In this document: positions 1-64,000 of the stretch, in pieces
Numbering within the stretch: the stretch's first letter is position 1
How the letters are laid out: each line of letters opens with the position of its first letter
NCBI GenBank assembly: GCA_030388825.1
Contig: CP128835.1
Location: 768,501 to 832,500 of the forward strand
From: Rossellomorea sp. AcN35-11
Lineage (GTDB): Bacteria > Bacillota > Bacilli > Bacillales > Bacillaceae_B
DNA length: 64,000 bases
Reading direction: 5' to 3'
Position numbers and translations under genes: made by a program
Notes under the pieces: generated by a model
Seen by the model: only the letters and a program-made list of their open reading frames with translations
What the model was told of the DNA's origin: nothing
Databases searched by the model: none

Positions 1-10
1 ATGAAAAAGG

Positions 11-361
11 TTAAAACTGGATCAGACCCACACTGATTTGCAGGGCGTCATCGACTTTCTCCATCATTTCATCATCCAGGTGTGTAATCTTATCTGTCAG
101 ACGTTGTTTATCGATCGTTCGAATCTGTTCAAGCAAGATAACGGAATCACGTTCAAAGCCATAACGTTTTGCATCAATTTCAACATGAGTAGGCAGTTTC
201 GCTTTTTGAATTTGAGCGGTAATGGCAGCTACAATAATTGTGGGACTGAACCTGTTCCCTATATCATTTTGAATCACAAGTACCGGCCGAACCCCGCCTT
301 GTTCTGATCCTACAACAGGAGAAAGGTCTGCAAAATATACGTCACCACGCTTTACAATCAA
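11..361 (-). CDS. ndoA: MazF/PemK-family endoribonuclease toxin EndoA
   Basis: This 116-residue protein has the PemK/MazF fold signature from its first residues ([20 protein letters not shown]) followed by [11 protein letters not shown], the usual N-terminus of Bacillus EndoA, and the length matches that family. EndoA is known to cut single-stranded RNA at UACAU-type sites and is restrained by its antitoxin. The gene lies 4 bases after the antitoxin gene and downstream of alr, the order known in B. subtilis, where rsbR-type stress genes follow; those would lie beyond the left edge. The ATG at 361 gives the family-standard N-terminus. Identity is very likely; cleavage specificity is inferred from the family. 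Confidence 0.96.
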
Positions 362-365
362 AGGA

Positions 366-647
366 TTAACCCCCGCTTACTAAGCGTTCGACTGTATGTT
401 CTGCCTCATATTCTGCTTGGATCGCTTCTGAAGCGATCGCGAGATTAATCTTAGCCATTTCCATATAGCCGCGTCTCATAGATTCACGTAATTGTCGCTT
501 CTTACGCTCTCTTAAATACATTTTGGTTGCACGATAAATAAACTCATTGCGATTCACATTTTCCTGATCTGCAAAGCCGTCTAATTCTGTAACAAGCTGT
601 TGCGGTAGACGAATTAAGATTTCTGTTGTTGCGCTGGATTCAGACAC
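366..647 (-). CDS. ndoAI: EndoAI antitoxin (ribbon-helix-helix)
   Basis: This 93-residue protein begins with a ribbon-helix-helix type segment ([17 protein letters not shown]) and continues with a basic helix ([18 protein letters not shown]) and an acidic C-terminal tail, which in this family wraps and blocks the toxin. A good AGGTG ribosome binding site lies just upstream at about 653-657. It is the first gene of a two-gene toxin-antitoxin unit, with the toxin starting 4 bases after its stop codon, as expected for translational coupling. The conserved position after alr makes this the housekeeping Bacillus pair, not an acquired addiction module. Confidence 0.95.
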
Positions 648-772
648 AAACTACACCTCCACCAATCACTACATACCGTTTCGTTCATTAACATATTTAT
701 CATACCATCAATTAATGGGAATGAAAAGTTAATTTATCAATCTCTTCTATTATCCGCCATTTAAAATACGAA

Positions 773-1987
773 TTATTCATCGAACCCGCCGTTATTTTCC
801 TGTTCATTCAGAACCGCTGCAGATAAGAGTTTATTCGACACTTCCGTCGGTTCCCCGTTGCGTATATAAATACGGGGCACTCTCGTGGAGATGATACAAG
901 GGATCTCATAGTTAATGGTATCAAGCTTTCCAGCGATTTCATCCATTGTAATCCCTTCTTCCCCCTGGTTACCGATTAATGTCACCCGGGTACCGATCTC
1001 ACCGGATTCGGATAAGCGGATCATGCATTGATCCATGCATATCCTTCCAACAATTGGAACTCTCTTCCCGTCCACCAACACATCCTGCCCCTGTAACTTC
1101 CTCAGCCATCCATCAGCATATCCGATGGGAATCGTCCCGATGAATTCAGGCCCCGCAGTTTCATAAGTGGCTCCATAACTGACCTTCTCTCCGGCCTGAA
1201 GCTCCTTGATATGGATGAGTCTGGAATGAAGCGAAAAGACCTCCTTCAACGGAAAGGGCAGGCTGGGCTTCATTTCGATGGACGGTGTAAGTCCGTACAT
1301 AGCGATCCCCACCCTGACAGTATTAAAGAGGGTGCTTGTTTTCCTTAAAGTTGCAGCACTATTGGAAGAATGAATATAAGAAGGCATGGACTCCAGTTGT
1401 TCAAGCATTCGTTCAAACCGATCCAACTGCTCGTCAAGATAATCATCATTCAGTTCATCAGCTGTGGCAAAATGAGTGAAGATCCCTTCAAGCTCAAATT
1501 GAGGATGCTCATTGATATAATCTTCAATCCCTTTTAATTCTTCCGTGGTACGGACGCCTATCCGCCCCATCCCCGTATCACATTTGATATGGAGGTTCAA
1601 CTTTTCACCTTGAACGAGTTGCCTTTCAGCTTCCACGAGCCACTCCAGACGAAAGGTCGTTAAGGAGATATCCAATTGAGCGGCGATCTGGACATCTTTC
1701 GGTCGCGTAGCACCCAATACAAGAATAGGAGCAGTGATGCCCGCTCTTCTCAAGGAAATCGCTTCATCCAGGAATGCAACCGCCAATCCATTTGCTCCTG
1801 CAGCGAGTGCCGTCAGAGAAGTTTGTACATCCCCATGTCCATAGGCATTTGCCTTCACAACAGCCAACACATGAACATCTGAAGGGACATGTTTTTTAAT
1901 ATTTGTTACATTTTCAAATAAATGATCCAAATTGATTTCAGCCCATGTATCTCGAAAAAATTGCGTCTGGGTTTCCACTTTGTTCAC
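773..1987 (-). CDS. alr: Alanine racemase
   Basis: This pyridoxal phosphate enzyme interconverts L- and D-alanine and supplies D-Ala for peptidoglycan. The PLP-lysine motif AVVKANAYGHG is at about residues 42-52, the catalytic tyrosine motif VSYGATY at about 269-275, and PIGYADGWLRKL and RICMDQCM follow, all family hallmarks. The 404 residues are slightly more than the usual 380-390 because of a C-terminal extension. The GTG at 1987 almost touches its GAGG ribosome binding site, so the GTG three codons later (1978) may be the true start. The gene sits between ydcC and ndoAI as in B. subtilis. Confidence 0.97.
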   Translation of the reverse strand: MNKVETQTQFFRDTWAEINLDHLFENVTNIKKHVPSDVHVLAVVKANAYGHGDVQTSLTALAAGANGLAVAFLDEAISLRRAGITAPILVLGATRPKDVQIAAQLDISLTTFRLEWLVEAERQLVQGEKLNLHIKCDTGMGRIGVRTTEELKGIEDYINEHPQFELEGIFTHFATADELNDDYLDEQLDRFERMLEQLESMPSYIHSSNSAATLRKTSTLFNTVRVGIAMYGLTPSIEMKPSLPFPLKEVFSLHSRLIHIKELQAGEKVSYGATYETAGPEFIGTIPIGYADGWLRKLQGQDVLVDGKRVPIVGRICMDQCMIRLSESGEIGTRVTLIGNQGEEGITMDEIAGKLDTINYEIPCIISTRVPRIYIRNGEPTEVSNKLLSAAVLNEQENNGGFDE

Positions 1988-2138
1988 TTCCTCATATCAT
2001 TACACAAAACATTGTCATTCTATTCAAGAATACCATGGATTATTCATATTATCATCGATTGTGTGAAACGGAATTTTTTAAGTGTGGAGGGCAGAGTATT
2101 CCGAGCCCATAATGATGAGATGAAAGGAGAGGTTAACC

Positions 2139-2228
2139 GTGGGTGGTCAGAAAGCAATGAGCACTTTGGGTGAAGCATTCCTTTTATTATTTCTCTGCAG
2201 TATGAATGGTTATGATCGACTTCCCTGA
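2139..2228 (+). CDS. Candidate 29-residue small ORF
   Basis: An AAAGGAGAGG ribosome binding site lies 6 bases before a GTG codon that opens a 29-codon frame on the strand opposite alr and ydcC. The peptide has a short hydrophobic core (EAFLLLFLCSM). The 306-base gap between alr and ydcC otherwise holds only the ydcC terminator. I recognise no family. The quality of the ribosome binding site is the only positive evidence, and no clear promoter was found, so this may be chance. Confidence 0.25.
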   Translation: MGGQKAMSTLGEAFLLLFLCSMNGYDRLP

Positions 2229-2249
2229 CGATTTCTCACAGATGCAGGT

Positions 2250-2283
2250 AAGGAAAAGGGGCGAACCTTTTCGGCTCGCCCCC
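2250..2283 (-). terminator. Intrinsic terminator of ydcC
   Basis: On the minus strand a GC-rich hairpin (GGGGCGAGCC, loop, GGTTCGCCCC) is followed by TTTTCCTT, about 10 bases after the ydcC stop codon. It separates ydcC from alr. Confidence 0.8.
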
Positions 2284-2293
2284 ATCAGATCGG

Positions 2294-3307
2294 TTATTTT
2301 ACCATTGAACCCTGTACGGATTGTGCTACCATCACCATCTCAGAAGGAGTAAGGTCATTAGAGGCAAGCATGTAGTCCACACCATTATTGGTCCATCTGA
2401 TGGATTGCTCCGTCATGGCCGCTACGGTGAACCCAAGGTCGACTAATTCCCCTTTTAGTGAGGTGGACACGGTCATGGTTGGAACCACAGTCGTCTTCTC
2501 TTGTACAATTGTGAAGGATTTTTCACCATCGTACGTTAAGATGACACGCTTTCCTGTATCCGTCGCTACTTCTTTTTCTTCTATTAACTCAGTGCCCGTG
2601 ATCTCAGACATCGGGTAAAGAACCGTAAACTCGGTGTCCTCCACCTTGGCTGTGACGGGAACCTCAAGCTGGGCACCGGTCATGTTCTTCTTCATGTCGA
2701 AATCCTTTTTATCAAAGGCAGCTTTCATGTCCATCTTGGAGAATTCTACTTTCACAAGGGAATTTTGATCCGAGTCCATCACATTGACCGATGCGGGAGT
2801 CAGATCCTTCTTGTTAAAGGCAATCTCTTGAGTAGGCAGCATCTGGCTGTTTTGATAACGCGTTTTCGTCGTGAAGACATAGTGGTTCTTCGTTTCTTTG
2901 AACTTGGCCTCTTTGTCTTCTAATACGTCTTTGACAAGGGATTCATACAAGTACGCCTGACTGCTGTTTTCCGGCCAGTTGCTTTGGAATCGGAAGCTTT
3001 TGTTCAATGCAGGTGTGAGGACGAATACTCCATCATCATTACGCAGGATCATCTGGCTCTGGTCTTTCGCAGCGTTCTTTAATGCCACCCGGTAGTAATT
3101 AGGATCATTATGCCACACTTCCACATCATATGTCTGGGGCTCATCGCCCACCTGCAGGGTCATTTTTGCATCTGCTTTATACCCCTTCATATCCTCTACT
3201 TTCGACTTGAGATCCTTGGCAACATCGTCTTTCGATTTTTCTCCGCAAGCAGCCAGCATGAGGACTGCTAACATGGCCATCACTAGTATCACTAGCTTTT
3301 TCTTCAT
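2294..3307 (-). CDS. ydcC: LolA-like sporulation lipoprotein YdcC
   Basis: This 337-residue protein has a lipoprotein signal peptide with lipobox LAAC (cysteine near residue 21). The rest resembles the LolA/LppX-type beta fold: alternating strands, an early conserved lysine-rich helix (VAKDLKSKVEDMKGYKADAKM) and no enzyme motif. In B. subtilis the gene between acpS and alr is ydcC, a mother-cell sporulation gene whose product is linked to the spore envelope; the same order here supports the name. The function as a membrane-anchored lipid or lipoprotein binder is inferred from the fold. It has its own terminator, so it is separate from alr. Confidence 0.88.
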   Translation of the reverse strand: MKKKLVILVMAMLAVLMLAACGEKSKDDVAKDLKSKVEDMKGYKADAKMTLQVGDEPQTYDVEVWHNDPNYYRVALKNAAKDQSQMILRNDDGVFVLTPALNKSFRFQSNWPENSSQAYLYESLVKDVLEDKEAKFKETKNHYVFTTKTRYQNSQMLPTQEIAFNKKDLTPASVNVMDSDQNSLVKVEFSKMDMKAAFDKKDFDMKKNMTGAQLEVPVTAKVEDTEFTVLYPMSEITGTELIEEKEVATDTGKRVILTYDGEKSFTIVQEKTTVVPTMTVSTSLKGELVDLGFTVAAMTEQSIRWTNNGVDYMLASNDLTPSEMVMVAQSVQGSMVK

Positions 3308-3531
3308 TCTTTCAACCCCTTTTGTTCAAGGATATACGTAATGTAGAGAGGGGAAGGCCAGCCGGCTAAGAATGGGCGATCCTTATGGAATGTCCCGTCC
3401 ATCAGTCCAATTGCCATTCATGAAAGAACCGCGATTGTTAAACACCTGACCTTGTCTCTCTTATTGCACTACTGAATATATGAGACAACCTAAGGGATTA
3501 TGCTAGTGAAGATGACAAGCTTTAAATAAAT

Positions 3532-3882
3532 TTACTCTTCGATGATGACCTGTGCAGCCGCAAATTCCCGGCTATGAGTAATGGACAGATGGGCATTCAC
3601 CCCATCCGGCTTTGAAAAATAAGGTTTTCCGGAAGGGTGTTTACTGATTTCGATATCCTGAAAGGAAAGCGCCGTTCCGATCCCTGTCCCCCTTGCCTTG
3701 GCATAGGCTTCTTTGGCTGCAAAGCGTCCAGCAACGAACTCAACCTTGCGCTGATCATTTAATGTATAAAAGAAATCCTCCTCCATCCCTGTCAAAATCC
3801 TTTTGATGAATTTAGGCTGCCTTTCGATCATACTGCGAATGCGTCCCATTTCAACTATATCCAACCCTATTCCTTTGATCAT
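3532..3882 (-). CDS. acpS: Holo-[acyl-carrier-protein] synthase
   Basis: AcpS transfers 4'-phosphopantetheine from CoA to a serine of acyl carrier protein, activating fatty acid synthesis in the cytoplasm. The 116-residue protein has the two signature motifs: [12 protein letters not shown] at residues 4-15 with the metal-binding Asp, and [20 protein letters not shown] at about 50-69 with the conserved Glu and Lys. HLSITHS follows near the C-terminus. Length and start match the family. It lies between the rhomboid gene and ydcC as in B. subtilis. Confidence 0.97.
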
Positions 3883-4034
3883 ATGTGATTCCCCTTCTAC
3901 TCTTGTCCTGTCTTACATATTTATTTAATGAACAATACTCGTGATTTCAACCGTTTTCTTATACTATAGTACTAACCGGATTTTTTATAAAACCTTATGT
4001 ACGAGAAAAAACAACAGACCTAGGAGGATACACA

Positions 4035-4619
4035 ATGTTTGTCCGGACTGAAAGCTTATCACAATTTCTACGGTTCTATCCTATTATTTCCCTTATTGTT
4101 TTCATTCATATCACCTTATATATTGTCAGTGCACTCCCTATCTTCCCACAAATGTGGGTTTACGAGCAGCTTGCAGGTGTGAATCTGTTCATTAAAGAAG
4201 GCGATTGGTGGAGGCTCATCACCCCTATCTTTGTTCACTTGGGATTCGCTCATCTTCTTTTCAACTCTTTTTCCCTTGTCCTGTTCGGACCCCCTCTTGA
4301 AAAGCATCTGGGAAAAGGAAAATTTATCGGTCTTTATCTGGCAAGCGGATTATTCGCCAATATCATCACGTATCTTATCAAACCCCTGACCTATAGTCAT
4401 GTGGGAGCATCAGGCGCCATTTTTGGATTATTCGGCTTTTACATGGCCATGATTGTCTTAAAAAATCATTTCATCACAAGGGAGAGCCGTCAAATCATCT
4501 TACCGATCGTTGTCATCGGGGTGGTCATGACCTTCATGCAGTCAGGGATTAACATAACAGCCCATATCTTCGGGTTGATCGGCGGATTTGTCATCGGATG
4601 GATTTCAGGAAAGAAATAA
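4035..4619 (+). CDS. ydcA: Rhomboid family intramembrane serine protease
   Basis: This 194-residue membrane protein has about six hydrophobic segments. The catalytic serine motif GASGAIFGLFG is at about residues 124-134, the partner histidine is in NITAHIFGLIGG near residue 175, and HLGFAHLLFNSFSLVLFGPPLE matches the rhomboid HxxxN region in transmembrane segment 2. These features define a compact bacterial rhomboid that cuts substrate proteins within the membrane. An AGGAGG ribosome binding site precedes the ATG. The gene faces acpS and ydbT; the B. subtilis equivalent in this position is ydcA. The substrate is unknown. Confidence 0.93.
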   Translation: MFVRTESLSQFLRFYPIISLIVFIHITLYIVSALPIFPQMWVYEQLAGVNLFIKEGDWWRLITPIFVHLGFAHLLFNSFSLVLFGPPLEKHLGKGKFIGLYLASGLFANIITYLIKPLTYSHVGASGAIFGLFGFYMAMIVLKNHFITRESRQIILPIVVIGVVMTFMQSGINITAHIFGLIGGFVIGWISGKK

Positions 4620-4652
4620 AGTGACCCGGTACCGAATCCCGGGTCACTTTTA
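4618..4652. terminator. Bidirectional terminator between rhomboid gene and ydbT
   Basis: A near-perfect inverted repeat (AAAGTGACCCGG, 8-base loop, CCCGGGTCACTTT) flanked by A and T tracts lies between the converging rhomboid and ydbT genes and can stop transcription from both sides. Confidence 0.88.
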
Positions 4653-4656
4653 TCGT

Positions 4657-6117
4657 TTACACACTATGTGAAAACCAGGAAGCAATGGTTTCCAGGTCTT
4701 TCTTTTCAAGATCCCGAATCGGACTGGCATAACCGGTCTCTCCGGATTTGATCGTCGTCCTGAGAGTACCCAGGTCCTTTCTCGTTTGAAACCAGCTTTC
4801 ATGAGTGTCCAAAGATTGAATACGACTTTTCTTCATATGCATCGTATTTTTCAAGACACCCCTATATTGTAAAGACAATTGGCCATCAACAATCTTAAAG
4901 CCACCGGCACGGTATTGGTAGTATCCGAGAATCCCAAAAGGAATCATCATTAAACCTGCCCAAAGACCATACGGCCAGTACAGAAAGCAAATGACAGCGG
5001 TAGGGACCACCACCCATATCGCCTTCCTGAACACATACCTCCTTAAGGAACGCCCCGGAAGCCTGTTAAAATCATCGTGAATGACGTAATCCGGAAATAA
5101 GTCGCTCAATAAACCTGTAATCCGCTTCTTTTTCACAATTGGAAACAACTTTATACTGGTGCTGTCCTTCTCTAACACAGAGCCTCCTGCATTTTCAATG
5201 TGGACTGTGCAATAACCCAATAGCTGCCTGATTGGATTTTCCACCACCCGGATCCCTTGAACCCGGTTTAATGGGACCGTCACCTGCTTCTTCTCAAGAA
5301 GTCCTCTAGACATGACAATGTGATCGTCTACAATCTTTATCTTGAAATCACCGTAAATAATGAATGTCCAGGCAATTGATAACAACCAGGCAACCAGCAG
5401 ACCCAAAAAGGCCATCACGGAAACGATAAACACACCGCTTGTCACAAACACAGCCAGCTCATCATACACAGCTTCGTAAGGAATATAGTCATAAAACTGG
5501 GATAAGAAGACAAACACACCGGAAATAATGACTCCGATCCCGCCTGAAGTCGTGGCAAGAACCCAAATATCTTTCGAGCTGAGATTGAAAAAGGGAGCTT
5601 CATCTTTCAAAGTCTCCGTAGATTCTCCAGAAAGATCTTCAGCACCGTTGTGCACTTTTTTCTCCCGATAGATCATTTCCTCCAGCTCATTCGCTTCTTC
5701 TTTCAAAATAGCCGTCAATTCCGCTTCTGATTCCAAGGGATTTGAAGACCCTGCCGTTTCCACCTTCACCTTTACCAGTCCAAAAGGTCGATGCAAAATC
5801 CCTTCAGAGAAATTCAAGCTCTGAATCCGGTCAATGGGAATATACCTCTTCTTTTTCACGAACAGCCCGTACTCGATACGAAGCTCCCCATCTTCCAGAC
5901 GATAGGTAAACCGGAGCCACTTTAGGATGCCTGCTGCCAGTACAAACACAAGAACTGCGGCCATCGACAGGACAGGCAAATAATCCCAAAACTCCGTCTT
6001 TTCTCCACGGTTATTCAATACAAATAAAAAGATAAAGGGCAGGATCAAATCCTTCAACTGCTTGATAAAATTGGCTACAGCTGAAATAGGGTGGAGTCTC
6101 TTATGCTCAGACATCAT
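4657..6117 (-). CDS. ydbT: PH-domain membrane protein YdbT
   Basis: This protein of about 486 residues has three bacterial PH-like (bPH2/DUF304) repeats. Each begins with a hydrophobic hairpin and continues with a YRLEDGELRIEYGLF-type or IVDGQLSLQYRG-type strand and an RIQSL or RVQGI motif (about residues 60-140, 225-320 and 380-470). The B. subtilis homologues YdbS and YdbT are known to protect against some antimicrobial peptides; the mechanism is not settled. The chosen ATG overlaps the end of ydbS by 11 bases, so the two are translationally coupled. A longer start (6135) would lie inside ydbS and has no good ribosome binding site. Confidence 0.9.
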   Translation of the reverse strand: MMSEHKRLHPISAVANFIKQLKDLILPFIFLFVLNNRGEKTEFWDYLPVLSMAAVLVFVLAAGILKWLRFTYRLEDGELRIEYGLFVKKKRYIPIDRIQSLNFSEGILHRPFGLVKVKVETAGSSNPLESEAELTAILKEEANELEEMIYREKKVHNGAEDLSGESTETLKDEAPFFNLSSKDIWVLATTSGGIGVIISGVFVFLSQFYDYIPYEAVYDELAVFVTSGVFIVSVMAFLGLLVAWLLSIAWTFIIYGDFKIKIVDDHIVMSRGLLEKKQVTVPLNRVQGIRVVENPIRQLLGYCTVHIENAGGSVLEKDSTSIKLFPIVKKKRITGLLSDLFPDYVIHDDFNRLPGRSLRRYVFRKAIWVVVPTAVICFLYWPYGLWAGLMMIPFGILGYYQYRAGGFKIVDGQLSLQYRGVLKNTMHMKKSRIQSLDTHESWFQTRKDLGTLRTTIKSGETGYASPIRDLEKKDLETIASWFSHSV

Positions 6118-6592
6118 CTTCCGCCACCCTTGCAAGTTGTGATATGGAGTTTCTCAATTCATCTGCCTCCTCCACATCCAACGCCGGTATTTCATGAACT
6201 GTAGCAGCAGTCGAAATCGTAATGGTTGCCAACCGATACTTTTTTAAAATAGGCCCCTGCACGGTATCTACATGCTGAACCCTCACCATTGGTACCAACG
6301 TACGCTTCACGATGAAAATCCCTCTTTGAAGCTCAATCTCCTGTTCCCTCACTTCGTAACGCCATCTTTTCCATTTGATCGTTGGAATAAAGATAACAAA
6401 CAAAAATGCAAACAGGATCAATACGGCAATCGCTGCTCCAATGATCCATTGTGGCCAATCAACCATCACCGTCAGAACAATCGCTCCTGCTGCTACAGCT
6501 GCCACGATCAACGTTTCAAACACACCGTATATCTTCCACACCTTTAAAGCCTTAGGTGAAATTCGTTTTTGCGGCTCTCCGATCATTCCCAT
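6107..6592 (-). CDS. ydbS: PH-domain membrane protein YdbS
   Basis: This 161-residue protein has two transmembrane helices (about residues 25-45 and 50-72) followed by one bPH2/DUF304 domain with the pattern RYEVREQEIELQRGIF, then RVQHVDTVQGP. It is the short partner of ydbT and is encoded immediately before it with overlapping ends, which suggests a membrane complex. B. subtilis has the same pair between cshA and the rhomboid gene. No enzymatic motif is visible. Confidence 0.9.
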   Translation of the reverse strand: MGMIGEPQKRISPKALKVWKIYGVFETLIVAAVAAGAIVLTVMVDWPQWIIGAAIAVLILFAFLFVIFIPTIKWKRWRYEVREQEIELQRGIFIVKRTLVPMVRVQHVDTVQGPILKKYRLATITISTAATVHEIPALDVEEADELRNSISQLARVAEDDV

Positions 6593-6685
6593 CCCCCACT
6601 TCTCTCTTTAACTAAATCTTACAGTATATTTACGGTTTGGAACAGAGATGGTTTCACGTTAAGTTAAAAGCTTCTGGAAATATGC

Positions 6686-7648
6686 CTAATTTAAATGAAA
6701 CGAACTTTTATCCACCCATTCAACCCCACCGACCCCTTGGATGTCTTCCACCAATCGGAACAATGCGTCATCCTTCTTCTTCGCTTCTATCATACAATGG
6801 ATTTCATCCACCGATCCCTTTATCCCATGAAGAAAATCGAGAAACATCTTTGGGTCGATGAAATCGGCATGGGCTTTATAATCTCCCTGGGAACGGGGGC
6901 TAGAGATATGCATCTTCACGGGTAACGAAGACTGGGCCCACGTCCCGACAATCCTCTCCCAATCCAATTGCCAATCCCGTTCGTTATACGCAAGATGATG
7001 ATGGTAATCAAATACGAGGGGAATCCCGAGTTTTTCACATAGATACAGAGCATCCGCCGCGCTAAAAACGGAATCATCGTTTTCGAGAATGATCATTTTT
7101 TGGAGAGAAACAGGAGTCAGCCCCCAATTGTGAATGAACTGTTCAAGTGCCTTTTCCTTATCATCATATGCCCCGCCTACATGGAGAACACAACGGTGAG
7201 CGGGATCAATTCCCATCCCCTTTAACAGTGCTTCATGCATCTTAAGGGTTTTAAGCGTATTCTTCAGGACTTCCACATCACTGGAATTCAGCAGGACAAA
7301 ATGGTCGGGATGAAAATCCACACGCATAGGATGAAGCTTCACATATTCTTCGATAGCATGGAGCTCGTCCCTGAGTGGAGAGATAAAATCCCACCCCTTC
7401 AACTCCGGATGATTCGCAAGGGGGATCAACTTCGAACTGAATCGAAAAAAATGAATTTCATTCAGGACATTATGTTTTAGAAGCCTTAAGCAGTTATGAA
7501 GATTCGATTTTGCGATGCGTTCAAGCTTATGGATGGCTGCCTCTCGATCCTTGATCTGTGAGAACTGTTTGAATGTCATGGTTTGGGAAGGCGATGCATT
7601 CTGGAGGTTCATGCTCATGGCTACATAGCCAAGCTTTACGAGTGTCAT
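6686..7648 (-). CDS. uvsE: UV damage endonuclease UvsE
   Basis: UvsE nicks DNA 5' to UV photoproducts (cyclobutane dimers and 6-4 products) and starts an excision repair route independent of UvrABC. The 320-residue protein has the family start (VKLGYVAMSMNLQNASPSQT) and the TIM-barrel metal-site segments NEIHFFRFSSKLIPLANH, HVGGAYDDKEKALEQF, LENDDSVF, FDYHHH and KMHISSPR. Length matches the family. It is a single-gene unit downstream of the cshA terminator in the same direction. Confidence 0.96.
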   Translation of the reverse strand: MTLVKLGYVAMSMNLQNASPSQTMTFKQFSQIKDREAAIHKLERIAKSNLHNCLRLLKHNVLNEIHFFRFSSKLIPLANHPELKGWDFISPLRDELHAIEEYVKLHPMRVDFHPDHFVLLNSSDVEVLKNTLKTLKMHEALLKGMGIDPAHRCVLHVGGAYDDKEKALEQFIHNWGLTPVSLQKMIILENDDSVFSAADALYLCEKLGIPLVFDYHHHLAYNERDWQLDWERIVGTWAQSSLPVKMHISSPRSQGDYKAHADFIDPKMFLDFLHGIKGSVDEIHCMIEAKKKDDALFRLVEDIQGVGGVEWVDKSSFHLN

Positions 7649-7768
7649 GTGTGTAGACTCCTTTTTGGGGTTAGTATGTGCGGAATGAGGGGGATTATCT
7701 CGCTGGTTTTGAATAGAGGAAAGACTTCATTTCTCAGAAGAATGTGAATTCATTCTCCAGAACATCAC

Positions 7769-7805
7769 AAAAAAACACGACAACCCAAAGGCCATCGTGT
7801 TTTTA
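7769..7805 (-). terminator. Intrinsic terminator of cshA
   Basis: On the minus strand the stem AACACGA/TCGTGTT with a 14-base loop is followed by seven T residues, right after the cshA stop codon. Confidence 0.82.
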
Positions 7806-7815
7806 CATCCATTGA

Positions 7816-9321
7816 TCAAGAATTATATGATTTACGTTTGCCAGCAGATTGTGGTCTGCCGCCTGTACGGTTGCGATCTCCGCCACGGCTTCCGCCTCCA
7901 CGGTTACCGCCGCGTGATGAACCACCGCGACTTCCGCCTTTACCACTGCGTGGGCCGCCTTTGTATCCACCGCGATTACCGCCACGATTTCCACCTTTTG
8001 ATGGTAATGGACGCTCTTCTGTAATTTCTACAGGTGTTGTATCAGGTTCTTTCGTCAGAACACGGATCGCTGCTGCTACTGCTTGAACAGGATCGTGATC
8101 CCCAAGGAATTCTTCAGCTAACGGATAGTACTCTTTAAGATCACTTTCCTTCGCTGCTTCAACAAGCTTCTCTAAAGCAAGGCGTTGTTGGCCTTCTAAC
8201 GCTTCATTTAAGCTAGGTGGCTTAAGAGCCGTCATTTTCTTCTTCGTTGTTTGTTCAACGATCTTCAGGTAACCCATTTCTCTTGGTGTGACAAAAGTGA
8301 TGGACATCCCTTTCTTACCTGCACGACCTGTACGTCCGATACGGTGAACGTAGCTTTCAGGATCTTGAGGAATATCAAAGTTGTATACATGCGTAACGCC
8401 TGAGATGTCTAATCCACGGGCAGCTACGTCTGTTGCGATCAGGATATCGATACGTCCTTCTTTGAATTTCTTAAGGACTGTCATACGACGGGCTTGAGAA
8501 AGATCTCCGTGAATTCCTTCTGCAAGGTAACCGCGGATGCTGAGAGCTCGCGCCAATTCGTCTACTCTGCGTTTTGTACGACCGAATACAATCGCAAGTT
8601 CAGGTGACTGAACGTCGATCAGACGAGATAGAGTATCAAACTTTTCTTTTTCACTTACTTTAGTGAAGTATTGTTCGATGTTTGAAACCGTAACTTCTTT
8701 AGACTTCACTTTGATGACTTCAGGCTCTGACATGAAGCGGTTCGCAATGCGGCGGATCGGATCCGGCATCGTCGCAGAGAATAGAAGCGTCTGTCTTGTG
8801 CTTGGAACTGTTTCAAGAATGCTTTCGATGTCTTCGATGAAGCCCATGTTCAGCATTTCGTCTGCTTCGTCAAGTACAAGTGTTTCAACGTTTTCAAGAT
8901 TAAGGGTTTTACGTTTGATGTGGTCAAGCAGACGACCTGGTGTACCTACGATGATATGAGGGTTCTTTTTCATCGCTCGGATTTGACGTTGAATGTCCTG
9001 TCCTCCGTATACAGATAATACGCGGGCACGCTTGTCAGCTCCGATACGATATAACTCTTCAGATACTTGGATGGCAAGTTCACGAGTCGGTGCAATGATT
9101 AGCGCTTGAACATTTGGATTTTTCACATCGATCTTCTCGATCATCGGGATACCGAATGCTGTTGTTTTACCTGTTCCGGTTTGTGCCTGGCCGATAATAT
9201 CCTTACCTTCTAAACCTACCGGGATTGTACTTGCCTGAATTGGTGTTGCTTCTTCAAAGCCCATACGTTTAATTGATTTCAACGTAGATGCGCTTAAGTT
9301 TAAATCTGCAAACTTAGTCAA
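7816..9321 (-). CDS. cshA: DEAD-box ATP-dependent RNA helicase CshA
   Basis: CshA unwinds RNA in ribosome assembly and mRNA decay. The motifs run in the standard order: Q motif GFEEATPIQ, Walker [35 protein letters not shown], then in the second RecA domain [22 protein letters not shown] and [10 protein letters not shown]. The C-terminal 60 residues are an RGG/SRGG-rich RNA-binding tail typical of Bacillus CshA. The true start is probably the TTG at 9321: AAAGGAG lies 8 bases upstream and the protein then begins [10 protein letters not shown], like CshA of B. subtilis. An in-frame ATG further upstream (9363) lacks a ribosome binding site. Confidence 0.96.
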
Positions 9322-9467
9322 TGTTATATTCTCCTTTAATTTACATCTTTTATAACTAATCATAATCTGATTATATTTTTAGGTTGGAACGAAATCTTAC
9401 CCACCGAAAGACTTCGGTATCTAATCTAAAACCGTCTATATGAGATGTTTAGTTTTATGCTTGTTAC

Positions 9468-9498
9468 AAAAAAATACACTCTTCAAAATAGAAGAGCT
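9468..9498 (-). terminator. Probable terminator of the esterase gene
   Basis: On the minus strand CTCTTC, a 6-base loop and GAAGAG are followed by TGTATTTTTTT, about 85 bases after the esterase stop codon. The stem is short. The rest of the 260 bases between the esterase and cshA shows only an AT-rich cshA leader. Confidence 0.6.
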
Positions 9499-9582
9499 AG
9501 CACGTCCAACAAAATAAGAACTATGTTGTAGATATGTTACCACTTCTAGAATCGAATTTCAATCTAATGTCAAATAGTCAAT

Positions 9583-10272
9583 CTATTCACTTAGAAGGAA
9601 CTGGTAGATCTCCTCAAAAAGTTGATGATTATCTTCGCTGTGACAAATCAGGTGTCTTGCCTTAGGGGAATAAAAAAGGTTTTTCTCATTTGAAGAAATA
9701 GTCTCATATATATATTTCGCCGCTTTAGGCGGGACTATTCCATCAATCTCTCCTTGTGCGATGAACGTTGGGACGTCCACCTTTCCCAATAGTGGACGAG
9801 CAATGCGGACAACCTTTCTGAATTCGTTCGTGGAGAGAAACGGGGTTTGGGTCACCTTCCATTTGTACCGGTTGTACAGCTCGTTTTCAAGTATGTTCCC
9901 TTGCATTCCTTCTTTGATCATATTTCCAATATCTTTCAGTAGCTGTCTGACATTTACATAATAAGCCGCAGTACTCAAAAGCACAAGCTTACTGACTTCA
10001 TATTTCACAGATAAATACGACGCAATCAACCCTCCCATGGAGAATCCTATCACGTAAACGTCATCACATTTCTTTAACAGAGCCTGCAGCTCTTCTTCCG
10101 CATGCTCAATCCATTCAATATGTTTGACCCCTTTCAGTTCCAGGGTTTCCCCATGACCGGGCAGGGTGGGCACAACGATTTCCCAATCGGTTCGTTCTTG
10201 AAGGAAATCGGCCAAAGGTTCTACTTCAAACGGACTTCCAGTGAAGCCATGGATTAATAAACAACCGATCAT
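9583..10272 (-). CDS. Alpha/beta hydrolase, Est30/monoacylglycerol lipase type
   Basis: This 229-residue cytoplasmic hydrolase has the oxyanion-loop motif LLIHGFTGSPFEVEPLADFL at the start, the nucleophile elbow GFSMGGLIASYL (Ser near residue 79), the acid GEIDGIVPP near 178-186 and the histidine in ARHLICHSED near the C-terminus, giving a complete catalytic triad. Compact size and these motifs match the Geobacillus Est30 carboxylesterase family, which cleaves short-chain esters and monoacylglycerols. It lies between murF and cshA in the same direction but with gaps on both sides, so it is probably transcribed alone. The natural substrate is unknown. Confidence 0.85.
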   Translation of the reverse strand: MIGCLLIHGFTGSPFEVEPLADFLQERTDWEIVVPTLPGHGETLELKGVKHIEWIEHAEEELQALLKKCDDVYVIGFSMGGLIASYLSVKYEVSKLVLLSTAAYYVNVRQLLKDIGNMIKEGMQGNILENELYNRYKWKVTQTPFLSTNEFRKVVRIARPLLGKVDVPTFIAQGEIDGIVPPKAAKYIYETISSNEKNLFYSPKARHLICHSEDNHQLFEEIYQFLLSE

Positions 10273-10380
10273 GTTATCACCACTTATTTATCAAAAGGTA
10301 GGGAGCGAGCCCGACTCCCATTCTCTACAAGCTCATTTTGTTCATTTCTATACATGTTTAAACGCGGACGTCCAAAGAAA

Positions 10381-11757
10381 TCAGGCCTTCAAACCATCGA
10401 TGATTTCTTCAAGCTTCATTCCCCTTGATGCCTTGAATAATATAAGTTCATCCCCTGAGATGAACTGGGAGAGTTCGTTCGTCAGGCTTTCTTTATCGGT
10501 ATAGGTGTGAACGCGATCAGGAGAGAAATTCTCTCGTGCACCCTCACCTATAAAGGCGGCTAAAGGTCCAAACGTAAACACATGCTGAACTTTCCCCGGA
10601 TCGATCAAGCGGCCAATCTCACGGTGAAATTCTTCCTCCTGATCTCCAAGCTCCAACATATCTCCCAGCACGAGGATTTTGGTTTGGAACCCTTCAAGTT
10701 CCGATACAAGCTGAATGGCAGCTTTCATGGATGTAGGGCTGGCATTATACGCATCGTTAATGATGCTTTCGCCCTTCTTCCCTTCCAGCATTTCCATCCG
10801 CATTTGAGTCAGCTTTAAAGATCGTAAACCTTCTTTCATCTCCTCCACACTCAGCCCGAATTTACGGGCGATCAACATCCCGGCTAAAGCGTTGTGGATG
10901 TTATGCTGCCCTAATACAGGCAGAAAGAACGATTCTCCTTCAGCTAACGACGTCTCAAAATGACTCCCTTGATTATTCATCTCTACCTTTGTCGCGTAAA
11001 TCGTGTTGTCTACGCTTCTTCCAAATGTCTCAACCTGTTTCAGGCTTAATTCTTTTACCCTTTCCTCAAGAAGTGGTTCGTCCCCGTAGTAAGCAAATAA
11101 TCCGTCAGGCTTCAGGCCCTTCACGATCTCAAGTTTCGCTTCGGCAATTCCTTCACGGGATCCGAGATCCTGGAGATGGGATTCTCCGATATTCGTGATG
11201 ATGGCGGCGTCAGGTTGTGAAATGTTAGATAGCAGCTCGATCTCTCCGAACCCGCTCATTCCCATCTCAAGTACTGCCACTTCAGAATCCTGGGGCAAAG
11301 AAAGGATCGTTAACGGAAGTCCGATGTGGTTGTTATAGTTCCCTTGTGTTTTATGAACCCGGAATTTCACTGATAAAAGGTTTGCCACAATATCTTTCGT
11401 GGTTGTTTTCCCATTACTTCCTGTAATGCCCACCACTTTTAAATCAAGCTCATGACGATATTGATTGGCAAGGGACTGAAGGGCAAGGAGTGGGTCTTCC
11501 ACCACGATGACGGGAAGGTCCGTTGGCGGATTGGGCACATTGATGTCCCATAGAGCGGCAGAAGCACCGTTTTCAATCGCATTTCGGACAAATTGATGAC
11601 CGTCCACATTCTCTCCCTTGAAGGGGACGAACAGATTTCCGCCCTCAATCTTTCTCGTGTCGATGGAAACGCCTTTTATCACTACCGAATCAAACATGGA
11701 AAGATCGTTCTTTACATCTAACATGCTGCGTATATCTTTTATCTTCTTCTCAAACAT
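10381..11757 (-). CDS. murF: UDP-N-acetylmuramoyl-tripeptide--D-alanyl-D-alanine ligase
   Basis: MurF adds D-Ala-D-Ala to the UDP-MurNAc-tripeptide, the last cytoplasmic step of wall precursor synthesis. The 458-residue protein shows the three Mur-ligase domains: an N-terminal UDP-binding part (VSIDTRKIEGGNLFVPFKGE), the ATP-binding loop GITGSNGKTTTKD at residues 110-122, central motifs TNIGESHL and GQHNIHNALA, and the C-terminal NDAYNASPTSM and LVLGDMLELG. Length is normal. It lies downstream of ddl, which makes its D-Ala-D-Ala substrate, as in B. subtilis, although a repeat element separates the two here. Confidence 0.97.
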   Translation of the reverse strand: MFEKKIKDIRSMLDVKNDLSMFDSVVIKGVSIDTRKIEGGNLFVPFKGENVDGHQFVRNAIENGASAALWDINVPNPPTDLPVIVVEDPLLALQSLANQYRHELDLKVVGITGSNGKTTTKDIVANLLSVKFRVHKTQGNYNNHIGLPLTILSLPQDSEVAVLEMGMSGFGEIELLSNISQPDAAIITNIGESHLQDLGSREGIAEAKLEIVKGLKPDGLFAYYGDEPLLEERVKELSLKQVETFGRSVDNTIYATKVEMNNQGSHFETSLAEGESFFLPVLGQHNIHNALAGMLIARKFGLSVEEMKEGLRSLKLTQMRMEMLEGKKGESIINDAYNASPTSMKAAIQLVSELEGFQTKILVLGDMLELGDQEEEFHREIGRLIDPGKVQHVFTFGPLAAFIGEGARENFSPDRVHTYTDKESLTNELSQFISGDELILFKASRGMKLEEIIDGLKA

Positions 11758-11785
11758 TCGTTTTCTCCTTTTACTCTTTTTGATA

Positions 11786-12082
11786 GGCTCTTTTCGTAAA
11801 CGTTGTTGCTATTCTGACAAAGAAAGTAGAACCAAAATGGTTAGTAAACAACCTCATTTAACGTGATAAGTGATTGCTTTCCTAATAAGGAAGAAGAATT
11901 CTGCTTCTTATTTCATTGTTCATTGACACATTTAGCTCTGTCTCTACAAACTCTTAAAGATGGTGGGGGGGAACTGCGTAGACTCTTACGGAAGTATGAG
12001 CTTAGCCGAGACCCCGTTCGGCGAAGCTTATTGACAGAGCCTTGCATGATGTTAATAAGCAACAATCTTTGCGAAAAGAGCG
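11786..12082. repeat. MITE-like element of about 297 bp with terminal inverted repeats
   Basis: The ends are imperfect inverted repeats: the left arm (11788-11813) starts CTCTTTTCG and contains TTGTTGCT, and the reverse complement of the right arm (12054-12080) matches it with three substitutions and one indel. Inside is a GC-richer block (about 11970-12035) with ACTCTTACGGAAG and GCCGAGACCCCG, which resembles a dispersed Bacillus intergenic repeat known from memory. No credible ORF lies inside. It fills the 397-base gap between ddl and murF. Non-autonomous mobile origin is inference. Confidence 0.55.
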
Positions 12083-12154
12083 TTTTGATAATAAAAACAG
12101 AGCAGGGACTGCCTTTAGACGTTGAATCCTCTGGTCAGTCCCAATCAATGCATA

Positions 12155-13226
12155 TTACATCGTATGTTTAATGGTTTGTTTCTCTTGATAACGTTCCATG
12201 CCAAGCTCCACCAGTTTTCCGATCAGGGCAGGATAATCCACACCCGTGTGCTTCCAAAGAAGCGGGAACATGCTGAATGGCGTGAAGCCCGGCATCGTGT
12301 TGACTTCATTCATATAGATCTTGCCATCTTCCGTTAAGAAGAAGTCTGCACGTACCAGTCCAGAGCAATCAAGAGCTTTATAGGATTGGATTGCGATGTT
12401 CTTCATTTCATTGTAAATGCTTCCCTCAACTTCAGCAGGAATGATGAGGGCAGTATCGCCATCTTCATATTTTGCCTTATAATCGTAGAAGTCTTTTTTT
12501 CGGTACGATTTCACCTGCCACCGAGCATTCTGGCTGATCATTCCCCAGGACCCCAAGCTCGATTTCACGAGCTTTCACACCTTCTTCGATGATGATCTTA
12601 CGGTCGAATTGGAACGCTTCCTCGAAAGCTGCCGCTAATTCTTCCCGGGACGTACATTTGCTGATCCCTACAGACGAACCTAAGTTGGCTGGCTTCACGA
12701 AACAAGGGTACCCTATTTCCTCTTCCACTTGCTTGTAGGCAGACTCGGGATTTCCTTTCCACGTGCTGCGGATGAACCATGTGTACTTGACTTGAGGAAT
12801 ACCCGCCTGAGCAAATAAATTCTTCATGATGACTTTATCCATACCTGCTGATGAAGCAAGGACGCCGTTGCCCACATACGGAAGATTCAGCAGTTCAAGC
12901 ATCCCCTGAACGGTTCCATCCTCCCCATTCGGTCCGTGCAGCAATGGGAAGATCATATCGTACCTTTCGGATCCGGATGGAGAGATGGAAGTACTTAAGG
13001 CATTTGGGGCAATTTCTTCCCCTTCCTTAAACTGCAATGCTTTCACATCTTCAACGGGGGCATTGAGCTCCGGCCCTTTGATCCATTGACCTTCCGTTGA
13101 GATGAAAACAGGATGAATTTCATATTTATTTAAATCCAGGGCACCGATCACGGCCTTGGCTGTTTGCAGGGATACATTATGTTCAGCGGATTTACCGCCG
13201 TACAGTAAGCATAACTTCGTTTTCAT
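12155..13226 (-). pseudogene. ddl: D-alanine--D-alanine ligase, frameshifted here
   Basis: Ddl joins two D-alanines with ATP for wall synthesis and is essential. The N-terminal frame starts [20 protein letters not shown] after a GGAGG site and runs to GEIVPKK; the protein then continues in another frame as [13 protein letters not shown] to NEVNTMPGF. The switch falls in a run of seven A residues (minus strand) at about 12494-12500. Removing one A restores a continuous protein of about 356 residues, the normal family length, with the conserved [16 protein letters not shown] join. Because the gene is essential and the break is in a homopolymer, a sequencing insertion is much more likely than real loss. 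Confidence 0.93.
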
Positions 13227-13443
13227 GTATGAGTTACCTCCAATATTCACAATCTGTTTCTATTTTATCACTTTCATGGCAAAGGGAAAGAATGATTCCT
13301 ATGGAAAATAAAAATTACCACATTAGACTTGATTCGAAAGACATTCAATGGAAGCCCAATATATATGTATGCGAAAGAAAACTAGTCCTGCGACTCCCTT
13401 ATTAGTCTGAATACATTTAAAATTTCGCCTTTTTAAAAAGCTA

Positions 13444-13472
13444 TTAAAATATTATCCCACAGGGTGTATAAT
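13444..13472 (+). promoter_or_regulatory. Probable sigma-A promoter of the symporter gene
   Basis: TTAAAA (13444-13449), a 17-base spacer and a perfect TATAAT (13467-13472) lie about 40 bases before the symporter start. The -35 box is poor, so confidence is moderate. Confidence 0.5.
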
Positions 13473-13514
13473 CCCCCTATTAAAAACATTTGTATTTTTA
13501 AGGAGGACACCTGA

Positions 13515-14703
13515 ATGAGAAAGCTCGGTTTACTTCCTAAGATCCTCTTAGGTATTGCGTTAGGTATATTCATTGGAGCATTTGCTCCCGAATGGTTTGT
13601 AAAAATCTTCGCTACATTTAATGGATTATTCGGTAACTTCCTTGGGTTCGCGATTCCGTTGATCATCATCGGATTCATCGCACCTGGAATCGGATCTATG
13701 GGTAAAGGAGCAGGCAGGCTTCTCGGTTTAACCACCGCTCTCGCATATGGTTCCACGGTGCTTGCCGGTTTACTCGCTTTTACAGTTGCGAAGTCTATTT
13801 ACCCAACTTTACTTACCAATCAAACTTCCCAAGCATTCGAGAATCCAGAAGAAGCGTTGTTAAAGGGGTTCTTTATCGTTGAGATGCCTCCTATAATGGG
13901 GGTAATGACAGCCCTGCTCATCGCATTCACACTTGGCCTTGGGATGGCTGCCATAAAAGGGGACACCCTTCAAAAAGGGTTGAATGAGTTTAGAAACATT
14001 ATCGAACTTGTTATTGAAAAAATCATCATCCCCCTCTTACCGATTCATATTCTTGGGATTTTCGCGAACATGACCCAAGGTGGGCAAGTAAGTGCCATCA
14101 TGTCTGTATTCGCCAAAGTATTTGTCATGATTATTTTATTACATGTCATCTTTTTGGTTCTACAATATACTGCTGCAGGCACTCTAAGAAAACAAAACCC
14201 GCTTTCCATGATGAAAACCATGCTGCCTGCTTACTTTACGGCACTTGGGACACAATCTTCGGCGTCTACGATTCCCGTGACACTTGAGCGTTCAAAGAAA
14301 GTCGGTGCAAGGGAAAGAATCGCTGATTTCTCTGTCCCGCTGCTTGCAACGATTCATTTATCAGGAAGTACTATTACACTGGTGAGCTGCGCCATGGCAG
14401 TCATGTTCATCCAGGGTGAAGCATTGCAATTCACTCAGTTATTCCCATTCATCCTGATGCTTGGAATCACGATGATTGCAAGCACCTGGTGTACCAGGTG
14501 GAGCTGTCATGGCAGCCCTCGGGCTCCTTGAAACAATGCTAGGATTCGGGCCGACGATGACATCCCTCATGATTGCCCTTTACCTTGCTCAGGACAGCTT
14601 TGGAACTGCCTGTAACGTTACGGGTGACGGTGCGATCACATCCATGGTGGACAAGCTGACACAAAAAAAGAAGAGCGATGTTTCAACGATAAAAGTTAGT
14701 TAA
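13515..14703 (+). pseudogene. Dicarboxylate/amino acid:cation symporter (DAACS family), frameshifted here
   Basis: The protein belongs to the Na+/H+-coupled glutamate/dicarboxylate carriers (GltP/DctA/SstT relatives). It has eight or so hydrophobic segments, the substrate-site pattern TALGTQSSASTIPVTLE near residue 245, and after the break APGVPGGAVMAALGLLE and the C-terminal NVTGDGAI motif that binds cation and substrate. Frame changes near 14478-14482, where GCAAGCA should probably read GCAGCA; removing one A gives a single 395-residue protein of normal length. AAGGAGG precedes the ATG. It is a monocistronic unit ending in a terminator. The substrate cannot be set from sequence alone. Confidence 0.88.
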
Positions 14704-14709
14704 TGAACG

Positions 14710-14744
14710 AAGGTCCGTCATGATGCAGACGGGCCTTTTCTTTT
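14710..14744 (+). terminator. Terminator of the symporter gene
   Basis: AAGGTCCGTC, an 8-base loop and GACGGGCCTT are followed by TTCTTTT, just after the symporter stop codon. Confidence 0.85.
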
Positions 14745-14812
14745 ACCATTCCTCGTCATTCCATTATTTTCTGTATAATGGAAATAGTCCATAACAAAGG
14801 AGTGCTCAAGAA

Positions 14813-15364
14813 TTGAATTTAACAGGTCAGCGTGTAACACTTAGAAAAATAGAAAAAAGAGATCTTCCTACTCTCTGGGACTATATTTATGGAGACCCTT
14901 CCCCTGAATGGAAGAAATGGGATGCCCCTTATTTCGAACACAAACATGTATCCAGGGAAGAATATATTGAATCCTCCATCAAAAAGAAAAGCCGCAACGA
15001 TGAATTCCAGCGGATTATTGAAGTGGACGGAAGCATCATCGGTACAGTCGGTTACTATTGGGAGTATGAGCCCACAAGGTGGCTTGAAGCCGGGATCGTC
15101 ATCTATGATCCTTCTTACTGGAATGGCGGATTTGGAACGGAAGCCCTATCCCTTTGGGTCGATCACCTCTTTAGAACGAAGGAAATCGGACGTGTCGGCA
15201 TCACCACTTGGTCCGGGAACGAACGGATGATGAAGGCTGCCGGGAAAATAGGGATGCAACTTGAAGGCCGGATGCGAAAATGCCGGTATTACAATGGCGT
15301 TTACTACGATTCCATCCGTATGGGCATGATCAGGGAGGAATGGGAAGAAAAACACACTCTCTAA
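14813..15364 (+). CDS. GNAT family N-acetyltransferase (RimJ/RimL type)
   Basis: This 183-residue protein has the RimJ/RimL-like layout: LTGQRVTLRKIEKRDLPTLW at the start, the beta-4 segment GSIIGTVGYYW near 75-86, the acetyl-CoA loop region YWNGGFGTEALSLWVDHLF near 101-119 and the C-terminal GKIGMQLEGRMRKCRYYNG. Such enzymes move an acetyl group from acetyl-CoA to an amine of a protein terminus, antibiotic or metabolite; the target is unknown. Translation starts at a TTG 9 bases after AAAGGAG, with a TATAAT box at 14774-14779. The next gene begins 13 bases later, so the two are probably co-transcribed. Confidence 0.88.
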   Translation: MNLTGQRVTLRKIEKRDLPTLWDYIYGDPSPEWKKWDAPYFEHKHVSREEYIESSIKKKSRNDEFQRIIEVDGSIIGTVGYYWEYEPTRWLEAGIVIYDPSYWNGGFGTEALSLWVDHLFRTKEIGRVGITTWSGNERMMKAAGKIGMQLEGRMRKCRYYNGVYYDSIRMGMIREEWEEKHTL

Positions 15365-15377
15365 AAGGAGTTACACA

Positions 15378-16468
15378 ATGAAAACGATCATCTTAGTCGG
15401 TGGCGGGCACAGTCACCTACATTGCATAAAAAAAACACATTCAGAACCGGGACGATCACGTGAAGTGGACCCTCATTTCCCCTTCACGTTATCAATATTA
15501 TTCAGGCATGTTCTCAGGATACACGGAAGGGCTCTATACATTAGAGGAAACGCGGATTGATTTAGAGAAACTGTGTGAAGAAGCTGGGTGCGAGTTCGTC
15601 GAAAGCTCCGTTCTCTCCATTGATCCCGATCAGCAGCATCTTCTGACGGACAAAGGAGACATTTTCACCTATGACGTTGTTTCATTCGACATAGGCTCAC
15701 GCAATGATTCCATGGAAATAAAGGGCTTGAATGAACATAATCTTCTCATCAAGCCGAACTACCGCTTCCCTGAACAAATAAAGAAGTTGCATAACAGCAG
15801 GAAAACCGTCTTTATCGGCGGCGGGACCGCGAGCATCGAAATGGCCCTTTCATTGAGGGCCTGGAAGTTGGAAAATGATTTCACTGAACATACAGTGACG
15901 GTCGTTCATTCCTCTCCACTCATAGAGAAAGCAGGTTCCTTCTCGTCGAAAAAAATAAATGGGGTCGCTCTTTCGAGAGGAGTCGAGCTCCATGAGGGAC
16001 GAGTTGAAAAAGTAGACGAAACACACGTATATACAGATAACGGTGCAAGCATCGAATACGAGGAAGTCATCTTTCTGGGCGGGCCAAAAGCGCCGCCGCT
16101 ATTCGGGAGCAGTGCTTTACCCACCGATCGAAATGGATTCCTGCTCGTGAACAGCTATCTTCAATCCGTCGAGTATCCGAATGTGTTTGGAGCGGGGGGA
16201 CTGTGCTACACTGAAAGACTTTCCGGATACGGCGAAAAACGGGGTGACAGCGGTTCGACAAGGACCCGTCCTTTGGAAAAACCTGAACGGAGCAGCATCA
16301 GAAGGGAAGATCTTTCCTTTTGATCCTCAAAAACGCTACCTCGCCATTATGTCCATAGGGAATAAAAATGGCTTCTTAACGTACGGTTCGTTTTCTTTGG
16401 TCAGCCGCTGGGCGTGGCAATTGAAGAATTGGATTGATGTGAGGTTTATGGGTAAATACGGGACTTAA
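15378..16468 (+). pseudogene. FAD-dependent oxidoreductase of the SelD-N-terminal-like group, frameshifted twice here
   Basis: Starting at the ATG after AAAGGAG, the protein opens with the FAD-binding motif TIILVGGGHSHLHCIK and continues with SPSRYQYYSGMFSGYTEG, the NAD(P)-site TVFIGGGTASIEMALSL and the GAGDCATLKD motif of NADH-dehydrogenase-like enzymes. GGGHSHL is characteristic of the oxidoreductase family that in some organisms is fused to selenophosphate synthetase SelD (TIGR03169 type). Two breaks occur: an 8-A run at 15428-15435 and a 6-G run at 16194-16199. One base too many in each, when removed, gives about 362 residues. It converges on the MerA-like gene and may work with that operon. 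Substrate is unknown. Confidence 0.85.
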
Positions 16469-16567
16469 GGGGGGGTAGCATTTCTTTATCGTTCCACCTG
16501 ATAAAGGGGCTGCATGGAACTTTCTCTATTCATTGTGCCAGATTGTGAACACACTTCCTACAAAACA

Positions 16568-16600
16568 AAAACGCAACTGCCTCTTAGCAGTTGCGCTTCC
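16568..16600 (-). terminator. Terminator of the ynj-like operon
   Basis: A perfect 9-bp stem (CGCAACTGC/GCAGTTGCG) with a 6-base loop is followed on the minus strand by TTTTTG, right after the MerA-like stop codon. It also lies beyond the end of the facing FAD oxidoreductase gene. Confidence 0.85.
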
Positions 16601-16604
16601 TGAA

Positions 16605-18030
16605 TCACCTGAATAACTCAACATACTTCTTACTGATTGCAGGCAGTACCCCATCGAACAGCTTCTCTCTCCAATAAAGATCTGCCACCTGCTGAACAGC
16701 TGCTGCGTGATTGGGATAAGGATAAACCATATTGGACAGGGCGCCGATTTTGCTTCCTTTTTCCATGGCAAACACGACAGGCTGCATCCAGTCTCCTGCG
16801 CCTGAACCGACTGCGTGGGCCCCGAGGATCTTCCCGCTCCCGTCTGTAATGATTTTGACGAGGCCACCTGTGTTATGATCTGCCACGAACCTGTCAACTT
16901 CGTCTAACGTTTTTTTTGTACACTTTATATTTTAACCCTTTTTCAATAGCCTCTTCCTCGGTCAAACCGATATGAAAGATTTCGGGTGAGGTATAGGTTG
17001 TCCAAGGCAGTTTGTTGTAAGAAACTTTGCGCTTCAAACCGAACACGGCATTTTGGACCACAAGCTTCCCTTCCATTCCTGCTCCATGAGTGAATGGATA
17101 TTGACCATTGACGTCACCTATGGCGAATATATGAGAATGGTTCGTTCTTAGTTCATCATCCACCTTGATGAAACCTCGATTGTCCACCTCGACTCCCGCA
17201 GCAGAGAGACGTAAAGAATCCGTTGAAGGCTTGCGTCCCGTGGCAAGGAACAATAAATCCCCTTCAACCGTATGTTCGACACCGTCTTTCACATAGTGGA
17301 CCACTTTCTGTCCGCCGTCTTTTGTAACACGTGCAATTTCAGCTCCGTAGATGAAGCGGATATCTTCTTCTAATAATCCTGTTGCCACTTCACGGATCTC
17401 TTTGTCCTCTTTCACCAATATTTCGTCATGCTTTTCAAGGACTACGGCGTCTGATCCTAGATACGAGAAGGCCTGTGCCAGCTCCAATCCAATCGGACCT
17501 CCCCCGATGAACACGACTCTCTTCGGCAGTTCATCTACTTCAAACACCGTTTCATTTGTATGGTACTCTACATCCTCCAAGCCTTCTATGTCAGGGATGA
17601 GAGGGCTTGACCCTGTTGCGATCACGATTCTCTTCCCGGAGATGCGGTCCTCTTTTTCCACTAAGATCGTATGTGGATCAACAAACTCCGCTCCTCCGAA
17701 ATAAATATCCACCCCTAATTGCAGAAAGCGGTCGGGATCGTCATGCTGTTGGATATGGGCGATGGCTGCCTTGACTCTATCCCTTACCTTCTTCATGTCA
17801 ACAGAGCCTTCTGTTTGGAAACCATATTCCCCGCCCGCCCTGATCACAGCAACCTCCCTGGCCGATTGGATGAACGCCTTGGACGGAACGCATCCAAAGT
17901 GAAGGCAGTCTCCCCCAAGAAGGCCGCTTTTTTCGATAAGGGCGACTCTGGCTCCGAGGGAAGCGGCTCCCGATGCGACGGTCAGGCCACCCGCTCCTCC
18001 TCCTATCACTATCAAATCGTATTGCTCCAT
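16605..18030 (-). pseudogene. MerA-like pyridine nucleotide-disulfide oxidoreductase, frameshifted here
   Basis: The N-terminal FAD motif (DLIVIGGGAGGLTVA) is followed by the redox-active disulfide GGDCLHFGCVPSK (Cys42 and Cys47), the NAD(P)H motif FIGGGPIGLELAQAF and the FAD motif HIFAIGDVNG. The C-terminal dimerisation domain (KILGAHAVGSGAGDW, YPYPNHAAAV) is read in another frame. The switch is in a run of 8 A residues (minus strand) at about 16910-16917; with one A less the protein is about 474 residues, the normal length for mercuric reductase and dihydrolipoamide dehydrogenase relatives. There is no N-terminal heavy-metal domain and no C-terminal vicinal cysteine pair, so mercury reduction is unlikely. 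It is the last gene of a seven-gene operon, 12 bases after the preceding one. Confidence 0.88.
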
Positions 18031-18042
18031 CGTAATCTCTCC

Positions 18043-18624
18043 TTATGAAAGTAATCGTTTCGCTTCTAAGAAACGTTGTAAGCCTGTATACAATTCCACC
18101 CCAACAAACAATAAGGTGGTCCACAGAACGAAGGACGGAAATAACATCATGATACTGAACAGAATGAAGCCCTCTGTCCGTTCAGCCAATCCCGCCTGAT
18201 AATAAAAAGATTTCATCCCCTGTTTCTCTGACACTGCTCCAACCGTCAGGAAAATAGTCATGGATATGATGATGGAAACGCTTAGTAAAAGAAGGGCCCA
18301 CATGATATCAGGATGTAGAAAAGCGATACCGAGTATCACACTTATCTCTACTATTCGATCAAAGGTCACGTCCATGACCGTCCCAAAGGGAGATGGTTTT
18401 GTTAACCGTGCCATGGTTCCATCTACGGCATCCAGGAACCCGGATAGCCATAATAAAATGACCGCTATGACAGGAAAACCCGAATAATAAACGAGACCGG
18501 TGGCCGAGCCAATAATAAATGCTCCCACCGTCACCTGATTGGCTGATAATCCCCTTTTCAAAAACTGTTTTGCCGTTCTCTCTATACTTGGCTGTACCCA
18601 TTTACGGGCATGTGTATCTAGCAT
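18043..18624 (-). CDS. CDP-alcohol phosphatidyltransferase family protein (YnjF-like)
   Basis: This 193-residue integral membrane enzyme carries the catalytic signature DG-x2-AR-x8-G-x3-D-x3-D in AVDGTMARLTKPSPFG followed by TVMDVTFD (about residues 67-90), plus four to six hydrophobic helices. Such enzymes displace CMP from a CDP-linked lipid with an alcohol headgroup. The alcohol acceptor is unknown. The gene lies 14 bases after the TVP38 gene and 12 bases before the MerA-like gene. E. coli ynjF belongs to the same family and lies in the corresponding cluster. It is not pgsA by context, since pgsA lies elsewhere in bacilli. Confidence 0.87.
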   Translation of the reverse strand: MLDTHARKWVQPSIERTAKQFLKRGLSANQVTVGAFIIGSATGLVYYSGFPVIAVILLWLSGFLDAVDGTMARLTKPSPFGTVMDVTFDRIVEISVILGIAFLHPDIMWALLLLSVSIIISMTIFLTVGAVSEKQGMKSFYYQAGLAERTEGFILFSIMMLFPSFVLWTTLLFVGVELYTGLQRFLEAKRLLS

Positions 18625-18638
18625 GTGTTTCCCATCCT

Positions 18639-19301
18639 TTACGACTTATCATCCTTACTTGATAACCCAAGCCATTCTTTCATTTTTTTCTTGTAAATCA
18701 AAGGCACGATGATCATGATCAAGAAGAATGCAATGGCTATATATAAATTCGTCCGATCTTCTCCTACTAAGCTTGACCCAAGAAAGACATAGCCAAACGT
18801 TCCCGGGAGAATCCCGATCCCAGTCGCGGCGATAAATGGGATATACCTTACCTTACCCATTCCGGCAAGGTAACTGATGAGATCGAAATTCAAAAACGGC
18901 ACGAGCCGCAATAGTAATACATAAACAAAGCCGTTCTCCTCCATCTTCTCCTGGATCTTCATCATTCGGGGAGATGGGCTCTTTAATAGTTTAGCCCCCA
19001 GGAGACTTGCGGCGAAATAGGCTACCGTTGCGCCACCCAAAGCCCCTAATAGAATATAGATAAAGCCTTCGAATGCACCGAATGCAAGTCCGGCCGCCAA
19101 TGAAAGGATGGAAGCAGGAAAAAGGATCAATGGACGAATCGTATAGGCGACAACGAAGACAATGGGAGCCCAAATGCCAAATCCTACGATCCAGTCCCTG
19201 ATATCTTTAGGTTTTACATTAAAAAAATTTCGGCTAAGCCACATGAGCAGCAATAGGATGAAAATGAATAATACAATTTTACCAATTTCCTTCTTCTTCA
19301 T
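18639..19301 (-). CDS. TVP38/TMEM64 family membrane protein
   Basis: This 220-residue protein has about five or six transmembrane segments and the SNARE-associated/VTT domain pattern: VAYTIRPLILFPASILSLAAG, then FGAFEGFIYILLGALGGATVAYFAASLLG and VLLLRLVPFLNFDLISYLAGMGKVRY. Members of this family and the related DedA group are linked to lipid scrambling, proton motive force or selenite/heavy-metal handling in different organisms; the role here is unknown. Its ATG overlaps the stop of the ATPase gene by 4 bases. E. coli ydjX and ydjZ, next to ynjBCD, are of the same family. Confidence 0.9.
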   Translation of the reverse strand: MKKKEIGKIVLFIFILLLLMWLSRNFFNVKPKDIRDWIVGFGIWAPIVFVVAYTIRPLILFPASILSLAAGLAFGAFEGFIYILLGALGGATVAYFAASLLGAKLLKSPSPRMMKIQEKMEENGFVYVLLLRLVPFLNFDLISYLAGMGKVRYIPFIAATGIGILPGTFGYVFLGSSLVGEDRTNLYIAIAFFLIMIIVPLIYKKKMKEWLGLSSKDDKS

Positions 19302-20278
19302 TCTTCTCCCCCCTTATCCTCTCTCTGAAACGTTTGGATGTGCTTCGGCTCTGTGTATAGCCAGGTTTCATCCAAGTTCCCATCGATTTGAAGTGGCAGA
19401 TTCAGCTTTTGCTGAAGCTCTTCCACCCATACTTCATATAGATTCATTCCCGATACAAAACGTTTTTTTCTCACGGACCCTTTCCACTGTGGCTTGGATG
19501 TGTCAGGAGGGCTGGAACTTACTTTAATATGGGAAGCATGGACGAAATGTTGATTCATGATCAATCCATCACTCATAAATGACGCGGCAAATGGGGAAAC
19601 GGGACGATAGTAAACATCCTCAGGGGACCCTATCTGCAGAAAGTCACCATCATGTAAAACTGCGACCCGATCTCCAAGCTCATACGCTTCATCACGATCA
19701 TGTGTAACGAATATGACGGTTGTTTCCTCTTCTTTAAATATCTTTCGTACCCACTGTCTCAGCTCTTTCCTCAGTTGCAGGTCGAGACTGCTGAACGGTT
19801 CGTCTAACAGTAAAAGCTTCGGCTTCAGAATGAGGGAACGTATAAGGGAAACCCGCTGATGCTGACCTCCTGAAAGTTCCGATGGATAATGATGCATCAC
19901 CTCTCCGAGACCGACACGTTCAATGTATTCCTTGGCTTTTTTCCTGTTTTCCACTTTGTTTCGCCCCTGCATTTGCAAGCCGTACATGACATTTTCAAGG
20001 ACATTCATATGTGGAAATAATAATGGCTCTTGAAAGACCATACCAATGGGGCGTTCTTGAGGCTTTAGGGAATGAATTTCGTTTCCTTCTACCGCCATTT
20101 TCCCTCCAGTTGCCGACTCTAACCCAGAGAGAATCCGAAGGAATGTCGATTTTCCTGAACCCGATGTTCCGACTAATGAAAGGATTTCTCCTTTATTCAA
20201 TGAGAAGGTTACGCCTTTCAGTATCTCTTTTCCGTTAAAACTTTTGGTTAATTGATGAATTTCTATAAAAGACCTCAA
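19298..20278 (-). CDS. ABC transporter ATP-binding protein (YnjD-like)
   Basis: All motifs of an active ABC ATPase are present: Walker A GTSGSGKST, Q-loop VFQEPLLF, signature LSGGQHQRVSL, Walker B LLLLDEPFSSLD and switch histidine VTHDRDEA. The C-terminal 100 residues form an accessory domain. The best start is the TTG at 20278: GGAAGGAG lies 6 bases upstream and TTGA overlaps the stop of the permease gene, a common coupling pattern. The protein is then 326 residues beginning LRSFIEIHQLTKSF. It energises the two permeases encoded just upstream. Confidence 0.93.
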   Translation of the reverse strand: MRSFIEIHQLTKSFNGKEILKGVTFSLNKGEILSLVGTSGSGKSTFLRILSGLESATGGKMAVEGNEIHSLKPQERPIGMVFQEPLLFPHMNVLENVMYGLQMQGRNKVENRKKAKEYIERVGLGEVMHHYPSELSGGQHQRVSLIRSLILKPKLLLLDEPFSSLDLQLRKELRQWVRKIFKEEETTVIFVTHDRDEAYELGDRVAVLHDGDFLQIGSPEDVYYRPVSPFAASFMSDGLIMNQHFVHASHIKVSSSPPDTSKPQWKGSVRKKRFVSGMNLYEVWVEELQQKLNLPLQIDGNLDETWLYTEPKHIQTFQREDKGGEE

Positions 20279-21072
20279 CGTTTTCTCCTTCCTCTTAGAT
20301 GTCCATACGGCAAGATAAATTTCAAACACCCTTCGAAAATGATGTACATCATGATGGGAATGAGGGCGAACACGATGGAAAACGCTGCCATCACGGCCTC
20401 ATCCGCTGTATCCGTAAAAGGATAATACACCATGGAAAGCGTCACGACATTCCCTCCGCCAATGATCGCTGTCAAGACATATTGGCTTAAGCTGATCACG
20501 ATCGTCAGGAATAGAACGCTTCTGATACTGGGAAGCAGCATGGGCATTTCAATATAATAGAAGCGTTGAAGGGCTCTTCCACCGAGCAGGGCTGACTGTT
20601 CGATTAATTTCGTGCCGATCCGCTCATAGCCTGTCTTGAATATTTTGATACTGTATGGAATGGTAGGGACCAGGTGGACGAGGGCCACACCTGTCCAGTG
20701 ATCAGCCAGACCATACCGTATAAACGTAATTTGAAGACCAACGGCCACCACCAATACAGGAAGAAAAAGTGGCAGCATCAGAAGAGCTTCTACGGTGGAT
20801 TTCCCTCTAAAAGTCGATAGAGCTAGCACTTTTCCTGAAGTGATGCCGATTAGAAAGTTGATTGCCAGTACAACGGTGGCGATCCAGATGGAGGTACCGA
20901 TGGAATCCAGGAATCCCCCCTCATTCATTAACACTTTCCATGCCCTTAGTTCAGGTTCAACAGGGACAGGACTGCCCCATCTCCACACACCAAAAAAACT
21001 CTTATAGACCAAAAATAAAAGGGGAAACACAAAGAGAAGAAAAGATATGCTATAGAATATGGATTTTCTCAT
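20275..21072 (-). CDS. ABC transporter permease (YnjC-like, second half)
   Basis: This protein of about 265 residues has six hydrophobic segments and the binding-protein-dependent transport motif near ALLGGRALQRFYYIEMPML, where the inner-membrane EAA loop contacts the ATPase. It is like the permeases of thiamine, iron, sulfate and polyamine importers. ATG at 21072 follows GAGGTG at a good distance; an upstream in-frame start would overlap the preceding gene. It is paired with the preceding permease to form a heterodimeric channel; in E. coli YnjC the two halves are fused. Confidence 0.9.
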   Translation of the reverse strand: MRKSIFYSISFLLFVFPLLFLVYKSFFGVWRWGSPVPVEPELRAWKVLMNEGGFLDSIGTSIWIATVVLAINFLIGITSGKVLALSTFRGKSTVEALLMLPLFLPVLVVAVGLQITFIRYGLADHWTGVALVHLVPTIPYSIKIFKTGYERIGTKLIEQSALLGGRALQRFYYIEMPMLLPSIRSVLFLTIVISLSQYVLTAIIGGGNVVTLSMVYYPFTDTADEAVMAAFSIVFALIPIMMYIIFEGCLKFILPYGHLRGRRKR

Positions 21073-21082
21073 GTGAACACCT

Positions 21083-21946
21083 CTAATTCCCAATCCCTTT
21101 TGTTATGTGCATCCGTTTCTTGTTTGTCACGTAAATAAGGAGCCACATCACTCCACCGATGGATAGACCCACTAATACAAGTGAAGCAAATGCCAGTGGC
21201 CGGTCACTCCAGTTTCCACTGTAAAACCAGTCGTATGCAAGAATAGCCAGCATCTGCGGTGACGTCACCCCCAGGAGCTGAGGCACTTCAAATGCCGTAA
21301 AGATGAAAGCGAACAGGATCGCTCCCGTCTCCACCAGAACGGGGAAAATAAATGGCCATTCCGCCACCCAGAATGTCTTATAAGGTCCTGCTCCCAACAA
21401 AGAGGCTACTTCCTTATATCTTTTCGATAGGGTCGCATATACAGGTAACAGCATCAGCGTGACAAAGGGTACTTCCTTCCATACGTATGTCAGTATCATT
21501 CCAATTCCCTTACCATCCTGAACGAGAACAGGGAATTGACTTCTATCGTCAATCCAGCCCGCTAATCCGGACAAGTTTGAAAAGAAGCCGCTTTGGTTAA
21601 AGAGCAAATACACGAGATAAGCCCATACAAAATGAGGAACCAGCATGGGAATCCAGACAAGGAGCTTGAACTTGTTATCCTTGAGTAGAGGTGAAAATGC
21701 CTTTACAATCATCAACCCGAGGATAAGAGCTAAGACCGTCGAGATGGAGGTCACGATGACACTGAAGAGAAAAGATGCTATGAAACGCTTGTCTTCGAAT
21801 AAGTCAAGATAATGCCGAAGCGTGATGGTTTCTCCACTCCTGACACTTTCCAGTAACGCAAGGACGATCCCAAGTCCTGGAATAAGAATGAAGAAGAGCA
21901 GAGCTGGAATGAGGAGGAGTGAATTATTGGCTCTCCGCCACTTCAC
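21083..21946 (-). CDS. ABC transporter permease (YnjC-like, first half)
   Basis: This 287-residue permease has about six transmembrane helices; a periplasmic-type loop after the first helix (VLALLESVRSGETITLRHYL) and the EAA-like loop KEVASLLGAGPYKTFWVAEWP are typical of the ThiP/PotB-type permease family. The frame overlaps the substrate-binding protein gene by 23 bases. The GTG at 21946 has no clear ribosome binding site, so translation is either coupled or starts slightly further inside. It forms the importer channel with the next gene. Confidence 0.88.
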   Translation of the reverse strand: MKWRRANNSLLLIPALLFFILIPGLGIVLALLESVRSGETITLRHYLDLFEDKRFIASFLFSVIVTSISTVLALILGLMIVKAFSPLLKDNKFKLLVWIPMLVPHFVWAYLVYLLFNQSGFFSNLSGLAGWIDDRSQFPVLVQDGKGIGMILTYVWKEVPFVTLMLLPVYATLSKRYKEVASLLGAGPYKTFWVAEWPFIFPVLVETGAILFAFIFTAFEVPQLLGVTSPQMLAILAYDWFYSGNWSDRPLAFASLVLVGLSIGGVMWLLIYVTNKKRMHITKGIGN

Positions 21947-23156
21947 GTATCCAGTTCTCCTTCAACCATTCTACATAGCGGGCATCCAATTCCCCCCTGA
22001 AGCTTTCTTCGAGGACAGAAGCTTCCAGCACACTTTCTCCACGGTCGATGTCCATAAATTTCGTTCTCCATTCCTCTTCCAGCTTTTCATAAGAAATCGG
22101 TGTACTTTCTCCCCAATAATCCGGTTTCAGCTTTTCGTACTGCGCTTCAGGTGAAAGCAGTTCATTTATGGCCACCATCGCTCCTTCTTTGTTGGGGCTG
22201 TTAAATGGGATCGCAAGAAAATGAGTATTCCCTATCGAACCGGCATCGTTTAATACAAATGACTTGGTACTTTCCGGAAACACACCATCTTTAATCAAAT
22301 GCTCTGCCCTAGCTTCGTTGTATCCCATTGTCATCCAGACCTCTTCCTGACTGTACAGCTTATCCAGATCGGTCAGGGTTGACGGATACGTTTCTCCCTC
22401 TCTCCACAAATAAGGCTTCATGTCATTCAACTCTCTCCACACTTCTTCCCCTAACCCTTCAGCTTTTCCTTCGTCGAATCCAGATTGAGCCAGATCAGAG
22501 CCTGCTTTTGCATAAAGAATATGGCGGAGGAATGCATTCCCGGTGAAGTCTGCGGGATTCGGATAGGAGAATTTACCGGGATTCTCTTTCATGAATTCCT
22601 TTAATTCACCGAAGCTGGAAGGTGGATTCTGTACTTTTTCACTGTTATAAAAGAAGACAAATTGGACTTTCCCCCATGGAGCTTCAAATCCTTCGGTTTC
22701 TGTGCCGAAGTCATATTGAAATGCTTCACTTTCAGTATCGTAATACTTCGTATAGTTTGGTAGCTTTTCTGCAAATGGACCCGCAAGCAGCTCATTTTCC
22801 TTAGCGTTTTTAAAGTTTTCTCCATTAATCCAGACAATATCGATCGTGCCCTTCTCTTTGCCGGCACGTTTCTCTGTTTGAAGCTTTTGGAGAATCTCCT
22901 GTGTATCTAATGGAACACGATTTAATTCAATTTTATTCTTTTCTTTCAGGATAGGAGCGACTACGTCATCAATGTAACGGTTAATTCCCTCATCTCCTCC
23001 CCACATGAATAGATTCACTTTCGACCCTTCTGCATTCGATGAAATGGTTTCCCAATTTTCATCCGGAAGTTCCTTCTTACCGGTTGCATTTGAAGGTCCG
23101 CAAGCAGATACTAATAGTAAGGAAATAAAGCTGATAATAGCTAACCATTTTTTCAT
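21924..23156 (-). CDS. YnjB-family ABC transporter substrate-binding lipoprotein
   Basis: A signal peptide ending in lipobox LVSAC (cysteine near residue 19) anchors this 410-residue protein outside the membrane. The mature part starts with an ENWETI segment, then VNLFMWGGDEGINRYIDD, TIDIVWINGENF, WGKVQFVFFYNSEKV and MGYNEARAEHLI, which match the E. coli YnjB family rather than ordinary maltose or iron binders. The ligand is unknown. It is the first gene of the operon, with AGAGGAG upstream of the ATG. The operon continues with two permeases, an ATPase, TVP38, a CDP-alcohol transferase and a MerA-like enzyme, with overlaps or gaps below 15 bases. Confidence 0.9.
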   Translation of the reverse strand: MKKWLAIISFISLLLVSACGPSNATGKKELPDENWETISSNAEGSKVNLFMWGGDEGINRYIDDVVAPILKEKNKIELNRVPLDTQEILQKLQTEKRAGKEKGTIDIVWINGENFKNAKENELLAGPFAEKLPNYTKYYDTESEAFQYDFGTETEGFEAPWGKVQFVFFYNSEKVQNPPSSFGELKEFMKENPGKFSYPNPADFTGNAFLRHILYAKAGSDLAQSGFDEGKAEGLGEEVWRELNDMKPYLWREGETYPSTLTDLDKLYSQEEVWMTMGYNEARAEHLIKDGVFPESTKSFVLNDAGSIGNTHFLAIPFNSPNKEGAMVAINELLSPEAQYEKLKPDYWGESTPISYEKLEEEWRTKFMDIDRGESVLEASVLEESFRGELDARYVEWLKENWIREVAESQ

Positions 23157-23353
23157 ATCTTTGCTCCTCTGCTCTTTTTCTTTTCATTCTATTGTACTGA
23201 ACCTCTTGATGCAAAAAAGTAATCTGCCTTACATATGTAAATCTATGCCCATAGAAGGAAAGAAAGAAACAATGAGAGCACATCCATTAATTGAGAAGGC
23301 TTGTAACCTTTTCAGATAAACTCGGTCTAATACCATAAGGAGGTGGCGATGGC

Positions 23354-23839
23354 ATGAAGCGATTGATTATTTTATGTATCATATTAATGGCAGGAATAAC
23401 GGGGTGTGGAACGGCTGTTGAGGAAAACGCCGACCCTGAGAAAGATCAAAGCTCCGGATCTGGCGAAGATGTTTCTGTGCAGAAAGGGATTGTTGCAGGC
23501 GAAATGGAACCTTCATTAACAAAACAAGAAAGCAATGGTCAGATTTCCTACACTTACACCGTCAAGAATCAAACTGAGCATGAGAAGACCTTTGTTTTCT
23601 CTTCGGGACAGACGATTGACTTCGAACTCCGAAATGACAAAGGCGAAATCGTATATAAGGACTCAAAGAATAAGATGTATACCCAGGCAACCCAGGAAAT
23701 CACCTTGAAGCAGGCTGAAGAGTTTTCACAGATGGTGGTTCTTCCTCCAGTCGAAAGCGGTACGTATACATTGACTGTATGGTTAACGGCTAAAGGGGAA
23801 CAGAACTATAAAGCGACTACGGAGGTTCAGGTGGATTAA
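23354..23839 (+). CDS. Lipoprotein with BsuPI-type proteinase-inhibitor domain
   Basis: This 161-residue protein has a lipoprotein signal (ITGC, cysteine near 18), a short acidic and serine-rich linker, and a C-terminal immunoglobulin-like domain (about residues 48-158) with the pattern YTYTVKNQTEHEKTFVFSSGQTIDFEL, then PPVESGTYTLTVWL. This resembles the BsuPI intracellular proteinase inhibitor domain, which in secreted relatives may act in protein binding rather than protease inhibition. AAGGAGG precedes the ATG. It is a single-gene unit ending in a strong terminator. Confidence 0.82.
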   Translation: MKRLIILCIILMAGITGCGTAVEENADPEKDQSSGSGEDVSVQKGIVAGEMEPSLTKQESNGQISYTYTVKNQTEHEKTFVFSSGQTIDFELRNDKGEIVYKDSKNKMYTQATQEITLKQAEEFSQMVVLPPVESGTYTLTVWLTAKGEQNYKATTEVQVD

Positions 23840-23840
23840 G

Positions 23841-23894
23841 AAAAAAGGATTGATCTTCTCTTGCCCATGCGGCAGTTCAGATCAATCCTTTTTT
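23841..23894. terminator. Bidirectional terminator between BsuPI-domain gene and sfsA
   Basis: AAAAAAGGATTGATCT at one end and AGATCAATCCTTTTTT at the other form a 16-bp perfect stem with A and T tracts. The sfsA stop codon lies inside the right arm. Confidence 0.88.
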
Positions 23895-24607
23895 GTGTTT
23901 ACTGGTACTGCCCCGTTTAGAAAGATACGTTCAGGCGACACGATGCAACTTCTCCCGAAAAAACGAACCCCTTGATCAGCAGCTTCTTCCATGACCCTGG
24001 CAAAATGGGGATCGATTTCCGGAGCAGACGTGATCTCGCGTAAATCCGTACGCTGAGCGATGAACAGGACAGCCGATTGAAAGCCTCCATCGACCTGCAA
24101 TTGAGTCAGCTCCTCGACGTGCCTCGCTCCCCTTGCTGTGACGGCATCAGGAAATTTCCCTATTCCATCCTCCACCATGGTGACACTTTTTACTTCAAGC
24201 AGTAATTTTTGCTGATTTTCGTTATGAGTGAGCAAGAAGTCAAATCGTGAACCCCCTATTTTGTATTCAGCTTTTTCTAACCGCCATTCCTTCAGCTCCT
24301 CAAGCACACCCTGTTGAAGGGCTTCGAGGACTAATCGGTTGGGATACTGAGTATTCAAAGATACATACATGCCGCTTGAGGCATCGAAGGTCATGACTGC
24401 CGACCACTTCGTCTTCCTTTTAGGATCCGAGGACGGCTTCAGCCAGACAGGGGTTCCTTTTATCAATAATTCTTTCAACCTCCCCGGATCGGGTAAGTGA
24501 ACGTTTTCGATTGATCCTGAAGGGAGCATACACTCCAGGACAAATCGATTAGGACGCTCTAGAAAGACCGCTTTCACCAGGGTGTCATGAAATTGAATTT
24601 CTACCAA
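23882..24607 (-). CDS. sfsA: SfsA family DNA/RNA nuclease-like protein
   Basis: The family hallmark LERPNRFVLECML lies close to the start, followed by HLPDPGRLKELL and the predicted nuclease core LEVKSVTMVEDGIGKFPDAVTARGARHVEEL with the conserved lysine and acidic residues. E. coli SfsA was first described as a sugar-fermentation stimulator and binds DNA; the PD-(D/E)xK-like core suggests nuclease activity. I choose the TTG at 24607, which has AAGGAG 10 bases upstream and gives 241 residues, the usual length. The longer frame to 24673 would overlap the preceding gene by 41 bases. Confidence 0.88.
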   Translation of the reverse strand: MVEIQFHDTLVKAVFLERPNRFVLECMLPSGSIENVHLPDPGRLKELLIKGTPVWLKPSSDPKRKTKWSAVMTFDASSGMYVSLNTQYPNRLVLEALQQGVLEELKEWRLEKAEYKIGGSRFDFLLTHNENQQKLLLEVKSVTMVEDGIGKFPDAVTARGARHVEELTQLQVDGGFQSAVLFIAQRTDLREITSAPEIDPHFARVMEEAADQGVRFFGRSCIVSPERIFLNGAVPVNTKKD

Positions 24608-24632
24608 GGGTTTCACGCTCCTTGTTTCCTGA

Positions 24633-25406
24633 TCATCGAAGAAGCGCATTCCAGCTTTTCGTTTTACGATCATAGGATAATAACCCGTTTTCAGGTGTTT
24701 TACGCATTTGTCGATAATCTTCCATCATCTCGTCCATATCGTCATAATCACCGACCACCCATACAGGGATTTCTATTTTCGCCCTGGTCAATACCGCTTT
24801 TTCTAAAGAAATGACCATGCCTTCGTTTAAATGATCCCCAAAGGATCGAATCACTTCCTGGCTGATGGCAGGGTAGGCTTTTTCCTTTTTCATGCCAAAT
24901 AAGCCTTTTCCGCCTTTGATTGTACTCAATTTAGAGGACACCGTCGCCCCAAGCATATAAAAGAAGTCTTCAAAGTCCCTGTAATATACCTTGTTAAACC
25001 ACCCATCATCCTGGGAAAGATACGCGTAACGATTGTTCAATTTAGAATAAAAAGGAGGGTTCAGCGGCTGTTTAATGTGCCCCATATAAAGGAGCTCAGC
25101 AATTTCCTGCCCATTCAATTCGTTGACTCCCACTTCTTCTTCAAAGTCGATCCAACAGAAATCACCATAGCTCTGGACTCCGTCATTCATGATCTTCTTC
25201 ATTTCATCCCGCTCCACATATTCCATATGGGTATGTATATTAAAAGCACCGTGCTCGTACTGATGCTTGATAAGAAGGAGATTCTTCAATGGTTTACGGG
25301 CATTTGAAGCAAACTCGTTGAAATGGATCCCGAAGGACACAACATACTGACGATCTGTATTCTTGTGAACATAGATGATATCTTTGACCTGATTATTTGC
25401 CTTCAA
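24633..25406 (-). CDS. Conserved hypothetical protein (257 residues)
   Basis: I do not recognise a named family with certainty. The soluble protein has no signal peptide or membrane segment. It contains VKDIIYVHKNTDRQYVVSFGI near the start, an aromatic central region (DGWFNKVYYRDFEDFFYML) and a strongly acidic stretch (DYDDMDEMMEDYRQM) near the C-terminus. The TTG at 25406 is preferred because GGAGG lies 8 bases upstream; an ATG two codons before is too close to that site. It is 25 bases upstream of sfsA and probably co-transcribed with it. Confidence 0.75.
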   Translation of the reverse strand: MKANNQVKDIIYVHKNTDRQYVVSFGIHFNEFASNARKPLKNLLLIKHQYEHGAFNIHTHMEYVERDEMKKIMNDGVQSYGDFCWIDFEEEVGVNELNGQEIAELLYMGHIKQPLNPPFYSKLNNRYAYLSQDDGWFNKVYYRDFEDFFYMLGATVSSKLSTIKGGKGLFGMKKEKAYPAISQEVIRSFGDHLNEGMVISLEKAVLTRAKIEIPVWVVGDYDDMDEMMEDYRQMRKTPENGLLSYDRKTKSWNALLR

Positions 25407-25676
25407 GAACATTCCCTCCATCTGATTGACACGATGCACAATTGATCATTTATATTTTATCAAATAAGTAGGGCACTTGTTCTTTTCTATTTCATTTCAA
25501 AATGATGACAAAAGTCGCAGGTAATTGTCGAAAATAGTCATATTGCAGGACAAAGCATGAAACATGATGCTGCTGAGGGAGCAGGCTTTCTCCCCTTTAA
25601 GGGTTTGATTAAACGTGAATAAACATCCATATGTTTATTTTTGAAACTCTATAGGAGCCATAAGGAGGAAATCACT

Positions 25677-25751
25677 ATGTCATTCATGGGCTCTCTAATA
25701 AAGGCCGGTCACAGTACTATCCTCTCATATTCCAAGATAGTCCTTATGTAA
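25677..25751 (+). CDS. Candidate 24-residue small ORF
   Basis: A strong ribosome binding site (AAGGAGG) lies 8 bases before an ATG opening a 24-codon frame (starts MSFMGSLIKAGHS, ends KIVLM). An inverted repeat AATAAACAT/ATGTTTATT (25618-25639) lies upstream and a weak terminator (25788-25812) downstream, so it could be its own small transcription unit. The peptide is mildly amphipathic and basic. I know no family for it. It sits in the otherwise gene-free 546 bases before the rodA-type gene. Confidence 0.4.
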   Translation: MSFMGSLIKAGHSTILSYSKIVLM

Positions 25752-25787
25752 AAAATGGAATTATTTTTCCTTGGTTATGGGGAAAAC

Positions 25788-25812
25788 GCCACTCTCAGTG
25801 GCTCTTTCTTTA
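25788..25812 (+). terminator. Weak intrinsic terminator
   Basis: GCCACT, a 3-base loop and AGTGGC are followed by TCTTTCTTT, about 35 bases after the candidate small ORF. Confidence 0.5.
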
Positions 25813-25952
25813 TGTTCATGTAGTGCAATAGGTTGAAATGCTTGTCACATTACGTCAGGACTTCCGTAATTTATCAGGCCATGAGTAGAAATTTACCTTC
25901 ATTTCTATTAGACTAGGAATGTGAAATCTTTAGAAATTCAGGTGAATAGATT

Positions 25953-27130
25953 ATGGAAACTCGCCAGCGATTTGCAGATAAGATCGATTGGGGTCTTCTC
26001 TTTTTATTAATGCTATTTTTTATCGTCAGTGCCATGGGAATAAGCAGTGCGCAAACTTCAGGGCAATACGGGACAAACTTTGTGATCCGGCAGGCTTTTT
26101 GGTATGTGGTAGGTGGAATTATTATAGTAGGAGCTTTATTTCTGGATTCTGATCAGTATAAGCGACTTGCCTGGTACATATACGGTGCAGGGATTTTCCT
26201 TCTCGTTGTGTTAATGATTTCGCCCGGAAAGTATCGCTCCTTACCGGAACGGGGCCAAAAGCTGGTTCATGCTGGGACCCCTTGGCTCTATCCAGCCTTC
26301 GGAATTTATGAAGACATTTTTAATCCTTGCTCTCGCCAGGATTATTACGAATCATCACGAACTTCACCCAAGTAAAACATTGGAAACTGATTTTCATTTG
26401 CTGTTGAAGATTGGGTTTACGACCCTTCTCCCCCTTGCCTTTATCATGCAGCAGCCTGATCTGGGGACATCCCTTGTTATTTTAGCCATCATGACAGGAA
26501 TTATCTTAGTTTCAGGTATTACGTGGAAACTGATCGTTCCGATTTATGCTTCCCCTTGGAGTCATAGGCGGCGTTCTTTTGTCACTCGTTATTTGGGCTC
26601 CTCAGTTCCTTGAAAAGTATACTGGGTTTAGACCCTATCAATTTGGGCGTATTTATGCCTGGCTGGATCCTTATAACTATGCAAAACTAGAAGGGTTCCA
26701 CTTAATCAACTCCCTTAACGCCATAGGTTCAGGACAGATCTTCGGAAAAGGGTACAGTGGAGGCGAAGTATATATACCTGAAAATCATACGGACTTCATC
26801 TTCAGTGTAATTGGGGAAGAATACGGATTTGTCGGGGCAAGTGTTGTCATCAGCCTTTACTTCCTGTTGATTTATCATCTGACTAAAACAGCATTAGATA
26901 CGAAAGAACCATTCAATGCCTATGTTTGTGCCGGAATCATCAGTATGATTACTTTCCATGTTTTCCAGAACATTGGAATGACGATTCAATTGCTTCCGAT
27001 TACCGGAATCCCTCTTCCTTTCATCAGTTATGGAGGAAGCTCCCTAATGGGGAATATGCTGGCCCTCGGACTGGTATTCAGCATGCGGTTCCACCATAAA
27101 ACATATATGTTCTCATCAGAAGATTCTTAA
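25953..27130 (+). pseudogene. RodA/FtsW/SpoVE family peptidoglycan polymerase, frameshifted twice here
   Basis: Members of this SEDS family polymerise lipid II glycan strands with a partner penicillin-binding protein. The pieces together give about ten membrane segments with the family motifs SWFMLGPLGSIQPSEFMK, FIMQQPDLGTSLV, GSGQIFGKGYSGGEVYIPENHTDFIFSVIGEE (in two parts) and LPFISYGGSSLMGNMLALG. The frame changes near 26244-26250 (CCGGAAC, probably CCGAAC) and near 26541-26545 (ATTTA, probably ATTA); removing one base at each restores about 391 residues, the normal length. It is more RodA-like than FtsW by its PENHTDF motif. It is monocistronic between a small ORF and the argS leader. Confidence 0.88.
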
Positions 27131-27137
27131 TGACAGG

Positions 27138-27165
27138 TTGCAATTCTCTCCAGAATGTGTAAAAT
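27138..27165 (+). promoter_or_regulatory. Promoter of the T-box/argS unit
   Basis: TTGCAA (27138-27143), a 16-base spacer and TAAAAT (27160-27165) lie just before the T-box leader. Confidence 0.55.
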
Positions 27166-27186
27166 AATAGTAATTATATACAACAT

Positions 27187-27404
27187 TCGATGATGAAGAG
27201 AGTAATTCCAACGCAATCGAGCGAGCCGGGGATGGTGGGAGCCTGGTGGAAAGCCTGGAATGAACCGCACTTCTGAGGAGTTTTTCTTGAAGTCAGTAGA
27301 GAAAAACCGGGATCTCCCCGTTATACAATGAGCGCCCTTTCCGGGAATAAGAGTGGTACCGCGAGCTAAACTCGTCTCTATATTTTAGAGACGGGTTTTT
27401 TTTT
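27187..27404 (+). ncRNA. T-box riboswitch (tRNA-Arg responsive) with terminator
   Basis: The leader has the T-box order: GATGAAGAGAGTA at the stem I base, the GGGAGCC apical part, GAACCGCA with a candidate specifier codon CGC (27266-27268, arginine), the T-box core GAGTGGTACCGCG (27351-27363) and a terminator stem CGTCTCT/AGAGACG followed by nine or more T residues. Uncharged tRNA-Arg would pair with the specifier and the UGGU bulge, favour the antiterminator and turn on argS. The CGC reading matches the downstream enzyme. Confidence 0.95.
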
Positions 27405-27430
27405 ATTGATTTTTAGTGGAGGTGTTGAAC

Positions 27431-29119
27431 ATGGATTTGAAATCGATCTTAGCCGATGAATTAAAAACACAGATATTGCCTGATTGGGATAAGAAAGTTC
27501 TTTACGATTTAATTGAAACGCCTAAGCATGCTCACATGGGAGACCTGGCTTTCCCCTGCTTCCAGCTATCTAAAACATGGAAAAGAGCTCCGCACGTCAT
27601 AGCGGGAGAGATAGCGGATATTCTCTCATCTTCCTTCTTCAGCAAAGTGGAGGCTGTAGGCCCTTATGTGAATATCCGTTTTGATGGAGTGAAAGCAGGG
27701 AAAGAAATTATTTCAGCCATCCTCACACAAGGAGCAGATTACGGGAGTCATGCATTCGGAAGAAATAAAACCATTGTATTGGATATGTCTTCCCCCAATA
27801 TAGCCAAACCTTTTTCCATGGGACATTTGCGTTCAACTGTTATCGGTCATTCCATCTCCATCATTGCAGAAAAATGCGGCTATAAAACGGAGAAAATCAA
27901 TTATATCGGTGATTGGGGCACACAATTCGGTAAGCTGATCGTCGCATTCAAGAAGTGGGGGGATCACAAGAAGGTGAGGGATAACCCCATTGCTGAATTG
28001 TTTATCCTTTATAAGAAATTTCATGAAGAAGCTGAAAAGGACCCCTCCCTTGAGGAAGAAGGACGAAGAGCCTTTAAACTTCTGGAAGACGGAGACCCTG
28101 AAGTTACTGAACTATGGAGATGGTTCAAAGATGAATCCCTGGAAGCTTTTAAATCGATTTACTCTTTGCTCGGAGTTGAATTTGATTCTTACAATGGAGA
28201 AGCATTCTTCAATGATAAGATGGGGGGAGTCGTATCCTTGCTTCAAGAGCATCAACTTCTGGAAACATCTCATGGGGCGAAAGTCGTACGTATAGAAGAT
28301 GGGAACCTGCCTCCCTGTCTGATCACCAAGTCAGACGGAGCTACCTTATATGCCACGAGAGATCTTGCAGCAGCCCTTTACCGTCATCGTGAGTATCAAT
28401 TCGATGAGGCCCTTTATATCGTCGGTAAGGAACAAACCATTCATTTCAAGCAAGTGATGGAGGTACTGAAGAAGCTGAATTACAGCTGGGCAAGTAATAT
28501 GAAGCATATCCCTTTCGGCCTTTACCTTAAGGATGGTAAGAAGATGTCTACGAGAAAAGGAAGAGTCATTCTACTCCAAGAGGTCTTAGAGGAAGCCATC
28601 AAAATGGCTGAAAGCAATATTAAGCAAAAGAATCCGGAGCTGAAAAATGCTCGAGAGGTCTCAAAAGCTGTTGGAGTCGGCGCCATCATCTTCCATGATT
28701 TAAAGAGTGACCGGGTTAACGATATTGAATTTTCACTTGACCATATGCTGACCTTCGAAGGGGAAACAGGCCCATATATTCAGTACACGTTCGCAAGAGC
28801 CCAATCCATCCTAAGAAGAGCAGGTGCCACTCGTCCCCTGACATTTGATGGGCTTGATGACGATGACAGCTGGGAGGTAGTCAAACACTTACGACTATTT
28901 CCGGAAATCGTCCAGAAATCGTGGAGCCACTACTCCCCTTCCATCATAGCCAAATACTTGGTGGACACTGCCCAGAGCTTTAACCGCTATTACGGTAAAA
29001 CAAAAATTATTGCCGAAGATGCCAATGAGACTTCCCGCCTGGCGTTGGTACAGTCCGTTTCCATCGTCCTTGCAGAAGGATTGCGATTAATGGGAATGCA
29101 ATCTCCCACAGAAATGTAG
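27431..29119 (+). CDS. argS: Arginyl-tRNA synthetase (second-type, T-box controlled)
   Basis: This class I enzyme charges tRNA-Arg. The HIGH-type motif is SPNIAKPFSMGHLRST at about residues 122-137, the KMSK-type motif is KKMSTRKG near 372-379, and the C-terminal DALR anticodon-binding domain contains YIQYTFARAQSIL. The SMGH form and the GDLAFPCF start resemble the ArgS of streptococci, lactobacilli and the second ArgS of some bacilli, not the main B. subtilis ArgS. ATG at 27431 has GGAGG 8 bases upstream, giving 562 residues. A primary argS probably lies elsewhere; this copy would be induced by arginine starvation. Confidence 0.95.
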   Translation: MDLKSILADELKTQILPDWDKKVLYDLIETPKHAHMGDLAFPCFQLSKTWKRAPHVIAGEIADILSSSFFSKVEAVGPYVNIRFDGVKAGKEIISAILTQGADYGSHAFGRNKTIVLDMSSPNIAKPFSMGHLRSTVIGHSISIIAEKCGYKTEKINYIGDWGTQFGKLIVAFKKWGDHKKVRDNPIAELFILYKKFHEEAEKDPSLEEEGRRAFKLLEDGDPEVTELWRWFKDESLEAFKSIYSLLGVEFDSYNGEAFFNDKMGGVVSLLQEHQLLETSHGAKVVRIEDGNLPPCLITKSDGATLYATRDLAAALYRHREYQFDEALYIVGKEQTIHFKQVMEVLKKLNYSWASNMKHIPFGLYLKDGKKMSTRKGRVILLQEVLEEAIKMAESNIKQKNPELKNAREVSKAVGVGAIIFHDLKSDRVNDIEFSLDHMLTFEGETGPYIQYTFARAQSILRRAGATRPLTFDGLDDDDSWEVVKHLRLFPEIVQKSWSHYSPSIIAKYLVDTAQSFNRYYGKTKIIAEDANETSRLALVQSVSIVLAEGLRLMGMQSPTEM

Positions 29120-29331
29120 AATAAATTAGATTTATGTCACTATTTCCCGAGAAATAGATCATTTTACCTGGGCATGCGTTAACATACCTTGATTAACCCA
29201 TTTAAAATCTCATGAAATGGTTCAGCTCATCTGGATATTTCATGACTCCTTATTTGAAAAATGATATACTTTCTTATGTTCCATTGAAATCGCAAATAAC
29301 GTTTTTATCATTAAAGGAGAATACTGAACTT

Positions 29332-29913
29332 ATGTCTGAATTACTTCACGCCTTCGAAGCATGGTTATTGGATTATGGGGTATGGGGACTGATTCTGGTT
29401 TCTTTCGCTGATTCATCCTTCTTCCCGATCCCGCCCGATGTGTTACTGATTCCTTTAGCGATCGCTAACCCCGAAAACGCATTGTTATATGCTCTCTATA
29501 CGACAATCGCTTCCGTGATCGGAGCACTTCTTGGCTGGCTGATCGGAAAGAAACTTGGACGACCGATCCTTGTGTATTTCTTCTCTGAGAAAAGGATTCA
29601 AAAAGTAGAGGAATACTTCAATAAATATGGGGCCATGGCTCTTTTGATTGCAGGACTCACACCGATTCCTTATAAGATCTTTACGATTTTCGCAGGGGTT
29701 TCTGGAGTGAAAATCAGAGTGCTGGTCATCTGGTCAATTATCGGCAGAGGACTTCGTTTCTTCCTGGAAGGTGCGATCATCTTAGCCCTTGGCGCAAAAG
29801 CAAAACCCTTCATCGAAGAGAATTTTACGCTTCTGACACTGGGAGCGGGCGGTGTCTTGGTTGCCGTCTATCTTGTTTACTTAATCATCAAGAAGAGAAA
29901 GAAAACGATATAA
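29332..29913 (+). CDS. DedA family membrane protein
   Basis: This protein of about 193 residues has four or five hydrophobic segments and the DedA signature: an N-terminal FADSSFFPIPPDVLLIPLA segment, ASVIGALLGWLIGKKLGR near the middle, a FNKYGAMALLIAGLTPIPYKIFTIFAG re-entrant region, and a basic end (KKRKKT). DedA proteins are linked to membrane potential and undecaprenyl-phosphate or phospholipid flipping. The ATG at 29332 follows AAAGGAG; a longer frame upstream has no such site. A terminator directly follows. Confidence 0.9.
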   Translation: MSELLHAFEAWLLDYGVWGLILVSFADSSFFPIPPDVLLIPLAIANPENALLYALYTTIASVIGALLGWLIGKKLGRPILVYFFSEKRIQKVEEYFNKYGAMALLIAGLTPIPYKIFTIFAGVSGVKIRVLVIWSIIGRGLRFFLEGAIILALGAKAKPFIEENFTLLTLGAGGVLVAVYLVYLIIKKRKKTI

Positions 29914-29920
29914 TGAAAGG

Positions 29921-29954
29921 AAAAGAGAGCAAGGGGCCCCCATGCTCTCTTTTT
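29921..29954. terminator. Bidirectional terminator after the DedA gene
   Basis: AAAAGAGAGCA and TGCTCTCTTTTT enclose an 11-base GC-rich loop between the converging DedA and lipid kinase genes. Confidence 0.85.
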
Positions 29955-30853
29955 CATGCCTCTCTTCCCACTAAAAACCGGAGATGCTTATTCAACACGT
30001 GAAGGGATTGCTCGGTTCCTTCATATAATTCCCCATCCATATCAAGTTTCTCGTTCTGTCCGAGCTCAATATGGGCTTTATGAGCCTGGATATGCATAAT
30101 ATCGTCATACTCTTCGCTTATATTTCCGGTGCTTTTGATAACGAGAAATTCCTTTAATAAGGGAAATCCACCTTTTTTCACGATATAGATGTCCATTAAG
30201 CCATCCTCCATGTCTATGCAGGTGGGGAGAGGATTAGAGCCGATGGACCGGCCGTTTGCCACCAACAGCATCACTACTTCCTCTTCAATTACGTTATCTT
30301 CCGTGGTAACCTTCACGTTTAAGATGGGGGATTCCTGGATGGATTGAAAAGCACTTATATAATAGCTCAGTTTACCTAGTACACTCTTTGAACCAACATC
30401 GATATTATCGCTCGTCTGAGAGACTAACCCCGTTCCCCAGAAATTACTGAAGTAACGCTCGCCTGCCTTGACAATATCGATTTCTTTTTCAAGGGTCTGT
30501 TCCGTGATGAGTCGGACAGCTTGGCCAATGTCCATGGGAATATGCAAGGAGCGGGCAAAGTCATTGCACGTCCCTCCAGGAAGGATGCCGACCAAAGGGC
30601 GGTTTTCAAGACAGGATAGTCCGTTAATGGCCTCATGCACCGTTCCATCTCCCCCCATGATCACAACCAACTCATATTGACTGCCCTTTTCCCTGCAAAA
30701 TCGCTCGGCATCTCCTTTCTCTTTTGTTTTATGGATGGTTAAGTTCGTACAGATGTCCAATAATGGAGGCACAGCATCTTTTAACAATACTTCTAATGCA
30801 CCTTGACCTGCCTTCCCATTACAGACCAGTAACATGTCCGAAAACATCTTCAT
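29954..30853 (-). CDS. Diacylglycerol kinase-like lipid kinase (YegS/DgkB/BmrU family)
   Basis: The catalytic-domain motif VVIMGGDGTVHEAINGL lies near residues 62-78, with GILPGGTCNDFARSLHIP following and a C-terminal beta-sandwich with MEDGLMDI and KLDMDGE. These define soluble lipid kinases that phosphorylate diacylglycerol or related lipids with ATP. The essential DgkB of bacilli lies next to gatB, so this is a paralogue such as YtlR or BmrU; the substrate is uncertain. ATG at 30853 is best, with AGGTGA 8 bases upstream, giving about 300 residues. It lies opposite the DedA gene. Confidence 0.9.
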   Translation of the reverse strand: MKMFSDMLLVCNGKAGQGALEVLLKDAVPPLLDICTNLTIHKTKEKGDAERFCREKGSQYELVVIMGGDGTVHEAINGLSCLENRPLVGILPGGTCNDFARSLHIPMDIGQAVRLITEQTLEKEIDIVKAGERYFSNFWGTGLVSQTSDNIDVGSKSVLGKLSYYISAFQSIQESPILNVKVTTEDNVIEEEVVMLLVANGRSIGSNPLPTCIDMEDGLMDIYIVKKGGFPLLKEFLVIKSTGNISEEYDDIMHIQAHKAHIELGQNEKLDMDGELYEGTEQSLHVLNKHLRFLVGREA

Positions 30854-30887
30854 GAGTATCGTCACCTAACTTTTAGATTAGTAAATA

Positions 30888-31017
30888 AAAAGAGGCTGAC
30901 CCAAAACGATGAATATCGATCATCCTTATAGGACCAGTCCTTATGATTTCAGAGTTTCTTATATATGTCTGCCGTTTTCTCTTTCTGGACCCTAGGAGTC
31001 TTGGGTCAACCTCTTTT
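30888..31017. repeat. 130-bp element bounded by 17-bp inverted repeats
   Basis: AAAAGAGGCTGACCCAA (30888-30904) and TTGGGTCAACCTCTTTT (31001-31017) match in 16 of 17 positions as inverted repeats around about 96 bases with no ORF. Read on the minus strand it ends in TTTTT and could act as a long-loop terminator between the 93-residue gene and the lipid kinase gene; it could also be a small mobile repeat. Confidence 0.55.
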
Positions 31018-31018
31018 A

Positions 31019-31300
31019 CTATGCTGTATTGGAATCTTCCTGAGGGACTTGAAGAACAGATCGACAAGCAAGCCCAAGTCGACCTTTAATGTAGCTCTGC
31101 GGGTCATAAGGAATAGGATGATTCTCCATTCTATGAATTTCCGTTTCTGCAAACATAGCAAGCGCACGGCACACCTGATCCAACGCAATGCTGACACGAT
31201 GAGGATCCGGTTCATTCCTGCTCATACAATAGTATGACAGTTCATCTGCCTTCTTCCTGATTTCCTTTAATGCTTGTAAATCAAACATCATTCTCTCCAT
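31019..31300 (-). CDS. Conserved hypothetical protein (93 residues)
   Basis: This is a small soluble helical protein without signal or membrane segments. It contains FDLQALKEIRKKADELSYYCMSRNEPD and a second helix rich in alanine (ALDQVCRALAMFAETEIHRME). GGAGG lies 7 bases before the ATG, so expression is likely. I do not recognise a named function; similar short proteins occur in other bacilli as far as I recall. It lies upstream of the lipid kinase gene but an inverted repeat separates the two. Confidence 0.7.
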   Translation of the reverse strand: MERMMFDLQALKEIRKKADELSYYCMSRNEPDPHRVSIALDQVCRALAMFAETEIHRMENHPIPYDPQSYIKGRLGLACRSVLQVPQEDSNTA

Positions 31301-31386
31301 ACCTAGCCCTCCTCTTCACTACTATGATCTAGTATATCGCGAAAAAAGGGGGAATATGTCTGTCCACTATTTCTCAGATGATTTGT

Positions 31387-31536
31387 TTAAGAATCCTGTG
31401 TTAACGTCTTAGGTAATGGTTGATACTGCTTTAGTGATTGAAGAATTTCTCGTCTTGATTTCGTTTTTGAAATATTGACCCCGACGTTCGATAGTTTCGT
31501 TATCACTTTTTTAAAGCGATCGTTCTCCTTTACCAC
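31387..31536 (-). CDS. Small basic protein (49 residues)
   Basis: A GTG start at 31536 is preceded by AGAGGTG at 6 bases and opens a 49-codon frame starting MVKENDRFKKVITKLSNVG and continuing with KTKSRREILQSLKQYQ. It is very basic, with two amphipathic helices, and lies alone between the 93-residue gene and the LysM gene. It resembles a family of short uncharacterised Firmicutes proteins that I recall only vaguely, so no name is given. The composition and ribosome binding site favour a real gene. Confidence 0.6.
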   Translation of the reverse strand: MVKENDRFKKVITKLSNVGVNISKTKSRREILQSLKQYQPLPKTLTQDS

Positions 31537-31703
31537 GTTATTCACCTCTTTTATTCATTGTCGTTACCTATTTGTACGTTTGATATCAAAAAAAAGTTTC
31601 ACTTTAAGCTTAATGGTTTCCTTTTTCCCTATAAATGAAACAATAATCCTATTTTTTCATTTTTTCTTTGAATATTTTGTCCCTACTAACACATTTTAAA
31701 TTT

Positions 31704-32324
31704 ATGAAAACAAAACTCACTCTCACCCTTGTTGTCGTATCCATTGTCATTGGTCTATTTGGTTTAAATGAACTATCTGCTGCAAGTGAATATACAGTCA
31801 GGAAAGGAGACACTCTTTGGAAAATTTCAAAGAAATTTAGGATTGGACTGTCCGAAATCATTGAAGCTAACCCTCAATTGCCGAATCCCGACTTAATTTA
31901 TCCCAATCAGAATATCAACATTCCGACAATAGAAAAAGTTAAATCAGTTGAAGGCCAGGTCATTGACCTGACCAATCAGGAAAGGGAAAAAAACGGTCTT
32001 TCCCCTCTTCAGCTGGATTGGCAACTATCCAGGGTGGCCCGGTATAAATCACGTAATATGAGAGATGTTGGATATTTCTCTCATAGAAGTCCCACGTACG
32101 GCTCCCCATTTGACATGATGAAGAGCTTCAATATCCAATACAGGCAGGCGGCAGAGAATATTGCAGCCGGTCAGACAAGTCCTGAGCAGGTTGTCCGTGA
32201 ATGGATGGAGAGTCCGGGACATCGGAAGAATATCCTCAACGGCTCCTATACTCATATCGGTGTAGGGTATGCAAAGGGTGGCTCTTACGGTACGTATTGG
32301 ACTCAGATGTTCATCAAAAAATGA
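31704..32324 (+). CDS. LysM and CAP (SCP/YkwD-like) domain secreted protein
   Basis: This 206-residue protein has a signal peptide (KTKLTLTLVVVSIVIGLFGL), a LysM domain (EYTVRKGDTLWKISKKFRIG to YPNQNINIP, about residues 31-77) that binds peptidoglycan or the spore cortex, and a CAP domain (LTNQEREKNGLSPLQLD to YWTQMF) with the motif SPGHRKNILNG. CAP domains in bacteria are linked to spore coat and wall proteins of YkwD/SafA-like type, with unclear chemistry. The ATG at 31704 starts a proper signal peptide although its ribosome binding site is weak. A second CAP protein at 48.7 kb shares the domain. Confidence 0.9.
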   Translation: MKTKLTLTLVVVSIVIGLFGLNELSAASEYTVRKGDTLWKISKKFRIGLSEIIEANPQLPNPDLIYPNQNINIPTIEKVKSVEGQVIDLTNQEREKNGLSPLQLDWQLSRVARYKSRNMRDVGYFSHRSPTYGSPFDMMKSFNIQYRQAAENIAAGQTSPEQVVREWMESPGHRKNILNGSYTHIGVGYAKGGSYGTYWTQMFIKK

Positions 32325-32443
32325 TATCCGTCTATAGGTTCGTCCCTCTCAATAGAAAATAATGACTATATTTATTCCGTATAGTCCTCAGGTTGTTTCA
32401 AATAATAATGGTGTACTGCCAATTTGATTTAGGGGGAATGTAC

Positions 32444-32857
32444 ATGCAAGTACGTGATATTATGTCGACAAATGTGGAAGCAGCATCAAATCACGATTCT
32501 CTTCAGAGTGTCGCTTCGAAGATGAGTTCCAGAAATGTTGGTTCCGTACCCGTCGTGGAAAATGGACAGGTCGTCGGTATGGTAACAGACCGTGATATTG
32601 CTACTCGTGGACTTACTCAAGGGGCACAGGGAAATGTCTCTCAAATTATGTCACAGCAGGTAGTGACCATCTCTCCCGATGCCTCTGTAGAAGAAGCATC
32701 TGCATTAATGTCTCAGCATCAGGTTCGCCGTTTGCCCGTTGTGGAAAACGGTCAGCTTGTGGGGATGCTCGCTCTGGGGGATTTGGCAGTACAACAGCAA
32801 TCTGATCAAAGTGCCGGAAGCGCCCTCAGCGGTATTTCACAGAATCACCTCCGCTGA
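32444..32857 (+). CDS. CBS-domain pair protein (YhcV-like)
   Basis: This protein of 137 residues consists of two tandem CBS domains: VRDIMSTNVEAASNHDSLQSV to GMVTDRDIATRG and VSQIMSQQVVTISPDASVEEA to GMLALGDLAV. Free-standing CBS pairs bind adenine nucleotides or S-adenosylmethionine and often regulate a partner. The second ATG (32444) is preferred, with AGGGGG 7 bases upstream. The B. subtilis counterpart YhcV is a stress-type protein of unknown partner. It is followed by a strong terminator. Confidence 0.9.
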   Translation: MQVRDIMSTNVEAASNHDSLQSVASKMSSRNVGSVPVVENGQVVGMVTDRDIATRGLTQGAQGNVSQIMSQQVVTISPDASVEEASALMSQHQVRRLPVVENGQLVGMLALGDLAVQQQSDQSAGSALSGISQNHLR

Positions 32858-32898
32858 CAACGCGCAAGGAAGCGCAAACTTCAAAGCTTTCTTTATTC

Positions 32899-32934
32899 AA
32901 ACAAGAGGCTATCTTCGCATAGCCTCTTGTTTGG
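32899..32934 (+). terminator. Terminator of the CBS protein gene
   Basis: AAACAAGAGGCTAT and ATAGCCTCTTGTTT form a 14-bp perfect stem around a CTTCGC loop, about 40 bases after the stop codon. Confidence 0.8.
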
Positions 32935-33085
32935 CGTTGATCATAGCCGGCAGGTCCGTCCCTCCATTCGACAGAATTAGACTCCAAGACGAGTTTGTTG
33001 TCATATTTTTCACTTATCGGGAGGATTTTCTTATTATGTGGAGAATATGTGTTAGTACTACTGATGTTCAGGAGGAGGTTTTTGT

Positions 33086-33253
33086 ATGAGCAGGGCAGCA
33101 CGATCGTATCGTAAGGAAGTACGCCGCTTTAAACGTGAGAGCCGCAAAAAAGTCTTCGCCGACAGCATGCTTGATTTCTTGTTTATGTTATTTGGGATTT
33201 CCATGATTACGGGGATTTTACTGTTCGCTTTAGGCTTCTGGAATTACTACTGA
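33086..33253 (+). CDS. Small membrane protein (55 residues)
   Basis: GGAGGAGG lies 6 bases before the ATG. The 55-residue product starts with a very basic helix (RSYRKEVRRFKRESRKK) and ends with one hydrophobic segment (LDFLFMLFGISMITGILLFALGF), so it is a one-pass membrane protein with a cytoplasmic positive end. No family is recognised. It is flanked by the CBS gene terminator and the DUF819 gene, and appears monocistronic. Confidence 0.75.
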   Translation: MSRAARSYRKEVRRFKRESRKKVFADSMLDFLFMLFGISMITGILLFALGFWNYY

Positions 33254-33496
33254 TTTTGACATTTTATTCATCCTTCACACTCGCATTCATCCTTATTTTC
33301 TTCGAATAAGCAAAGTGATGCCATGGATTTCTGTGGCTCTTTTTGTGCGATGAGGTCCTTCCCCCCCCTCTCACTCTTATCGTTTCCACTAAATGATTCT
33401 GTATTGATGAAAGATTGACACTTATTAAAATTTTAAATAGTAATCGTTTTCAATGTTATAGTATAACCTGTTATTGATTTTTTAGGAGGTTGTACT

Positions 33497-34700
33497 ATGT
33501 GGTGGCGTTTTGACACTATCTTAATTCAAGAACCTATGGCGATTTTCTCTTATTTAGCCGCGTTAGTGGGTCTTGTGTTCATTCTTGGGGAGTCGAAGAA
33601 TCCTTTCTTACAGAAATTCTTTCATTATGCCCCTCCATTAATCTGGACGTACTTTCTACCGATGTTGTCTACAACATTCGGGATCATCCCCGATCAGTCA
33701 TCCCTTTATGACTTTACATCGGCGTACATATTGCCAGTGGGATTGTTATTGCTGCTCCTTTCAGCGAATGTCCCGGCAACATTGAAACTGGGACCGAAAG
33801 CGATTACGATGTTCCTTGCCGGGACACTTGGTGTCGTCATCGGCGGTCCGATTGCCTTAGCGATCTTCCAGCCGTTCCTTCCTGAAGATGCATGGACTGG
33901 TGTAGCAGCCCTTGCCGGGAGCTGGATCGGGGGGAAGCGCCAATATGGCAGCCATGATTGAAGCTACAGGCACCCCGAAAGAAATACTATCACCGATTAT
34001 TGTTGTGGATACTGTTGTCGGTTATAGCTGGATGGGTATCATGATTGCTCTGGCAGGCTTCCAGCACAAATTCGATAAATGGAACAAAGCGGATAACTCC
34101 ATCATCCGAAAAGTAAATGAGGATATGGGAGAAATTCAACGTAAAAATGCACGCCCCATCGAGGTTCCTTATTTAGCGGCCATTATTGGGTTAGGATTCG
34201 GAGTAGCTTATGTTGTCCGAAAATTTTCAGAGACCCTGCCGGTGACAAATGTCCTGTCTGCCGGGACGTGGACAATTATGATCATTTCAGCAGTAGGAAT
34301 CATCTTCTCCTTTACCAAAGTCCGCTCATTGGAGAATTACGGTGCTAGTAAGATCGGATATGCTGGAATTTACCTCTTGCTTGCAACCATCGGAGCGAAA
34401 GCTGATCTTGCATATGTATGGGATTCCCCTCAATACGTGGCCATGGGGATTGTATGGTTAGCCATTCATGTGATCATCATTTTCTTGGTGGCCCGACTGC
34501 TAAGAGCTCCTCTATTCTTCGTAGCTGTAGGTTCCCAGGGAAATATAGGCGGTACCAGCTCTGCACCGGTTGTAGCCTCTGTCTTCCAACCTTCCCTTGC
34601 CCCTGTCGGACTATTGATGGGAATACTGGGTAACGTAGTCGGGACTTACGCAGCGGTGGCCTGCGCCTGGATTGCCGAATGGGTAAGCAGGACACTATAA
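33497..34700 (+). pseudogene. DUF819 family membrane protein (YjcL-like), frameshifted here
   Basis: The protein has about ten hydrophobic segments. Its first part (WWRFDTILIQEPMAIFSYLAALVGLVF) and second part (NMAAMIEATGTPKEILSP, then GNIGGTSSAPVVASVFQPSLAPVGLLMGILGNVVGTY) match DUF819, a transporter-like family with B. subtilis YjcL. Frame changes in a run of six G residues at about 33929-33934; with five G the segment reads AGSWIGGSANMAAMIE and the protein is about 400 residues, the usual length. AGGAGG precedes the ATG. The transported substrate is unknown. Confidence 0.88.
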
Positions 34701-34708
34701 CCAGCTTT

Positions 34709-34746
34709 AACGAACCGTTGACAGAGAGTCAGTGGTTCGTTTTTTT
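34709..34746 (+). terminator. Terminator of the DUF819 gene
   Basis: AACGAACC and GGTTCGTT with further inner pairing (GAC/GTC) are followed by TTTTTTC, 9 bases after the stop codon. Confidence 0.83.
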
Positions 34747-34918
34747 CTTTATTTTCAATTCTCCTTTATGCAACCCACTTACAAAATAGTATTCGAAAAA
34801 AGAAGAAAAATTATATTTAAATAATTTATACAATAATCACTTTTACCTCGATCCCATGAATAAACCCTTTATTACTATGACAAAATAGTTCGTCCCACTA
34901 AATAGCCCACTGGTAATA

Positions 34919-34969
34919 TTTAAATATTCAGATAATAACTTGACATTTAATTTAAATATTCAGATAATA
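34919..34969 (+). promoter_or_regulatory. Symporter promoter overlapped by two 19-bp direct repeats
   Basis: TTTAAATATTCAGATAATA occurs at 34919-34937 and 34951-34969, exactly 32 bp apart. The sigma-A promoter TTGACA (34940-34945), a 17-base spacer and GATAAT (34963-34968) lies so that its -10 box is inside the second copy. The layout suggests an operator bound by a repeat-recognising regulator. Confidence 0.7.
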
Positions 34970-35005
34970 TTTATGTGACCGACACACCATTTTAAGGAGG
35001 TTAAC

Positions 35006-36439
35006 ATGGATATTTTAAATCATTTAGTCACGGAAGCAAATACACTCTTATGGGGGTATCTCTTAATAGGTGTACTTCTCCTATTAGGTTTATACTTTAC
35101 GATCGGATCTAAATTCGTCCAGATTCGCCATTTTGGTGAAATGGTTCGATTATTGGGTGATAAAGATGTGGTGGAGGCGGAAGGGGAAAAGAACATTTCG
35201 TCCCTGCAGGCATTCTTTATCGGGGCAGGTACCCGAATTGGTACAGGTAATCTAGCTGGAGTAGCGATTGCCTTAGCAATTGGGGGACCTGGAGCGGTTT
35301 TCTGGATGTGGCTTGTAGCCATCCTCGGAGGAGCCAGTGCCTTTGTTGAAAGTACATTGGCCCAGATATACAAAGAGAAGGATAAGGTAGGATTTAAAGG
35401 CGGACCCGGCTACTATATGAAGAAGCAGTTGGGCAAGCCATGGATGAGTTCGATCTTTGCAGTGACCATCCTCCTATCATTCGGTACTACCTTTAATGCG
35501 GTACAGAGTAACACCATCGCAACAGCTTTTAGTAATTCGTTCGGGGTTAACACGCTTGTGATTGGAATCGTGTTGGCTGGTATGACTGCTCTTATTATCT
35601 TTGGTGGAGTCAAACGTATCGCAAACTTCTCCTCCATCATTGTGCCAATCATGGCCATATTCTATATCGTCTTAGCATTATTTGTGGTTATAACGAATAT
35701 AACTGAAATGCCGGGAGTCATTGCACTTATATTCAAAAGTGCCTTTGGTTTTGAGCAAGTGGTTGGAGGTGGAATCGGTGCCGCGATTATGAACGGTGTA
35801 AAACGCGGGCTGTTCTCCAACGAAGCGGGTATGGGTAGTGCTCCGAATGCGGCTGCTACTGCATCCGTTTCACATCCGGTCAAACAAGGATTTATTCAAG
35901 CACTTGGGGTATTCTTTGACACACTTCTCGTATGTTCAGCTACGGCGTTCATTATCTTGACTTCAGATGCGTATGGATCCGGATTGACGGGAATCGAATT
36001 ATCACAGGCAGCCATGTCTGAACACTTTAATTCCTGGGCAGGGATGTTCTTAGCGATTGCGATCTTCACCTTTGCCTTTAGTTCCATCATTGGAAGCTAT
36101 TATTATGGTGAAGCCAACCTTCCATTCGTAAATAACAGCAAGACAGGACTTCTCATTTATCGTTTGATTGCACTCGGGATGGTCATCTTCGGTTCTGTTG
36201 CGAGCCTCGAGATCGTATGGAGCTTAGCCGACTTCTCCATGGCGTTGATGGCCCTTACCAACCTGATTGCCATTGGTATTCTGGCACCGATTGCCTTTAA
36301 AGCATTGGATAACTATATGATTCAGCGTCGACAAGGGCTCGACCCGGTCTTCTATGCAGATGATATCCCTGGTTTGAAGGGTGTCGAAAGCTGGCCGATA
36401 CGTGAACAGGAAGTTCGTAAAAAAGCAGCAAATGAATAA
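35006..36439 (+). CDS. Sodium:alanine/glutamine symporter (AGCS family)
   Basis: This 477-residue carrier has about eleven transmembrane segments and the AGCS signature GAGTRIGTGNLAGVAIA near residues 71-87 plus GVKRGLFSNEAGMGSAPNAAATA near 260-282, which shape the sodium and amino acid site. It imports alanine, glycine or glutamine with sodium; AlsT, GlnT and YrbD are the B. subtilis relatives and the substrate cannot be decided here. AAGGAGG precedes the ATG. Transcription starts from the repeat-overlapped promoter 60 bases upstream. Confidence 0.93.
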   Translation: MDILNHLVTEANTLLWGYLLIGVLLLLGLYFTIGSKFVQIRHFGEMVRLLGDKDVVEAEGEKNISSLQAFFIGAGTRIGTGNLAGVAIALAIGGPGAVFWMWLVAILGGASAFVESTLAQIYKEKDKVGFKGGPGYYMKKQLGKPWMSSIFAVTILLSFGTTFNAVQSNTIATAFSNSFGVNTLVIGIVLAGMTALIIFGGVKRIANFSSIIVPIMAIFYIVLALFVVITNITEMPGVIALIFKSAFGFEQVVGGGIGAAIMNGVKRGLFSNEAGMGSAPNAAATASVSHPVKQGFIQALGVFFDTLLVCSATAFIILTSDAYGSGLTGIELSQAAMSEHFNSWAGMFLAIAIFTFAFSSIIGSYYYGEANLPFVNNSKTGLLIYRLIALGMVIFGSVASLEIVWSLADFSMALMALTNLIAIGILAPIAFKALDNYMIQRRQGLDPVFYADDIPGLKGVESWPIREQEVRKKAANE

Positions 36440-36453
36440 GCATGGAATCATAA

Positions 36454-36487
36454 CCAGAGCAGACTCTGATTCTGCTCTGGTTTTCTT
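36454..36487 (+). terminator. Terminator of the AGCS symporter gene
   Basis: CCAGAGCAG, a 9-base loop and CTGCTCTGG are followed by TTTTCTT, 15 bases after the stop codon. Confidence 0.88.
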
Positions 36488-36558
36488 ATGTCATTTTTTT
36501 CTATCCTTTTCTCATGTATACTACTAATAGAAAGCTAGTCAAAGGAGCCTTACTTACT

Positions 36559-38007
36559 ATGGATATCCTATCTACTTTGCTGGGGTTTTTGTTTGTTCTC
36601 AACTTAGTCCTTGCAGGTGTCATCATCTTCTTGGAGCGGAAAGATGCCGGTGCAACATGGGCTTGGCTGATGGTATTGTTTTTCGTTCCACTCCTCGGCT
36701 TTATCCTTTATTTAATCTTTGGTCAGAATTTAAGCAGGAAGCGCCTGTTCGACTGGGAAGATATGAAGAAAATCGGTATTGAAGATTTGATTCAAAGGCA
36801 GATCCATTCCCTGAAAGAGTACCGCTTCCCTTTCAAGAATGATGCATCCTTTCGTTACCAGGACCTCATTTATATGCATCTCCTGAATAATGAAGCCCTC
36901 CTGACCCAGGATAACGAAGTAACCTTGTTTACTCACGGAGAAGACAAGTTCGATTCCTTACTTAAAGACATGGAAACAGCAGAGGATCATATCCATCTTC
37001 AATACTACATTCTCAAGAAAGATCAATTAGGTAAACGAATCCTCGAGAAGCTGATCGAGAAAGCAAAACAAGGCGTCAAAGTCCGGGTCCTCTATGATGA
37101 GATGGGATCTCGGAGGACAAGAAGAAGCTTTTTTAAAGACCTTCTCGCGGCCGGAGGGGAAGTGGCCGTATTTTTCCCTTCTAAAATTCCTTTTATCAAC
37201 CTCCGCTTAAATTATCGCAACCATCGAAAGCTTGTGATTATCGATGGGAAGGTGGGGTATGTTGGTGGCTTTAATATTGGGGATGAATATCTGGGCTTGA
37301 ATCCAAAGTTTGGTTATTGGCGGGATACTCATTTACGGATCGAGGGAAGTTCTTCCCTGGCTATGCAAACGAGATTCATCCTGGACTGGAATCAAGCAAG
37401 CCGCTCCAAAAAGATTGCATATGATTTGCGGTATTTCCCTGTTTCCTCCTTCAGCGGCAATGCCGGGGTCCAAATTGTGACATCGGGTCCGGATTCAGAG
37501 TGGGAGCAGATCAAAAACGGCTATATTAAAATGATCTCTTCAGCCAAACAATCCATCTATATTCAAACTCCCTATTTCATACCTGATGTCAGTCTGTTGG
37601 ATTCATTGCGGATTGCCTCTCTTACAGGAGTGGATGTTCGGATCATGATCCCCAATAAGCCTGACCATTTATTTGTCTATTGGGCAACCTATTCCTATAT
37701 CGGGGAGTTATTGAAGGCCGGTGTGAAGATTTACATTTATGATAACGGCTTTATACATGCCAAAACCATTGTAGTGGACGATATCATTTCTTCTGTCGGT
37801 ACAGCCAATATTGATGTTCGAAGCTTCCGTCTGAATTTTGAGGTGAATGCCTTTTTATACGATCAGGCTCTCTCTGAGAAGTTGAGCACGGTGTTTATGA
37901 ATGATTGCAAGAAAAGTAAACCATTAACTTTGGACGGATATAATGAAAGACCTCTTATCATCAAATTAAAGGAGTCGATATCAAGACTCCTGTCCCCCAT
38001 CTTATAA
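36559..38007 (+). CDS. cls: Cardiolipin synthase
   Basis: This enzyme joins two phosphatidylglycerols to cardiolipin at the membrane. Two N-terminal transmembrane helices (LLGFLFVLNLVLAGVIIF and WAWLMVLFFVPLLGFILYL) precede two phospholipase D domains with HKD motifs: NHRKLVIIDGKVGYVGGFN near 219-237 and IHAKTIVVDDIISSVGTAN near 399-417. ATG at 36559 gives 482 residues, the exact usual length of Bacillus ClsA/YwnE; AAAGGAG is 11 bases upstream. The earlier in-frame start (36514) would add a non-conserved N-terminus. Confidence 0.95.
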   Translation: MDILSTLLGFLFVLNLVLAGVIIFLERKDAGATWAWLMVLFFVPLLGFILYLIFGQNLSRKRLFDWEDMKKIGIEDLIQRQIHSLKEYRFPFKNDASFRYQDLIYMHLLNNEALLTQDNEVTLFTHGEDKFDSLLKDMETAEDHIHLQYYILKKDQLGKRILEKLIEKAKQGVKVRVLYDEMGSRRTRRSFFKDLLAAGGEVAVFFPSKIPFINLRLNYRNHRKLVIIDGKVGYVGGFNIGDEYLGLNPKFGYWRDTHLRIEGSSSLAMQTRFILDWNQASRSKKIAYDLRYFPVSSFSGNAGVQIVTSGPDSEWEQIKNGYIKMISSAKQSIYIQTPYFIPDVSLLDSLRIASLTGVDVRIMIPNKPDHLFVYWATYSYIGELLKAGVKIYIYDNGFIHAKTIVVDDIISSVGTANIDVRSFRLNFEVNAFLYDQALSEKLSTVFMNDCKKSKPLTLDGYNERPLIIKLKESISRLLSPIL

Positions 38008-38086
38008 ACCTGGACATTGCCATAAGTACCTGAAAGAAGGCATAATAGAGGATATAATGTTGGAATAGATAGAGAGGGATGAGTTC

Positions 38087-38365
38087 ATGAGTGTACACAA
38101 AGAGATTACGAAGCATTCAAGCAAACAAAATCAACTGGTACAGCAGTTTATGATATTGGATGAGAGAAGAGAACAAGCAATCGAAGAGACGGTTCATCGT
38201 TGCTTGAACGAACAACCGTTTACAACGGATGGAATAAATCAAGTGACGAATGAAATCAACGCCCTTGCCCGTCAAGGTGTCGTTCCCCAGAGAAAGCTCG
38301 TCACAACTGAAATGGTGAAGGAATATGCAGCTAAATTAAGATCAAACGATTCAACCCGCTATTAA
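38087..38365 (+). CDS. DUF2533 family protein (YpbS-like)
   Basis: This soluble 92-residue helical protein (start SVHKEITKHSSKQNQLVQQF, middle EARDEQ-type acidic and basic helices, LARQGVVPQRKLVTTEMVKEY near the end) resembles the short Bacillus-only DUF2533 proteins such as YpbS. Their function is unknown. The ATG is preceded by a GAGAGGGATG-type site. The gene is isolated and ends in a strong bidirectional terminator. The family call rests on memory and is moderately sure. Confidence 0.7.
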   Translation: MSVHKEITKHSSKQNQLVQQFMILDERREQAIEETVHRCLNEQPFTTDGINQVTNEINALARQGVVPQRKLVTTEMVKEYAAKLRSNDSTRY

Positions 38366-38382
38366 GTGAGTGACGCTGCGAT

Positions 38383-38438
38383 AAAAGACCCTGACACGTC
38401 TAACCATATTTTTGGATAGGCGTGTCAGGGTCTTTTTC
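38383..38438. terminator. Bidirectional terminator
   Basis: AAAAGACCCTGACACG and CGTGTCAGGGTCTTTTT form a 15-bp perfect stem between the converging DUF2533 and DUF2187 genes. Confidence 0.9.
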
Positions 38439-38453
38439 TTGTGAAAGATATCA

Positions 38454-38726
38454 TTATGCTTTTAATGCGCTATTCCACCCATCGTATACAAATACAGGCT
38501 GTGAATCATTTTTCACCCGTTCAATGACGACATAATTTTTATGTGCCACGACGGTTTGATCGTCAGGTAAATCCAGCTTCTTTGCCACATCATTATCCAT
38601 TTTGACAATGACAGTATTCTCCCTGAGAGTTGTTACGACACCATTGATGACTGTATTCTTTCTTTTAAATTGAATGGTATCCCCAAGATTGGCATTGTCT
38701 TTTGAATAAACGAAAGTGTTTTCCAT
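38454..38726 (-). CDS. DUF2187 family protein (YkvS-like)
   Basis: This 90-residue protein forms a small beta-barrel-like domain: NLGDTIQFKRKNTVINGVVTTLRENTVIVKMD followed by NYVVIERV. The pattern is that of DUF2187, a KOW-like group in bacilli with unknown function. The second ATG (38726) has GGGG about 8 bases upstream; the first (38732) is too close to it. Upstream on this strand, TTGACA near 38846-38851 may be its -35 box. Confidence 0.72.
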   Translation of the reverse strand: MENTFVYSKDNANLGDTIQFKRKNTVINGVVTTLRENTVIVKMDNDVAKKLDLPDDQTVVAHKNYVVIERVKNDSQPVFVYDGWNSALKA

Positions 38727-38960
38727 TTTCATGTCCCCTTTTCTTTTATCTAATTGAAAGAATTTTCTAATAATATCATTCTAACTTGTATTGTTATAAA
38801 TTTCAATGTATGACTTATCCTTTTTGTACCACAAATGAAGATTGTCAAAACCTTTTCACCTTTTATTCTTTGCAGCAGTTCCTTACTCTTCCTCTTCGAC
38901 ACTGACACAGGGAAATCCTTCCTTTTTTTATTGGATCACTTCTTGATTACATCCCTAAGA

Positions 38961-38974
38961 TGTAAAACTTTACA
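38961..38974. promoter_or_regulatory. Palindrome in the 350-base gap before the short-chain dehydrogenase gene
   Basis: TGTAAA-AC-TTTACA is a perfect inverted repeat. It lies within a longer imperfect one (AAGATGT ... ACATCATCTT). It is about 110 bases upstream of the dehydrogenase gene and 230 bases upstream of the DUF2187 gene. Nothing else is visible in the AT-rich gap 38733-39084 apart from promoter-like TTGACA. A repressor site is possible. Confidence 0.35.
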
Positions 38975-39084
38975 CATCATCTTTTGATACACCTTATTTG
39001 AGTTCATCAAGAGTGAAGAGTATACTCAACCTAAATGGCAATGGTATTGTCTTGATTCTATAACTAGATTGAGGAGTGTTAAAT

Positions 39085-39801
39085 TTGAATTCCATAAAGG
39101 GAAAAACCGCTATTATAACAGGTGCAGGCCGGGGAATTGGACGTGCTGCTGCGATTGCACTGGCAAAAGAAGGAGTTAATCTTGGATTGATAGGATTGAC
39201 CATTGGCAATCTTGAAAGGGTCGCTGAAGAACTGAAAGAATATGATGTGACCATTTCAGCGGCAACTGCTGATGTAAGTGACCTAGAATCTGTTGAGCAT
39301 GCCGTTGATCACATCAAATCTGATTTAGGACCGATCGATTTCCTGATCAACAATGCAGGGATCGCTCAATTCGGGGGCTTTCTTGAGCTGTCACCTGAAG
39401 AATGGGAAAAAATCATCCGTGTCAACTTGATGGGGGTTTACAATGTAACGAGAGCCGTATTACCTGAGATGATCGAAAGAAAAACGGGTGATATCATCAA
39501 CATCTCCTCCACCGCAGGTCAAAAAGGAGCTCCTGTTACAAGTGCATACAGCGCTTCAAAATTCGGGGTATTAGGATTGACAGAGTCATTAATGCTCGAA
39601 GTAAGAAAGCATAATATTCGTGTGTCAGCTCTTACACCAAGTACTGTGGCCACAGACCTTGCCCATGAAGCCAATCTCATTAACGGCAACCCGGAAAATG
39701 TCATGCAGCCTGAAGATTTGGCTGAACTGATTGTTTCTGGATTAAAGCTTAATCGCAGAGTGTTCCTTAAGAATGCAGGTATGTGGTCGACAAATCCATA
39801 A
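39085..39801 (+). CDS. 3-ketoacyl-ACP reductase-type short-chain dehydrogenase (FabG-like)
   Basis: This 238-residue SDR has the NADP motif [12 protein letters not shown] at residues 12-23, NNAGIAQFG near 86-94, the catalytic Ser in [11 protein letters not shown] near 137-147 and YSASKFG (Tyr and Lys) near 155-161. It resembles FabG, but the main fabG lies in the fatty acid operon, so this is a paralogue with an unknown ketone substrate. The TTG at 39085 has GAGGAG 8 bases upstream, and is preferred to a GTG three codons earlier that overlaps the ribosome binding site. Confidence 0.88.
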
Positions 39802-39809
39802 TGGTGACA

Positions 39810-39845
39810 AGTCCCCCTATAGCGTTTACAGGGGGACTCTTTTTG
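39810..39845 (+). terminator. Terminator of the FabG-like gene
   Basis: AGTCCCCCT, an 11-base loop and AGGGGGACT are followed by CTTTTTG, just after the stop codon. Confidence 0.88.
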
Positions 39846-39880
39846 TTTCGTTATCGTCCCAGCTGACCACAAAACAATAA

Positions 39881-39915
39881 AAGAGCGCCTGCAGGGAACT
39901 GTTCACTACAGGCGC
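39881..39915 (-). terminator. Terminator of the MFS transporter gene
   Basis: On the minus strand GCGCCTG, a loop and CAGGCGC are followed by TCTTTTATTG, just after the MFS stop codon. Confidence 0.8.
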
Positions 39916-39921
39916 ATAGTA

Positions 39922-41109
39922 TTAAAAAGCCAGTGCATTCTTCTTCTCTTCTTTCATGAGGGCGAAGCAAAGAAATATGCCTAAAAGGGATAGTACGGCA
40001 AAGAATAAGTACACCGTGTAAATGGAGTACGTCTCATAGATAAATCCGCCAACAAAGGTGCTGAACCAATTCCCCAGGCCATTTCCTATGGCTGAGTATA
40101 CGGTAACCGCTGTTGCTGTAATATGGGAAGGCGTAATTTCCTTGATATACCTTAAGCCAGCCGGGATGAACAACCCAATGGCAAGCCCCTGCATCACCGC
40201 TGATGAATAGACAAGCCAAAGACTGGGTTCGGTAAAGTATAGGAGCCATCGAAGCATGGATGCACCACCCGCTAACGCAGCCACTGACAGGAGTCCGAAC
40301 TTATCGATCCAGCCGCCTGCCATCCTCATAAAAGGTACTTCCGATAATACGGCGATTAAAAACGCAAGGCCGATCCCGGCATATGTTCCGCCTGAATCCT
40401 CAACGAATAATCCGAAGTACACATTGTTTGCGAGATTTGGGCCGAACACCAGGAACGTTACAGCCAAGAAAATCAGAAACTTCTTCATCGTAAATAACTC
40501 TTTCACCCCTGCCTTCAGATCGAGCTTGGCTGCAGCCCTCTCTTTAGGAAATCGGAATGATAAAAATCCAGACAGGACTAAACAGATAAAGAAAGAGTAA
40601 AAGATGATGGTTGGTCCAATGCTCCCTTCTGAAAGTCTGCCCATCAAGAAGACAGCAATCCCGAATCCCAACGAACCAAACAGACGGATATTTCCGTAGT
40701 TATAGCGTACCTTACTTGTATACTTCAAGCTGATGCTATCGGATACAGGAATGATTGCGCTTTGAAAGATGGCTACCATAATGGCCACCGCCAGTAGACC
40801 AAGGTAAAAGTCCATGAACAGGTAACCGAGTGCGAAAATTCCGGCTACCAAAGAGGTTAAACCAAGGACCACTGTGGGGCGGTTGGTTGTGTCACTTACC
40901 ATTCCCCAAATAGGCTGGAAGAAGATCATCATGATGGGACCTACTGACATGATCGTGCCAATCTGATATCCATTCAATCCAACGCTTTCACTAAGATATA
41001 CACTTAGTAAAGGATATAAACTGCCGACACCGAAAAATGTCAGTAAATAAAACCCCTGTAATGTGAGAATCTGATTTCGTTCCGTTCTTTTCACTACCGT
41101 ATCCCCCAA
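39922..41109 (-). CDS. MFS transporter (YwbF/nucleoside-sugar permease-like)
   Basis: This 395-residue protein has twelve predicted membrane segments and the major-facilitator loop-2 motif GMVSDTTNRPTVV near residues 68-80, with QPIWG before it. The order of segments and PVSDSISLKY near 118 resembles the LacY/NupG-like MFS_1_like group that includes B. subtilis YwbF. Substrate is unknown; sugars or nucleosides are possible. The start at ATG 41109 gives a normal short cytoplasmic N-terminus. It is monocistronic and divergent from the S-box controlled gene. Confidence 0.85.
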   Translation of the reverse strand: MGDTVVKRTERNQILTLQGFYLLTFFGVGSLYPLLSVYLSESVGLNGYQIGTIMSVGPIMMIFFQPIWGMVSDTTNRPTVVLGLTSLVAGIFALGYLFMDFYLGLLAVAIMVAIFQSAIIPVSDSISLKYTSKVRYNYGNIRLFGSLGFGIAVFLMGRLSEGSIGPTIIFYSFFICLVLSGFLSFRFPKERAAAKLDLKAGVKELFTMKKFLIFLAVTFLVFGPNLANNVYFGLFVEDSGGTYAGIGLAFLIAVLSEVPFMRMAGGWIDKFGLLSVAALAGGASMLRWLLYFTEPSLWLVYSSAVMQGLAIGLFIPAGLRYIKEITPSHITATAVTVYSAIGNGLGNWFSTFVGGFIYETYSIYTVYLFFAVLSLLGIFLCFALMKEEKKNALAF

Positions 41110-41315
41110 CCTGTTTTTTTGTCTTCCTTATAGTAGACCTTGAACGTTCCATTGTCTATGAATTTATACCTTTTTATGGATAACTCGTACTTTAGTTCCT
41201 GTCAAAGAGTCTGTTTCCTCTGACCGAATGGGATCAGAAAAATTTCCCGTTTGACTTTTTATAGTAAACCCTTTAAAGTATGGGAGTATATTTAAAGTAA
41301 CTATATAACATATTC

Positions 41316-41422
41316 TTCTTATCCAGAGAGACGGAGGGACTGGCCCTTTGATGTCTCGGCAGCGGACTCCATAGGAGTGCTGTGCCACATCCAGCAAGCG
41401 CAATGCTTGAAAGATAAGGGGA
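41316..41422 (+). ncRNA. SAM-I riboswitch (S-box)
   Basis: The leader shows the S-box order: TTCTTATCCAGAGAGACGGAGGGA, CTGGCCCTTTGATGTC, CGGCAGCGG, then GTGCCACATCCAGC and the closing strand GAAAGATAAGG that pairs with the start. GAGGGACTGGCCC and the P1 pairing are diagnostic. High S-adenosylmethionine should favour the terminator at 41440 and switch off the downstream transporter. Confidence 0.93.
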
Positions 41423-41439
41423 GTGTTTCGTTCTTATGA

Positions 41440-41471
41440 AACCTCTTCTTGTTCTGGAAGAGGTTTTTTTG
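41440..41471 (+). terminator. Expression-platform terminator of the SAM riboswitch
   Basis: AACCTCTTC, an 8-base loop and GAAGAGGTT are followed by seven T residues, 37 bases before the metT-like start codon. Confidence 0.9.
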
Positions 41472-41507
41472 TATTAGTTAACTGAACGAAGACAAAGGAG
41501 TGTTAAC

Positions 41508-42824
41508 ATGATTCAAGAAAAAGGAAATCTATTGGCGTTGTTGCCTTTACTTATATTTGTTTCCCTGTTTCTCGGAGCAGGCATCATTTCTGGAGACTTT
41601 TATGCATTTCCTGTGTTAGTTTCGATTGTCATTGCATCTGTTGCAGCTCTCTTGATGAACCGCAAAGAGAGTCTGACAACTAAGATTGAGCGTTTCGCCA
41701 AAGGAGCCGGGCATCCTGATATTATGATTATGGTCTTTATTTTCCTTTTGGCAGGAGCGTTTTCCGGAGTAGCTGAAAAGATGGGAGCCGTTGATTCTAC
41801 AGTCAACTTTGCCCTTTCCGTCTTGCCTGGAAACTTGATCATCGTTGGATTGTTTGTGATTGCGGCGTTCATTTCCTTATCCATGGGGACGTCCATGGGA
41901 ACCATCGCCGCACTTGCGCCTATCGGTGTCGGGATTAGTTCGGGAACAGACATTTCAATGCCCCTCGCCATGGCGACTGTTATCGGAGGAGCAATGTTTG
42001 GGGATAACTTATCATTTATTTCGGATACCACCATTGCAGCCGTCCGTACGCAGAAAACAGAAATGAAAGATAAATTTAAAGTCAACTTTTTCATTGTATT
42101 ACCTGCCGCAATTATGACGATGGTGATTCTTATCGTTCTTACTATGGGGAACCCATCGACTGTGGGAGCGGAAAGCTTCGATTGGATTAAAATTCTTCCT
42201 TACCTGGGAGTCATTATTGGGGCCCTTGCAGGCTTGAATGTATTTGTGGTGTTAGCAGGAGGCATTGTCCTGTCAGGGTTCATCGGATTCATGGATGGAA
42301 GCTTTACACCATCAAGCTATTTCGGAAGCGTAGCTGATGGAATGACGGGAATGGCAGAGATTGTGATCCTTTCTGTGCTGATCGGCGGAGTCGTTGAGCT
42401 TATTCGTCATAATGGAGGGATACAGGCACTGCTTTATCATGCCACCCGGAAAATCAAATCTCCTCAGGGAGCCCAGCTTGCTACTGCGGGATTGGTGAGT
42501 TCCACTAATCTTTGCACGGCCAATAACACTATTTCGATCATCATTGCAGGTCCCCTTGCTAAAAACATCGGTGAAAGCTATGGTGTTGACGCCCGTAAAT
42601 CAGCAAGTATACTTGATATTTTCTCTTGTTCGATTCAGGGCTTAATTCCTTACGGAGCACAGGCGCTGTTAGTGGCGGAAGTCGCAGGCATTTCCCCTGT
42701 CAGCATCATCCCATATGCTTTTTATCCTATTTTTATCGCCGTTTGCGGTCTGATTGCCATTCGATTTGCTCTGCCAAGATTCACACGCAAATCCGCAGGG
42801 GAAGCAAATCCTGTTCGATCTTAA
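41508..42824 (+). CDS. metT: NhaC-type transporter, probable methionine transporter MetT
   Basis: This 438-residue protein has eleven or twelve membrane segments and belongs to the NhaC/YuiF sodium:proton antiporter-like superfamily: HPDIMIMVFIFLLAGAFSGVA near 68-88, SMGTSMGTIAALAPIGVGIS, MFGDNLSFISDTTIAA and the C-terminal SSTNLCTANNTISI. Control by a SAM riboswitch, together with this family, is the basis on which such proteins were named MetT, a methionine transporter. Transport of methionine is therefore inferred from regulation, not from a binding-site motif. AAAGGAG lies 7 bases before the ATG. Confidence 0.87.
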   Translation: MIQEKGNLLALLPLLIFVSLFLGAGIISGDFYAFPVLVSIVIASVAALLMNRKESLTTKIERFAKGAGHPDIMIMVFIFLLAGAFSGVAEKMGAVDSTVNFALSVLPGNLIIVGLFVIAAFISLSMGTSMGTIAALAPIGVGISSGTDISMPLAMATVIGGAMFGDNLSFISDTTIAAVRTQKTEMKDKFKVNFFIVLPAAIMTMVILIVLTMGNPSTVGAESFDWIKILPYLGVIIGALAGLNVFVVLAGGIVLSGFIGFMDGSFTPSSYFGSVADGMTGMAEIVILSVLIGGVVELIRHNGGIQALLYHATRKIKSPQGAQLATAGLVSSTNLCTANNTISIIIAGPLAKNIGESYGVDARKSASILDIFSCSIQGLIPYGAQALLVAEVAGISPVSIIPYAFYPIFIAVCGLIAIRFALPRFTRKSAGEANPVRS

Positions 42825-42836
42825 TCAGATGTATTT

Positions 42837-42871
42837 AGAGACAGATCCTTTGGGATTTGTCTCTTTTTTGG
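42837..42871 (+). terminator. Terminator of metT
   Basis: AGAGACAGATCC, a short loop and GGGATTTGTCTCT are followed by TTTTTG. Confidence 0.88.
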
Positions 42872-42980
42872 TCTATGTAAAACAACCTGCAACATGGAGA
42901 TTTACTAGGGTTTTCATATGTATGTTGTCCCAAATTCAAATCCCTTCTATTCATGTCTGTCCTCACCCTCATGAAAACGT

Positions 42981-43017
42981 AAAAAAGCAGATCCCAAAGA
43001 ATCTGCTTCTTTTTTTA
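42981..43017 (-). terminator. Terminator of the YueD-like gene
   Basis: AAGCAGAT, an 8-base loop and ATCTGCTT lie between A and T tracts; on the minus strand the stem is followed by six or more T residues, next to the stop codon. Confidence 0.85.
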
Positions 43018-43770
43018 CAACAAATCATTTACATGATAAAGCTTTCCACTCTCAATTTCACGTTCTGTCACGAGCTTGACCAGGGCTTGTGCGACCGTAT
43101 CTGTATCTCGAAGCATGCCTTCGTCTTTATAACGTTGGAAAGCCTCCACATCTGCAAAGGCTTCCTTAGATGATGAGCGGATTTCTCCCTGCATGTCTGT
43201 ATCCATCACACCAGGACTGAACGCAATGACCTGATGGCGGCTATGCTTCCTGGAAAGCTCCAGGCTTACGGTTTCTGTCAGCATGTTCACACCCGCTTTG
43301 GTTGCGCAATATGTACTCCATCCGAATACGGGACGACTTCCCGCTCCTGAGCTGACATTGATCATGATCATCCTGGAGTCTGAACCTCTCACAGCCTTCA
43401 GCATCTCATTGGTGGCAATCATGGGTGACAGTAAATTCACATGGACACTTGTTTCCATTGCTTCGTTCTCTATTTCACCAGATGGATTGATCGGAGTCAC
43501 CACCCCTGCATTTTGAACAACGTACACCTTTTCCGGTGCAAGCCCGACTAGTTTTCTCCCAACTTCACGGAAGACCGCTTCGGTTTCTCCCGATTGTGCA
43601 AGATCACAAGGAAAGAAATCATATGGAACCTCTTTCTCCCTGGCAAGTTTCTGAAGTGTTTCGTTATTGACCCTGGAAATATTGCTCACACCGATTCCCT
43701 TTTCCATAAACAGCTTGGCAATGGACTCACCCAAGCCCCTAGTTGCTCCCGTTACAATAGCATAATCCAT
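43015..43770 (-). CDS. (S)-benzoin forming benzil reductase-like SDR (YueD family)
   Basis: This 251-residue short-chain dehydrogenase has the cofactor motif TGATRGLGESIA at residues 7-18, VVQNAGVVTPI near 83-93, the serine in INVSSGAGSRP near 136-146 and the catalytic YCATKAG near 153-159. The FPCDLAQ and GWSTYCATKAGV features match the YueD (benzil/sepiapterin-type ketone reductase) group in bacilli. The natural substrate is unknown. It is transcribed alone from an ATG preceded by GGAGATG. Confidence 0.85.
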   Translation of the reverse strand: MDYAIVTGATRGLGESIAKLFMEKGIGVSNISRVNNETLQKLAREKEVPYDFFPCDLAQSGETEAVFREVGRKLVGLAPEKVYVVQNAGVVTPINPSGEIENEAMETSVHVNLLSPMIATNEMLKAVRGSDSRMIMINVSSGAGSRPVFGWSTYCATKAGVNMLTETVSLELSRKHSRHQVIAFSPGVMDTDMQGEIRSSSKEAFADVEAFQRYKDEGMLRDTDTVAQALVKLVTEREIESGKLYHVNDLL

Positions 43771-43875
43771 TTTGGAATCATCTCCTTCTTATTTAATGAT
43801 TATAAGGGAGGCTTTTCTTTTTACAAAAACATTCGTCTCGTCTTAATCAAACATTTACAAAAAAACAGCACACCA

Positions 43876-44662
43876 TCAAGGCATGCTCTCATCAATCAAA
43901 TGATATTCAGGAATTAAATCGGACAGAGGAACAATGGAAGCCTTTTTCTCGTAGAGAGGAAGAAATTCCTTAAGCATAGTCGCCACTTTAACTCCAGTCA
44001 CCCCTACATGCCCAATTGCTATGGTAGCGTCGTCCCTTTCCAATTCTTTAGAAAGCAGCCTCGCCTGTTTCCCAATGTGTTGGATTGTATAGATATCATC
44101 AAAAAATAATTCATTTTCAAGATAAGGGACGCCCATTTCTTGTGCTAGTTTAGGGATGACACTTTTTCCCGTTGTTTTACTATCCAGATAGAATAGTCCC
44201 TTTTCCTTGCAAACTTGCAACACAGCCCTCATCACCCTCTCGTCTGCAGTTGCCCTGGAACCCATATGATGGTTGATCCCGACTGCGAAAGGAACCTCTG
44301 CGATCGCTCTTTCTACCCGATCCGTAATTTCATCGCTGGAAAGGGATGTAGTGATCGCCCCGGGGCCAAGCCAGCTTGCTTTACCGGATACCGGTTCCAT
44401 AGGAAGGTGGATGATGACTTCATGCCCCATCCTGTGGGCCCTTTTGGCATCCTCCCTTGTAGTCGGTAAAAAAAGGCATCACCGCAATGGTCAGGGTGAC
44501 GGGTAGGTTCAGGATCTCTTCTGTCCCTTTCATATCATTGCCTACATCATCTATGACGATGGCGAGTTCATTGTGATGCGCTGGAAGGGGCAGAATGTTC
44601 CTTGCCGACATTGAATCATGAAAAGAAAAAGTCAATAGTAACCCGATGATGACGATTCTCAT
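43876..44662 (-). pseudogene. Divergent polysaccharide deacetylase family protein (YibQ/DUF610), frameshifted here
   Basis: A signal peptide (RIVIIGLLLTFSFHDSMSA) precedes LAIVIDDVGNDMKGTEEILNLPVTLTIAVMP, the conserved opening of the divergent polysaccharide deacetylases. The rest (MGHEVIIHLPMEP, VGINHHMGSRAT, FYLDSKTT, DDATIAIGHVG) is read in another frame. The switch is in a run of seven T residues (minus strand) at 44468-44474. One T less gives MPFLPTTREDAKRAHRMGHE and about 261 residues, the usual length. These exported proteins are thought to act on wall or surface polymers, without proof of chemistry. Confidence 0.88.
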
Positions 44663-44750
44663 CCCTCATCACTCCTTTTCTATTATCATGTCCAATCAGA
44701 CAAGGATATACGTATGAGCTTCTGCCTTCAGAGTTATAAGGTCCGTTCTT

Positions 44751-46730
44751 CTACCCTTTAAAGGATTGGTGTCGAACGAATTGGAAGTCTTCAACCACTG
44801 GCGGGGAGGAAACGTTCTTCACCTGTTTAGACTTAGCCTTGATTGGCGTATTGTTCACGAGTACCCCGACCTTTGCCTGCTGGATTTCCTTCACGCCTTG
44901 AACGATCAACTGCATGGCAATGATGGCAAACATGAAGGCAAAGAGCGGCGCGATCACAATCCAATACTTTCCGGTCATAAGAGAGTTCTTCGTTGAACTG
45001 ATGAGACCTGACCATTCAAACGTTCCGGATTTCGGGGGATCCGGCACCAGCCCCCCTGTTATGATCGTTCCGCCCAAGAACAGATGAAATAATCCAAGAT
45101 GAACAAGAATCAGGAGGGTCTGAATGAACTGCTGTCCCCATATAATAAACAGTCTCGGAGCCACATGCGGAAACAGATGGGTCCATAATATATGCTTATC
45201 GCTTCCTCCAAGGAGCTTCGCAGATAGAACAAAATCCTGCTTGCCTACTAATTTCAGCTCATTACCGATTAAAACGGTTGTCAACGGCAGGACGAGGACT
45301 GTCAATACGACCGCTTCGAACACAAGACGTTCAAACATCGAGTGATCCCACCCCAGGACGGGTAATCCCCATAGCACCGGCCTTAACAGCAGGTACGCAA
45401 TGAGACTTAACGGAAGGAAGTGAATGGAGTCCACCATACGATCAAGCCAATTCTTCCGGGCTTCTTTCAGGTGAAAATGATAGGCGACGCCAAGGTAAAA
45501 TCCCCCTATCACGCGTAAAGAAGCGACAATCAACGCAAAGATGAGGGTATACTTTGCCCCCACAATCAGTTGATCCAGGATGCTGTAACCGAAGAAATCT
45601 GACCCAAGAAGCATTTCTCCAAACGGTTTATGCGGAGGAGCGCTTATGATTCGTCCCTCATCGTTCTTCATAAACTGGATTTGTTTAATCGGTTCCTCCT
45701 TCATCAGAGAATACAGGAAACTGATTGTAATCAATAGAAAGATGGTGCTGAACCCTACAGCAAACTTCCCATTTTTCATATGCTGCCACCACAGTCTTCT
45801 AATGGAAGAAAGCCATCCCCAGATCCTCCATTCATTCCACTTCGGTTTATCTTTTTTGAATTTCGTATGGTCGAAATGACTCTCACGATTAATCCAAAGA
45901 TAGACACCTTGATACACAATAAAGAAAGGAGTGTAAATCATCATCAGTGAGATGGCGATGACCATCGGCCTGAAATCCTGGATGATGTAATACGTGATTC
46001 CTCTCATATTGAAGATCGTCTCAATGATAAATAAACTCGACAACATGCCCCAAATGATCAGTTTCCCATGATAGAACAGGCTTGGGGTGATATTTTTCAG
46101 GATGTGAGAAAAAAGGATCCTGCTTTTTGACATTCCCTTACTTTGAGCAAACTCTACATGTGGTTTAAGCATTTCTTCTTCCGTGATGAAAAGGAGAATA
46201 CGAAAGAATGAAATCATAGGAATAATGGATAGTGTGATGACAGGAGCAAGAAAGACCTTTTCCTCACCAAATTCGGTAAAATTCATTAATTCGAAACCAA
46301 AATGCTTAAAAACATAGACTATAAGAAGTTGAAGCATAAAGGCGACCATTAAATCCGGTACCGTTTCAAAGAGGTTCAATGCTTTCTTTACAGTAGAAGT
46401 AATCCAACGTGGTAAAAAAACAGTGAAACACGTAAAGATAAATGCCATTCCAATCCCCAGGGCCAATGCTCCGCAGATAATCTGCAAAGAATAGAGATAA
46501 GGCCCCCAAAGCATGTCCAGAAAATCGACGGTGACCCCTTTATATGAATAACTCCAATTCTCCCCATCGATAAATACAAACACAAACTTAATGAGTCCTT
46601 CAAAGAACCCGACAAAATTGTATAGCCCCTTCTCCTTGATGACTTCAGGCGCAATACTCACAGCTAAAATCCCTATCAGGCCGAGAATATAATAGAAAAT
46701 GAATCTTAGCGGAAAAACAAGCAACCTCAT
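44751..46730 (-). CDS. Fused dipeptide/oligopeptide-type ABC permease (two permeases in one chain)
   Basis: This 659-residue protein contains two binding-protein-dependent permease domains of the DppB/DppC type. The first (about residues 90-285) has FAQSKGMSKSRILFSHILKN as its ATPase-contact loop. The second (about 410-630) has SAKLLGGSDKHILWTHLFPH. A soluble linker (residues 295-330) joins them and the C-terminus is basic. No ATPase or substrate-binding gene is adjacent, so its partners are encoded elsewhere. The ATG at 46730 with AGGGGA upstream is preferred to 46760. Confidence 0.8.
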   Translation of the reverse strand: MRLLVFPLRFIFYYILGLIGILAVSIAPEVIKEKGLYNFVGFFEGLIKFVFVFIDGENWSYSYKGVTVDFLDMLWGPYLYSLQIICGALALGIGMAFIFTCFTVFLPRWITSTVKKALNLFETVPDLMVAFMLQLLIVYVFKHFGFELMNFTEFGEEKVFLAPVITLSIIPMISFFRILLFITEEEMLKPHVEFAQSKGMSKSRILFSHILKNITPSLFYHGKLIIWGMLSSLFIIETIFNMRGITYYIIQDFRPMVIAISLMMIYTPFFIVYQGVYLWINRESHFDHTKFKKDKPKWNEWRIWGWLSSIRRLWWQHMKNGKFAVGFSTIFLLITISFLYSLMKEEPIKQIQFMKNDEGRIISAPPHKPFGEMLLGSDFFGYSILDQLIVGAKYTLIFALIVASLRVIGGFYLGVAYHFHLKEARKNWLDRMVDSIHFLPLSLIAYLLLRPVLWGLPVLGWDHSMFERLVFEAVVLTVLVLPLTTVLIGNELKLVGKQDFVLSAKLLGGSDKHILWTHLFPHVAPRLFIIWGQQFIQTLLILVHLGLFHLFLGGTIITGGLVPDPPKSGTFEWSGLISSTKNSLMTGKYWIVIAPLFAFMFAIIAMQLIVQGVKEIQQAKVGVLVNNTPIKAKSKQVKNVSSPPVVEDFQFVRHQSFKG

Positions 46731-46859
46731 ACCCTGATCCCCTTTTTCTCTTTTCCCCAAGTGTAATGGAAATGTTAAATTTTTTCAATTTTACTTTTAT
46801 TCTTACAATTCGCCGTCTACACATAAAAAGTGACTCCATCCCTCCAGAGTCACTTCTGA

Positions 46860-47570
46860 TCAAGCTAATAGTCGACTGGGCTTTCCTAAATAAAAGCCCT
46901 GCCCAATGGTAATGCCAATTTCTTCTGCCACCTTCATATCCTGTTGGGTTTCAATCCCTTCCAACACAATCAGCGTATCCTTGCCGTAGAATTGATTAAA
47001 AAAGGCGAGGAATCGCTGTTTCTTCTCATCTTGGGCCAGGTTCATGGCAAAATAGCGATCCAGTTTAATGATTTCAGGTTCATATTCAATGGATTTCTTG
47101 ATGGAGGATGTCCCTTGCCCAAAATCATCAATCGCATACCAAACACCAAATTGCTTCAGTTCCTTCAAAGACTCTTTTAATAATGGATTCTGCCAAAGCT
47201 CTTCCGCACTCGATTCATTGATTTCCAGTACAAGGCGCCCCTTTATCTCAGGATGCTTCTTCATGAGGTTATAAAAATAAGTATGAAAGTTTGGGTGCAG
47301 GATCGTCGTGATATAAATATTCAGAAATAATTTACACTCTTTCAGTCCATTTTCTGCAAAGGTTTCAAGGGCTTTCGAAATGGATAAAGTATCAAGCTTA
47401 TACAAAATGTTCGCTTTCATGGCAGATTGAAACACAGACTCAGGATTTTCGTTATACTTGTTCCTCAACAGGCCCTCATAAGCATAGAGGGTTTGATGCC
47501 CATTCATTTCGAACAAAGGCTGAAAATCGTGATAAATAAAGTCGTTTTGAAAAATAGTAAAAATATTCAT
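46860..47570 (-). CDS. EAL-domain cyclic di-GMP phosphodiesterase
   Basis: This 236-residue protein is a single EAL domain without sensor or membrane part. The catalytic residues appear present: YAYEGLLR (the E-x-L motif at about 30-37), LFLNIY, LVLEINESSAEE, AIDDFGQGTSSI (the metal-binding Asp pair), EIIKLDRYF, VLEGIET and IGQGFYLGKPS. It should hydrolyse cyclic di-GMP to pGpG. An E-G-L replaces E-A-L, which is tolerated in active members. The gene is preceded by a structured leader with an intrinsic terminator. Confidence 0.9.
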   Translation of the reverse strand: MNIFTIFQNDFIYHDFQPLFEMNGHQTLYAYEGLLRNKYNENPESVFQSAMKANILYKLDTLSISKALETFAENGLKECKLFLNIYITTILHPNFHTYFYNLMKKHPEIKGRLVLEINESSAEELWQNPLLKESLKELKQFGVWYAIDDFGQGTSSIKKSIEYEPEIIKLDRYFAMNLAQDEKKQRFLAFFNQFYGKDTLIVLEGIETQQDMKVAEEIGITIGQGFYLGKPSRLLA

Positions 47571-47599
47571 AGGACCCCTATACTCTCTCTAAAGTTTAT

Positions 47600-47705
47600 A
47601 AAAAAAACCACACAAAAACGTATTCCTACGTTCGTATGTGGTCGGTTGCGCTACTAGCTCCCCTAAATGTAAGCGCCCATCTATCATTTAGGTTCAAAGC
47701 TCCCA
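47600..47705 (-). promoter_or_regulatory. Structured leader RNA with terminator upstream of the EAL gene
   Basis: On the minus strand a perfect 8-bp stem CCTAAATG/CATTTAGG is flanked by GGGAGC and GGGGAGC, followed by GTAGCGCAACCGACC and then a terminator (CCACA ... TGTGG followed by eight T residues) about 30 bases before the EAL start codon. The order of structure, terminator and gene is that of a riboswitch or attenuator. It does not match the cyclic di-GMP-I, cyclic di-GMP-II or other classes I know. Confidence 0.6.
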
Positions 47706-47808
47706 TTCGAATTGTCAGTAGATCATTTTATCTTATAAGAAAAATATACCACAAACATAGTTCTTATGGGGGATGTTTTTCTGTAACTATTTGAAAATTC
47801 CCAAAAAA

Positions 47809-48402
47809 TCATCTTGATACGTAAAGATTGTCTTTTACCCAGAACCTCCATGGATAATCCTTCGCTTCTCCTGTATTGTCAATTCCTATTCGTTTTCCTT
47901 TCAAGATATGCGGGGGTTTGTATCCTTGTGAAATCATCAGAGGAGGAGTCAAAAATGTACCCCCGTAATCCTCCATTGTAATGCCCAAAGCTTTCGTCAG
48001 TTTTCCTGGTCCGTTCGTCCAATTTTTCTTCACATGTCCCGGTCTCCTTCTTTCCATTAGCTTCAAGCCGTCAAGGGGCTCAACCGCCCGAATCAGGACC
48101 GCTTCCGGCTTCTCCCTTTCACCACTCACTACATTAACCAGGCAGTGAGTATGCATGACATATGTATAAATTCTGCCCGCGTCATGAAACATAACTTCCG
48201 TCCGCTTCGTACGGCGATTTCCATAGCTGTGGGCTGCCCGGTCCCCAGGCCCCAAATAGGCTTCCGTTTCCACAATATAGCCTGAAGCTGTTCCCTCAAC
48301 AGTCTCTTTCGTTAACACACACCCCAGCAGAGACTTTGCCAGGTCCAAGGTCGGCTGTTGGAAAAAGGAAGCTGGCATAGGATCCATCTTCATGGTCTTC
48401 AC
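47809..48402 (-). CDS. DNA-3-methyladenine glycosylase (AAG/MPG family)
   Basis: This enzyme removes alkylated and deaminated purines in base excision repair. The 197-residue protein has the AAG motifs: LAKSLLGCVLTKETVEGTASGYIVETEAYLGPGDRAAH near 19-56, RTKRTEVMFHDAGRIYTYVMHT with the nucleotide-flipping tyrosine, EAVLIRAVEPLDG, and TNGPGKLTKALGI. Length and order match the mammalian-type AAG proteins of bacilli (YxlJ in B. subtilis). It has the same direction as the EAL gene but is separated by about 400 bases, including the EAL gene's leader. Confidence 0.93.
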   Translation of the reverse strand: MKTMKMDPMPASFFQQPTLDLAKSLLGCVLTKETVEGTASGYIVETEAYLGPGDRAAHSYGNRRTKRTEVMFHDAGRIYTYVMHTHCLVNVVSGEREKPEAVLIRAVEPLDGLKLMERRRPGHVKKNWTNGPGKLTKALGITMEDYGGTFLTPPLMISQGYKPPHILKGKRIGIDNTGEAKDYPWRFWVKDNLYVSR

Positions 48403-48667
48403 ACCCTTCTATCCTGTAATGATCAAGATATATATGGTATACCCTATTTCCCCAGAGGTTAAATGTACCCTGATTCTTTGAAGGATCCCAAGCACAACGT
48501 TGTAGCCTTCTCCCTTGCCCTTGCATGATCATTCGCCATTTGGCCATGTCCAAAAAAACCTTTTATTAACATAAACATAACAGGATAATGACCACCCCTT
48601 AAGTCCATATTAAAACTGTTCAATGCCCCTCGTTTCATGGCAATTACTAATAATGGAGGATACCCCA

Positions 48668-49435
48668 ATGAGAAAACGACTTTTATCAATAACAGTCTGC
48701 GCCGTCATCCCTTTTATGCTGATGACTGCCTGTAACAATAACGATACCAATGATAACCTGATGGATACCCAAAACGTAAATTACGACCCTGTAACTTACG
48801 ATAACAACGGAAGGGATGGCATGTTCGGGGGATACGAAAGGGAAGGAAACCAAACAGTCCTTCACCGTTTCATTGCTCCTATTGATCCAAATGGAGATTT
48901 ACGAGAATTCACCCATTTAGATCCAGGTGAGGAGTTTACGCCAAATAATGGAGAAGCCAGAGAAAATCAACCGGCACAGGAACCTGGTGCGAATCAACCT
49001 GAACCTCCGACGAATCAACAACCAAAACAGGATACTCAAGCCTCAGATGCAAGTGGTCTTGTGAAGCAGGTAGTCGATTTAACCAACCAGGAGCGCAAGA
49101 AAAATGGACTCAATGCGTTAAAGCTTGATGGAGAGCTGGCGAATGTCGCTGAAATGAAATCGGAGGATATGAAGGAGAATGACTATTTCTCCCATACATC
49201 TCCAACGTATGGATCACCATTTGAAATGATGGAGAACTTCGGGGTGGATTATTCCACAGCAGCCGAAAACATTGCCGTAGGGCAAAAAACACCAGAATCA
49301 GTCGTCAATGCCTGGATGAACAGCCCAGGACACCGTAAAAATATTCTAAACAAACAAGTGACCCACATTGGAGTGGGGACAGCGAAGGATGCCAGCCAAG
49401 GGATTTATTGGACGCAAATGTTTATTGCCAAATAA
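48668..49435 (+). CDS. CAP-domain (YkwD-like) lipoprotein
   Basis: This 255-residue protein begins with a lipoprotein signal (lipobox MTAC, cysteine near 21), has an Asn/Asp-rich linker and a Pro/Gln-rich low-complexity segment (about residues 95-130), then a CAP domain from LTNQERKKNGLNALKLD to IYWTQMF with SPGHRKNILNK and YGSPFEMMENFGVDY. It is a paralogue of the LysM-CAP protein at 31.7 kb; here a lipid anchor replaces LysM. The ATG at 48668 has GGAGG 8 bases upstream. The biochemical role of CAP in bacteria is uncertain. Confidence 0.9.
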   Translation: MRKRLLSITVCAVIPFMLMTACNNNDTNDNLMDTQNVNYDPVTYDNNGRDGMFGGYEREGNQTVLHRFIAPIDPNGDLREFTHLDPGEEFTPNNGEARENQPAQEPGANQPEPPTNQQPKQDTQASDASGLVKQVVDLTNQERKKNGLNALKLDGELANVAEMKSEDMKENDYFSHTSPTYGSPFEMMENFGVDYSTAAENIAVGQKTPESVVNAWMNSPGHRKNILNKQVTHIGVGTAKDASQGIYWTQMFIAK

Positions 49436-49439
49436 AAGA

Positions 49440-49472
49440 CGAGACCGGTCATTCCTTGACCGGTCTCTTTTC
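49440..49472 (+). terminator. Terminator of the CAP lipoprotein gene
   Basis: GAGACCGGTCA, a short loop and TGACCGGTCTC are followed by TTTTC. Confidence 0.88.
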
Positions 49473-49679
49473 ATTCAAAAAATCACCCTTGCCTCATACT
49501 CCGACTTCAACAAGAGGTAGAACGACTATTCGACCACCTCATCTTTCCCAAAGCTTCCCAAACATGACTCAGCCTTTGGTCTGATTCAAAAATAATCCCA
49601 TGGCTCATTGTGATGATTCGGCAACTGCATTAAAATAAATGTATAAATTGGAAAAACAAACCAAAACGGGGGATTCAAA

Positions 49680-50543
49680 ATGAAAAATGCTTTTGCTGTG
49701 ATCATTGCACTTCTGGCATTGGGAACACTATATGTTATCCTGAACGACAACACCTCCTTATTTGCAAAAGAAAGCCAATCAGGTGAACGGATCGAGTTAA
49801 CGGAAGAAATCAATCACATCAACCTCAACATGGAAAGCAGCGACACAGAAGTCATTCCGACTGATCAAAATGAAGTAAAGGTCGAGATGAAAGGAAAAGG
49901 AACACTGACATTAATGGAAAAAGGTGACACGATCGAAGTGGCTGTCAAGCACAAATGGTATGAATGGGTAGGCTTCAATCGTAAATCCAATGTGACCATA
50001 TACATCCCTAGAAAATATGATCATAGCATGGAAGTGAAGAGCGGTTCAGGGAACTTCCTTTTTAGTGGAGAATCTGAAACGGACCGCATCAACCTTGATA
50101 CATTAACCCTGAAGATGGGATCTGGGAACATCACTCTTGAAAACCTTGAAACGAATGTATTCGAGCATGATGGTTCTTCTGGAAACTTAACTGTCAAAGC
50201 TCTCTCTACTAAAGAAGGAAGTGTGGACATCAGCTCTGGTGATGTAGAATTATTTAACTATGAAGGACCTTTGGAAGGTGATGTTTCCTCTGGAGAGTTA
50301 ACGGTGGAGATGACGGCGTTAAGAGGGAATCTGAACTTTGATGTAAGCTCAGGCGGAGTTTATCTGAATCTTCCAGACGATGCAAGCTTCAAACTAATAG
50401 GGAAAGCAAGCAGCGGAGACATATCCTGTAATCTTCCGTTAATGAATCAGAAAGTGGATGATGGTGACTTATCAGGTGTAGCAGGGTCTGGTCAATACAC
50501 GATTGATGTCTCTGTTTCCAGCGGGAATGTGGATATTTATTAA
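49680..50543 (+). CDS. DUF4097 (LiaG-like) surface protein
   Basis: This 287-residue protein has one N-terminal signal anchor (AFAVIIALLALGTLYVIL) and then a long right-handed parallel beta domain made of repeating SGSG/SSG turns (VKSGSGNFLFSG, KMGSGNITLENL, SSGNLTVKAL, ISSGDVELFNY, VSSGELTVEM, VSSGGVYLNL, SSGNVDIY). This is DUF4097, found in LiaG of the LiaRS envelope-stress system and in the putative adhesin family. Function is unknown. AACGGGGGATTC lies before the ATG. It converges on the FUSC gene. Confidence 0.88.
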   Translation: MKNAFAVIIALLALGTLYVILNDNTSLFAKESQSGERIELTEEINHINLNMESSDTEVIPTDQNEVKVEMKGKGTLTLMEKGDTIEVAVKHKWYEWVGFNRKSNVTIYIPRKYDHSMEVKSGSGNFLFSGESETDRINLDTLTLKMGSGNITLENLETNVFEHDGSSGNLTVKALSTKEGSVDISSGDVELFNYEGPLEGDVSSGELTVEMTALRGNLNFDVSSGGVYLNLPDDASFKLIGKASSGDISCNLPLMNQKVDDGDLSGVAGSGQYTIDVSVSSGNVDIY

Positions 50544-50546
50544 AGG

Positions 50547-50582
50547 AAAGAGTATCAGGAATCTTCCTGACACTCTTTTTTT
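50547..50582. terminator. Bidirectional terminator between DUF4097 and FUSC genes
   Basis: AGAGTATCAGGAA and TTCCTGACACTCT form a nearly perfect stem with one mismatch, followed by seven T residues. Confidence 0.85.
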
Positions 50583-52785
50583 ACTTATGGTGAGCACCCT
50601 TGACCTCTGCCCCCAACTCCTTACCAAGCGCTACAATGGATTGGTTGATCTTCCACACATAATAGAGATGGTGAATGAGGTCGATCTGGGACTTCAGTCT
50701 GCTCGGGGCCAGGGTTTCGATCTTCTCTCTTTCCTCACTTAAGTTCCAGAAGTTCCAGAGAACACGGGTGTTTTCTTTTTCTTTAAGAAGATGACGGAGT
50801 GTTTCAATATTAGAAGTGATCTTTTCTTCCATCTGTTGAAATACGGGATTCAGATCATCGGATAACGTTTCAGGTACCTTCCGATGAGAAGAAGCAAGCA
50901 GGTGCTTGGCATAATAATTGATGGCTGTCGCCACAGTGATCCAACGGCCAATGCCCGACCTGGTCACAACTGAAGGCCTCTGGAGTAGGGATTGAGCCTC
51001 ATCCTTGATCACCTGGAGCTTCTGATCCAAATTGAAGGCCTGATCGGTTAACGATCTGTCTTCCTTGACCATAAAGAGATCTATGTAGGAAGATACATAC
51101 CCGCTTAGATTAATGAGGAATTCATCCAAAGCATCTGCAACTTTATCCTTCGTCTTCTTCGGAAACACAAATGCCGAGACAGTCAGGGCAATAGCGGCAC
51201 CGGCGATCGTATCAATGACCCTGGCACCCATCAACTGTACGCTGATCCCTCCCAGCAGCAGATCGTACATAAATGCAATGAGCATCGTGATGAATAAGCT
51301 CATGAGCGTGTAAGATACTGTGAAGAAATAAAAGGCAAGAAACAGGACGACAAATAACAGAAATACCTCAAGCTCTGAATTTCCCGATACAAGCTTTGCA
51401 GCTCCGAACCCAAGTATGGCCCCGATCACAGTCCCAATGGATCGTTGAAAGGCCTTCACATATGTTCTTCCCACTGACTCTGTACCAATTTGAACGATGA
51501 AGGTGGTCAACAAGACCCAATAAGGCTGTGCAGGAGCAATCAACTCCCCGACTATGATGGCAAGCGTACCGGCTACAAGCGCCTGAATCGCCTTACGTGT
51601 TGAGGGCTTTAAGCTTCTGTTCCCCTCATCGGGCTTAACCTCATTTTCCTCCACTTCGGGTTCGGCCTTCTTCTCTGTCTCCGTCATCATGGTTTCCTGA
51701 ACCTTCAGGGACCCTTGAATGGTAATCGCCGCCTCCAGCACATGATTCGCAATGGATTCGATGCGTCTTATAAGATACACCCATCCTTCTGGCTTTTCTT
51801 CTTGATTCAACATCTCTGATAAAAGAAGGCGCAGTGCCTGAATCGCTGTTTCCGCTTCTTCAAGGGAACCGGGATCATAATCCTGTGCCAACACCTCGGC
51901 ATCCCTGAGGGAACGGATAACCCATACCAACAATCGACGGAGCTCCGTCACCTCCAGGGCTTCCAATTCCTTCAGCCGCTTCAATGAGTCCGTCAATGTC
52001 TGAATCAGCATTTCCGTATCAAATACATACAGGCGCAATTGAGATGGGGCAATGCCTGGCCATAGCTTCTTCAGATCCTCCTCATTGATATCCCCTGCCA
52101 CGATCCTTGCGTACTCATTCAGCCTTCGGACATTCCGTTCCAGCAGCTTTCTCCGTTTATCGCTTTCATCCGGCTCCTCAATCATCTTCATCAAAATCGT
52201 GAACGTCAAATTGGATTGAATATGAAAGGAACGCATACTCCTCCTCAGCATATGGACTGAGCCTTTAAAGATGATAAAGTTATAAAGATAGGCATACACC
52301 ACCCCGGTGGCGATCCCGATATAAAACCAATGGAGGTGAGAAGCATCCAGCTGTAAAATCGACGAGATATAAATGGACAAAAACCCCGCCATCCCCATGG
52401 AAAAGTATCTGATGGCAAACCTTGAGAAGAAGAACGCACTAAAGATGGCTCCAAGCATAAGACTGTTCACCAGGAGACTGTAGTGGGCAAAGGCAGAACC
52501 CATCGTGATCCCGGCCGCTACAGACACCCCGATCAACGGAGTCGTGACCTTCTTTTTCCCCGTTGTATCATCCATTACCACAAAGATCCCAAGCATGCCG
52601 ACCATTCCGGACACAATCGCCGGGGTAACCGCAGGTTGATTGAACATTTTTAATAGAAATAACATGGTAAATACAGCGGAAATCAAACTGATCGTCGCTT
52701 TACCTGCCTGCTGAAACCTTTTACGCCCCGGGTCCGAAGCCAGGAACCGCCCAAGCCATACATACTGTCTATGTAATTGTTTCAT
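50581..52785 (-). CDS. FUSC family membrane protein (aromatic acid exporter-like)
   Basis: This 734-residue protein consists of two membrane blocks of about six helices (residues 28-170 and 405-550), each followed by a long cytoplasmic helical region. The second block carries the FUSC motif PYWVLLTTFIVQ, then VGRTYVKAFQRSIGTVIGAILG. This is the fusaric acid resistance / aromatic acid exporter (ArAE) superfamily; the substrate is unknown. The ATG at 52785 opens with KQLHRQYVWLGRFLASDPGRKR. A strong hairpin and a promoter lie upstream (see 52845), so the gene could be controlled by attenuation. Confidence 0.85.
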   Translation of the reverse strand: MKQLHRQYVWLGRFLASDPGRKRFQQAGKATISLISAVFTMLFLLKMFNQPAVTPAIVSGMVGMLGIFVVMDDTTGKKKVTTPLIGVSVAAGITMGSAFAHYSLLVNSLMLGAIFSAFFFSRFAIRYFSMGMAGFLSIYISSILQLDASHLHWFYIGIATGVVYAYLYNFIIFKGSVHMLRRSMRSFHIQSNLTFTILMKMIEEPDESDKRRKLLERNVRRLNEYARIVAGDINEEDLKKLWPGIAPSQLRLYVFDTEMLIQTLTDSLKRLKELEALEVTELRRLLVWVIRSLRDAEVLAQDYDPGSLEEAETAIQALRLLLSEMLNQEEKPEGWVYLIRRIESIANHVLEAAITIQGSLKVQETMMTETEKKAEPEVEENEVKPDEGNRSLKPSTRKAIQALVAGTLAIIVGELIAPAQPYWVLLTTFIVQIGTESVGRTYVKAFQRSIGTVIGAILGFGAAKLVSGNSELEVFLLFVVLFLAFYFFTVSYTLMSLFITMLIAFMYDLLLGGISVQLMGARVIDTIAGAAIALTVSAFVFPKKTKDKVADALDEFLINLSGYVSSYIDLFMVKEDRSLTDQAFNLDQKLQVIKDEAQSLLQRPSVVTRSGIGRWITVATAINYYAKHLLASSHRKVPETLSDDLNPVFQQMEEKITSNIETLRHLLKEKENTRVLWNFWNLSEEREKIETLAPSRLKSQIDLIHHLYYVWKINQSIVALGKELGAEVKGAHHK

Positions 52786-52844
52786 TTATCATCATACCCT
52801 TACTTTTACACCGTTTTTCATTCTCTCTTATCGTACCCGTTCCA

Positions 52845-52919
52845 ATAAAAAAGTAACCTGGACTGCAGGAGCAGCAGGTTACTCTGATTTACCGGTGCAC
52901 GTAGAGGACATCATCTGTT
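52845..52919 (-). ncRNA. Candidate small RNA or attenuator leader of the FUSC gene
   Basis: A promoter at 52926-52954 would give a transcript starting near 52919, which ends 75 bases later at a strong intrinsic terminator (AGTAACCTG/CAGGTTACT stem followed by TTTTTTATT). An 11-codon frame (ATG at about 52912, without a ribosome binding site) ends just before the stem. It is either a free small RNA or a leader that ends transcription before the FUSC gene, which starts 60 bases further. Confidence 0.5.
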
Positions 52920-52925
52920 TGTTTG

Positions 52926-52954
52926 ATTATAAGGGTTTTAGAAGGTTGGGTAAA
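52926..52954 (-). promoter_or_regulatory. Sigma-A promoter of the small RNA/leader
   Basis: On the minus strand TTTACC (52949-52954), exactly 17 bases, and a perfect TATAAT (52926-52931). Confidence 0.6.
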
Positions 52955-53011
52955 GGAAAATGCTTTCGGTTTCGGTTCTCCCCTATATCAACTATATGGA
53001 GCCAGAATGAG

Positions 53012-53047
53012 AAAAAAGACCGGTGCCTTAGCGGCTAACCGGTCTTC
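53012..53047 (-). terminator. Terminator of glmS
   Basis: On the minus strand AAGACCGGT, a 13-base loop and ACCGGTCTT are followed by TTTTC, 14 bases after the glmS stop codon. Confidence 0.9.
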
Positions 53048-53060
53048 ATCTATCCAATCC

Positions 53061-54863
53061 TTACTCAACCGTAACCGACTTAGCCAGGTTACGCGGCTTA
53101 TCTACATCACAATCGCGGTGCAGGGCAGCATAGTAAGAAATCAATTGTAATGGGATGACAGAGATAAGAGGTGTTAACAATGGGTTAACCTCCGGGATGA
53201 CGAAGCGATCTTCTTCGTCTTCTAGGCCTTTCATGGAAATGATACAAGGGTTCGCTCCACGAGCGACTACCTCTTTCACATTCCCTCTGATGCCCAGGTT
53301 CACTTCTTCCTGCGTGGCAAGGGCAACGACTGGAGTGCCTTCTTCGATAAGGGCGATCGTACCGTGCTTAAGCTCTCCACCGGCAAATCCTTCTGCCTGG
53401 ATGTAAGAGATTTCTTTCAACTTCAATGCGCCTTCAAGGCCTACATAGAAGTCCAGTGAACGGCCGATAAAGAAACAGTTGCGTGTCGTTGACAGATATT
53501 CGCGTGCGATATCTTCAAACTCCTCTTTCGTGTCGCAAAGTGCTTCCATGGCAGTAGCAACGATACCAAGCTCTTGAACAAGGTCAAAGTCCTGGTTGTT
53601 TCCACATGCCTGTCCGGCAACGCGTGCAAGGATCGCAAGGACAGCCAGCTGAGCTGTGTACGCTTTGGTTGAAGCAACAGCGATTTCAGGTCCTGCATGA
53701 AGAAGCAATGTGTAATCCGCTTCACGGGACAGAGTAGAACCCGCTACGTTTGTGATCGTCAATGATTTATGTCCAAGCTCTTTGACTTGAACCAATACAG
53801 CACGGCTATCTGCTGTTTCACCACTTTGAGAAATAAAGATGAATAATGGTTTCTTAGAGAGTAAAGGCATGTTGTAGCTGAATTCGCTTGCTACATGAAC
53901 CTCTACAGGGATCCCCGCACTCTTCTCGATGAATTGCTTTCCAACAAGACCAGCGTGGTAGCTCGTTCCACACGCAATGATGTAGACACGGTCCGCTTCC
54001 TTCATGGCACCTACAATCGGCTCATCGATGTGAAGCTCGTTGTTCTCATTTTGGTAAGCTTGAATGATTTTACGCATCACGAGTGGCTGCTCATCGATCT
54101 CTTTCAGCATGTAGTGAGGATATGTTCCTTTTTCGATATCACTTGCATCGATTTCAGCTGTGTAAGGAGCACGTTCCATTACTTCACCGATCAGATTCTG
54201 GATTTCAATCTTATCTTTCGTCACGATGACCATTTCTTTATCCATAAGCTCAACGTATTGGTCTGTTACTTGAATCATCGCCATAGCATCACTTGCTACA
54301 ACATTGAAGTCTTCTCCAAGACCTACAAGGAGAGGACTTTTGTTTTTTGCTACGTAGATCGTTTCATCGTTCTCAGAATCTAGAAGGGCAATGGCATAAG
54401 AACCTTTAAGAAGCATTAACGTTTGACGGAAAGCTTCCTCGACTGAATTGCCTTCTTCAACAATCTTCTCAATCAACTGAACGATGACTTCCGTATCCGT
54501 TTCACTCTTGAACGTTACATCCGTTAGATATTCACGCTTAAGCTGGGAGTAATTTTCGATTACTCCATTGTGAACGATTGTAAAACGGCCTGAAGTACTT
54601 TGATGAGGGTGAGCGTTCAGCTTGCTCGGTACACCATGGGTTGCCCAACGAGTGTGTCCGATTCCAGTGTTACTGGAAACACTCTCATCAACCGCTTTAC
54701 GCAGATCGGCAATGCGCCCCTTCTCTTTAAACACGTGAATGCCTTCACTGTTTTGGACGGCAATACCCGCAGAGTCATATCCACGGTACTCAAGCTTTTC
54801 AAGTCCTTTTAAAAGAATTTCCTTTGTATCTGAGTTACCAATATATCCAACAATTCCACACAT
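53061..54863 (-). CDS. glmS: Glutamine--fructose-6-phosphate aminotransferase
   Basis: GlmS makes glucosamine-6-phosphate from fructose-6-phosphate and glutamine, the entry step for amino-sugar and wall synthesis. The 600-residue protein has the N-terminal nucleophile glutaminase domain (MCGIVGYIG, with Cys2 catalytic after Met removal; [14 protein letters not shown]) and two sugar isomerase domains ([36 protein letters not shown]), ending in AKSVTVE. The ATG at 54863 is set by the family start and GGGAGG upstream. Expression is controlled by the self-cleaving ribozyme in its leader. Confidence 0.97.
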
Positions 54864-54889
54864 AATTAATATATCCTCCCTGAACATAC

Positions 54890-54926
54890 AAGGGGGCAAG
54901 CTCTTTTGGGGACAACTTGCCCCCTT
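54890..54926 (-). other. Strong hairpin between the glmS ribozyme and start codon
   Basis: An 11-bp perfect stem (AAGGGGGCAAG/CTTGCCCCCTT) with a 15-base loop lies between the ribozyme and the ribosome binding site. No T run follows, so it is not a classic terminator; it could shape mRNA stability after ribozyme cleavage. Confidence 0.6.
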
Positions 54927-54959
54927 ATCTCATTTGTCATTAGTATTTACATTGGTCAC

Positions 54960-55117
54960 TCTTTTCTTCCCTTTGTCCATCAAGTTGCCTCAATGATTTA
55001 AGAAAGAAATTTTCGGTTCGGTGACACTGCGAACCGGGAGGCATCCGCCGAATACTCGATAAACCCCCACCTCGTCAACTAAGCGATTTATCTCGTCCAT
55101 CGCTCAGCCCTGGCGCT
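54960..55117 (-). ncRNA. glmS ribozyme/riboswitch
   Basis: The minus strand reads AGCGCCAG at the cleavage site (55117-55110), then GTTGACGAGGTGGGGGTTTATCG, TTCGGCGGATGCCTCCCGG and the P3/P4 arms (CGGTTCG ... CGAACCG, then CATTGAGGCAACTTGATGG). These are the core conserved blocks of the glucosamine-6-phosphate-dependent ribozyme. Binding of glucosamine-6-phosphate triggers self-cleavage, which destabilises glmS mRNA and gives feedback on wall precursor supply. Confidence 0.97.
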
Positions 55118-55193
55118 TTAAAAGGATGTTACCCTGCTATCCACCTTTCCTTCTTGACTCATTTCCATTTTATTTCAAAACGAAAACAAAATT

Positions 55194-55223
55194 ATCATAC
55201 ACTAACCGGTTTCCCTTCGTCAA
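55194..55223 (-). promoter_or_regulatory. Sigma-A promoter of glmS
   Basis: TTGACG (55218-55223), an 18-base spacer and TATGAT (55194-55199) lie about 75 bases upstream of the ribozyme cleavage site. Confidence 0.65.
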
Positions 55224-55323
55224 TAAGAATCTTGGAAGAACAAGAAGATGTTATCACATTGTCATGTTTCCGAAACAGAACCGAAGAATGACAACCTTTT
55301 CAAAAGAACCCTACTAATTAAAT

Positions 55324-55357
55324 ATGCACAAGGGGCACGAATTGCCCCATTGTGCAT
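55324..55357 (-). terminator. Hairpin terminator after glmM
   Basis: ATGCACAA plus GGGGCA pair with TGCCCC and TTGTGCAT around a 5-base loop with one bulge. The tract after it on the minus strand is AT-rich (ATTTAATTA) rather than pure T, so termination may be incomplete. Confidence 0.6.
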
Positions 55358-55367
55358 GAAAAATCAA

Positions 55368-56717
55368 CTATTCGTTCAGACCCATTTCCTGATCGACCAC
55401 TTGGACGATTTCATTTACATATCGATCACAAAGTTCTTCTGTAGGCGCTTCTGCCATCACACGCACTAACGGTTCCGTTCCGGAAGGACGTACAAGGATA
55501 CGGCCATTTCCGTTCATTTCTTCTTCAACCTTTTGGATGACCTGTTTGACGGTTTCGTTATCCGTTACATGATGCTTATCTGTCACGCGTACATTCACTA
55601 GTTTCTGAGGGAATTTCTGCATTTCTCCCGCCAATTCAGAAAGTGATTTGCCTGTCATTTTCATAATGTTTACGAGTTGGATACCCGTTAACAGGCCGTC
55701 ACCAGTTGTATTGTAATCAAGGAAGATGATGTGGCCTGATTGCTCACCGCCAAGTGTATAACCGTGTTTCTTCATTTCCTCCACTACGTAGCGATCTCCA
55801 ACTGATGTTTGAATGCTTTGGATACCGTTTTCTTCAAGGCCTTTATGGAAGCCGAGGTTACTCATGACAGTCGATACGACTGTAGACTGCTTCAGCTGAC
55901 CTTGTGACTTTAAGTACTTCCCGCAAATGTACATAATCTGGTCGCCATCTACAATCTGCCCATGTTCATCTATGGCGATGATCCGATCCCCGTCCCCATC
56001 AAAAGCAAGACCTAAATCGGCACCTTTTTCTTTCACCATTTCAGCAAGTGCTTCAGGATGGGTAGATCCTACACCATCGTTAATGTTCAACCCGTTTGGT
56101 GAAGCCCCCATCGTCGAAATATCGGCATCAAGATCAGCAAATAGATGAGTGGCAAGAGCGGAAGTGGCACCATGTGCACAGTCTAACGCAATATGTAGAC
56201 CATCGAAATCTTCGTCCACTGATTGTTTTAAGTACTGCAGATATTTTTGTCCACCTTCGAAGTAGTCACTCACTTGACCTAAGTCAGCACCTGTTGGACG
56301 AGGCAATTGATCATCTGTTTGATCTAACAGACCTTCGATTTCATTCTCCTGATCATCGGAAAGTTTAAATCCATCTGGACCGAAGAATTTTATTCCATTG
56401 TCCCCAACCGGATTATGAGAAGCGGAGATCATGACCCCGGCCTGTGCTCCCAATGCTTTAGTCAAATAAGCTACTCCCGGAGTTGAAATGACACCTAAAC
56501 GCATCACTTCGGCACCTATTGACAGAAGTCCCGCTACCAGTGCCCCTTCCAGCATATGCCCTGAAATCCGAGTATCTCTTCCAATCAATATTTTGGGGCG
56601 CGTAGCATCCTTTGTCAGAACATAACCACCGAAACGTCCAAGCTTAAATGCTAATTCAGGTGTTAATTCTGTATTTGCTACACCTCTTACTCCATCAGTT
56701 CCAAAATACTTACCCAT
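55368..56717 (-). CDS. glmM: Phosphoglucosamine mutase
   Basis: GlmM converts glucosamine-6-phosphate to glucosamine-1-phosphate, the second step towards UDP-GlcNAc. The 449-residue protein begins [22 protein letters not shown], has the active serine in [15 protein letters not shown] (about residues 96-110, phosphorylated Ser), the magnesium loop AFDGDGDRI near 240-248, the sugar loop GGEQSGHI and the phosphate-binding [12 protein letters not shown] at the end. The second ATG (56717) has GGAG 9 bases upstream; the first (56723) is too close. It lies after cdaR, the order cdaA-cdaR-glmM conserved in Firmicutes, in which CdaA and GlmM interact. Confidence 0.97.
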
Positions 56718-56742
56718 CTTCATTCTCTCCTTTTTACAGCTC

Positions 56743-57984
56743 CTATGCTGATGTGTTCTTTTCTTTAATCTTTACTTTTACGGATTTCTGCGACAGGGTC
56801 CATTCAATATCACTCGGTCCTTCTGCCTCTATTTCCACCTCATGGTCTCCCGGTTCAAGCCCTGAAAGGTCGAGAGCGAGGGAAAAGTCCTGTTTCGTCA
56901 CTTTACTCACTTCTTCATCCTGACCCTTCAATGCTACATCCACCACACCATCTTCTGGTGACGTGATCTCATATTCATATTCATCAGATAATCCTTGTGG
57001 ATTAATTTCAAGTCCTGATAAGCTCTTTTCTTCGGTAGTGGTCACATCAACTATGACCTTCACTTCTTCAGGGGCCACTTTATTTAAACCATCTTGCAGC
57101 GCAAGGGGGACAGAAACGGTCGTGTCTTTCCTGATTTTTGAGAGGTCGATTTCCGCCAGGAGCTCCTCTACCGTGTCCAATACATCCTGCCTGCCGAAGA
57201 TCGTGGCCACTTCAGGTTCGACTGTAATCGACTCAAGCGTCGTTCCATCAGGCAGCCGGCCTTTTTGTTTAACCGTGACAGGTACACTCTTACTTTTGTT
57301 AATAACCGATACCGTCACTTCGACAACATCCGGATCAATTTGAACATCCAATTTATTATATTCACGGTCAAGCACTTGGACCCTTGCTTCCCTTGTCACA
57401 TTTTCATTGATTTCTTCATCAAGATCAAGGGTGGCGATGACATAGGCTATTTGCTCCACTTCATCCTTGGAACCGGTAACTTTCACCGTTTTTGGATCTA
57501 CAGCCAGGCCTTCTGCTTCATACCCATTGGATAAGAAACTATCATTGAACTGCGGCTCGATCGTAAACTCCTCGGTTACTTTTTCCTGAACCGATATAGT
57601 AACAACCTTAGGATCGAGTTTCACTTCCAGTTTATCAGAGATATTATCGATCTTTATCTCAACCTGATGTTCACCGATTTCGATATCATTCAAGTCTACA
57701 TAGACTTGAAAATCTTTTACTGTTTTGGCTTGCTGCACAATGGCCCTTGAGCCCTCCACCGTCACATTCACTGTATCCGGCAACCCGGATACTTCTAAAT
57801 TCTCACGATCATAGAACACTTCAAGGGGGACGTCCTGAATCGTTTCAATCCCATTTTGGGAGGACCCGTTATTGTTGTTAGCCGTCTTCTGAATATCATC
57901 GAAGTTAACGGACAGATAAAGAATGAATGCTAACATAAGTCCTACAATCCGCATAAACCAACGGCTTTCCATGAATTTATCCAT
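56743..57984 (-). CDS. cdaR: CdaA regulatory protein CdaR (YbbR domains)
   Basis: This 413-residue protein has one N-terminal transmembrane segment ([18 protein letters not shown]) and an extracellular part with four YbbR repeats, each with patterns such as [34 protein letters not shown] and [17 protein letters not shown]. CdaR binds and modulates the diadenylate cyclase CdaA at the membrane. The ATG at 57984 overlaps the end of cdaA by 8 bases, and GGAGGGGG is 10 bases upstream, so the two are coupled. A longer frame to 58026 lies within cdaA and is not credible. Confidence 0.95.
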
Positions 57985-58813
57985 TTTCTTTCTTCCCCCT
58001 CCAACTCCATTTGGCCGAAGAAGCATTTGTCTTATCTCCTATAAGCTCAACCGTAAGGATTTCTGTGAAGCGCTCTAAGGAGAGATCCCGATGTAACTCT
58101 CCATTTTTGGTAATGGAGATAGCTCCCGTTTCTTCTGATACAACAACCGTAATACTATCTGTTACCTCACTGACCCCAAGTGCCGCCCGATGCCTTGTTC
58201 CCAATTCTTTAGAGATGAATGGGCTTTCCGATAACGGAAGATAACAAGCCGCTGCAGCAATTTGATTCTTTTGGACAATAACGGCACCATCATGAAGAGG
58301 AGTGTTTGGGATAAAGATGTTGATCAACAATTGCGACGTGATCTTGGCATCTAACGGTATTCCAGTCTCGATGTAATCACTCATCCCTGTTTCACGTTCA
58401 ATGGTGAGGAGGGCCCCAATCCGACGTTTCGCCATATAACTTACAGCCTTTGTCATGGCTTCAATCATTTGCTCCTGCTCTTCTTCTTCCTGCAGTCCAG
58501 ATCTCGAGAATAAACGGCCCCGTCCGAGTTGTTCAAGGGCTCTCCTCAGCTCAGGCTGGAAGATAATAATGATGGCCAGGAATCCCCATGTCAGGGCTTG
58601 CTCCATCATCCATCCAAGAGTATCCAACCCAAAGATGCTACTAAGGCCTCTTACGATAATAATGACAAAAATACCTTTTAATAACTGTACTGCTTTCGTT
58701 CCTTTTATCAGCATGATCAGTTTATAGATTACAAACCAAACCACGAGTATATCTACAATATCAGAGACATAATCCAGCGCGGAGTAATCCGAAAAAATAT
58801 CGATAAACGGCAT
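57977..58813 (-). CDS. cdaA: Diadenylate cyclase CdaA (DacA)
   Basis: CdaA makes cyclic di-AMP from two ATP and links it to potassium, osmotic and wall control. The 278-residue protein has three N-terminal transmembrane helices (about residues 15-80) and a DAC domain with the two essential motifs DGAVIV near 174-179 and GTRHRAALG near 205-213. It is the housekeeping cyclase, as it lies with cdaR and glmM. Its promoter (TATAAT box at 58886-58891) follows the rsiW terminator, so the cyclase operon is separate from sigW. AGGATG precedes the ATG. Confidence 0.97.
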   Translation of the reverse strand: MPFIDIFSDYSALDYVSDIVDILVVWFVIYKLIMLIKGTKAVQLLKGIFVIIIVRGLSSIFGLDTLGWMMEQALTWGFLAIIIIFQPELRRALEQLGRGRLFSRSGLQEEEEQEQMIEAMTKAVSYMAKRRIGALLTIERETGMSDYIETGIPLDAKITSQLLINIFIPNTPLHDGAVIVQKNQIAAAACYLPLSESPFISKELGTRHRAALGVSEVTDSITVVVSEETGAISITKNGELHRDLSLERFTEILTVELIGDKTNASSAKWSWRGKKENG

Positions 58814-58885
58814 ATTACATCCTCCAATAGCTTAATCGAAAGCGTAAGCCGCCATGTGTGGCTTCTCCATTTTCGTAACGTTCCT

Positions 58886-58891
58886 ATTATA
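58886..58891 (-). promoter_or_regulatory. Extended -10 promoter of the cdaA-cdaR-glmM operon
   Basis: On the minus strand TGCTATAAT is a perfect extended -10 box about 75 bases before the cdaA start codon. The -35 region is weak. Confidence 0.6.
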
Positions 58892-58970
58892 GCATATTTT
58901 ATCACCATCTAATGAAGGGCACGCACGGCTTCATGATTCTATCTTTCTATTCATGAACTCACGTTTCCAT

Positions 58971-59002
58971 AAAAAAACTGACACGACTATCAATAGTGTC
59001 AG
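58971..59002 (-). terminator. Terminator of sigW-rsiW
   Basis: On the minus strand CTGACACTAT, a 2-base loop and ATAGTCGTGTCAG are followed by seven T residues, about 45 bases after the rsiW stop codon. Confidence 0.9.
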
Positions 59003-59045
59003 CCCTTCAGGGACGGACCTTACATTCCATCCCCTCTATTTTATC

Positions 59046-59699
59046 CTACTTTTCTTTAAGTTGCGAATTTCCCCAATCTACCGTGTCTTTAGCCCCTTTT
59101 TTAATCTGGTACCAAAGCCACTCGAATGCCGCATCAATCTCATGGATTTCCCCTGTTACACTCCCTGCTGAAGCCAGGTATTGCTTCCCGTTGATGACTC
59201 TCCCGTTAATGACCGTAACATTGCCCGTTACTTTTCCTTCTATTTTCACATCGCCGTTCCGGACCGTGAGATCACCTTCCAAGACTTCCCCTTCAGGAAC
59301 GACAACCGTATGATCCTGAACGACCAGCTTCGGATTTTTCGTGAATGAAAAATCCTGATCATCATTCCAAGACGTCAAGAAACTTCCAGTCATAAAGAAC
59401 ATGAACAATGCAGCTGCTGTCAGTAAAGGGTGGTGCCGGAACCATCTCTGCACCCCCACTTTCTTCTTCTCTTTCGGTAATCTCGCCATGACCTTATCAG
59501 TAAAGTCTTGAGAGGCACTAATATGGGATGTGCTTTGTACGAGCGCAATCGCCTTTTTCAGCTCATGGAAGTGGTGCTGACACTCACTGCATTCCTGCAA
59601 ATGATGTTTCAACATTTCTTCTTCTTCTCTATTTAAATCTCCATCAAGGTAATCATGCATATAGTCAATGATTTCTTCAGGACAAGGATTCATATTCAC
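59046..59699 (-). CDS. rsiW: Anti-sigma-W factor RsiW
   Basis: This 217-residue membrane protein has the ZAS zinc anti-sigma domain at its N-terminus (HHLQECSECQHHFHELKKA, with H-x3-C-x2-C), one transmembrane helix (LLTAAALFMFFMTGSFLTSW, about 91-110), and an extracellular domain with repeating turns (VVVPEGEVLEGDLTVRNGDVKIEGKVTGNVTVI in parts). RsiW holds SigW inactive until envelope stress leads to PrsW and RasP cleavage. It starts 9 bases after the sigW stop codon. The family and pairing are clear; the extracellular part is longer than needed for anchoring. Confidence 0.93.
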   Translation of the reverse strand: MNMNPCPEEIIDYMHDYLDGDLNREEEEMLKHHLQECSECQHHFHELKKAIALVQSTSHISASQDFTDKVMARLPKEKKKVGVQRWFRHHPLLTAAALFMFFMTGSFLTSWNDDQDFSFTKNPKLVVQDHTVVVPEGEVLEGDLTVRNGDVKIEGKVTGNVTVINGRVINGKQYLASAGSVTGEIHEIDAAFEWLWYQIKKGAKDTVDWGNSQLKEK

Positions 59700-59708
59700 T
59701 CACCCTCT

Positions 59709-60274
59709 CTACAGTGATCTCAATTGTTTTCGGAGAGCTTCACGCCCCCTATGTACTCTCGTTTTAACCGTACCCAGTGGCAAATCCAATATTTCGCTGA
59801 TTTCCTGCAGGGGAAGTTCTTCAATGTATTTTAAAACAATCACTGAACGGTACTTCTCTGGCAGCTTTGAAATTTGCTTCTGAATGGTTTCCTGGAGTTC
59901 CATATTCTCTACTTCTTCTTCCGGCAGCTGGACATCCGCATGGCCACCTGAGAGTACATCGTTAACCCTTCCGTACCCGCTACCTCTGCATCTAAAAAAT
60001 AATCGGGTTTCTTTTTTCTGATCCGGTCGATACAAAGATTGGTAGCAATGCGAAAGAGCCAGGTCGAAAACTTCCTTTTCTGATTGAATGTTTCGATGTT
60101 GATATATGCTCTAATAAATGCCTCCTGCGCAATATCCTCCGCTTCATGACGATTGCCCAGCATCCGGTAGCAAATTTGGAACACTTTATCCTTATAAAGT
60201 TCGACTAGCTCTCCAAAGGCGTTCTGATCACCCTTTAATACTTGTTTTATCCGCTTTTTCACTAATGCTTCCAT
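59709..60274 (-). pseudogene. sigW: ECF sigma factor SigW, frameshifted here
   Basis: SigW directs antimicrobial-peptide and envelope-stress genes. The first frame carries region 2 (DKVFQICYRMLGNRHEAEDIAQEAFIRAY, then RKFSTWLFRIATNLCIDRIRKKKPDYFLDAEVAG) and the second frame carries region 4 (LPEEEVENMELQETIQKQI, RSVIVLKYIEELPLQEISEILDLPLGTVKTRVHRGRE). Frame changes at about 59938-59945. Unlike the other breaks here, one base is missing (or two are extra). Adding one base gives 188 residues, next to 187 in B. subtilis. The sigma-W type promoter upstream supports a working gene, so a sequencing error is likely. Confidence 0.9.
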
Positions 60275-60308
60275 TTCACAACCTCCGCTCTATGCGGCTA
60301 TATTTATA

Positions 60309-60335
60309 TACGTAACACCCTATCAAAAGGTTTCA
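60309..60335 (-). promoter_or_regulatory. Sigma-W autoregulated promoter of sigW-rsiW
   Basis: The minus strand reads TGAAACC (60335-60329), 16 bases, then CGTA (60312-60309), the consensus for SigW-dependent promoters, about 35 bases before the sigW start. This makes sigW self-activating as in B. subtilis. Confidence 0.85.
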
Positions 60336-60379
60336 ATTTTTTTATATCTTTAATCCTAACAAATTTTTGATTAAATGTG

Positions 60380-60407
60380 TTTACAATTATTAGAAAAGGG
60401 GTATAAA
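60380..60407 (+). promoter_or_regulatory. Promoter of the Spo0E-like gene
   Basis: TTTACA (60380-60385), a 16-base spacer and TATAAA (60402-60407), 35 bases before the start codon. Confidence 0.55.
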
Positions 60408-60442
60408 GGAACTAATTATTTTTATTTTGGGAGGATCTTTAA

Positions 60443-60604
60443 ATGAGGGGAAGAATGAATGATTTATTATTTCAAATTGAAGACTGCCGTCGCCAAATGG
60501 TCGAATTAGCGTTAAAGTCATCCTTTGCCGATGAGCAAGTTGTTAATTTGAGTACCCGTCTTGACGATCTGCTAAATCAATACCAAGTGGTCAAACACCA
60601 TTGA
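60443..60604 (+). CDS. Spo0E-like aspartyl-phosphate phosphatase
   Basis: This 53-residue protein follows a GGAGG ribosome binding site. It forms a helical hairpin with the Spo0E family pattern: DLLFQIEDCRRQMVELALKSSF and the motif LSTRLDDLLNQYQ (SQELD-like) near the C-terminus. Such small proteins remove phosphate from Spo0A~P and delay sporulation. The conserved S-x-E-L-D has become S-T-R-L-D, so the key residue next to the acceptor aspartate differs from classic Spo0E; whether it is active is uncertain. A strong terminator follows. Confidence 0.78.
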   Translation: MRGRMNDLLFQIEDCRRQMVELALKSSFADEQVVNLSTRLDDLLNQYQVVKHH

Positions 60605-60617
60605 AAAGAAATAGATA

Positions 60618-60656
60618 AAGGCTGGAAACCTTGAAGGGTCTCCAGCCTTTTTTTTG
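60618..60656 (+). terminator. Terminator of the Spo0E-like gene
   Basis: AAAGGCTGGA, further pairing ACC/GGT, and TCCAGCCTTT followed by eight T residues. Confidence 0.9.
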
Positions 60657-60712
60657 TTTTGAATTATTCAATCCCTGTACCTGCCAATCGGCTATTACGG
60701 GATCCATTTGAT

Positions 60713-61615
60713 TTAAAGTAATTTCTCTCCAAGGAGGGATCCCATTAATGCGACAGCGACAGTAGCGGTTTTATTCTTTTCATCCAGAATAGGATTGACT
60801 TCAACAAACTCTGCAGATGTGATGATCCCAGCTTCTTGCAGCATCTCCATCGCCAAGTGACTCTCACGGTAGCTGATCCCTCCAAGAACAGGTGTACCGA
60901 CTCCAGGCGCATCACTTGGGTCAAGTCCATCTAAATCAAGGGATAAGTGAACTCCATCAGTTTTATCCTTCAAATAATCAATCGACTCTTCCATCACCTT
61001 CGTCATACCGAGACGATCAATTTCATGCATCGTATATACTTTAATTCCTTTTTCCTTAATTAATTCTCTTTCCCCTTCATCTAAAGAGCGTGCTCCAATA
61101 ATAACAATGTTCTCAGGCTTGATCTTCGGAGAACTCTGTCCGATACTCGTTAAATCTTCATGACCTATGCCAAGACTCACCGCAAGAGGCATGCCGTGAA
61201 TATTTCCTGATGGGGATGTATCACCAGTATTTAAATCACCATGGGCGTCATACCATATTACTCCCAGGTTCTCATAATGGGGCGACACACCTGCAAGTGT
61301 CCCGATCGCAATACTGTGGTCTCCACCAAAGATTAATGGGAATTCCCCACTTGCAATCACATCGTCCACCTTGCCCGCCAAACGTTCACTCGCTTCAGCA
61401 ACCGCTTTCAAGTTACGGAGATTTGTATCCGGATTGTTATGTATACGCTCAGCCTGGCCGATTTCAATATCACCCAAGTCCTTTATTTCATACCCAAGAT
61501 TCTCAAGTCGTTCAACAATTCCTGCGTATCGGATTGCACTAGGCCCCATATCAACGCCTCGTCGCATTTGCCCTAAATCCATCGGTACACCAATAATAGA
61601 AATGTTTTTCTTCAT
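60713..61615 (-). CDS. rocF: Arginase
   Basis: This enzyme hydrolyses arginine to ornithine and urea with two manganese ions. The 300-residue protein has the metal-binding motifs GGDHSIAIG near 96-104, WYDAHGDLNT near 121-130 (with the conserved asparagine and aspartate), and SLDLDGLDPSDAPGVGTP near 224-241. SNIHGMP-like GNIHGMPLA follows the substrate region. Length is standard. In B. subtilis rocF belongs to the arginine catabolic roc genes; here it lies alone next to the rrn operon, with a long 770-base upstream region containing tandem repeats. Confidence 0.96.
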   Translation of the reverse strand: MKKNISIIGVPMDLGQMRRGVDMGPSAIRYAGIVERLENLGYEIKDLGDIEIGQAERIHNNPDTNLRNLKAVAEASERLAGKVDDVIASGEFPLIFGGDHSIAIGTLAGVSPHYENLGVIWYDAHGDLNTGDTSPSGNIHGMPLAVSLGIGHEDLTSIGQSSPKIKPENIVIIGARSLDEGERELIKEKGIKVYTMHEIDRLGMTKVMEESIDYLKDKTDGVHLSLDLDGLDPSDAPGVGTPVLGGISYRESHLAMEMLQEAGIITSAEFVEVNPILDEKNKTATVAVALMGSLLGEKLL

Positions 61616-61820
61616 CTAAAATTCCCCCAATTCAAAAAATAACTTCTGTCTCTATTGTATCCATATTATGCGGGATGACTCAACTGGACAAGATTGTGTA
61701 TATATATGCGTATGTAGACGGGTTTAAATATGTTTGGTGTAAGATTATGTAGACGGATTTCTCCACGGGTATGCATGGTGGGAATGGGTAATGGCCGGGG
61801 TACGATGATAGAGAGTAGAG

Positions 61821-62120
61821 GGCTGTTTGATAATAAAATCTACGTTTTGAACATATGTGGGCTATTTGATAATAGAATCTGCGTTTTGAAAACAAATGTA
61901 GGCTATTTGATAATAAAATCTGCATTTTGAAAACATGTATGGGCCTTTTGATAATAAGATCTGGTTTTTGTAAACATATATAGGCTATTTGATAATAAGA
62001 TCTGGTTTTTGTAAACATATATAGGCTATTTGATAATAAGATCTGGTTTTTGTAAACATATATAGGCTATTTGATAATAAGATCTGGTTTTTGTAAACAT
62101 ATATAGGCTATTTGATAATA
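61821..62120. repeat. Tandem array of eight 41-bp repeats
   Basis: A 41-bp unit (consensus beginning GGCTATTTGATAATAAGATC and ending TTTGTAAACATATATA) occurs eight times, starting near 61821, 61860, 61901, 61942, 61983, 62024, 62065 and 62106 (the last one cut short). Spacing is 39 for the first pair and 41 for all others. The first three or four units differ by several bases (AAAATCTGC, TTTTGAAAAC variants) while the last four are identical, which suggests recent expansion at the right end. It lies between rocF and the rrn operon terminator. Confidence 0.93.
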
Positions 62121-62220
62121 TCCTTGTAAACAAACCTTCTGCCAGTCAGCTTCTAAAAGATCACCTCTACTAGAACAATCCCATTACTATTGATACAACC
62201 GGTTATTGTTGCTTCACTCA

Positions 62221-62258
62221 TATCCCCTAGGGGTATAGCCATGACCGTTGGCTATACC
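62221..62258. promoter_or_regulatory. Orphan palindrome resembling a CsoR-type operator plus hairpin
   Basis: TATCCCCTAGGGGTATA has a perfect CCCCTAGGGG core and resembles the TACCCC-GGGGTA operators of CsoR/CstR copper or persulfide sensors. It overlaps a perfect 9-bp hairpin GGTATAGCC/GGCTATACC (62232-62258). No gene starts nearby except rocF 600 bases away. The remaining bases of the 61616-62389 gap outside this and the repeats show nothing else apart from the rrn terminator. Confidence 0.4.
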
Positions 62259-62283
62259 TTAACTGCAATCTATCTTTACACAC

Positions 62284-62319
62284 AAAAAAACCTCAAATCT
62301 CCAAGGAGATTCAAGGTTT
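62284..62319 (-). terminator. Terminator of the rrn-tRNA operon
   Basis: On the minus strand AAACCTTGAATCTCC, a 2-base loop and GGAGATTTGAGGTTT are followed by TTTTG, after the last tRNA gene. Confidence 0.88.
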
Positions 62320-62389
62320 AATCATGTCGTATGTATGATTATTTTACTTCGCTTACGCTTCGTAAAATCAATAGTATGCAAAAAATCGT

Positions 62390-62465
62390 TGGTGGAGCCT
62401 AGCGGGATCGAACCGCTGACCTCCTGCGTGCAAAGCAGGCGCTCTCCCAGCTGAGCTAAGGCCCC
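62390..62465 (-). tRNA. tRNA-Ala (TGC)
   Basis: Cloverleaf with GGGGCCT acceptor stem, D-loop AGCTCAGCTGGGAG, anticodon loop TTTGCAC (TGC), T-loop GGTTCGATCC, and CCA encoded. It is the last gene of the cluster. Confidence 0.97.
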
Positions 62466-62522
62466 ATTTATCATCATAGAGAAAATTCTCACACGCTGCG
62501 TGAGGTGTGAGAAAATATGTGA

Positions 62523-62595
62523 TGAGCCATGAAGGACTCGAACCTTCGACCCTCTGATTAAAAGTCAGATGCTCTACCAACTGAGCTAATGGCTC
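62523..62595 (-). tRNA. tRNA-Lys (TTT)
   Basis: GAGCCAT acceptor stem, anticodon loop CTTTTAA (TTT), T-loop GGTTCGAGTCC. The gene ends in ATCA, not ACCA, so CCA must be added by the CCA-adding enzyme. Confidence 0.96.
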
Positions 62596-62600
62596 TTGAA

Positions 62601-62675
62601 TGGCTGGGCTAGCTGGATTCGAACCAACGCATGTCGCAGTCAAAGTGCGATGCCTTACCGCTTGGCTATAGCCCA
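62601..62675 (-). tRNA. tRNA-Gln (TTG)
   Basis: TGGGCTATAGCCAAGCGGTAAGGC start typical of tRNA-Gln, split here as TGGGCTATAGCC and AAGCGGTAAGGC; anticodon loop CTTTGAC (TTG); CCA encoded. Confidence 0.97.
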
Positions 62676-62743
62676 ATAATAAATAAAATGGCATAAAAAA
62701 GGGACATTTATAGGATGTCCATTTTACACTTGAATATACAAAA

Positions 62744-62827
62744 TGGTGGAGGGGGGCAGATTCGAACTGCCGAACCCGAAGGAGCGGATTTACAGTCCGC
62801 CGCGTTTAGCCACTTCGCTACCCCTCC
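62744..62827 (-). tRNA. tRNA-Tyr (GTA)
   Basis: Class II tRNA of 84 bases with GGAGGGG acceptor stem, anticodon loop CTGTAAA (GTA), and a long variable arm (CCGCTCCTTCGGGTTCGG); CCA encoded. Confidence 0.97.
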
Positions 62828-62838
62828 AGCTAAAAAAA

Positions 62839-62914
<76 letters not shown>

Positions 62915-62948
62915 ATATATAGTTATCGTTCTTTTTCTCAATAAATCA

Positions 62949-63024
62949 TGGTGGAGGATGACGGGATCGAACCGCCGACCCTCTGCTTGTAAGGCAGATG
63001 CTCTCCCAGCTGAGCTAATCCTCC
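62949..63024 (-). tRNA. tRNA-Val (TAC)
   Basis: GGAGGAT acceptor stem, D-loop AGCTCAGCTGGGAG, anticodon loop CTTACAA (TAC), T-loop GGTTCGATCC, and CCA encoded. Confidence 0.97.
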
Positions 63025-63028
63025 ATAT

Positions 63029-63103
63029 TGGTGACCCATACGGGATTCGAACCCGTGTTACCGCCGTGAAAGGGCGGTGTCTTAACCGCTTGACCAATGG
63101 GCC
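63029..63103 (-). tRNA. tRNA-Glu (TTC)
   Basis: GGCCCAT acceptor stem, D-loop GGTCAAGCGGTTAAG, anticodon loop CTTTCAC (TTC), T-loop GGTTCGAATCC, and CCA encoded. Confidence 0.97.
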
Positions 63104-63119
63104 ATTCAAAAAAAATAAA

Positions 63120-63192
63120 AGCTTCCAACCGGGCTCGAACCGGTGACCTCTTCCTTACCATGGAAGCACTCTACCTGCTGAGCTATGGAAGC
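63120..63192 (-). tRNA. tRNA-Thr (GGT)
   Basis: GCTTCCA acceptor stem, anticodon loop ATGGTAA (GGT), T-loop GGTTCGAGCCC. No CCA is encoded (the gene ends GGAAGCTTTT). Confidence 0.95.
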
Positions 63193-63194
63193 AA

Positions 63195-63269
63195 TGGCTC
63201 CGCAGGCAAGATTCGAACTTGCGACCGATCGGTTAACAGCCGATAGCTCTACCACTGAGCTACTGCGGA
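63195..63269 (-). tRNA. tRNA-Asn (GTT)
   Basis: TCCGCAG acceptor stem, D-loop AGCTCAGTGGTAG, anticodon loop CTGTTAA (GTT), T-loop GTTCGAATC, and CCA encoded. It is the first tRNA after 5S rRNA, the common Bacillus order. Confidence 0.97.
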
Positions 63270-63277
63270 ATGATTTG

Positions 63278-63396
<119 letters not shown>

Positions 63397-63547
63397 TATT
63401 GCTTACAATGACAAATATTATTATATAATATTTTAGAAATTTTTCAAGGGCTAAATTAAAAATTTATTCCCTGAAAACTAGATAAAGAATTGATGTCAAG
63501 AAAGCCGAATATCGACCAGTTGTTCATTTAAATCAATGACTCTTTGT

Positions 63548-64000
<453 letters not shown>

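Follow-up and report, generated by a model that had tools for sequence, protein, structure and literature searches.

YnjBCD importer loci conserved across phyla carry either a CDP-alcohol phosphatidyltransferase or nucleosidase/sugar-kinase genes, almost never both

In the ydjXYZ-ynjABCDE/ynjF cluster of E. coli, YnjB, YnjC, YnjD, a CDP-alcohol phosphatidyltransferase and two TVP38 proteins are grouped. The literature that we searched gave no tested function for this cluster, and the portions of PMC2731931 and PMC3688515 that were available assign none to YnjBCD or YnjF. This grouping had been stated correctly in the first-pass annotation of our locus, as had the position of the cluster not far from selD, with gdhA, ynjI and topB among the intervening genes, but ynjF lies on the strand opposite to ynjBCDE. 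The E. coli cluster differs from ours in that YdjY, YnjA and the rhodanese YnjE are present, no MerA-like or TIGR03169 gene is annotated, and YnjC is a single fused permease; its YnjB is 36% identical to the one studied here. By contrast, every family of our locus is present in an island of an Enterobacterales conjugative plasmid (Citrobacter NZ_CP083652), which encodes a TVP38-MerA fusion, a TIGR03169-type oxidoreductase (287 bits, cut-off 310), YnjB, YnjC, YnjD and the CDP transferase, and which differs in these fusions (TVP38 with MerA, and the permease) and in the DUF2282/DUF692/DoxX genes and transposases that flank the module. The selenocysteine-assisted organometallic (SAO) system, as described in the available part of PMC13188914, also joins an ABC importer to metal(loid)-type chemistry, but with another binding protein and other partners, and among the matches listed our locus showed only generic ATPase similarity to it (SaoA, 170 bits against a cut-off of 360).

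We analysed a 64,000-nucleotide stretch of DNA from Rossellomorea sp. AcN35-11, hereafter the window. The seven-gene operon facing a SelN-type oxidoreductase that had been described in it was found at 16567-23156 on the minus strand, with its order, overlaps and terminator. It encodes a YnjB-family substrate-binding lipoprotein (21924..23156; NF008633 450.7 bits, cut-off 203), permease 1, equivalent to the first half of E. coli YnjC (21083..21946; PhnU2/PotH/WtpB-type matches below cut-off), permease 2 (20275..21093; PF00528 39 bits, cut-off 26.4), a YnjD-type ATPase (19298..20278; PF00005 126 bits), the DedA/VTT membrane protein TVP38 (18639..19301; PF09335 87 bits, cut-off 33.9), a YnjF-type CDP-alcohol phosphatidyltransferase (18043..18624; PF01066 40 bits) and a MerA-like flavoenzyme, followed by an intrinsic terminator with a 15-pair stem and a T-run (16567..16600). 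With YnjB above the NF008633 cut-off and both permease halves and the ATPase next to it, the importer is one of the YnjBCD type. YnjB and permease 1 overlap by 23 bases, the two permeases by 11, and the ATPase and TVP38 by 4; 14 bases separate TVP38 from the CDP transferase and 12 the latter from the MerA-like gene. The spacing between permease and ATPase rests on an inferred TTG start at 20278, judged likelier than the mechanical ORF start at 20329. On the plus strand a GNAT acetyltransferase (14813..15364; PF13302 81 bits) and, after 13 bases, a GGGHSH-type FAD oxidoreductase of the TIGR03169 type ('SelN', SelD-N-terminal-like; 15378..16468) face the operon, and no riboswitch was found between 14.8 and 23.2 kb with Rfam at the gathering threshold. 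Both flavoenzyme genes are frameshifted in the assembly, the MerA-like one into an N-terminal piece (16894..18030; PF07992 217 bits) and a C-terminal piece (16605..16886; PF02852 41.9 bits), and the oxidoreductase into three (15378-15459, the start, placed by eye; 15460-16323; 16181-16468), two of which match TIGR03169 at 164.7 and 81.6 bits against a cut-off of 310, where intact relatives score 279, 287 and 346 bits. Two further genes, identified by eye as ddl-type (12155-13250, in two frames) and FtsW/RodA-type (25953-27130, in three), are broken in the same way, so sequencing error likely lies behind these frameshifts.

To place this locus, we surveyed YnjB loci dereplicated to one per 80% identity cluster (n=114), in which Pseudomonadota and Cyanobacteria were sampled non-systematically, with plasmid records used in their place. 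At least two of TVP38, CDP transferase, MerA-like enzyme and SelN accompanied YnjB in 71/114 loci, and all four in 22/114; among the 75 loci carrying at least two partner genes, 41 distinct gene orders occurred. The gene set is a real module conserved across phyla, as the first-pass annotation had proposed, and instead of the few genomes with more than two families that it named as speaking against a shared system, 41/114 loci keep at least three besides YnjB. The GNAT enzyme was dropped as a member of this module: matches occurred in 9/62 loci, seven of them being the window and its genus. Among viral contigs, one relative was found. An ordinary importer of thiamine, a polyamine or a similar nutrient, whose neighbours are unrelated hitch-hikers, would fit the weak similarity of the YnjB family to ThiB and polyamine binders, that of APH-type kinases to thiamine kinase, and the thiamine genes that follow the module on a Falsirhodobacter plasmid. 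Nevertheless, the partners were kept through the 41 rearranged orders, and TVP38 was present near YnjB in 75/114 loci, compared with a chance expectation of about 4% (a VTT gene per 21-kb stretch, at 9 VTT genes per 4.8 Mb); hence this explanation was already disfavoured and is very unlikely.

The binding protein itself is well conserved, with tens of near-invariant positions in the alignment and the lipobox cysteine (Cys19) present in 88% of 113 aligned copies. A single-query search of solved structures with YnjB gave no sequence match, and a profile search gave weak relatives only, such as polyamine binders. These near-invariant positions imply a specific ligand, which argues against a stress-resistance module whose importer and lipid enzyme, with no specific ligand, would serve to remodel membranes in response to oxidant or envelope stress. 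Such a role would agree with the 1.4-1.6-fold, perhaps indirect, increase of E. coli ynjAB with BaeR reported in the part of PMC2731931 seen, and with the surroundings of the plasmid copy, an island bordered by IS and Tn3 elements that also carries DoxX, DUF692, SulP and universal-stress genes, but the E. coli operon belongs to the FNR regulon according to the retrieved text of PMC3688515, indicating anaerobiosis and not oxidant stress. We regard it as highly improbable.

The survey revealed a further, new regularity: YnjBCD is partnered by a CDP transferase or by nucleosidase/sugar-kinase genes, almost never by both. The CDP transferase was present in 72 loci and the nucleosidase/kinase set in 32, with one locus (L357) carrying both and 11 neither (Fisher p=1.5e-17, taking loci as independent with no phylogeny correction); for two of the 11 (L225 and L257) other listings do show a CDP gene, which fell under the threshold used here, and L356 is counted among the 32 through an MTAP label (67 bits) from a one-sequence profile. 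Without dereplication and with other thresholds the counts were 100, 42 and 2 (n=165). The nucleoside hydrolase scores low in five Actinobacteria loci (38-51 bits). In L101 the methylthioribose kinase that shares a gene run with a nucleoside hydrolase scores 478 bits (cut-off 275). On the YnjB tree, the CDP and kinase labels changed 16 times each, at least 12 and 11 of these changes being forced by supported branches, compared with means of 34.7 and 28.1 for shuffled labels; the labels are clustered, and therefore clade habits account for part of the either/or rule. Close relatives can still differ, as in two Streptomyces loci with YnjB 80.5% identical, one with a methylthioadenosine-phosphorylase-like gene under its curated cut-off (L203; 148 vs 275 bits) and the other with a CDP transferase (L231). 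In L198, from the cluster represented by L197, both sets are present, with a 67-aa remnant of YnjB next to the CDP gene and a complete YnjBCD of the kinase type further downstream, an arrangement that looks like displacement of one module type by the other. A nucleotidyltransferase and/or glycosyltransferase accompanies the kinase-type set in 10/32 loci, and in L357 YnjBCD, kinase, nucleotidyltransferase (NT), glycosyltransferase (GT) and CDP genes are consecutive. Choline-type phospholipids are likewise made either by phosphatidylcholine synthase or through a kinase and a nucleotidyltransferase, so that an imported alcohol is fixed by direct phosphatidyl transfer or by kinase plus nucleotidyl transfer; those routes differ in protein families and ligand, and the nucleoside hydrolase and glycosyltransferase of YnjBCD loci are extra.

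TVP38, which we take to be COG0398, follows the same division. It was found in 59/72 CDP loci, in 7/10 kinase loci with GT/NT and in 2/22 kinase loci without them, and thus tracks the lipid or glycosyl (membrane) branch of the module. The window TVP38 falls in a supported tree group of TVP38 proteins from YnjBCD loci, and the six further VTT paralogues from the window genome that the tree included all lie outside this group. In the section of PMC10127716 available to us, one DedA subfamily is described as putative phospholipid flippases, and COG0398 proteins as the DedA proteins most often fused to flavoenzyme domains of the kind seen in the module and as linked to aerobic metabolism; as a counterpoint to the last, many YnjB loci come from anaerobes, and the E. 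coli operon belongs to the FNR regulon. On the strength of the flippase description, TVP38 probably flips lipids or transports the product.

CDP-alcohol phosphatidyltransferases carry the motif DxxDGxxAR...GxxxDxxxD. The corresponding residues of the window enzyme (D65, D68, G69, A72, R73, G81, D85 and D89) are invariant across 71 aligned copies, and the catalytic motif is, judged from sequence, intact. The nearest solved sequences include inositol-phosphate enzymes, and the window enzyme scored below the curated cut-offs of the phosphatidylinositol- and archaetidylinositol-phosphate synthase models (60.1 vs 170 and 97.7 vs 180 bits). We infer an uptake-and-capture module, to which we give a probability of roughly 45%: YnjBCD would import one small hydroxyl-bearing molecule, probably with a ribose-like part, that is then fixed either through phosphatidyl transfer or by the nucleosidase/kinase enzymes. 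In the window type, the CDP transferase would move phosphatidyl from CDP-diacylglycerol onto the ligand to give an unusual phospholipid, which TVP38 may then move to the other side of the membrane. In loci with the other gene set, processing of the ligand would fall to a nucleoside hydrolase or phosphorylase, to a sugar kinase of the APH or methylthioribose-kinase type, or to both, and by the either/or rule the ligand should therefore be something that both sets of enzymes can use. The import-then-lipid-capture logic of the first-pass annotation was strengthened by this swap and by TVP38 tracking the lipid branch.

The MerA-like and TIGR03169 flavoenzymes may oxidise or reduce the ligand or a thiol that partners it; in other loci this could be done by an iron-sulphur oxidoreductase, alone or together with rhodanese. 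The window MerA-like protein falls in a MerA-like clade with 100/100 support, and the cut-off of the MerA model TIGR02053 (454 bits) was reached neither by its N-terminal piece (312 bits) nor by full-length relatives (L206, 419; L254, 369.5). Mercuric reductase binds Hg(II) with a C-terminal Cys pair; in 42 aligned MerA-like copies, CxxxxC (C42 and C47 in L101) is the sole conserved Cys pair and no other column reaches 40% Cys, and mercury reduction was rejected for want of this second pair and for the scores under the MerA cut-off. Close to their C terminus, classical disulphide reductases have a catalytic His within a His-Pro pair; here Tyr-Pro (Y440 P441 in L101) is invariant instead in the 42 copies, its Tyr aligning with a Tyr of a solved mercuric reductase.

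TIGR03169-type proteins often belong to the module, lying within 10 kb of YnjB in 30/114 loci, and this model takes its name from a position before SelD, which would suit a small sulphur or selenium ligand handled by the flavoenzymes and rhodanese. Also in line with a chalcogen are rhodanese in 21/114 and YedE-like genes in 7/114 loci, the YnjE sulphurtransferase within the E. coli operon, a sub-threshold match of YnjA to a model for (seleno)proteins related to YciW (101 bits against 310), the occurrence in two loci of a methylthioribose kinase and an enzyme resembling methylthioadenosine phosphorylase, and a paper linking DedA with selenite resistance that is cited in the available part of PMC10127716. 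However, rhodanese accompanies the iron-sulphur version (15/21) rather than the MerA-like enzyme (3/21), and a thiol or oxyanion ligand alone leaves the CDP transferase, kinases and nucleoside hydrolases unexplained. Moreover, the linkage to selD suggested earlier did not hold, and selD was dropped from the module: it is near YnjB in 1/114 loci and in 3/142 of another locus set, with L191 and L197 added by a separate listing, and in the window genome it lies at 3.03 Mb, the window being at 0.77-0.83 Mb. A chalcogen ligand of this kind appears unlikely.

A methylated-arsenic (or similar metalloid) riboside, turned by the CDP enzyme into an arsenosugar-phospholipid-like product, is a rather unlikely alternative. 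Arsenosugar clusters (ArsS TIGR04167, TIGR04282, TIGR04283, TIGR04169) share TVP38, YdjY, rhodanese and MerA-like proteins with YnjBCD loci, and their two transferases (TIGR04282 and TIGR04283) also occur in some of the latter. Among GT-anchored loci of Bacillota, six radical-SAM proteins were scanned and three proved to be ArsS over cut-off, and the gene row of L357 belongs to an ArsS-bearing genome. In 30 ArsS loci (~1.5 kb flanks only), TVP38 occurred in nine, two of them at 65 and 76 bits, scores that fall among those of the window genome's remaining VTT paralogues (39-85), and a MerA-like protein in four (two of which, at 121 and 164 bits, are weak or truncated). The three tree rows for MerA-like proteins from ArsS and GT loci fell inside the module's 100/100 clade, and 7/12 GT-locus TVP38 rows mixed with YnjBCD-locus rows in an E. 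coli YdjZ-type tree group; eight ArsS-locus TVP38 rows formed their own group together with one YnjBCD-locus row. On the other hand, the window genome has no match for the arsenite methyltransferase ArsM at E<=1e-60 and no TIGR04283 over cut-off (best 84 vs 182 bits). An arsenic-methylation link through co-occurrence was rejected, YnjB being over cut-off in 2/10 ArsM-positive genomes of the order compared with 82/249, and YnjA had no match to the peroxidase-like TIGR04169. ArsS was over cut-off in 0/7 YnjB genomes other than the window genome and in 67/228 genomes of one phylum; in genome G761 ArsS and YnjBCD are both present on separate contigs. Co-occurrence of TIGR04283 with YnjB in Bacillota is modest (YnjB in 4/17 TIGR04283 genomes vs 26/299 genomes). 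To our knowledge, E. coli has the module and lacks the arsenosugar pathway, which also argues against this ligand.

A more specific form of the uptake-and-capture reading, which we consider quite doubtful, is that the ligand taken up by YnjBCD is an arsenosugar-like, 5-substituted riboside bearing a metalloid or chalcogen, the CDP enzyme makes phosphatidyl-ribosides, TVP38 flips them, and nucleosidase, kinase, NT and GT are a non-orthologous replacement. If this were true, the window-type CDP enzyme would be the missing enzyme class for arsenosugar-phospholipid-like lipids, and E. coli would do the same chemistry in an FNR-regulated operon. The uptake-and-capture reading offers a testable function for the unexplained E. 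coli operon, the TVP38 branch of DedA, YnjF and the TIGR03169 flavoenzymes. Should the product be a new phospholipid, this would open up an unknown area of lipid chemistry in bacteria and might help to explain the origin of organoarsenic or organoselenium lipids.

The first-pass annotation had read a seven-gene operon and a facing SelD-type FAD oxidoreductase as a candidate shared, uncharacterised system, and its operon structure was confirmed: seven minus-strand genes run from that of the lipoprotein YnjB (start at 23156) to that of a MerA-like flavoenzyme, neighbours either overlapping or lying less than 15 bases apart, and a strong minus-strand terminator (16600-16567) ends the operon. The gene of the GGGHSH-type oxidoreductase (TIGR03169 type, here SelN; start at 15378) has the opposite orientation and faces the operon. 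Both flavoenzyme genes are frameshifted in the window assembly. A ddl-type gene (12155-13250) and an FtsW/RodA-type gene (25953-27130) nearby, both named by eye, are likewise broken, into two and three overlapping frames respectively, so the four frameshifts suggest indel or sequencing errors of the assembly. In the relative L096 the MerA-like reading frame is uninterrupted (508 aa). The window genome is 4.8 Mb long, with a contamination value given as 9.23%, and its relatives are Rossellomorea/Bacillus, with YnjB identities of 74-83% in loci L154-L159. Its selD (G000:C1:3031115-3032042) is divided between two reading frames; its N-terminal match contains an in-frame TGA, and the second match a TAG. 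A T-box leader (27181-27382), a SAM riboswitch (41316-41420), a c-di-GMP-II riboswitch (47631-47711) and a glmS ribozyme (54953-55128) in the window are ordinary for a Bacillaceae genome.

The YnjB model NF008633 matched over cut-off in 25/36 genomes of the window's family, 82/249 of its order and 30/398 of its phylum, as well as in 31/346 genomes of a second phylum (centre Salinispora) and 2/198 of a third (centre Desulforhopalus). Loci were chosen by YnjB match and contig room, and neighbouring genes played no part; the 170 loci comprised 60 from Bacillota genomes, 80 named loci (the best 80 of 576 confirmed), 24 from the second phylum, one from the third, three from plasmids, and those of E. 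coli and the window, while the plasmid locus L256 was labelled yet excluded. Requiring at least 3 kb on both sides of YnjB gave 144 loci, and taking one per 80% identity cluster gave 114, in which neighbours were labelled by best match to profiles built for this analysis, with their own thresholds. Within 10 kb of YnjB were found the DedA/VTT membrane protein TVP38 (75 loci), a CDP-alcohol phosphatidyltransferase (72), the MerA-like protein (49), SelN (30), an APH-type kinase (24), a dicluster iron-sulphur protein (23), rhodanese (21), nucleoside hydrolase (18), a glycosyltransferase (GT, 11) and a nucleotidyltransferase (NT, 8). The window's four partner families (TVP38, CDP transferase, MerA-like and SelN) were all present in 22 loci, at least three in 41, at least two in 71, one in 21 and none in 22, and gene order was free (41 different orders in 75 loci with at least two partner genes). 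The chance of such grouping is small, judged from VTT density in the window genome, because nine VTT genes per 4.8 Mb place one in only ∼4% of 21-kb stretches. This survey across three phyla and plasmids bears out a shared multi-phylum module.

The proposed system is in fact stronger than had been described, being a mobile module that also follows an either/or rule between partner sets. Beside the importer YnjBCD (lipoprotein, permease and ATPase), the CDP transferase occurred in 72 of the 114 loci and a kinase type in 32, a locus being assigned to this type if it had a nucleoside hydrolase, an APH-type kinase, a methylthioribose kinase or a methylthioadenosine-phosphorylase-like (MTAP) protein; only L357 had both and 11 had neither (Fisher p=1.5e-17 in a test that takes the loci as independent). 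The 48 representatives of Bacillota-genome loci gave 39, 7, 0 and 2, respectively, and 165 loci scored without dereplication and at other thresholds gave 100, 42, 2 and 25. Some labels are soft: actinobacterial loci gave nucleoside hydrolase scores of just 38-51 bits, L356 owes its MTAP label to a 67-bit match with a profile from one sequence, and in L225 and L257, counted as neither, a CDP gene is visible in other listings. On a YnjB tree made by a quick method with SH-aLRT support only, the two labels each changed 16 times, at least 11-12 of these forced by supported branches, compared with 28-35 changes for shuffled labels; the swap thus recurred, yet labels also cluster by clade. The Streptomyces loci L203 and L231 have opposite partner types with YnjB proteins 80.5% identical, and L198 has a 67-aa YnjB fragment (8054-8254) on its CDP side followed by a complete kinase-type YnjBCD, possibly a frozen replacement event.

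The window's families are grouped in Enterobacterales too: a conjugative Citrobacter plasmid has a TVP38-MerA fusion, a TIGR03169-type oxidoreductase, YnjB, YnjC, YnjD and a CDP transferase in one run. YnjB matched 75 plasmid-collection records, and of the 40 listed, 24 (H9-H32; gene content examined in one) were 67% identical to E. coli YnjB, with Klebsiella, Salmonella, Escherichia, Citrobacter and Providencia as hosts among the matches listed. On the conjugative Citrobacter plasmid (L254, NZ_CP083652.1) the module lies inside an IS5075/Tn3-flanked island that also has DUF2282, DUF692, DoxX, SulP and universal-stress genes, and several similar records, among the matches listed, came from milk or cattle.

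TVP38 was present in 59/72 CDP loci and, among kinase-type loci, in 7/10 with GT/NT genes and 2/22 without them; it tracks the CDP and GT/NT loci, a distribution that fits a mover of a lipid or glycolipid product. Passages of PMC10127716 already describe COG0398 DedA proteins fused with such oxidoreductase domains, give a DedA subfamily a putative phospholipid-flippase role and tie COG0398 to aerobic metabolism; the many anaerobes among YnjB loci sit badly with this last link as those passages put it. Two redox sets were seen in the 114 loci, MerA-like in 49 and dicluster in 23, with both in one (p=1e-5); rhodanese accompanies the dicluster set in 15/21 loci and SelN accompanies MerA in 27/30.

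All 71 aligned copies of the CDP transferase have the complete catalytic motif. Inositol-phosphate enzymes are among its nearest solved relatives, but the window's copy scored below the cut-offs of inositol-lipid models. The MerA-like protein has a conserved CxxxxC pair, no second conserved Cys, and Tyr-Pro at the position where disulphide reductases have His-Pro. One clade of it (46 rows, 100/100) holds 43 YnjBCD-linked copies and three linked to GT or to the arsenosugar radical-SAM enzyme ArsS, separate from E. coli Lpd, Gor, RclA and SthA, in a tree built without any true mercuric reductase and with bootstrap not fully settled. Near its operon L104 also carries a divergent second MerA-like gene, which the tree places outside this clade. 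SelN is similar to NDH-2, FSP1 and sulphide:quinone oxidoreductases. In L101 a single run holds SelN, MerA-like, the ‘arsenosugar’-model proteins TIGR04283 and TIGR04282, methylthioribose kinase (over cut-off), YnjBCD, nucleoside hydrolase, YdjY and TVP38, and L203 has a radical-SAM fusion (N-terminal half phosphoesterase-like by eye) with TIGR04283, TIGR04282, MTAP-like, MerA-like, TVP38 and YnjBCD; such enzyme sets point to a ribose-like YnjBCD ligand.

Some families are shared with arsenosugar clusters. Fourteen GT-anchored Bacillota loci without YnjB had, counted from the listing, TVP38 in 10, rhodanese in 6, YdjY in 4 and MerA-like in 2, and 3/6 radical-SAM proteins scanned from such loci were ArsS over cut-off. 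Thirty ArsS loci from a different phylum, examined with only ∼1.5 kb flanks, had TVP38 in 9 (two low-scoring), GT in 8, NT in 7, a MerA-like gene in 4 (two being weak matches) and YdjY in 2. In the TVP38 tree, 7/12 GT-locus rows share a group with the YdjZ-type protein of E. coli, while the ArsS-locus rows make up a supported group of their own that includes a single YnjBCD-locus row. In L340, L342, L343 and L345-L348, a flippase-like protein of the LPG_synthase_TM type (PF03706 in L345) stands repeatedly beside TIGR04283/04282. L345 also has a confirmed C_GCAxxG_C_C redox protein, which apparently occurs in others of these loci. Against an arsenic link, the arsenite methyltransferase ArsM does not track YnjB (YnjB in 2/10 ArsM genomes versus 82/249), ArsS was over cut-off in 0/7 YnjB genomes examined, and the window genome had no ArsM (E<=1e-60) and no TIGR04283 over cut-off.

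A table of PMC3688515 places ydjXYZ-ynjABCD in the E. coli FNR regulon, together with frdABCD, narK and other operons, and PMC2731931 reports a 1.4-1.6-fold rise of ynjAB with BaeR, perhaps an indirect one. A Crp/FNR-type regulator neighbours YnjB in 14/114 loci, the L131 copy being checked by Pfam. We file the window genes under known families where membership was found, and the system as a putative variant of importer-plus-headgroup chemistry. From gene neighbourhoods, the operon is a putative mobile uptake-and-capture module, and the either/or rule would limit what the YnjBCD ligand can be.
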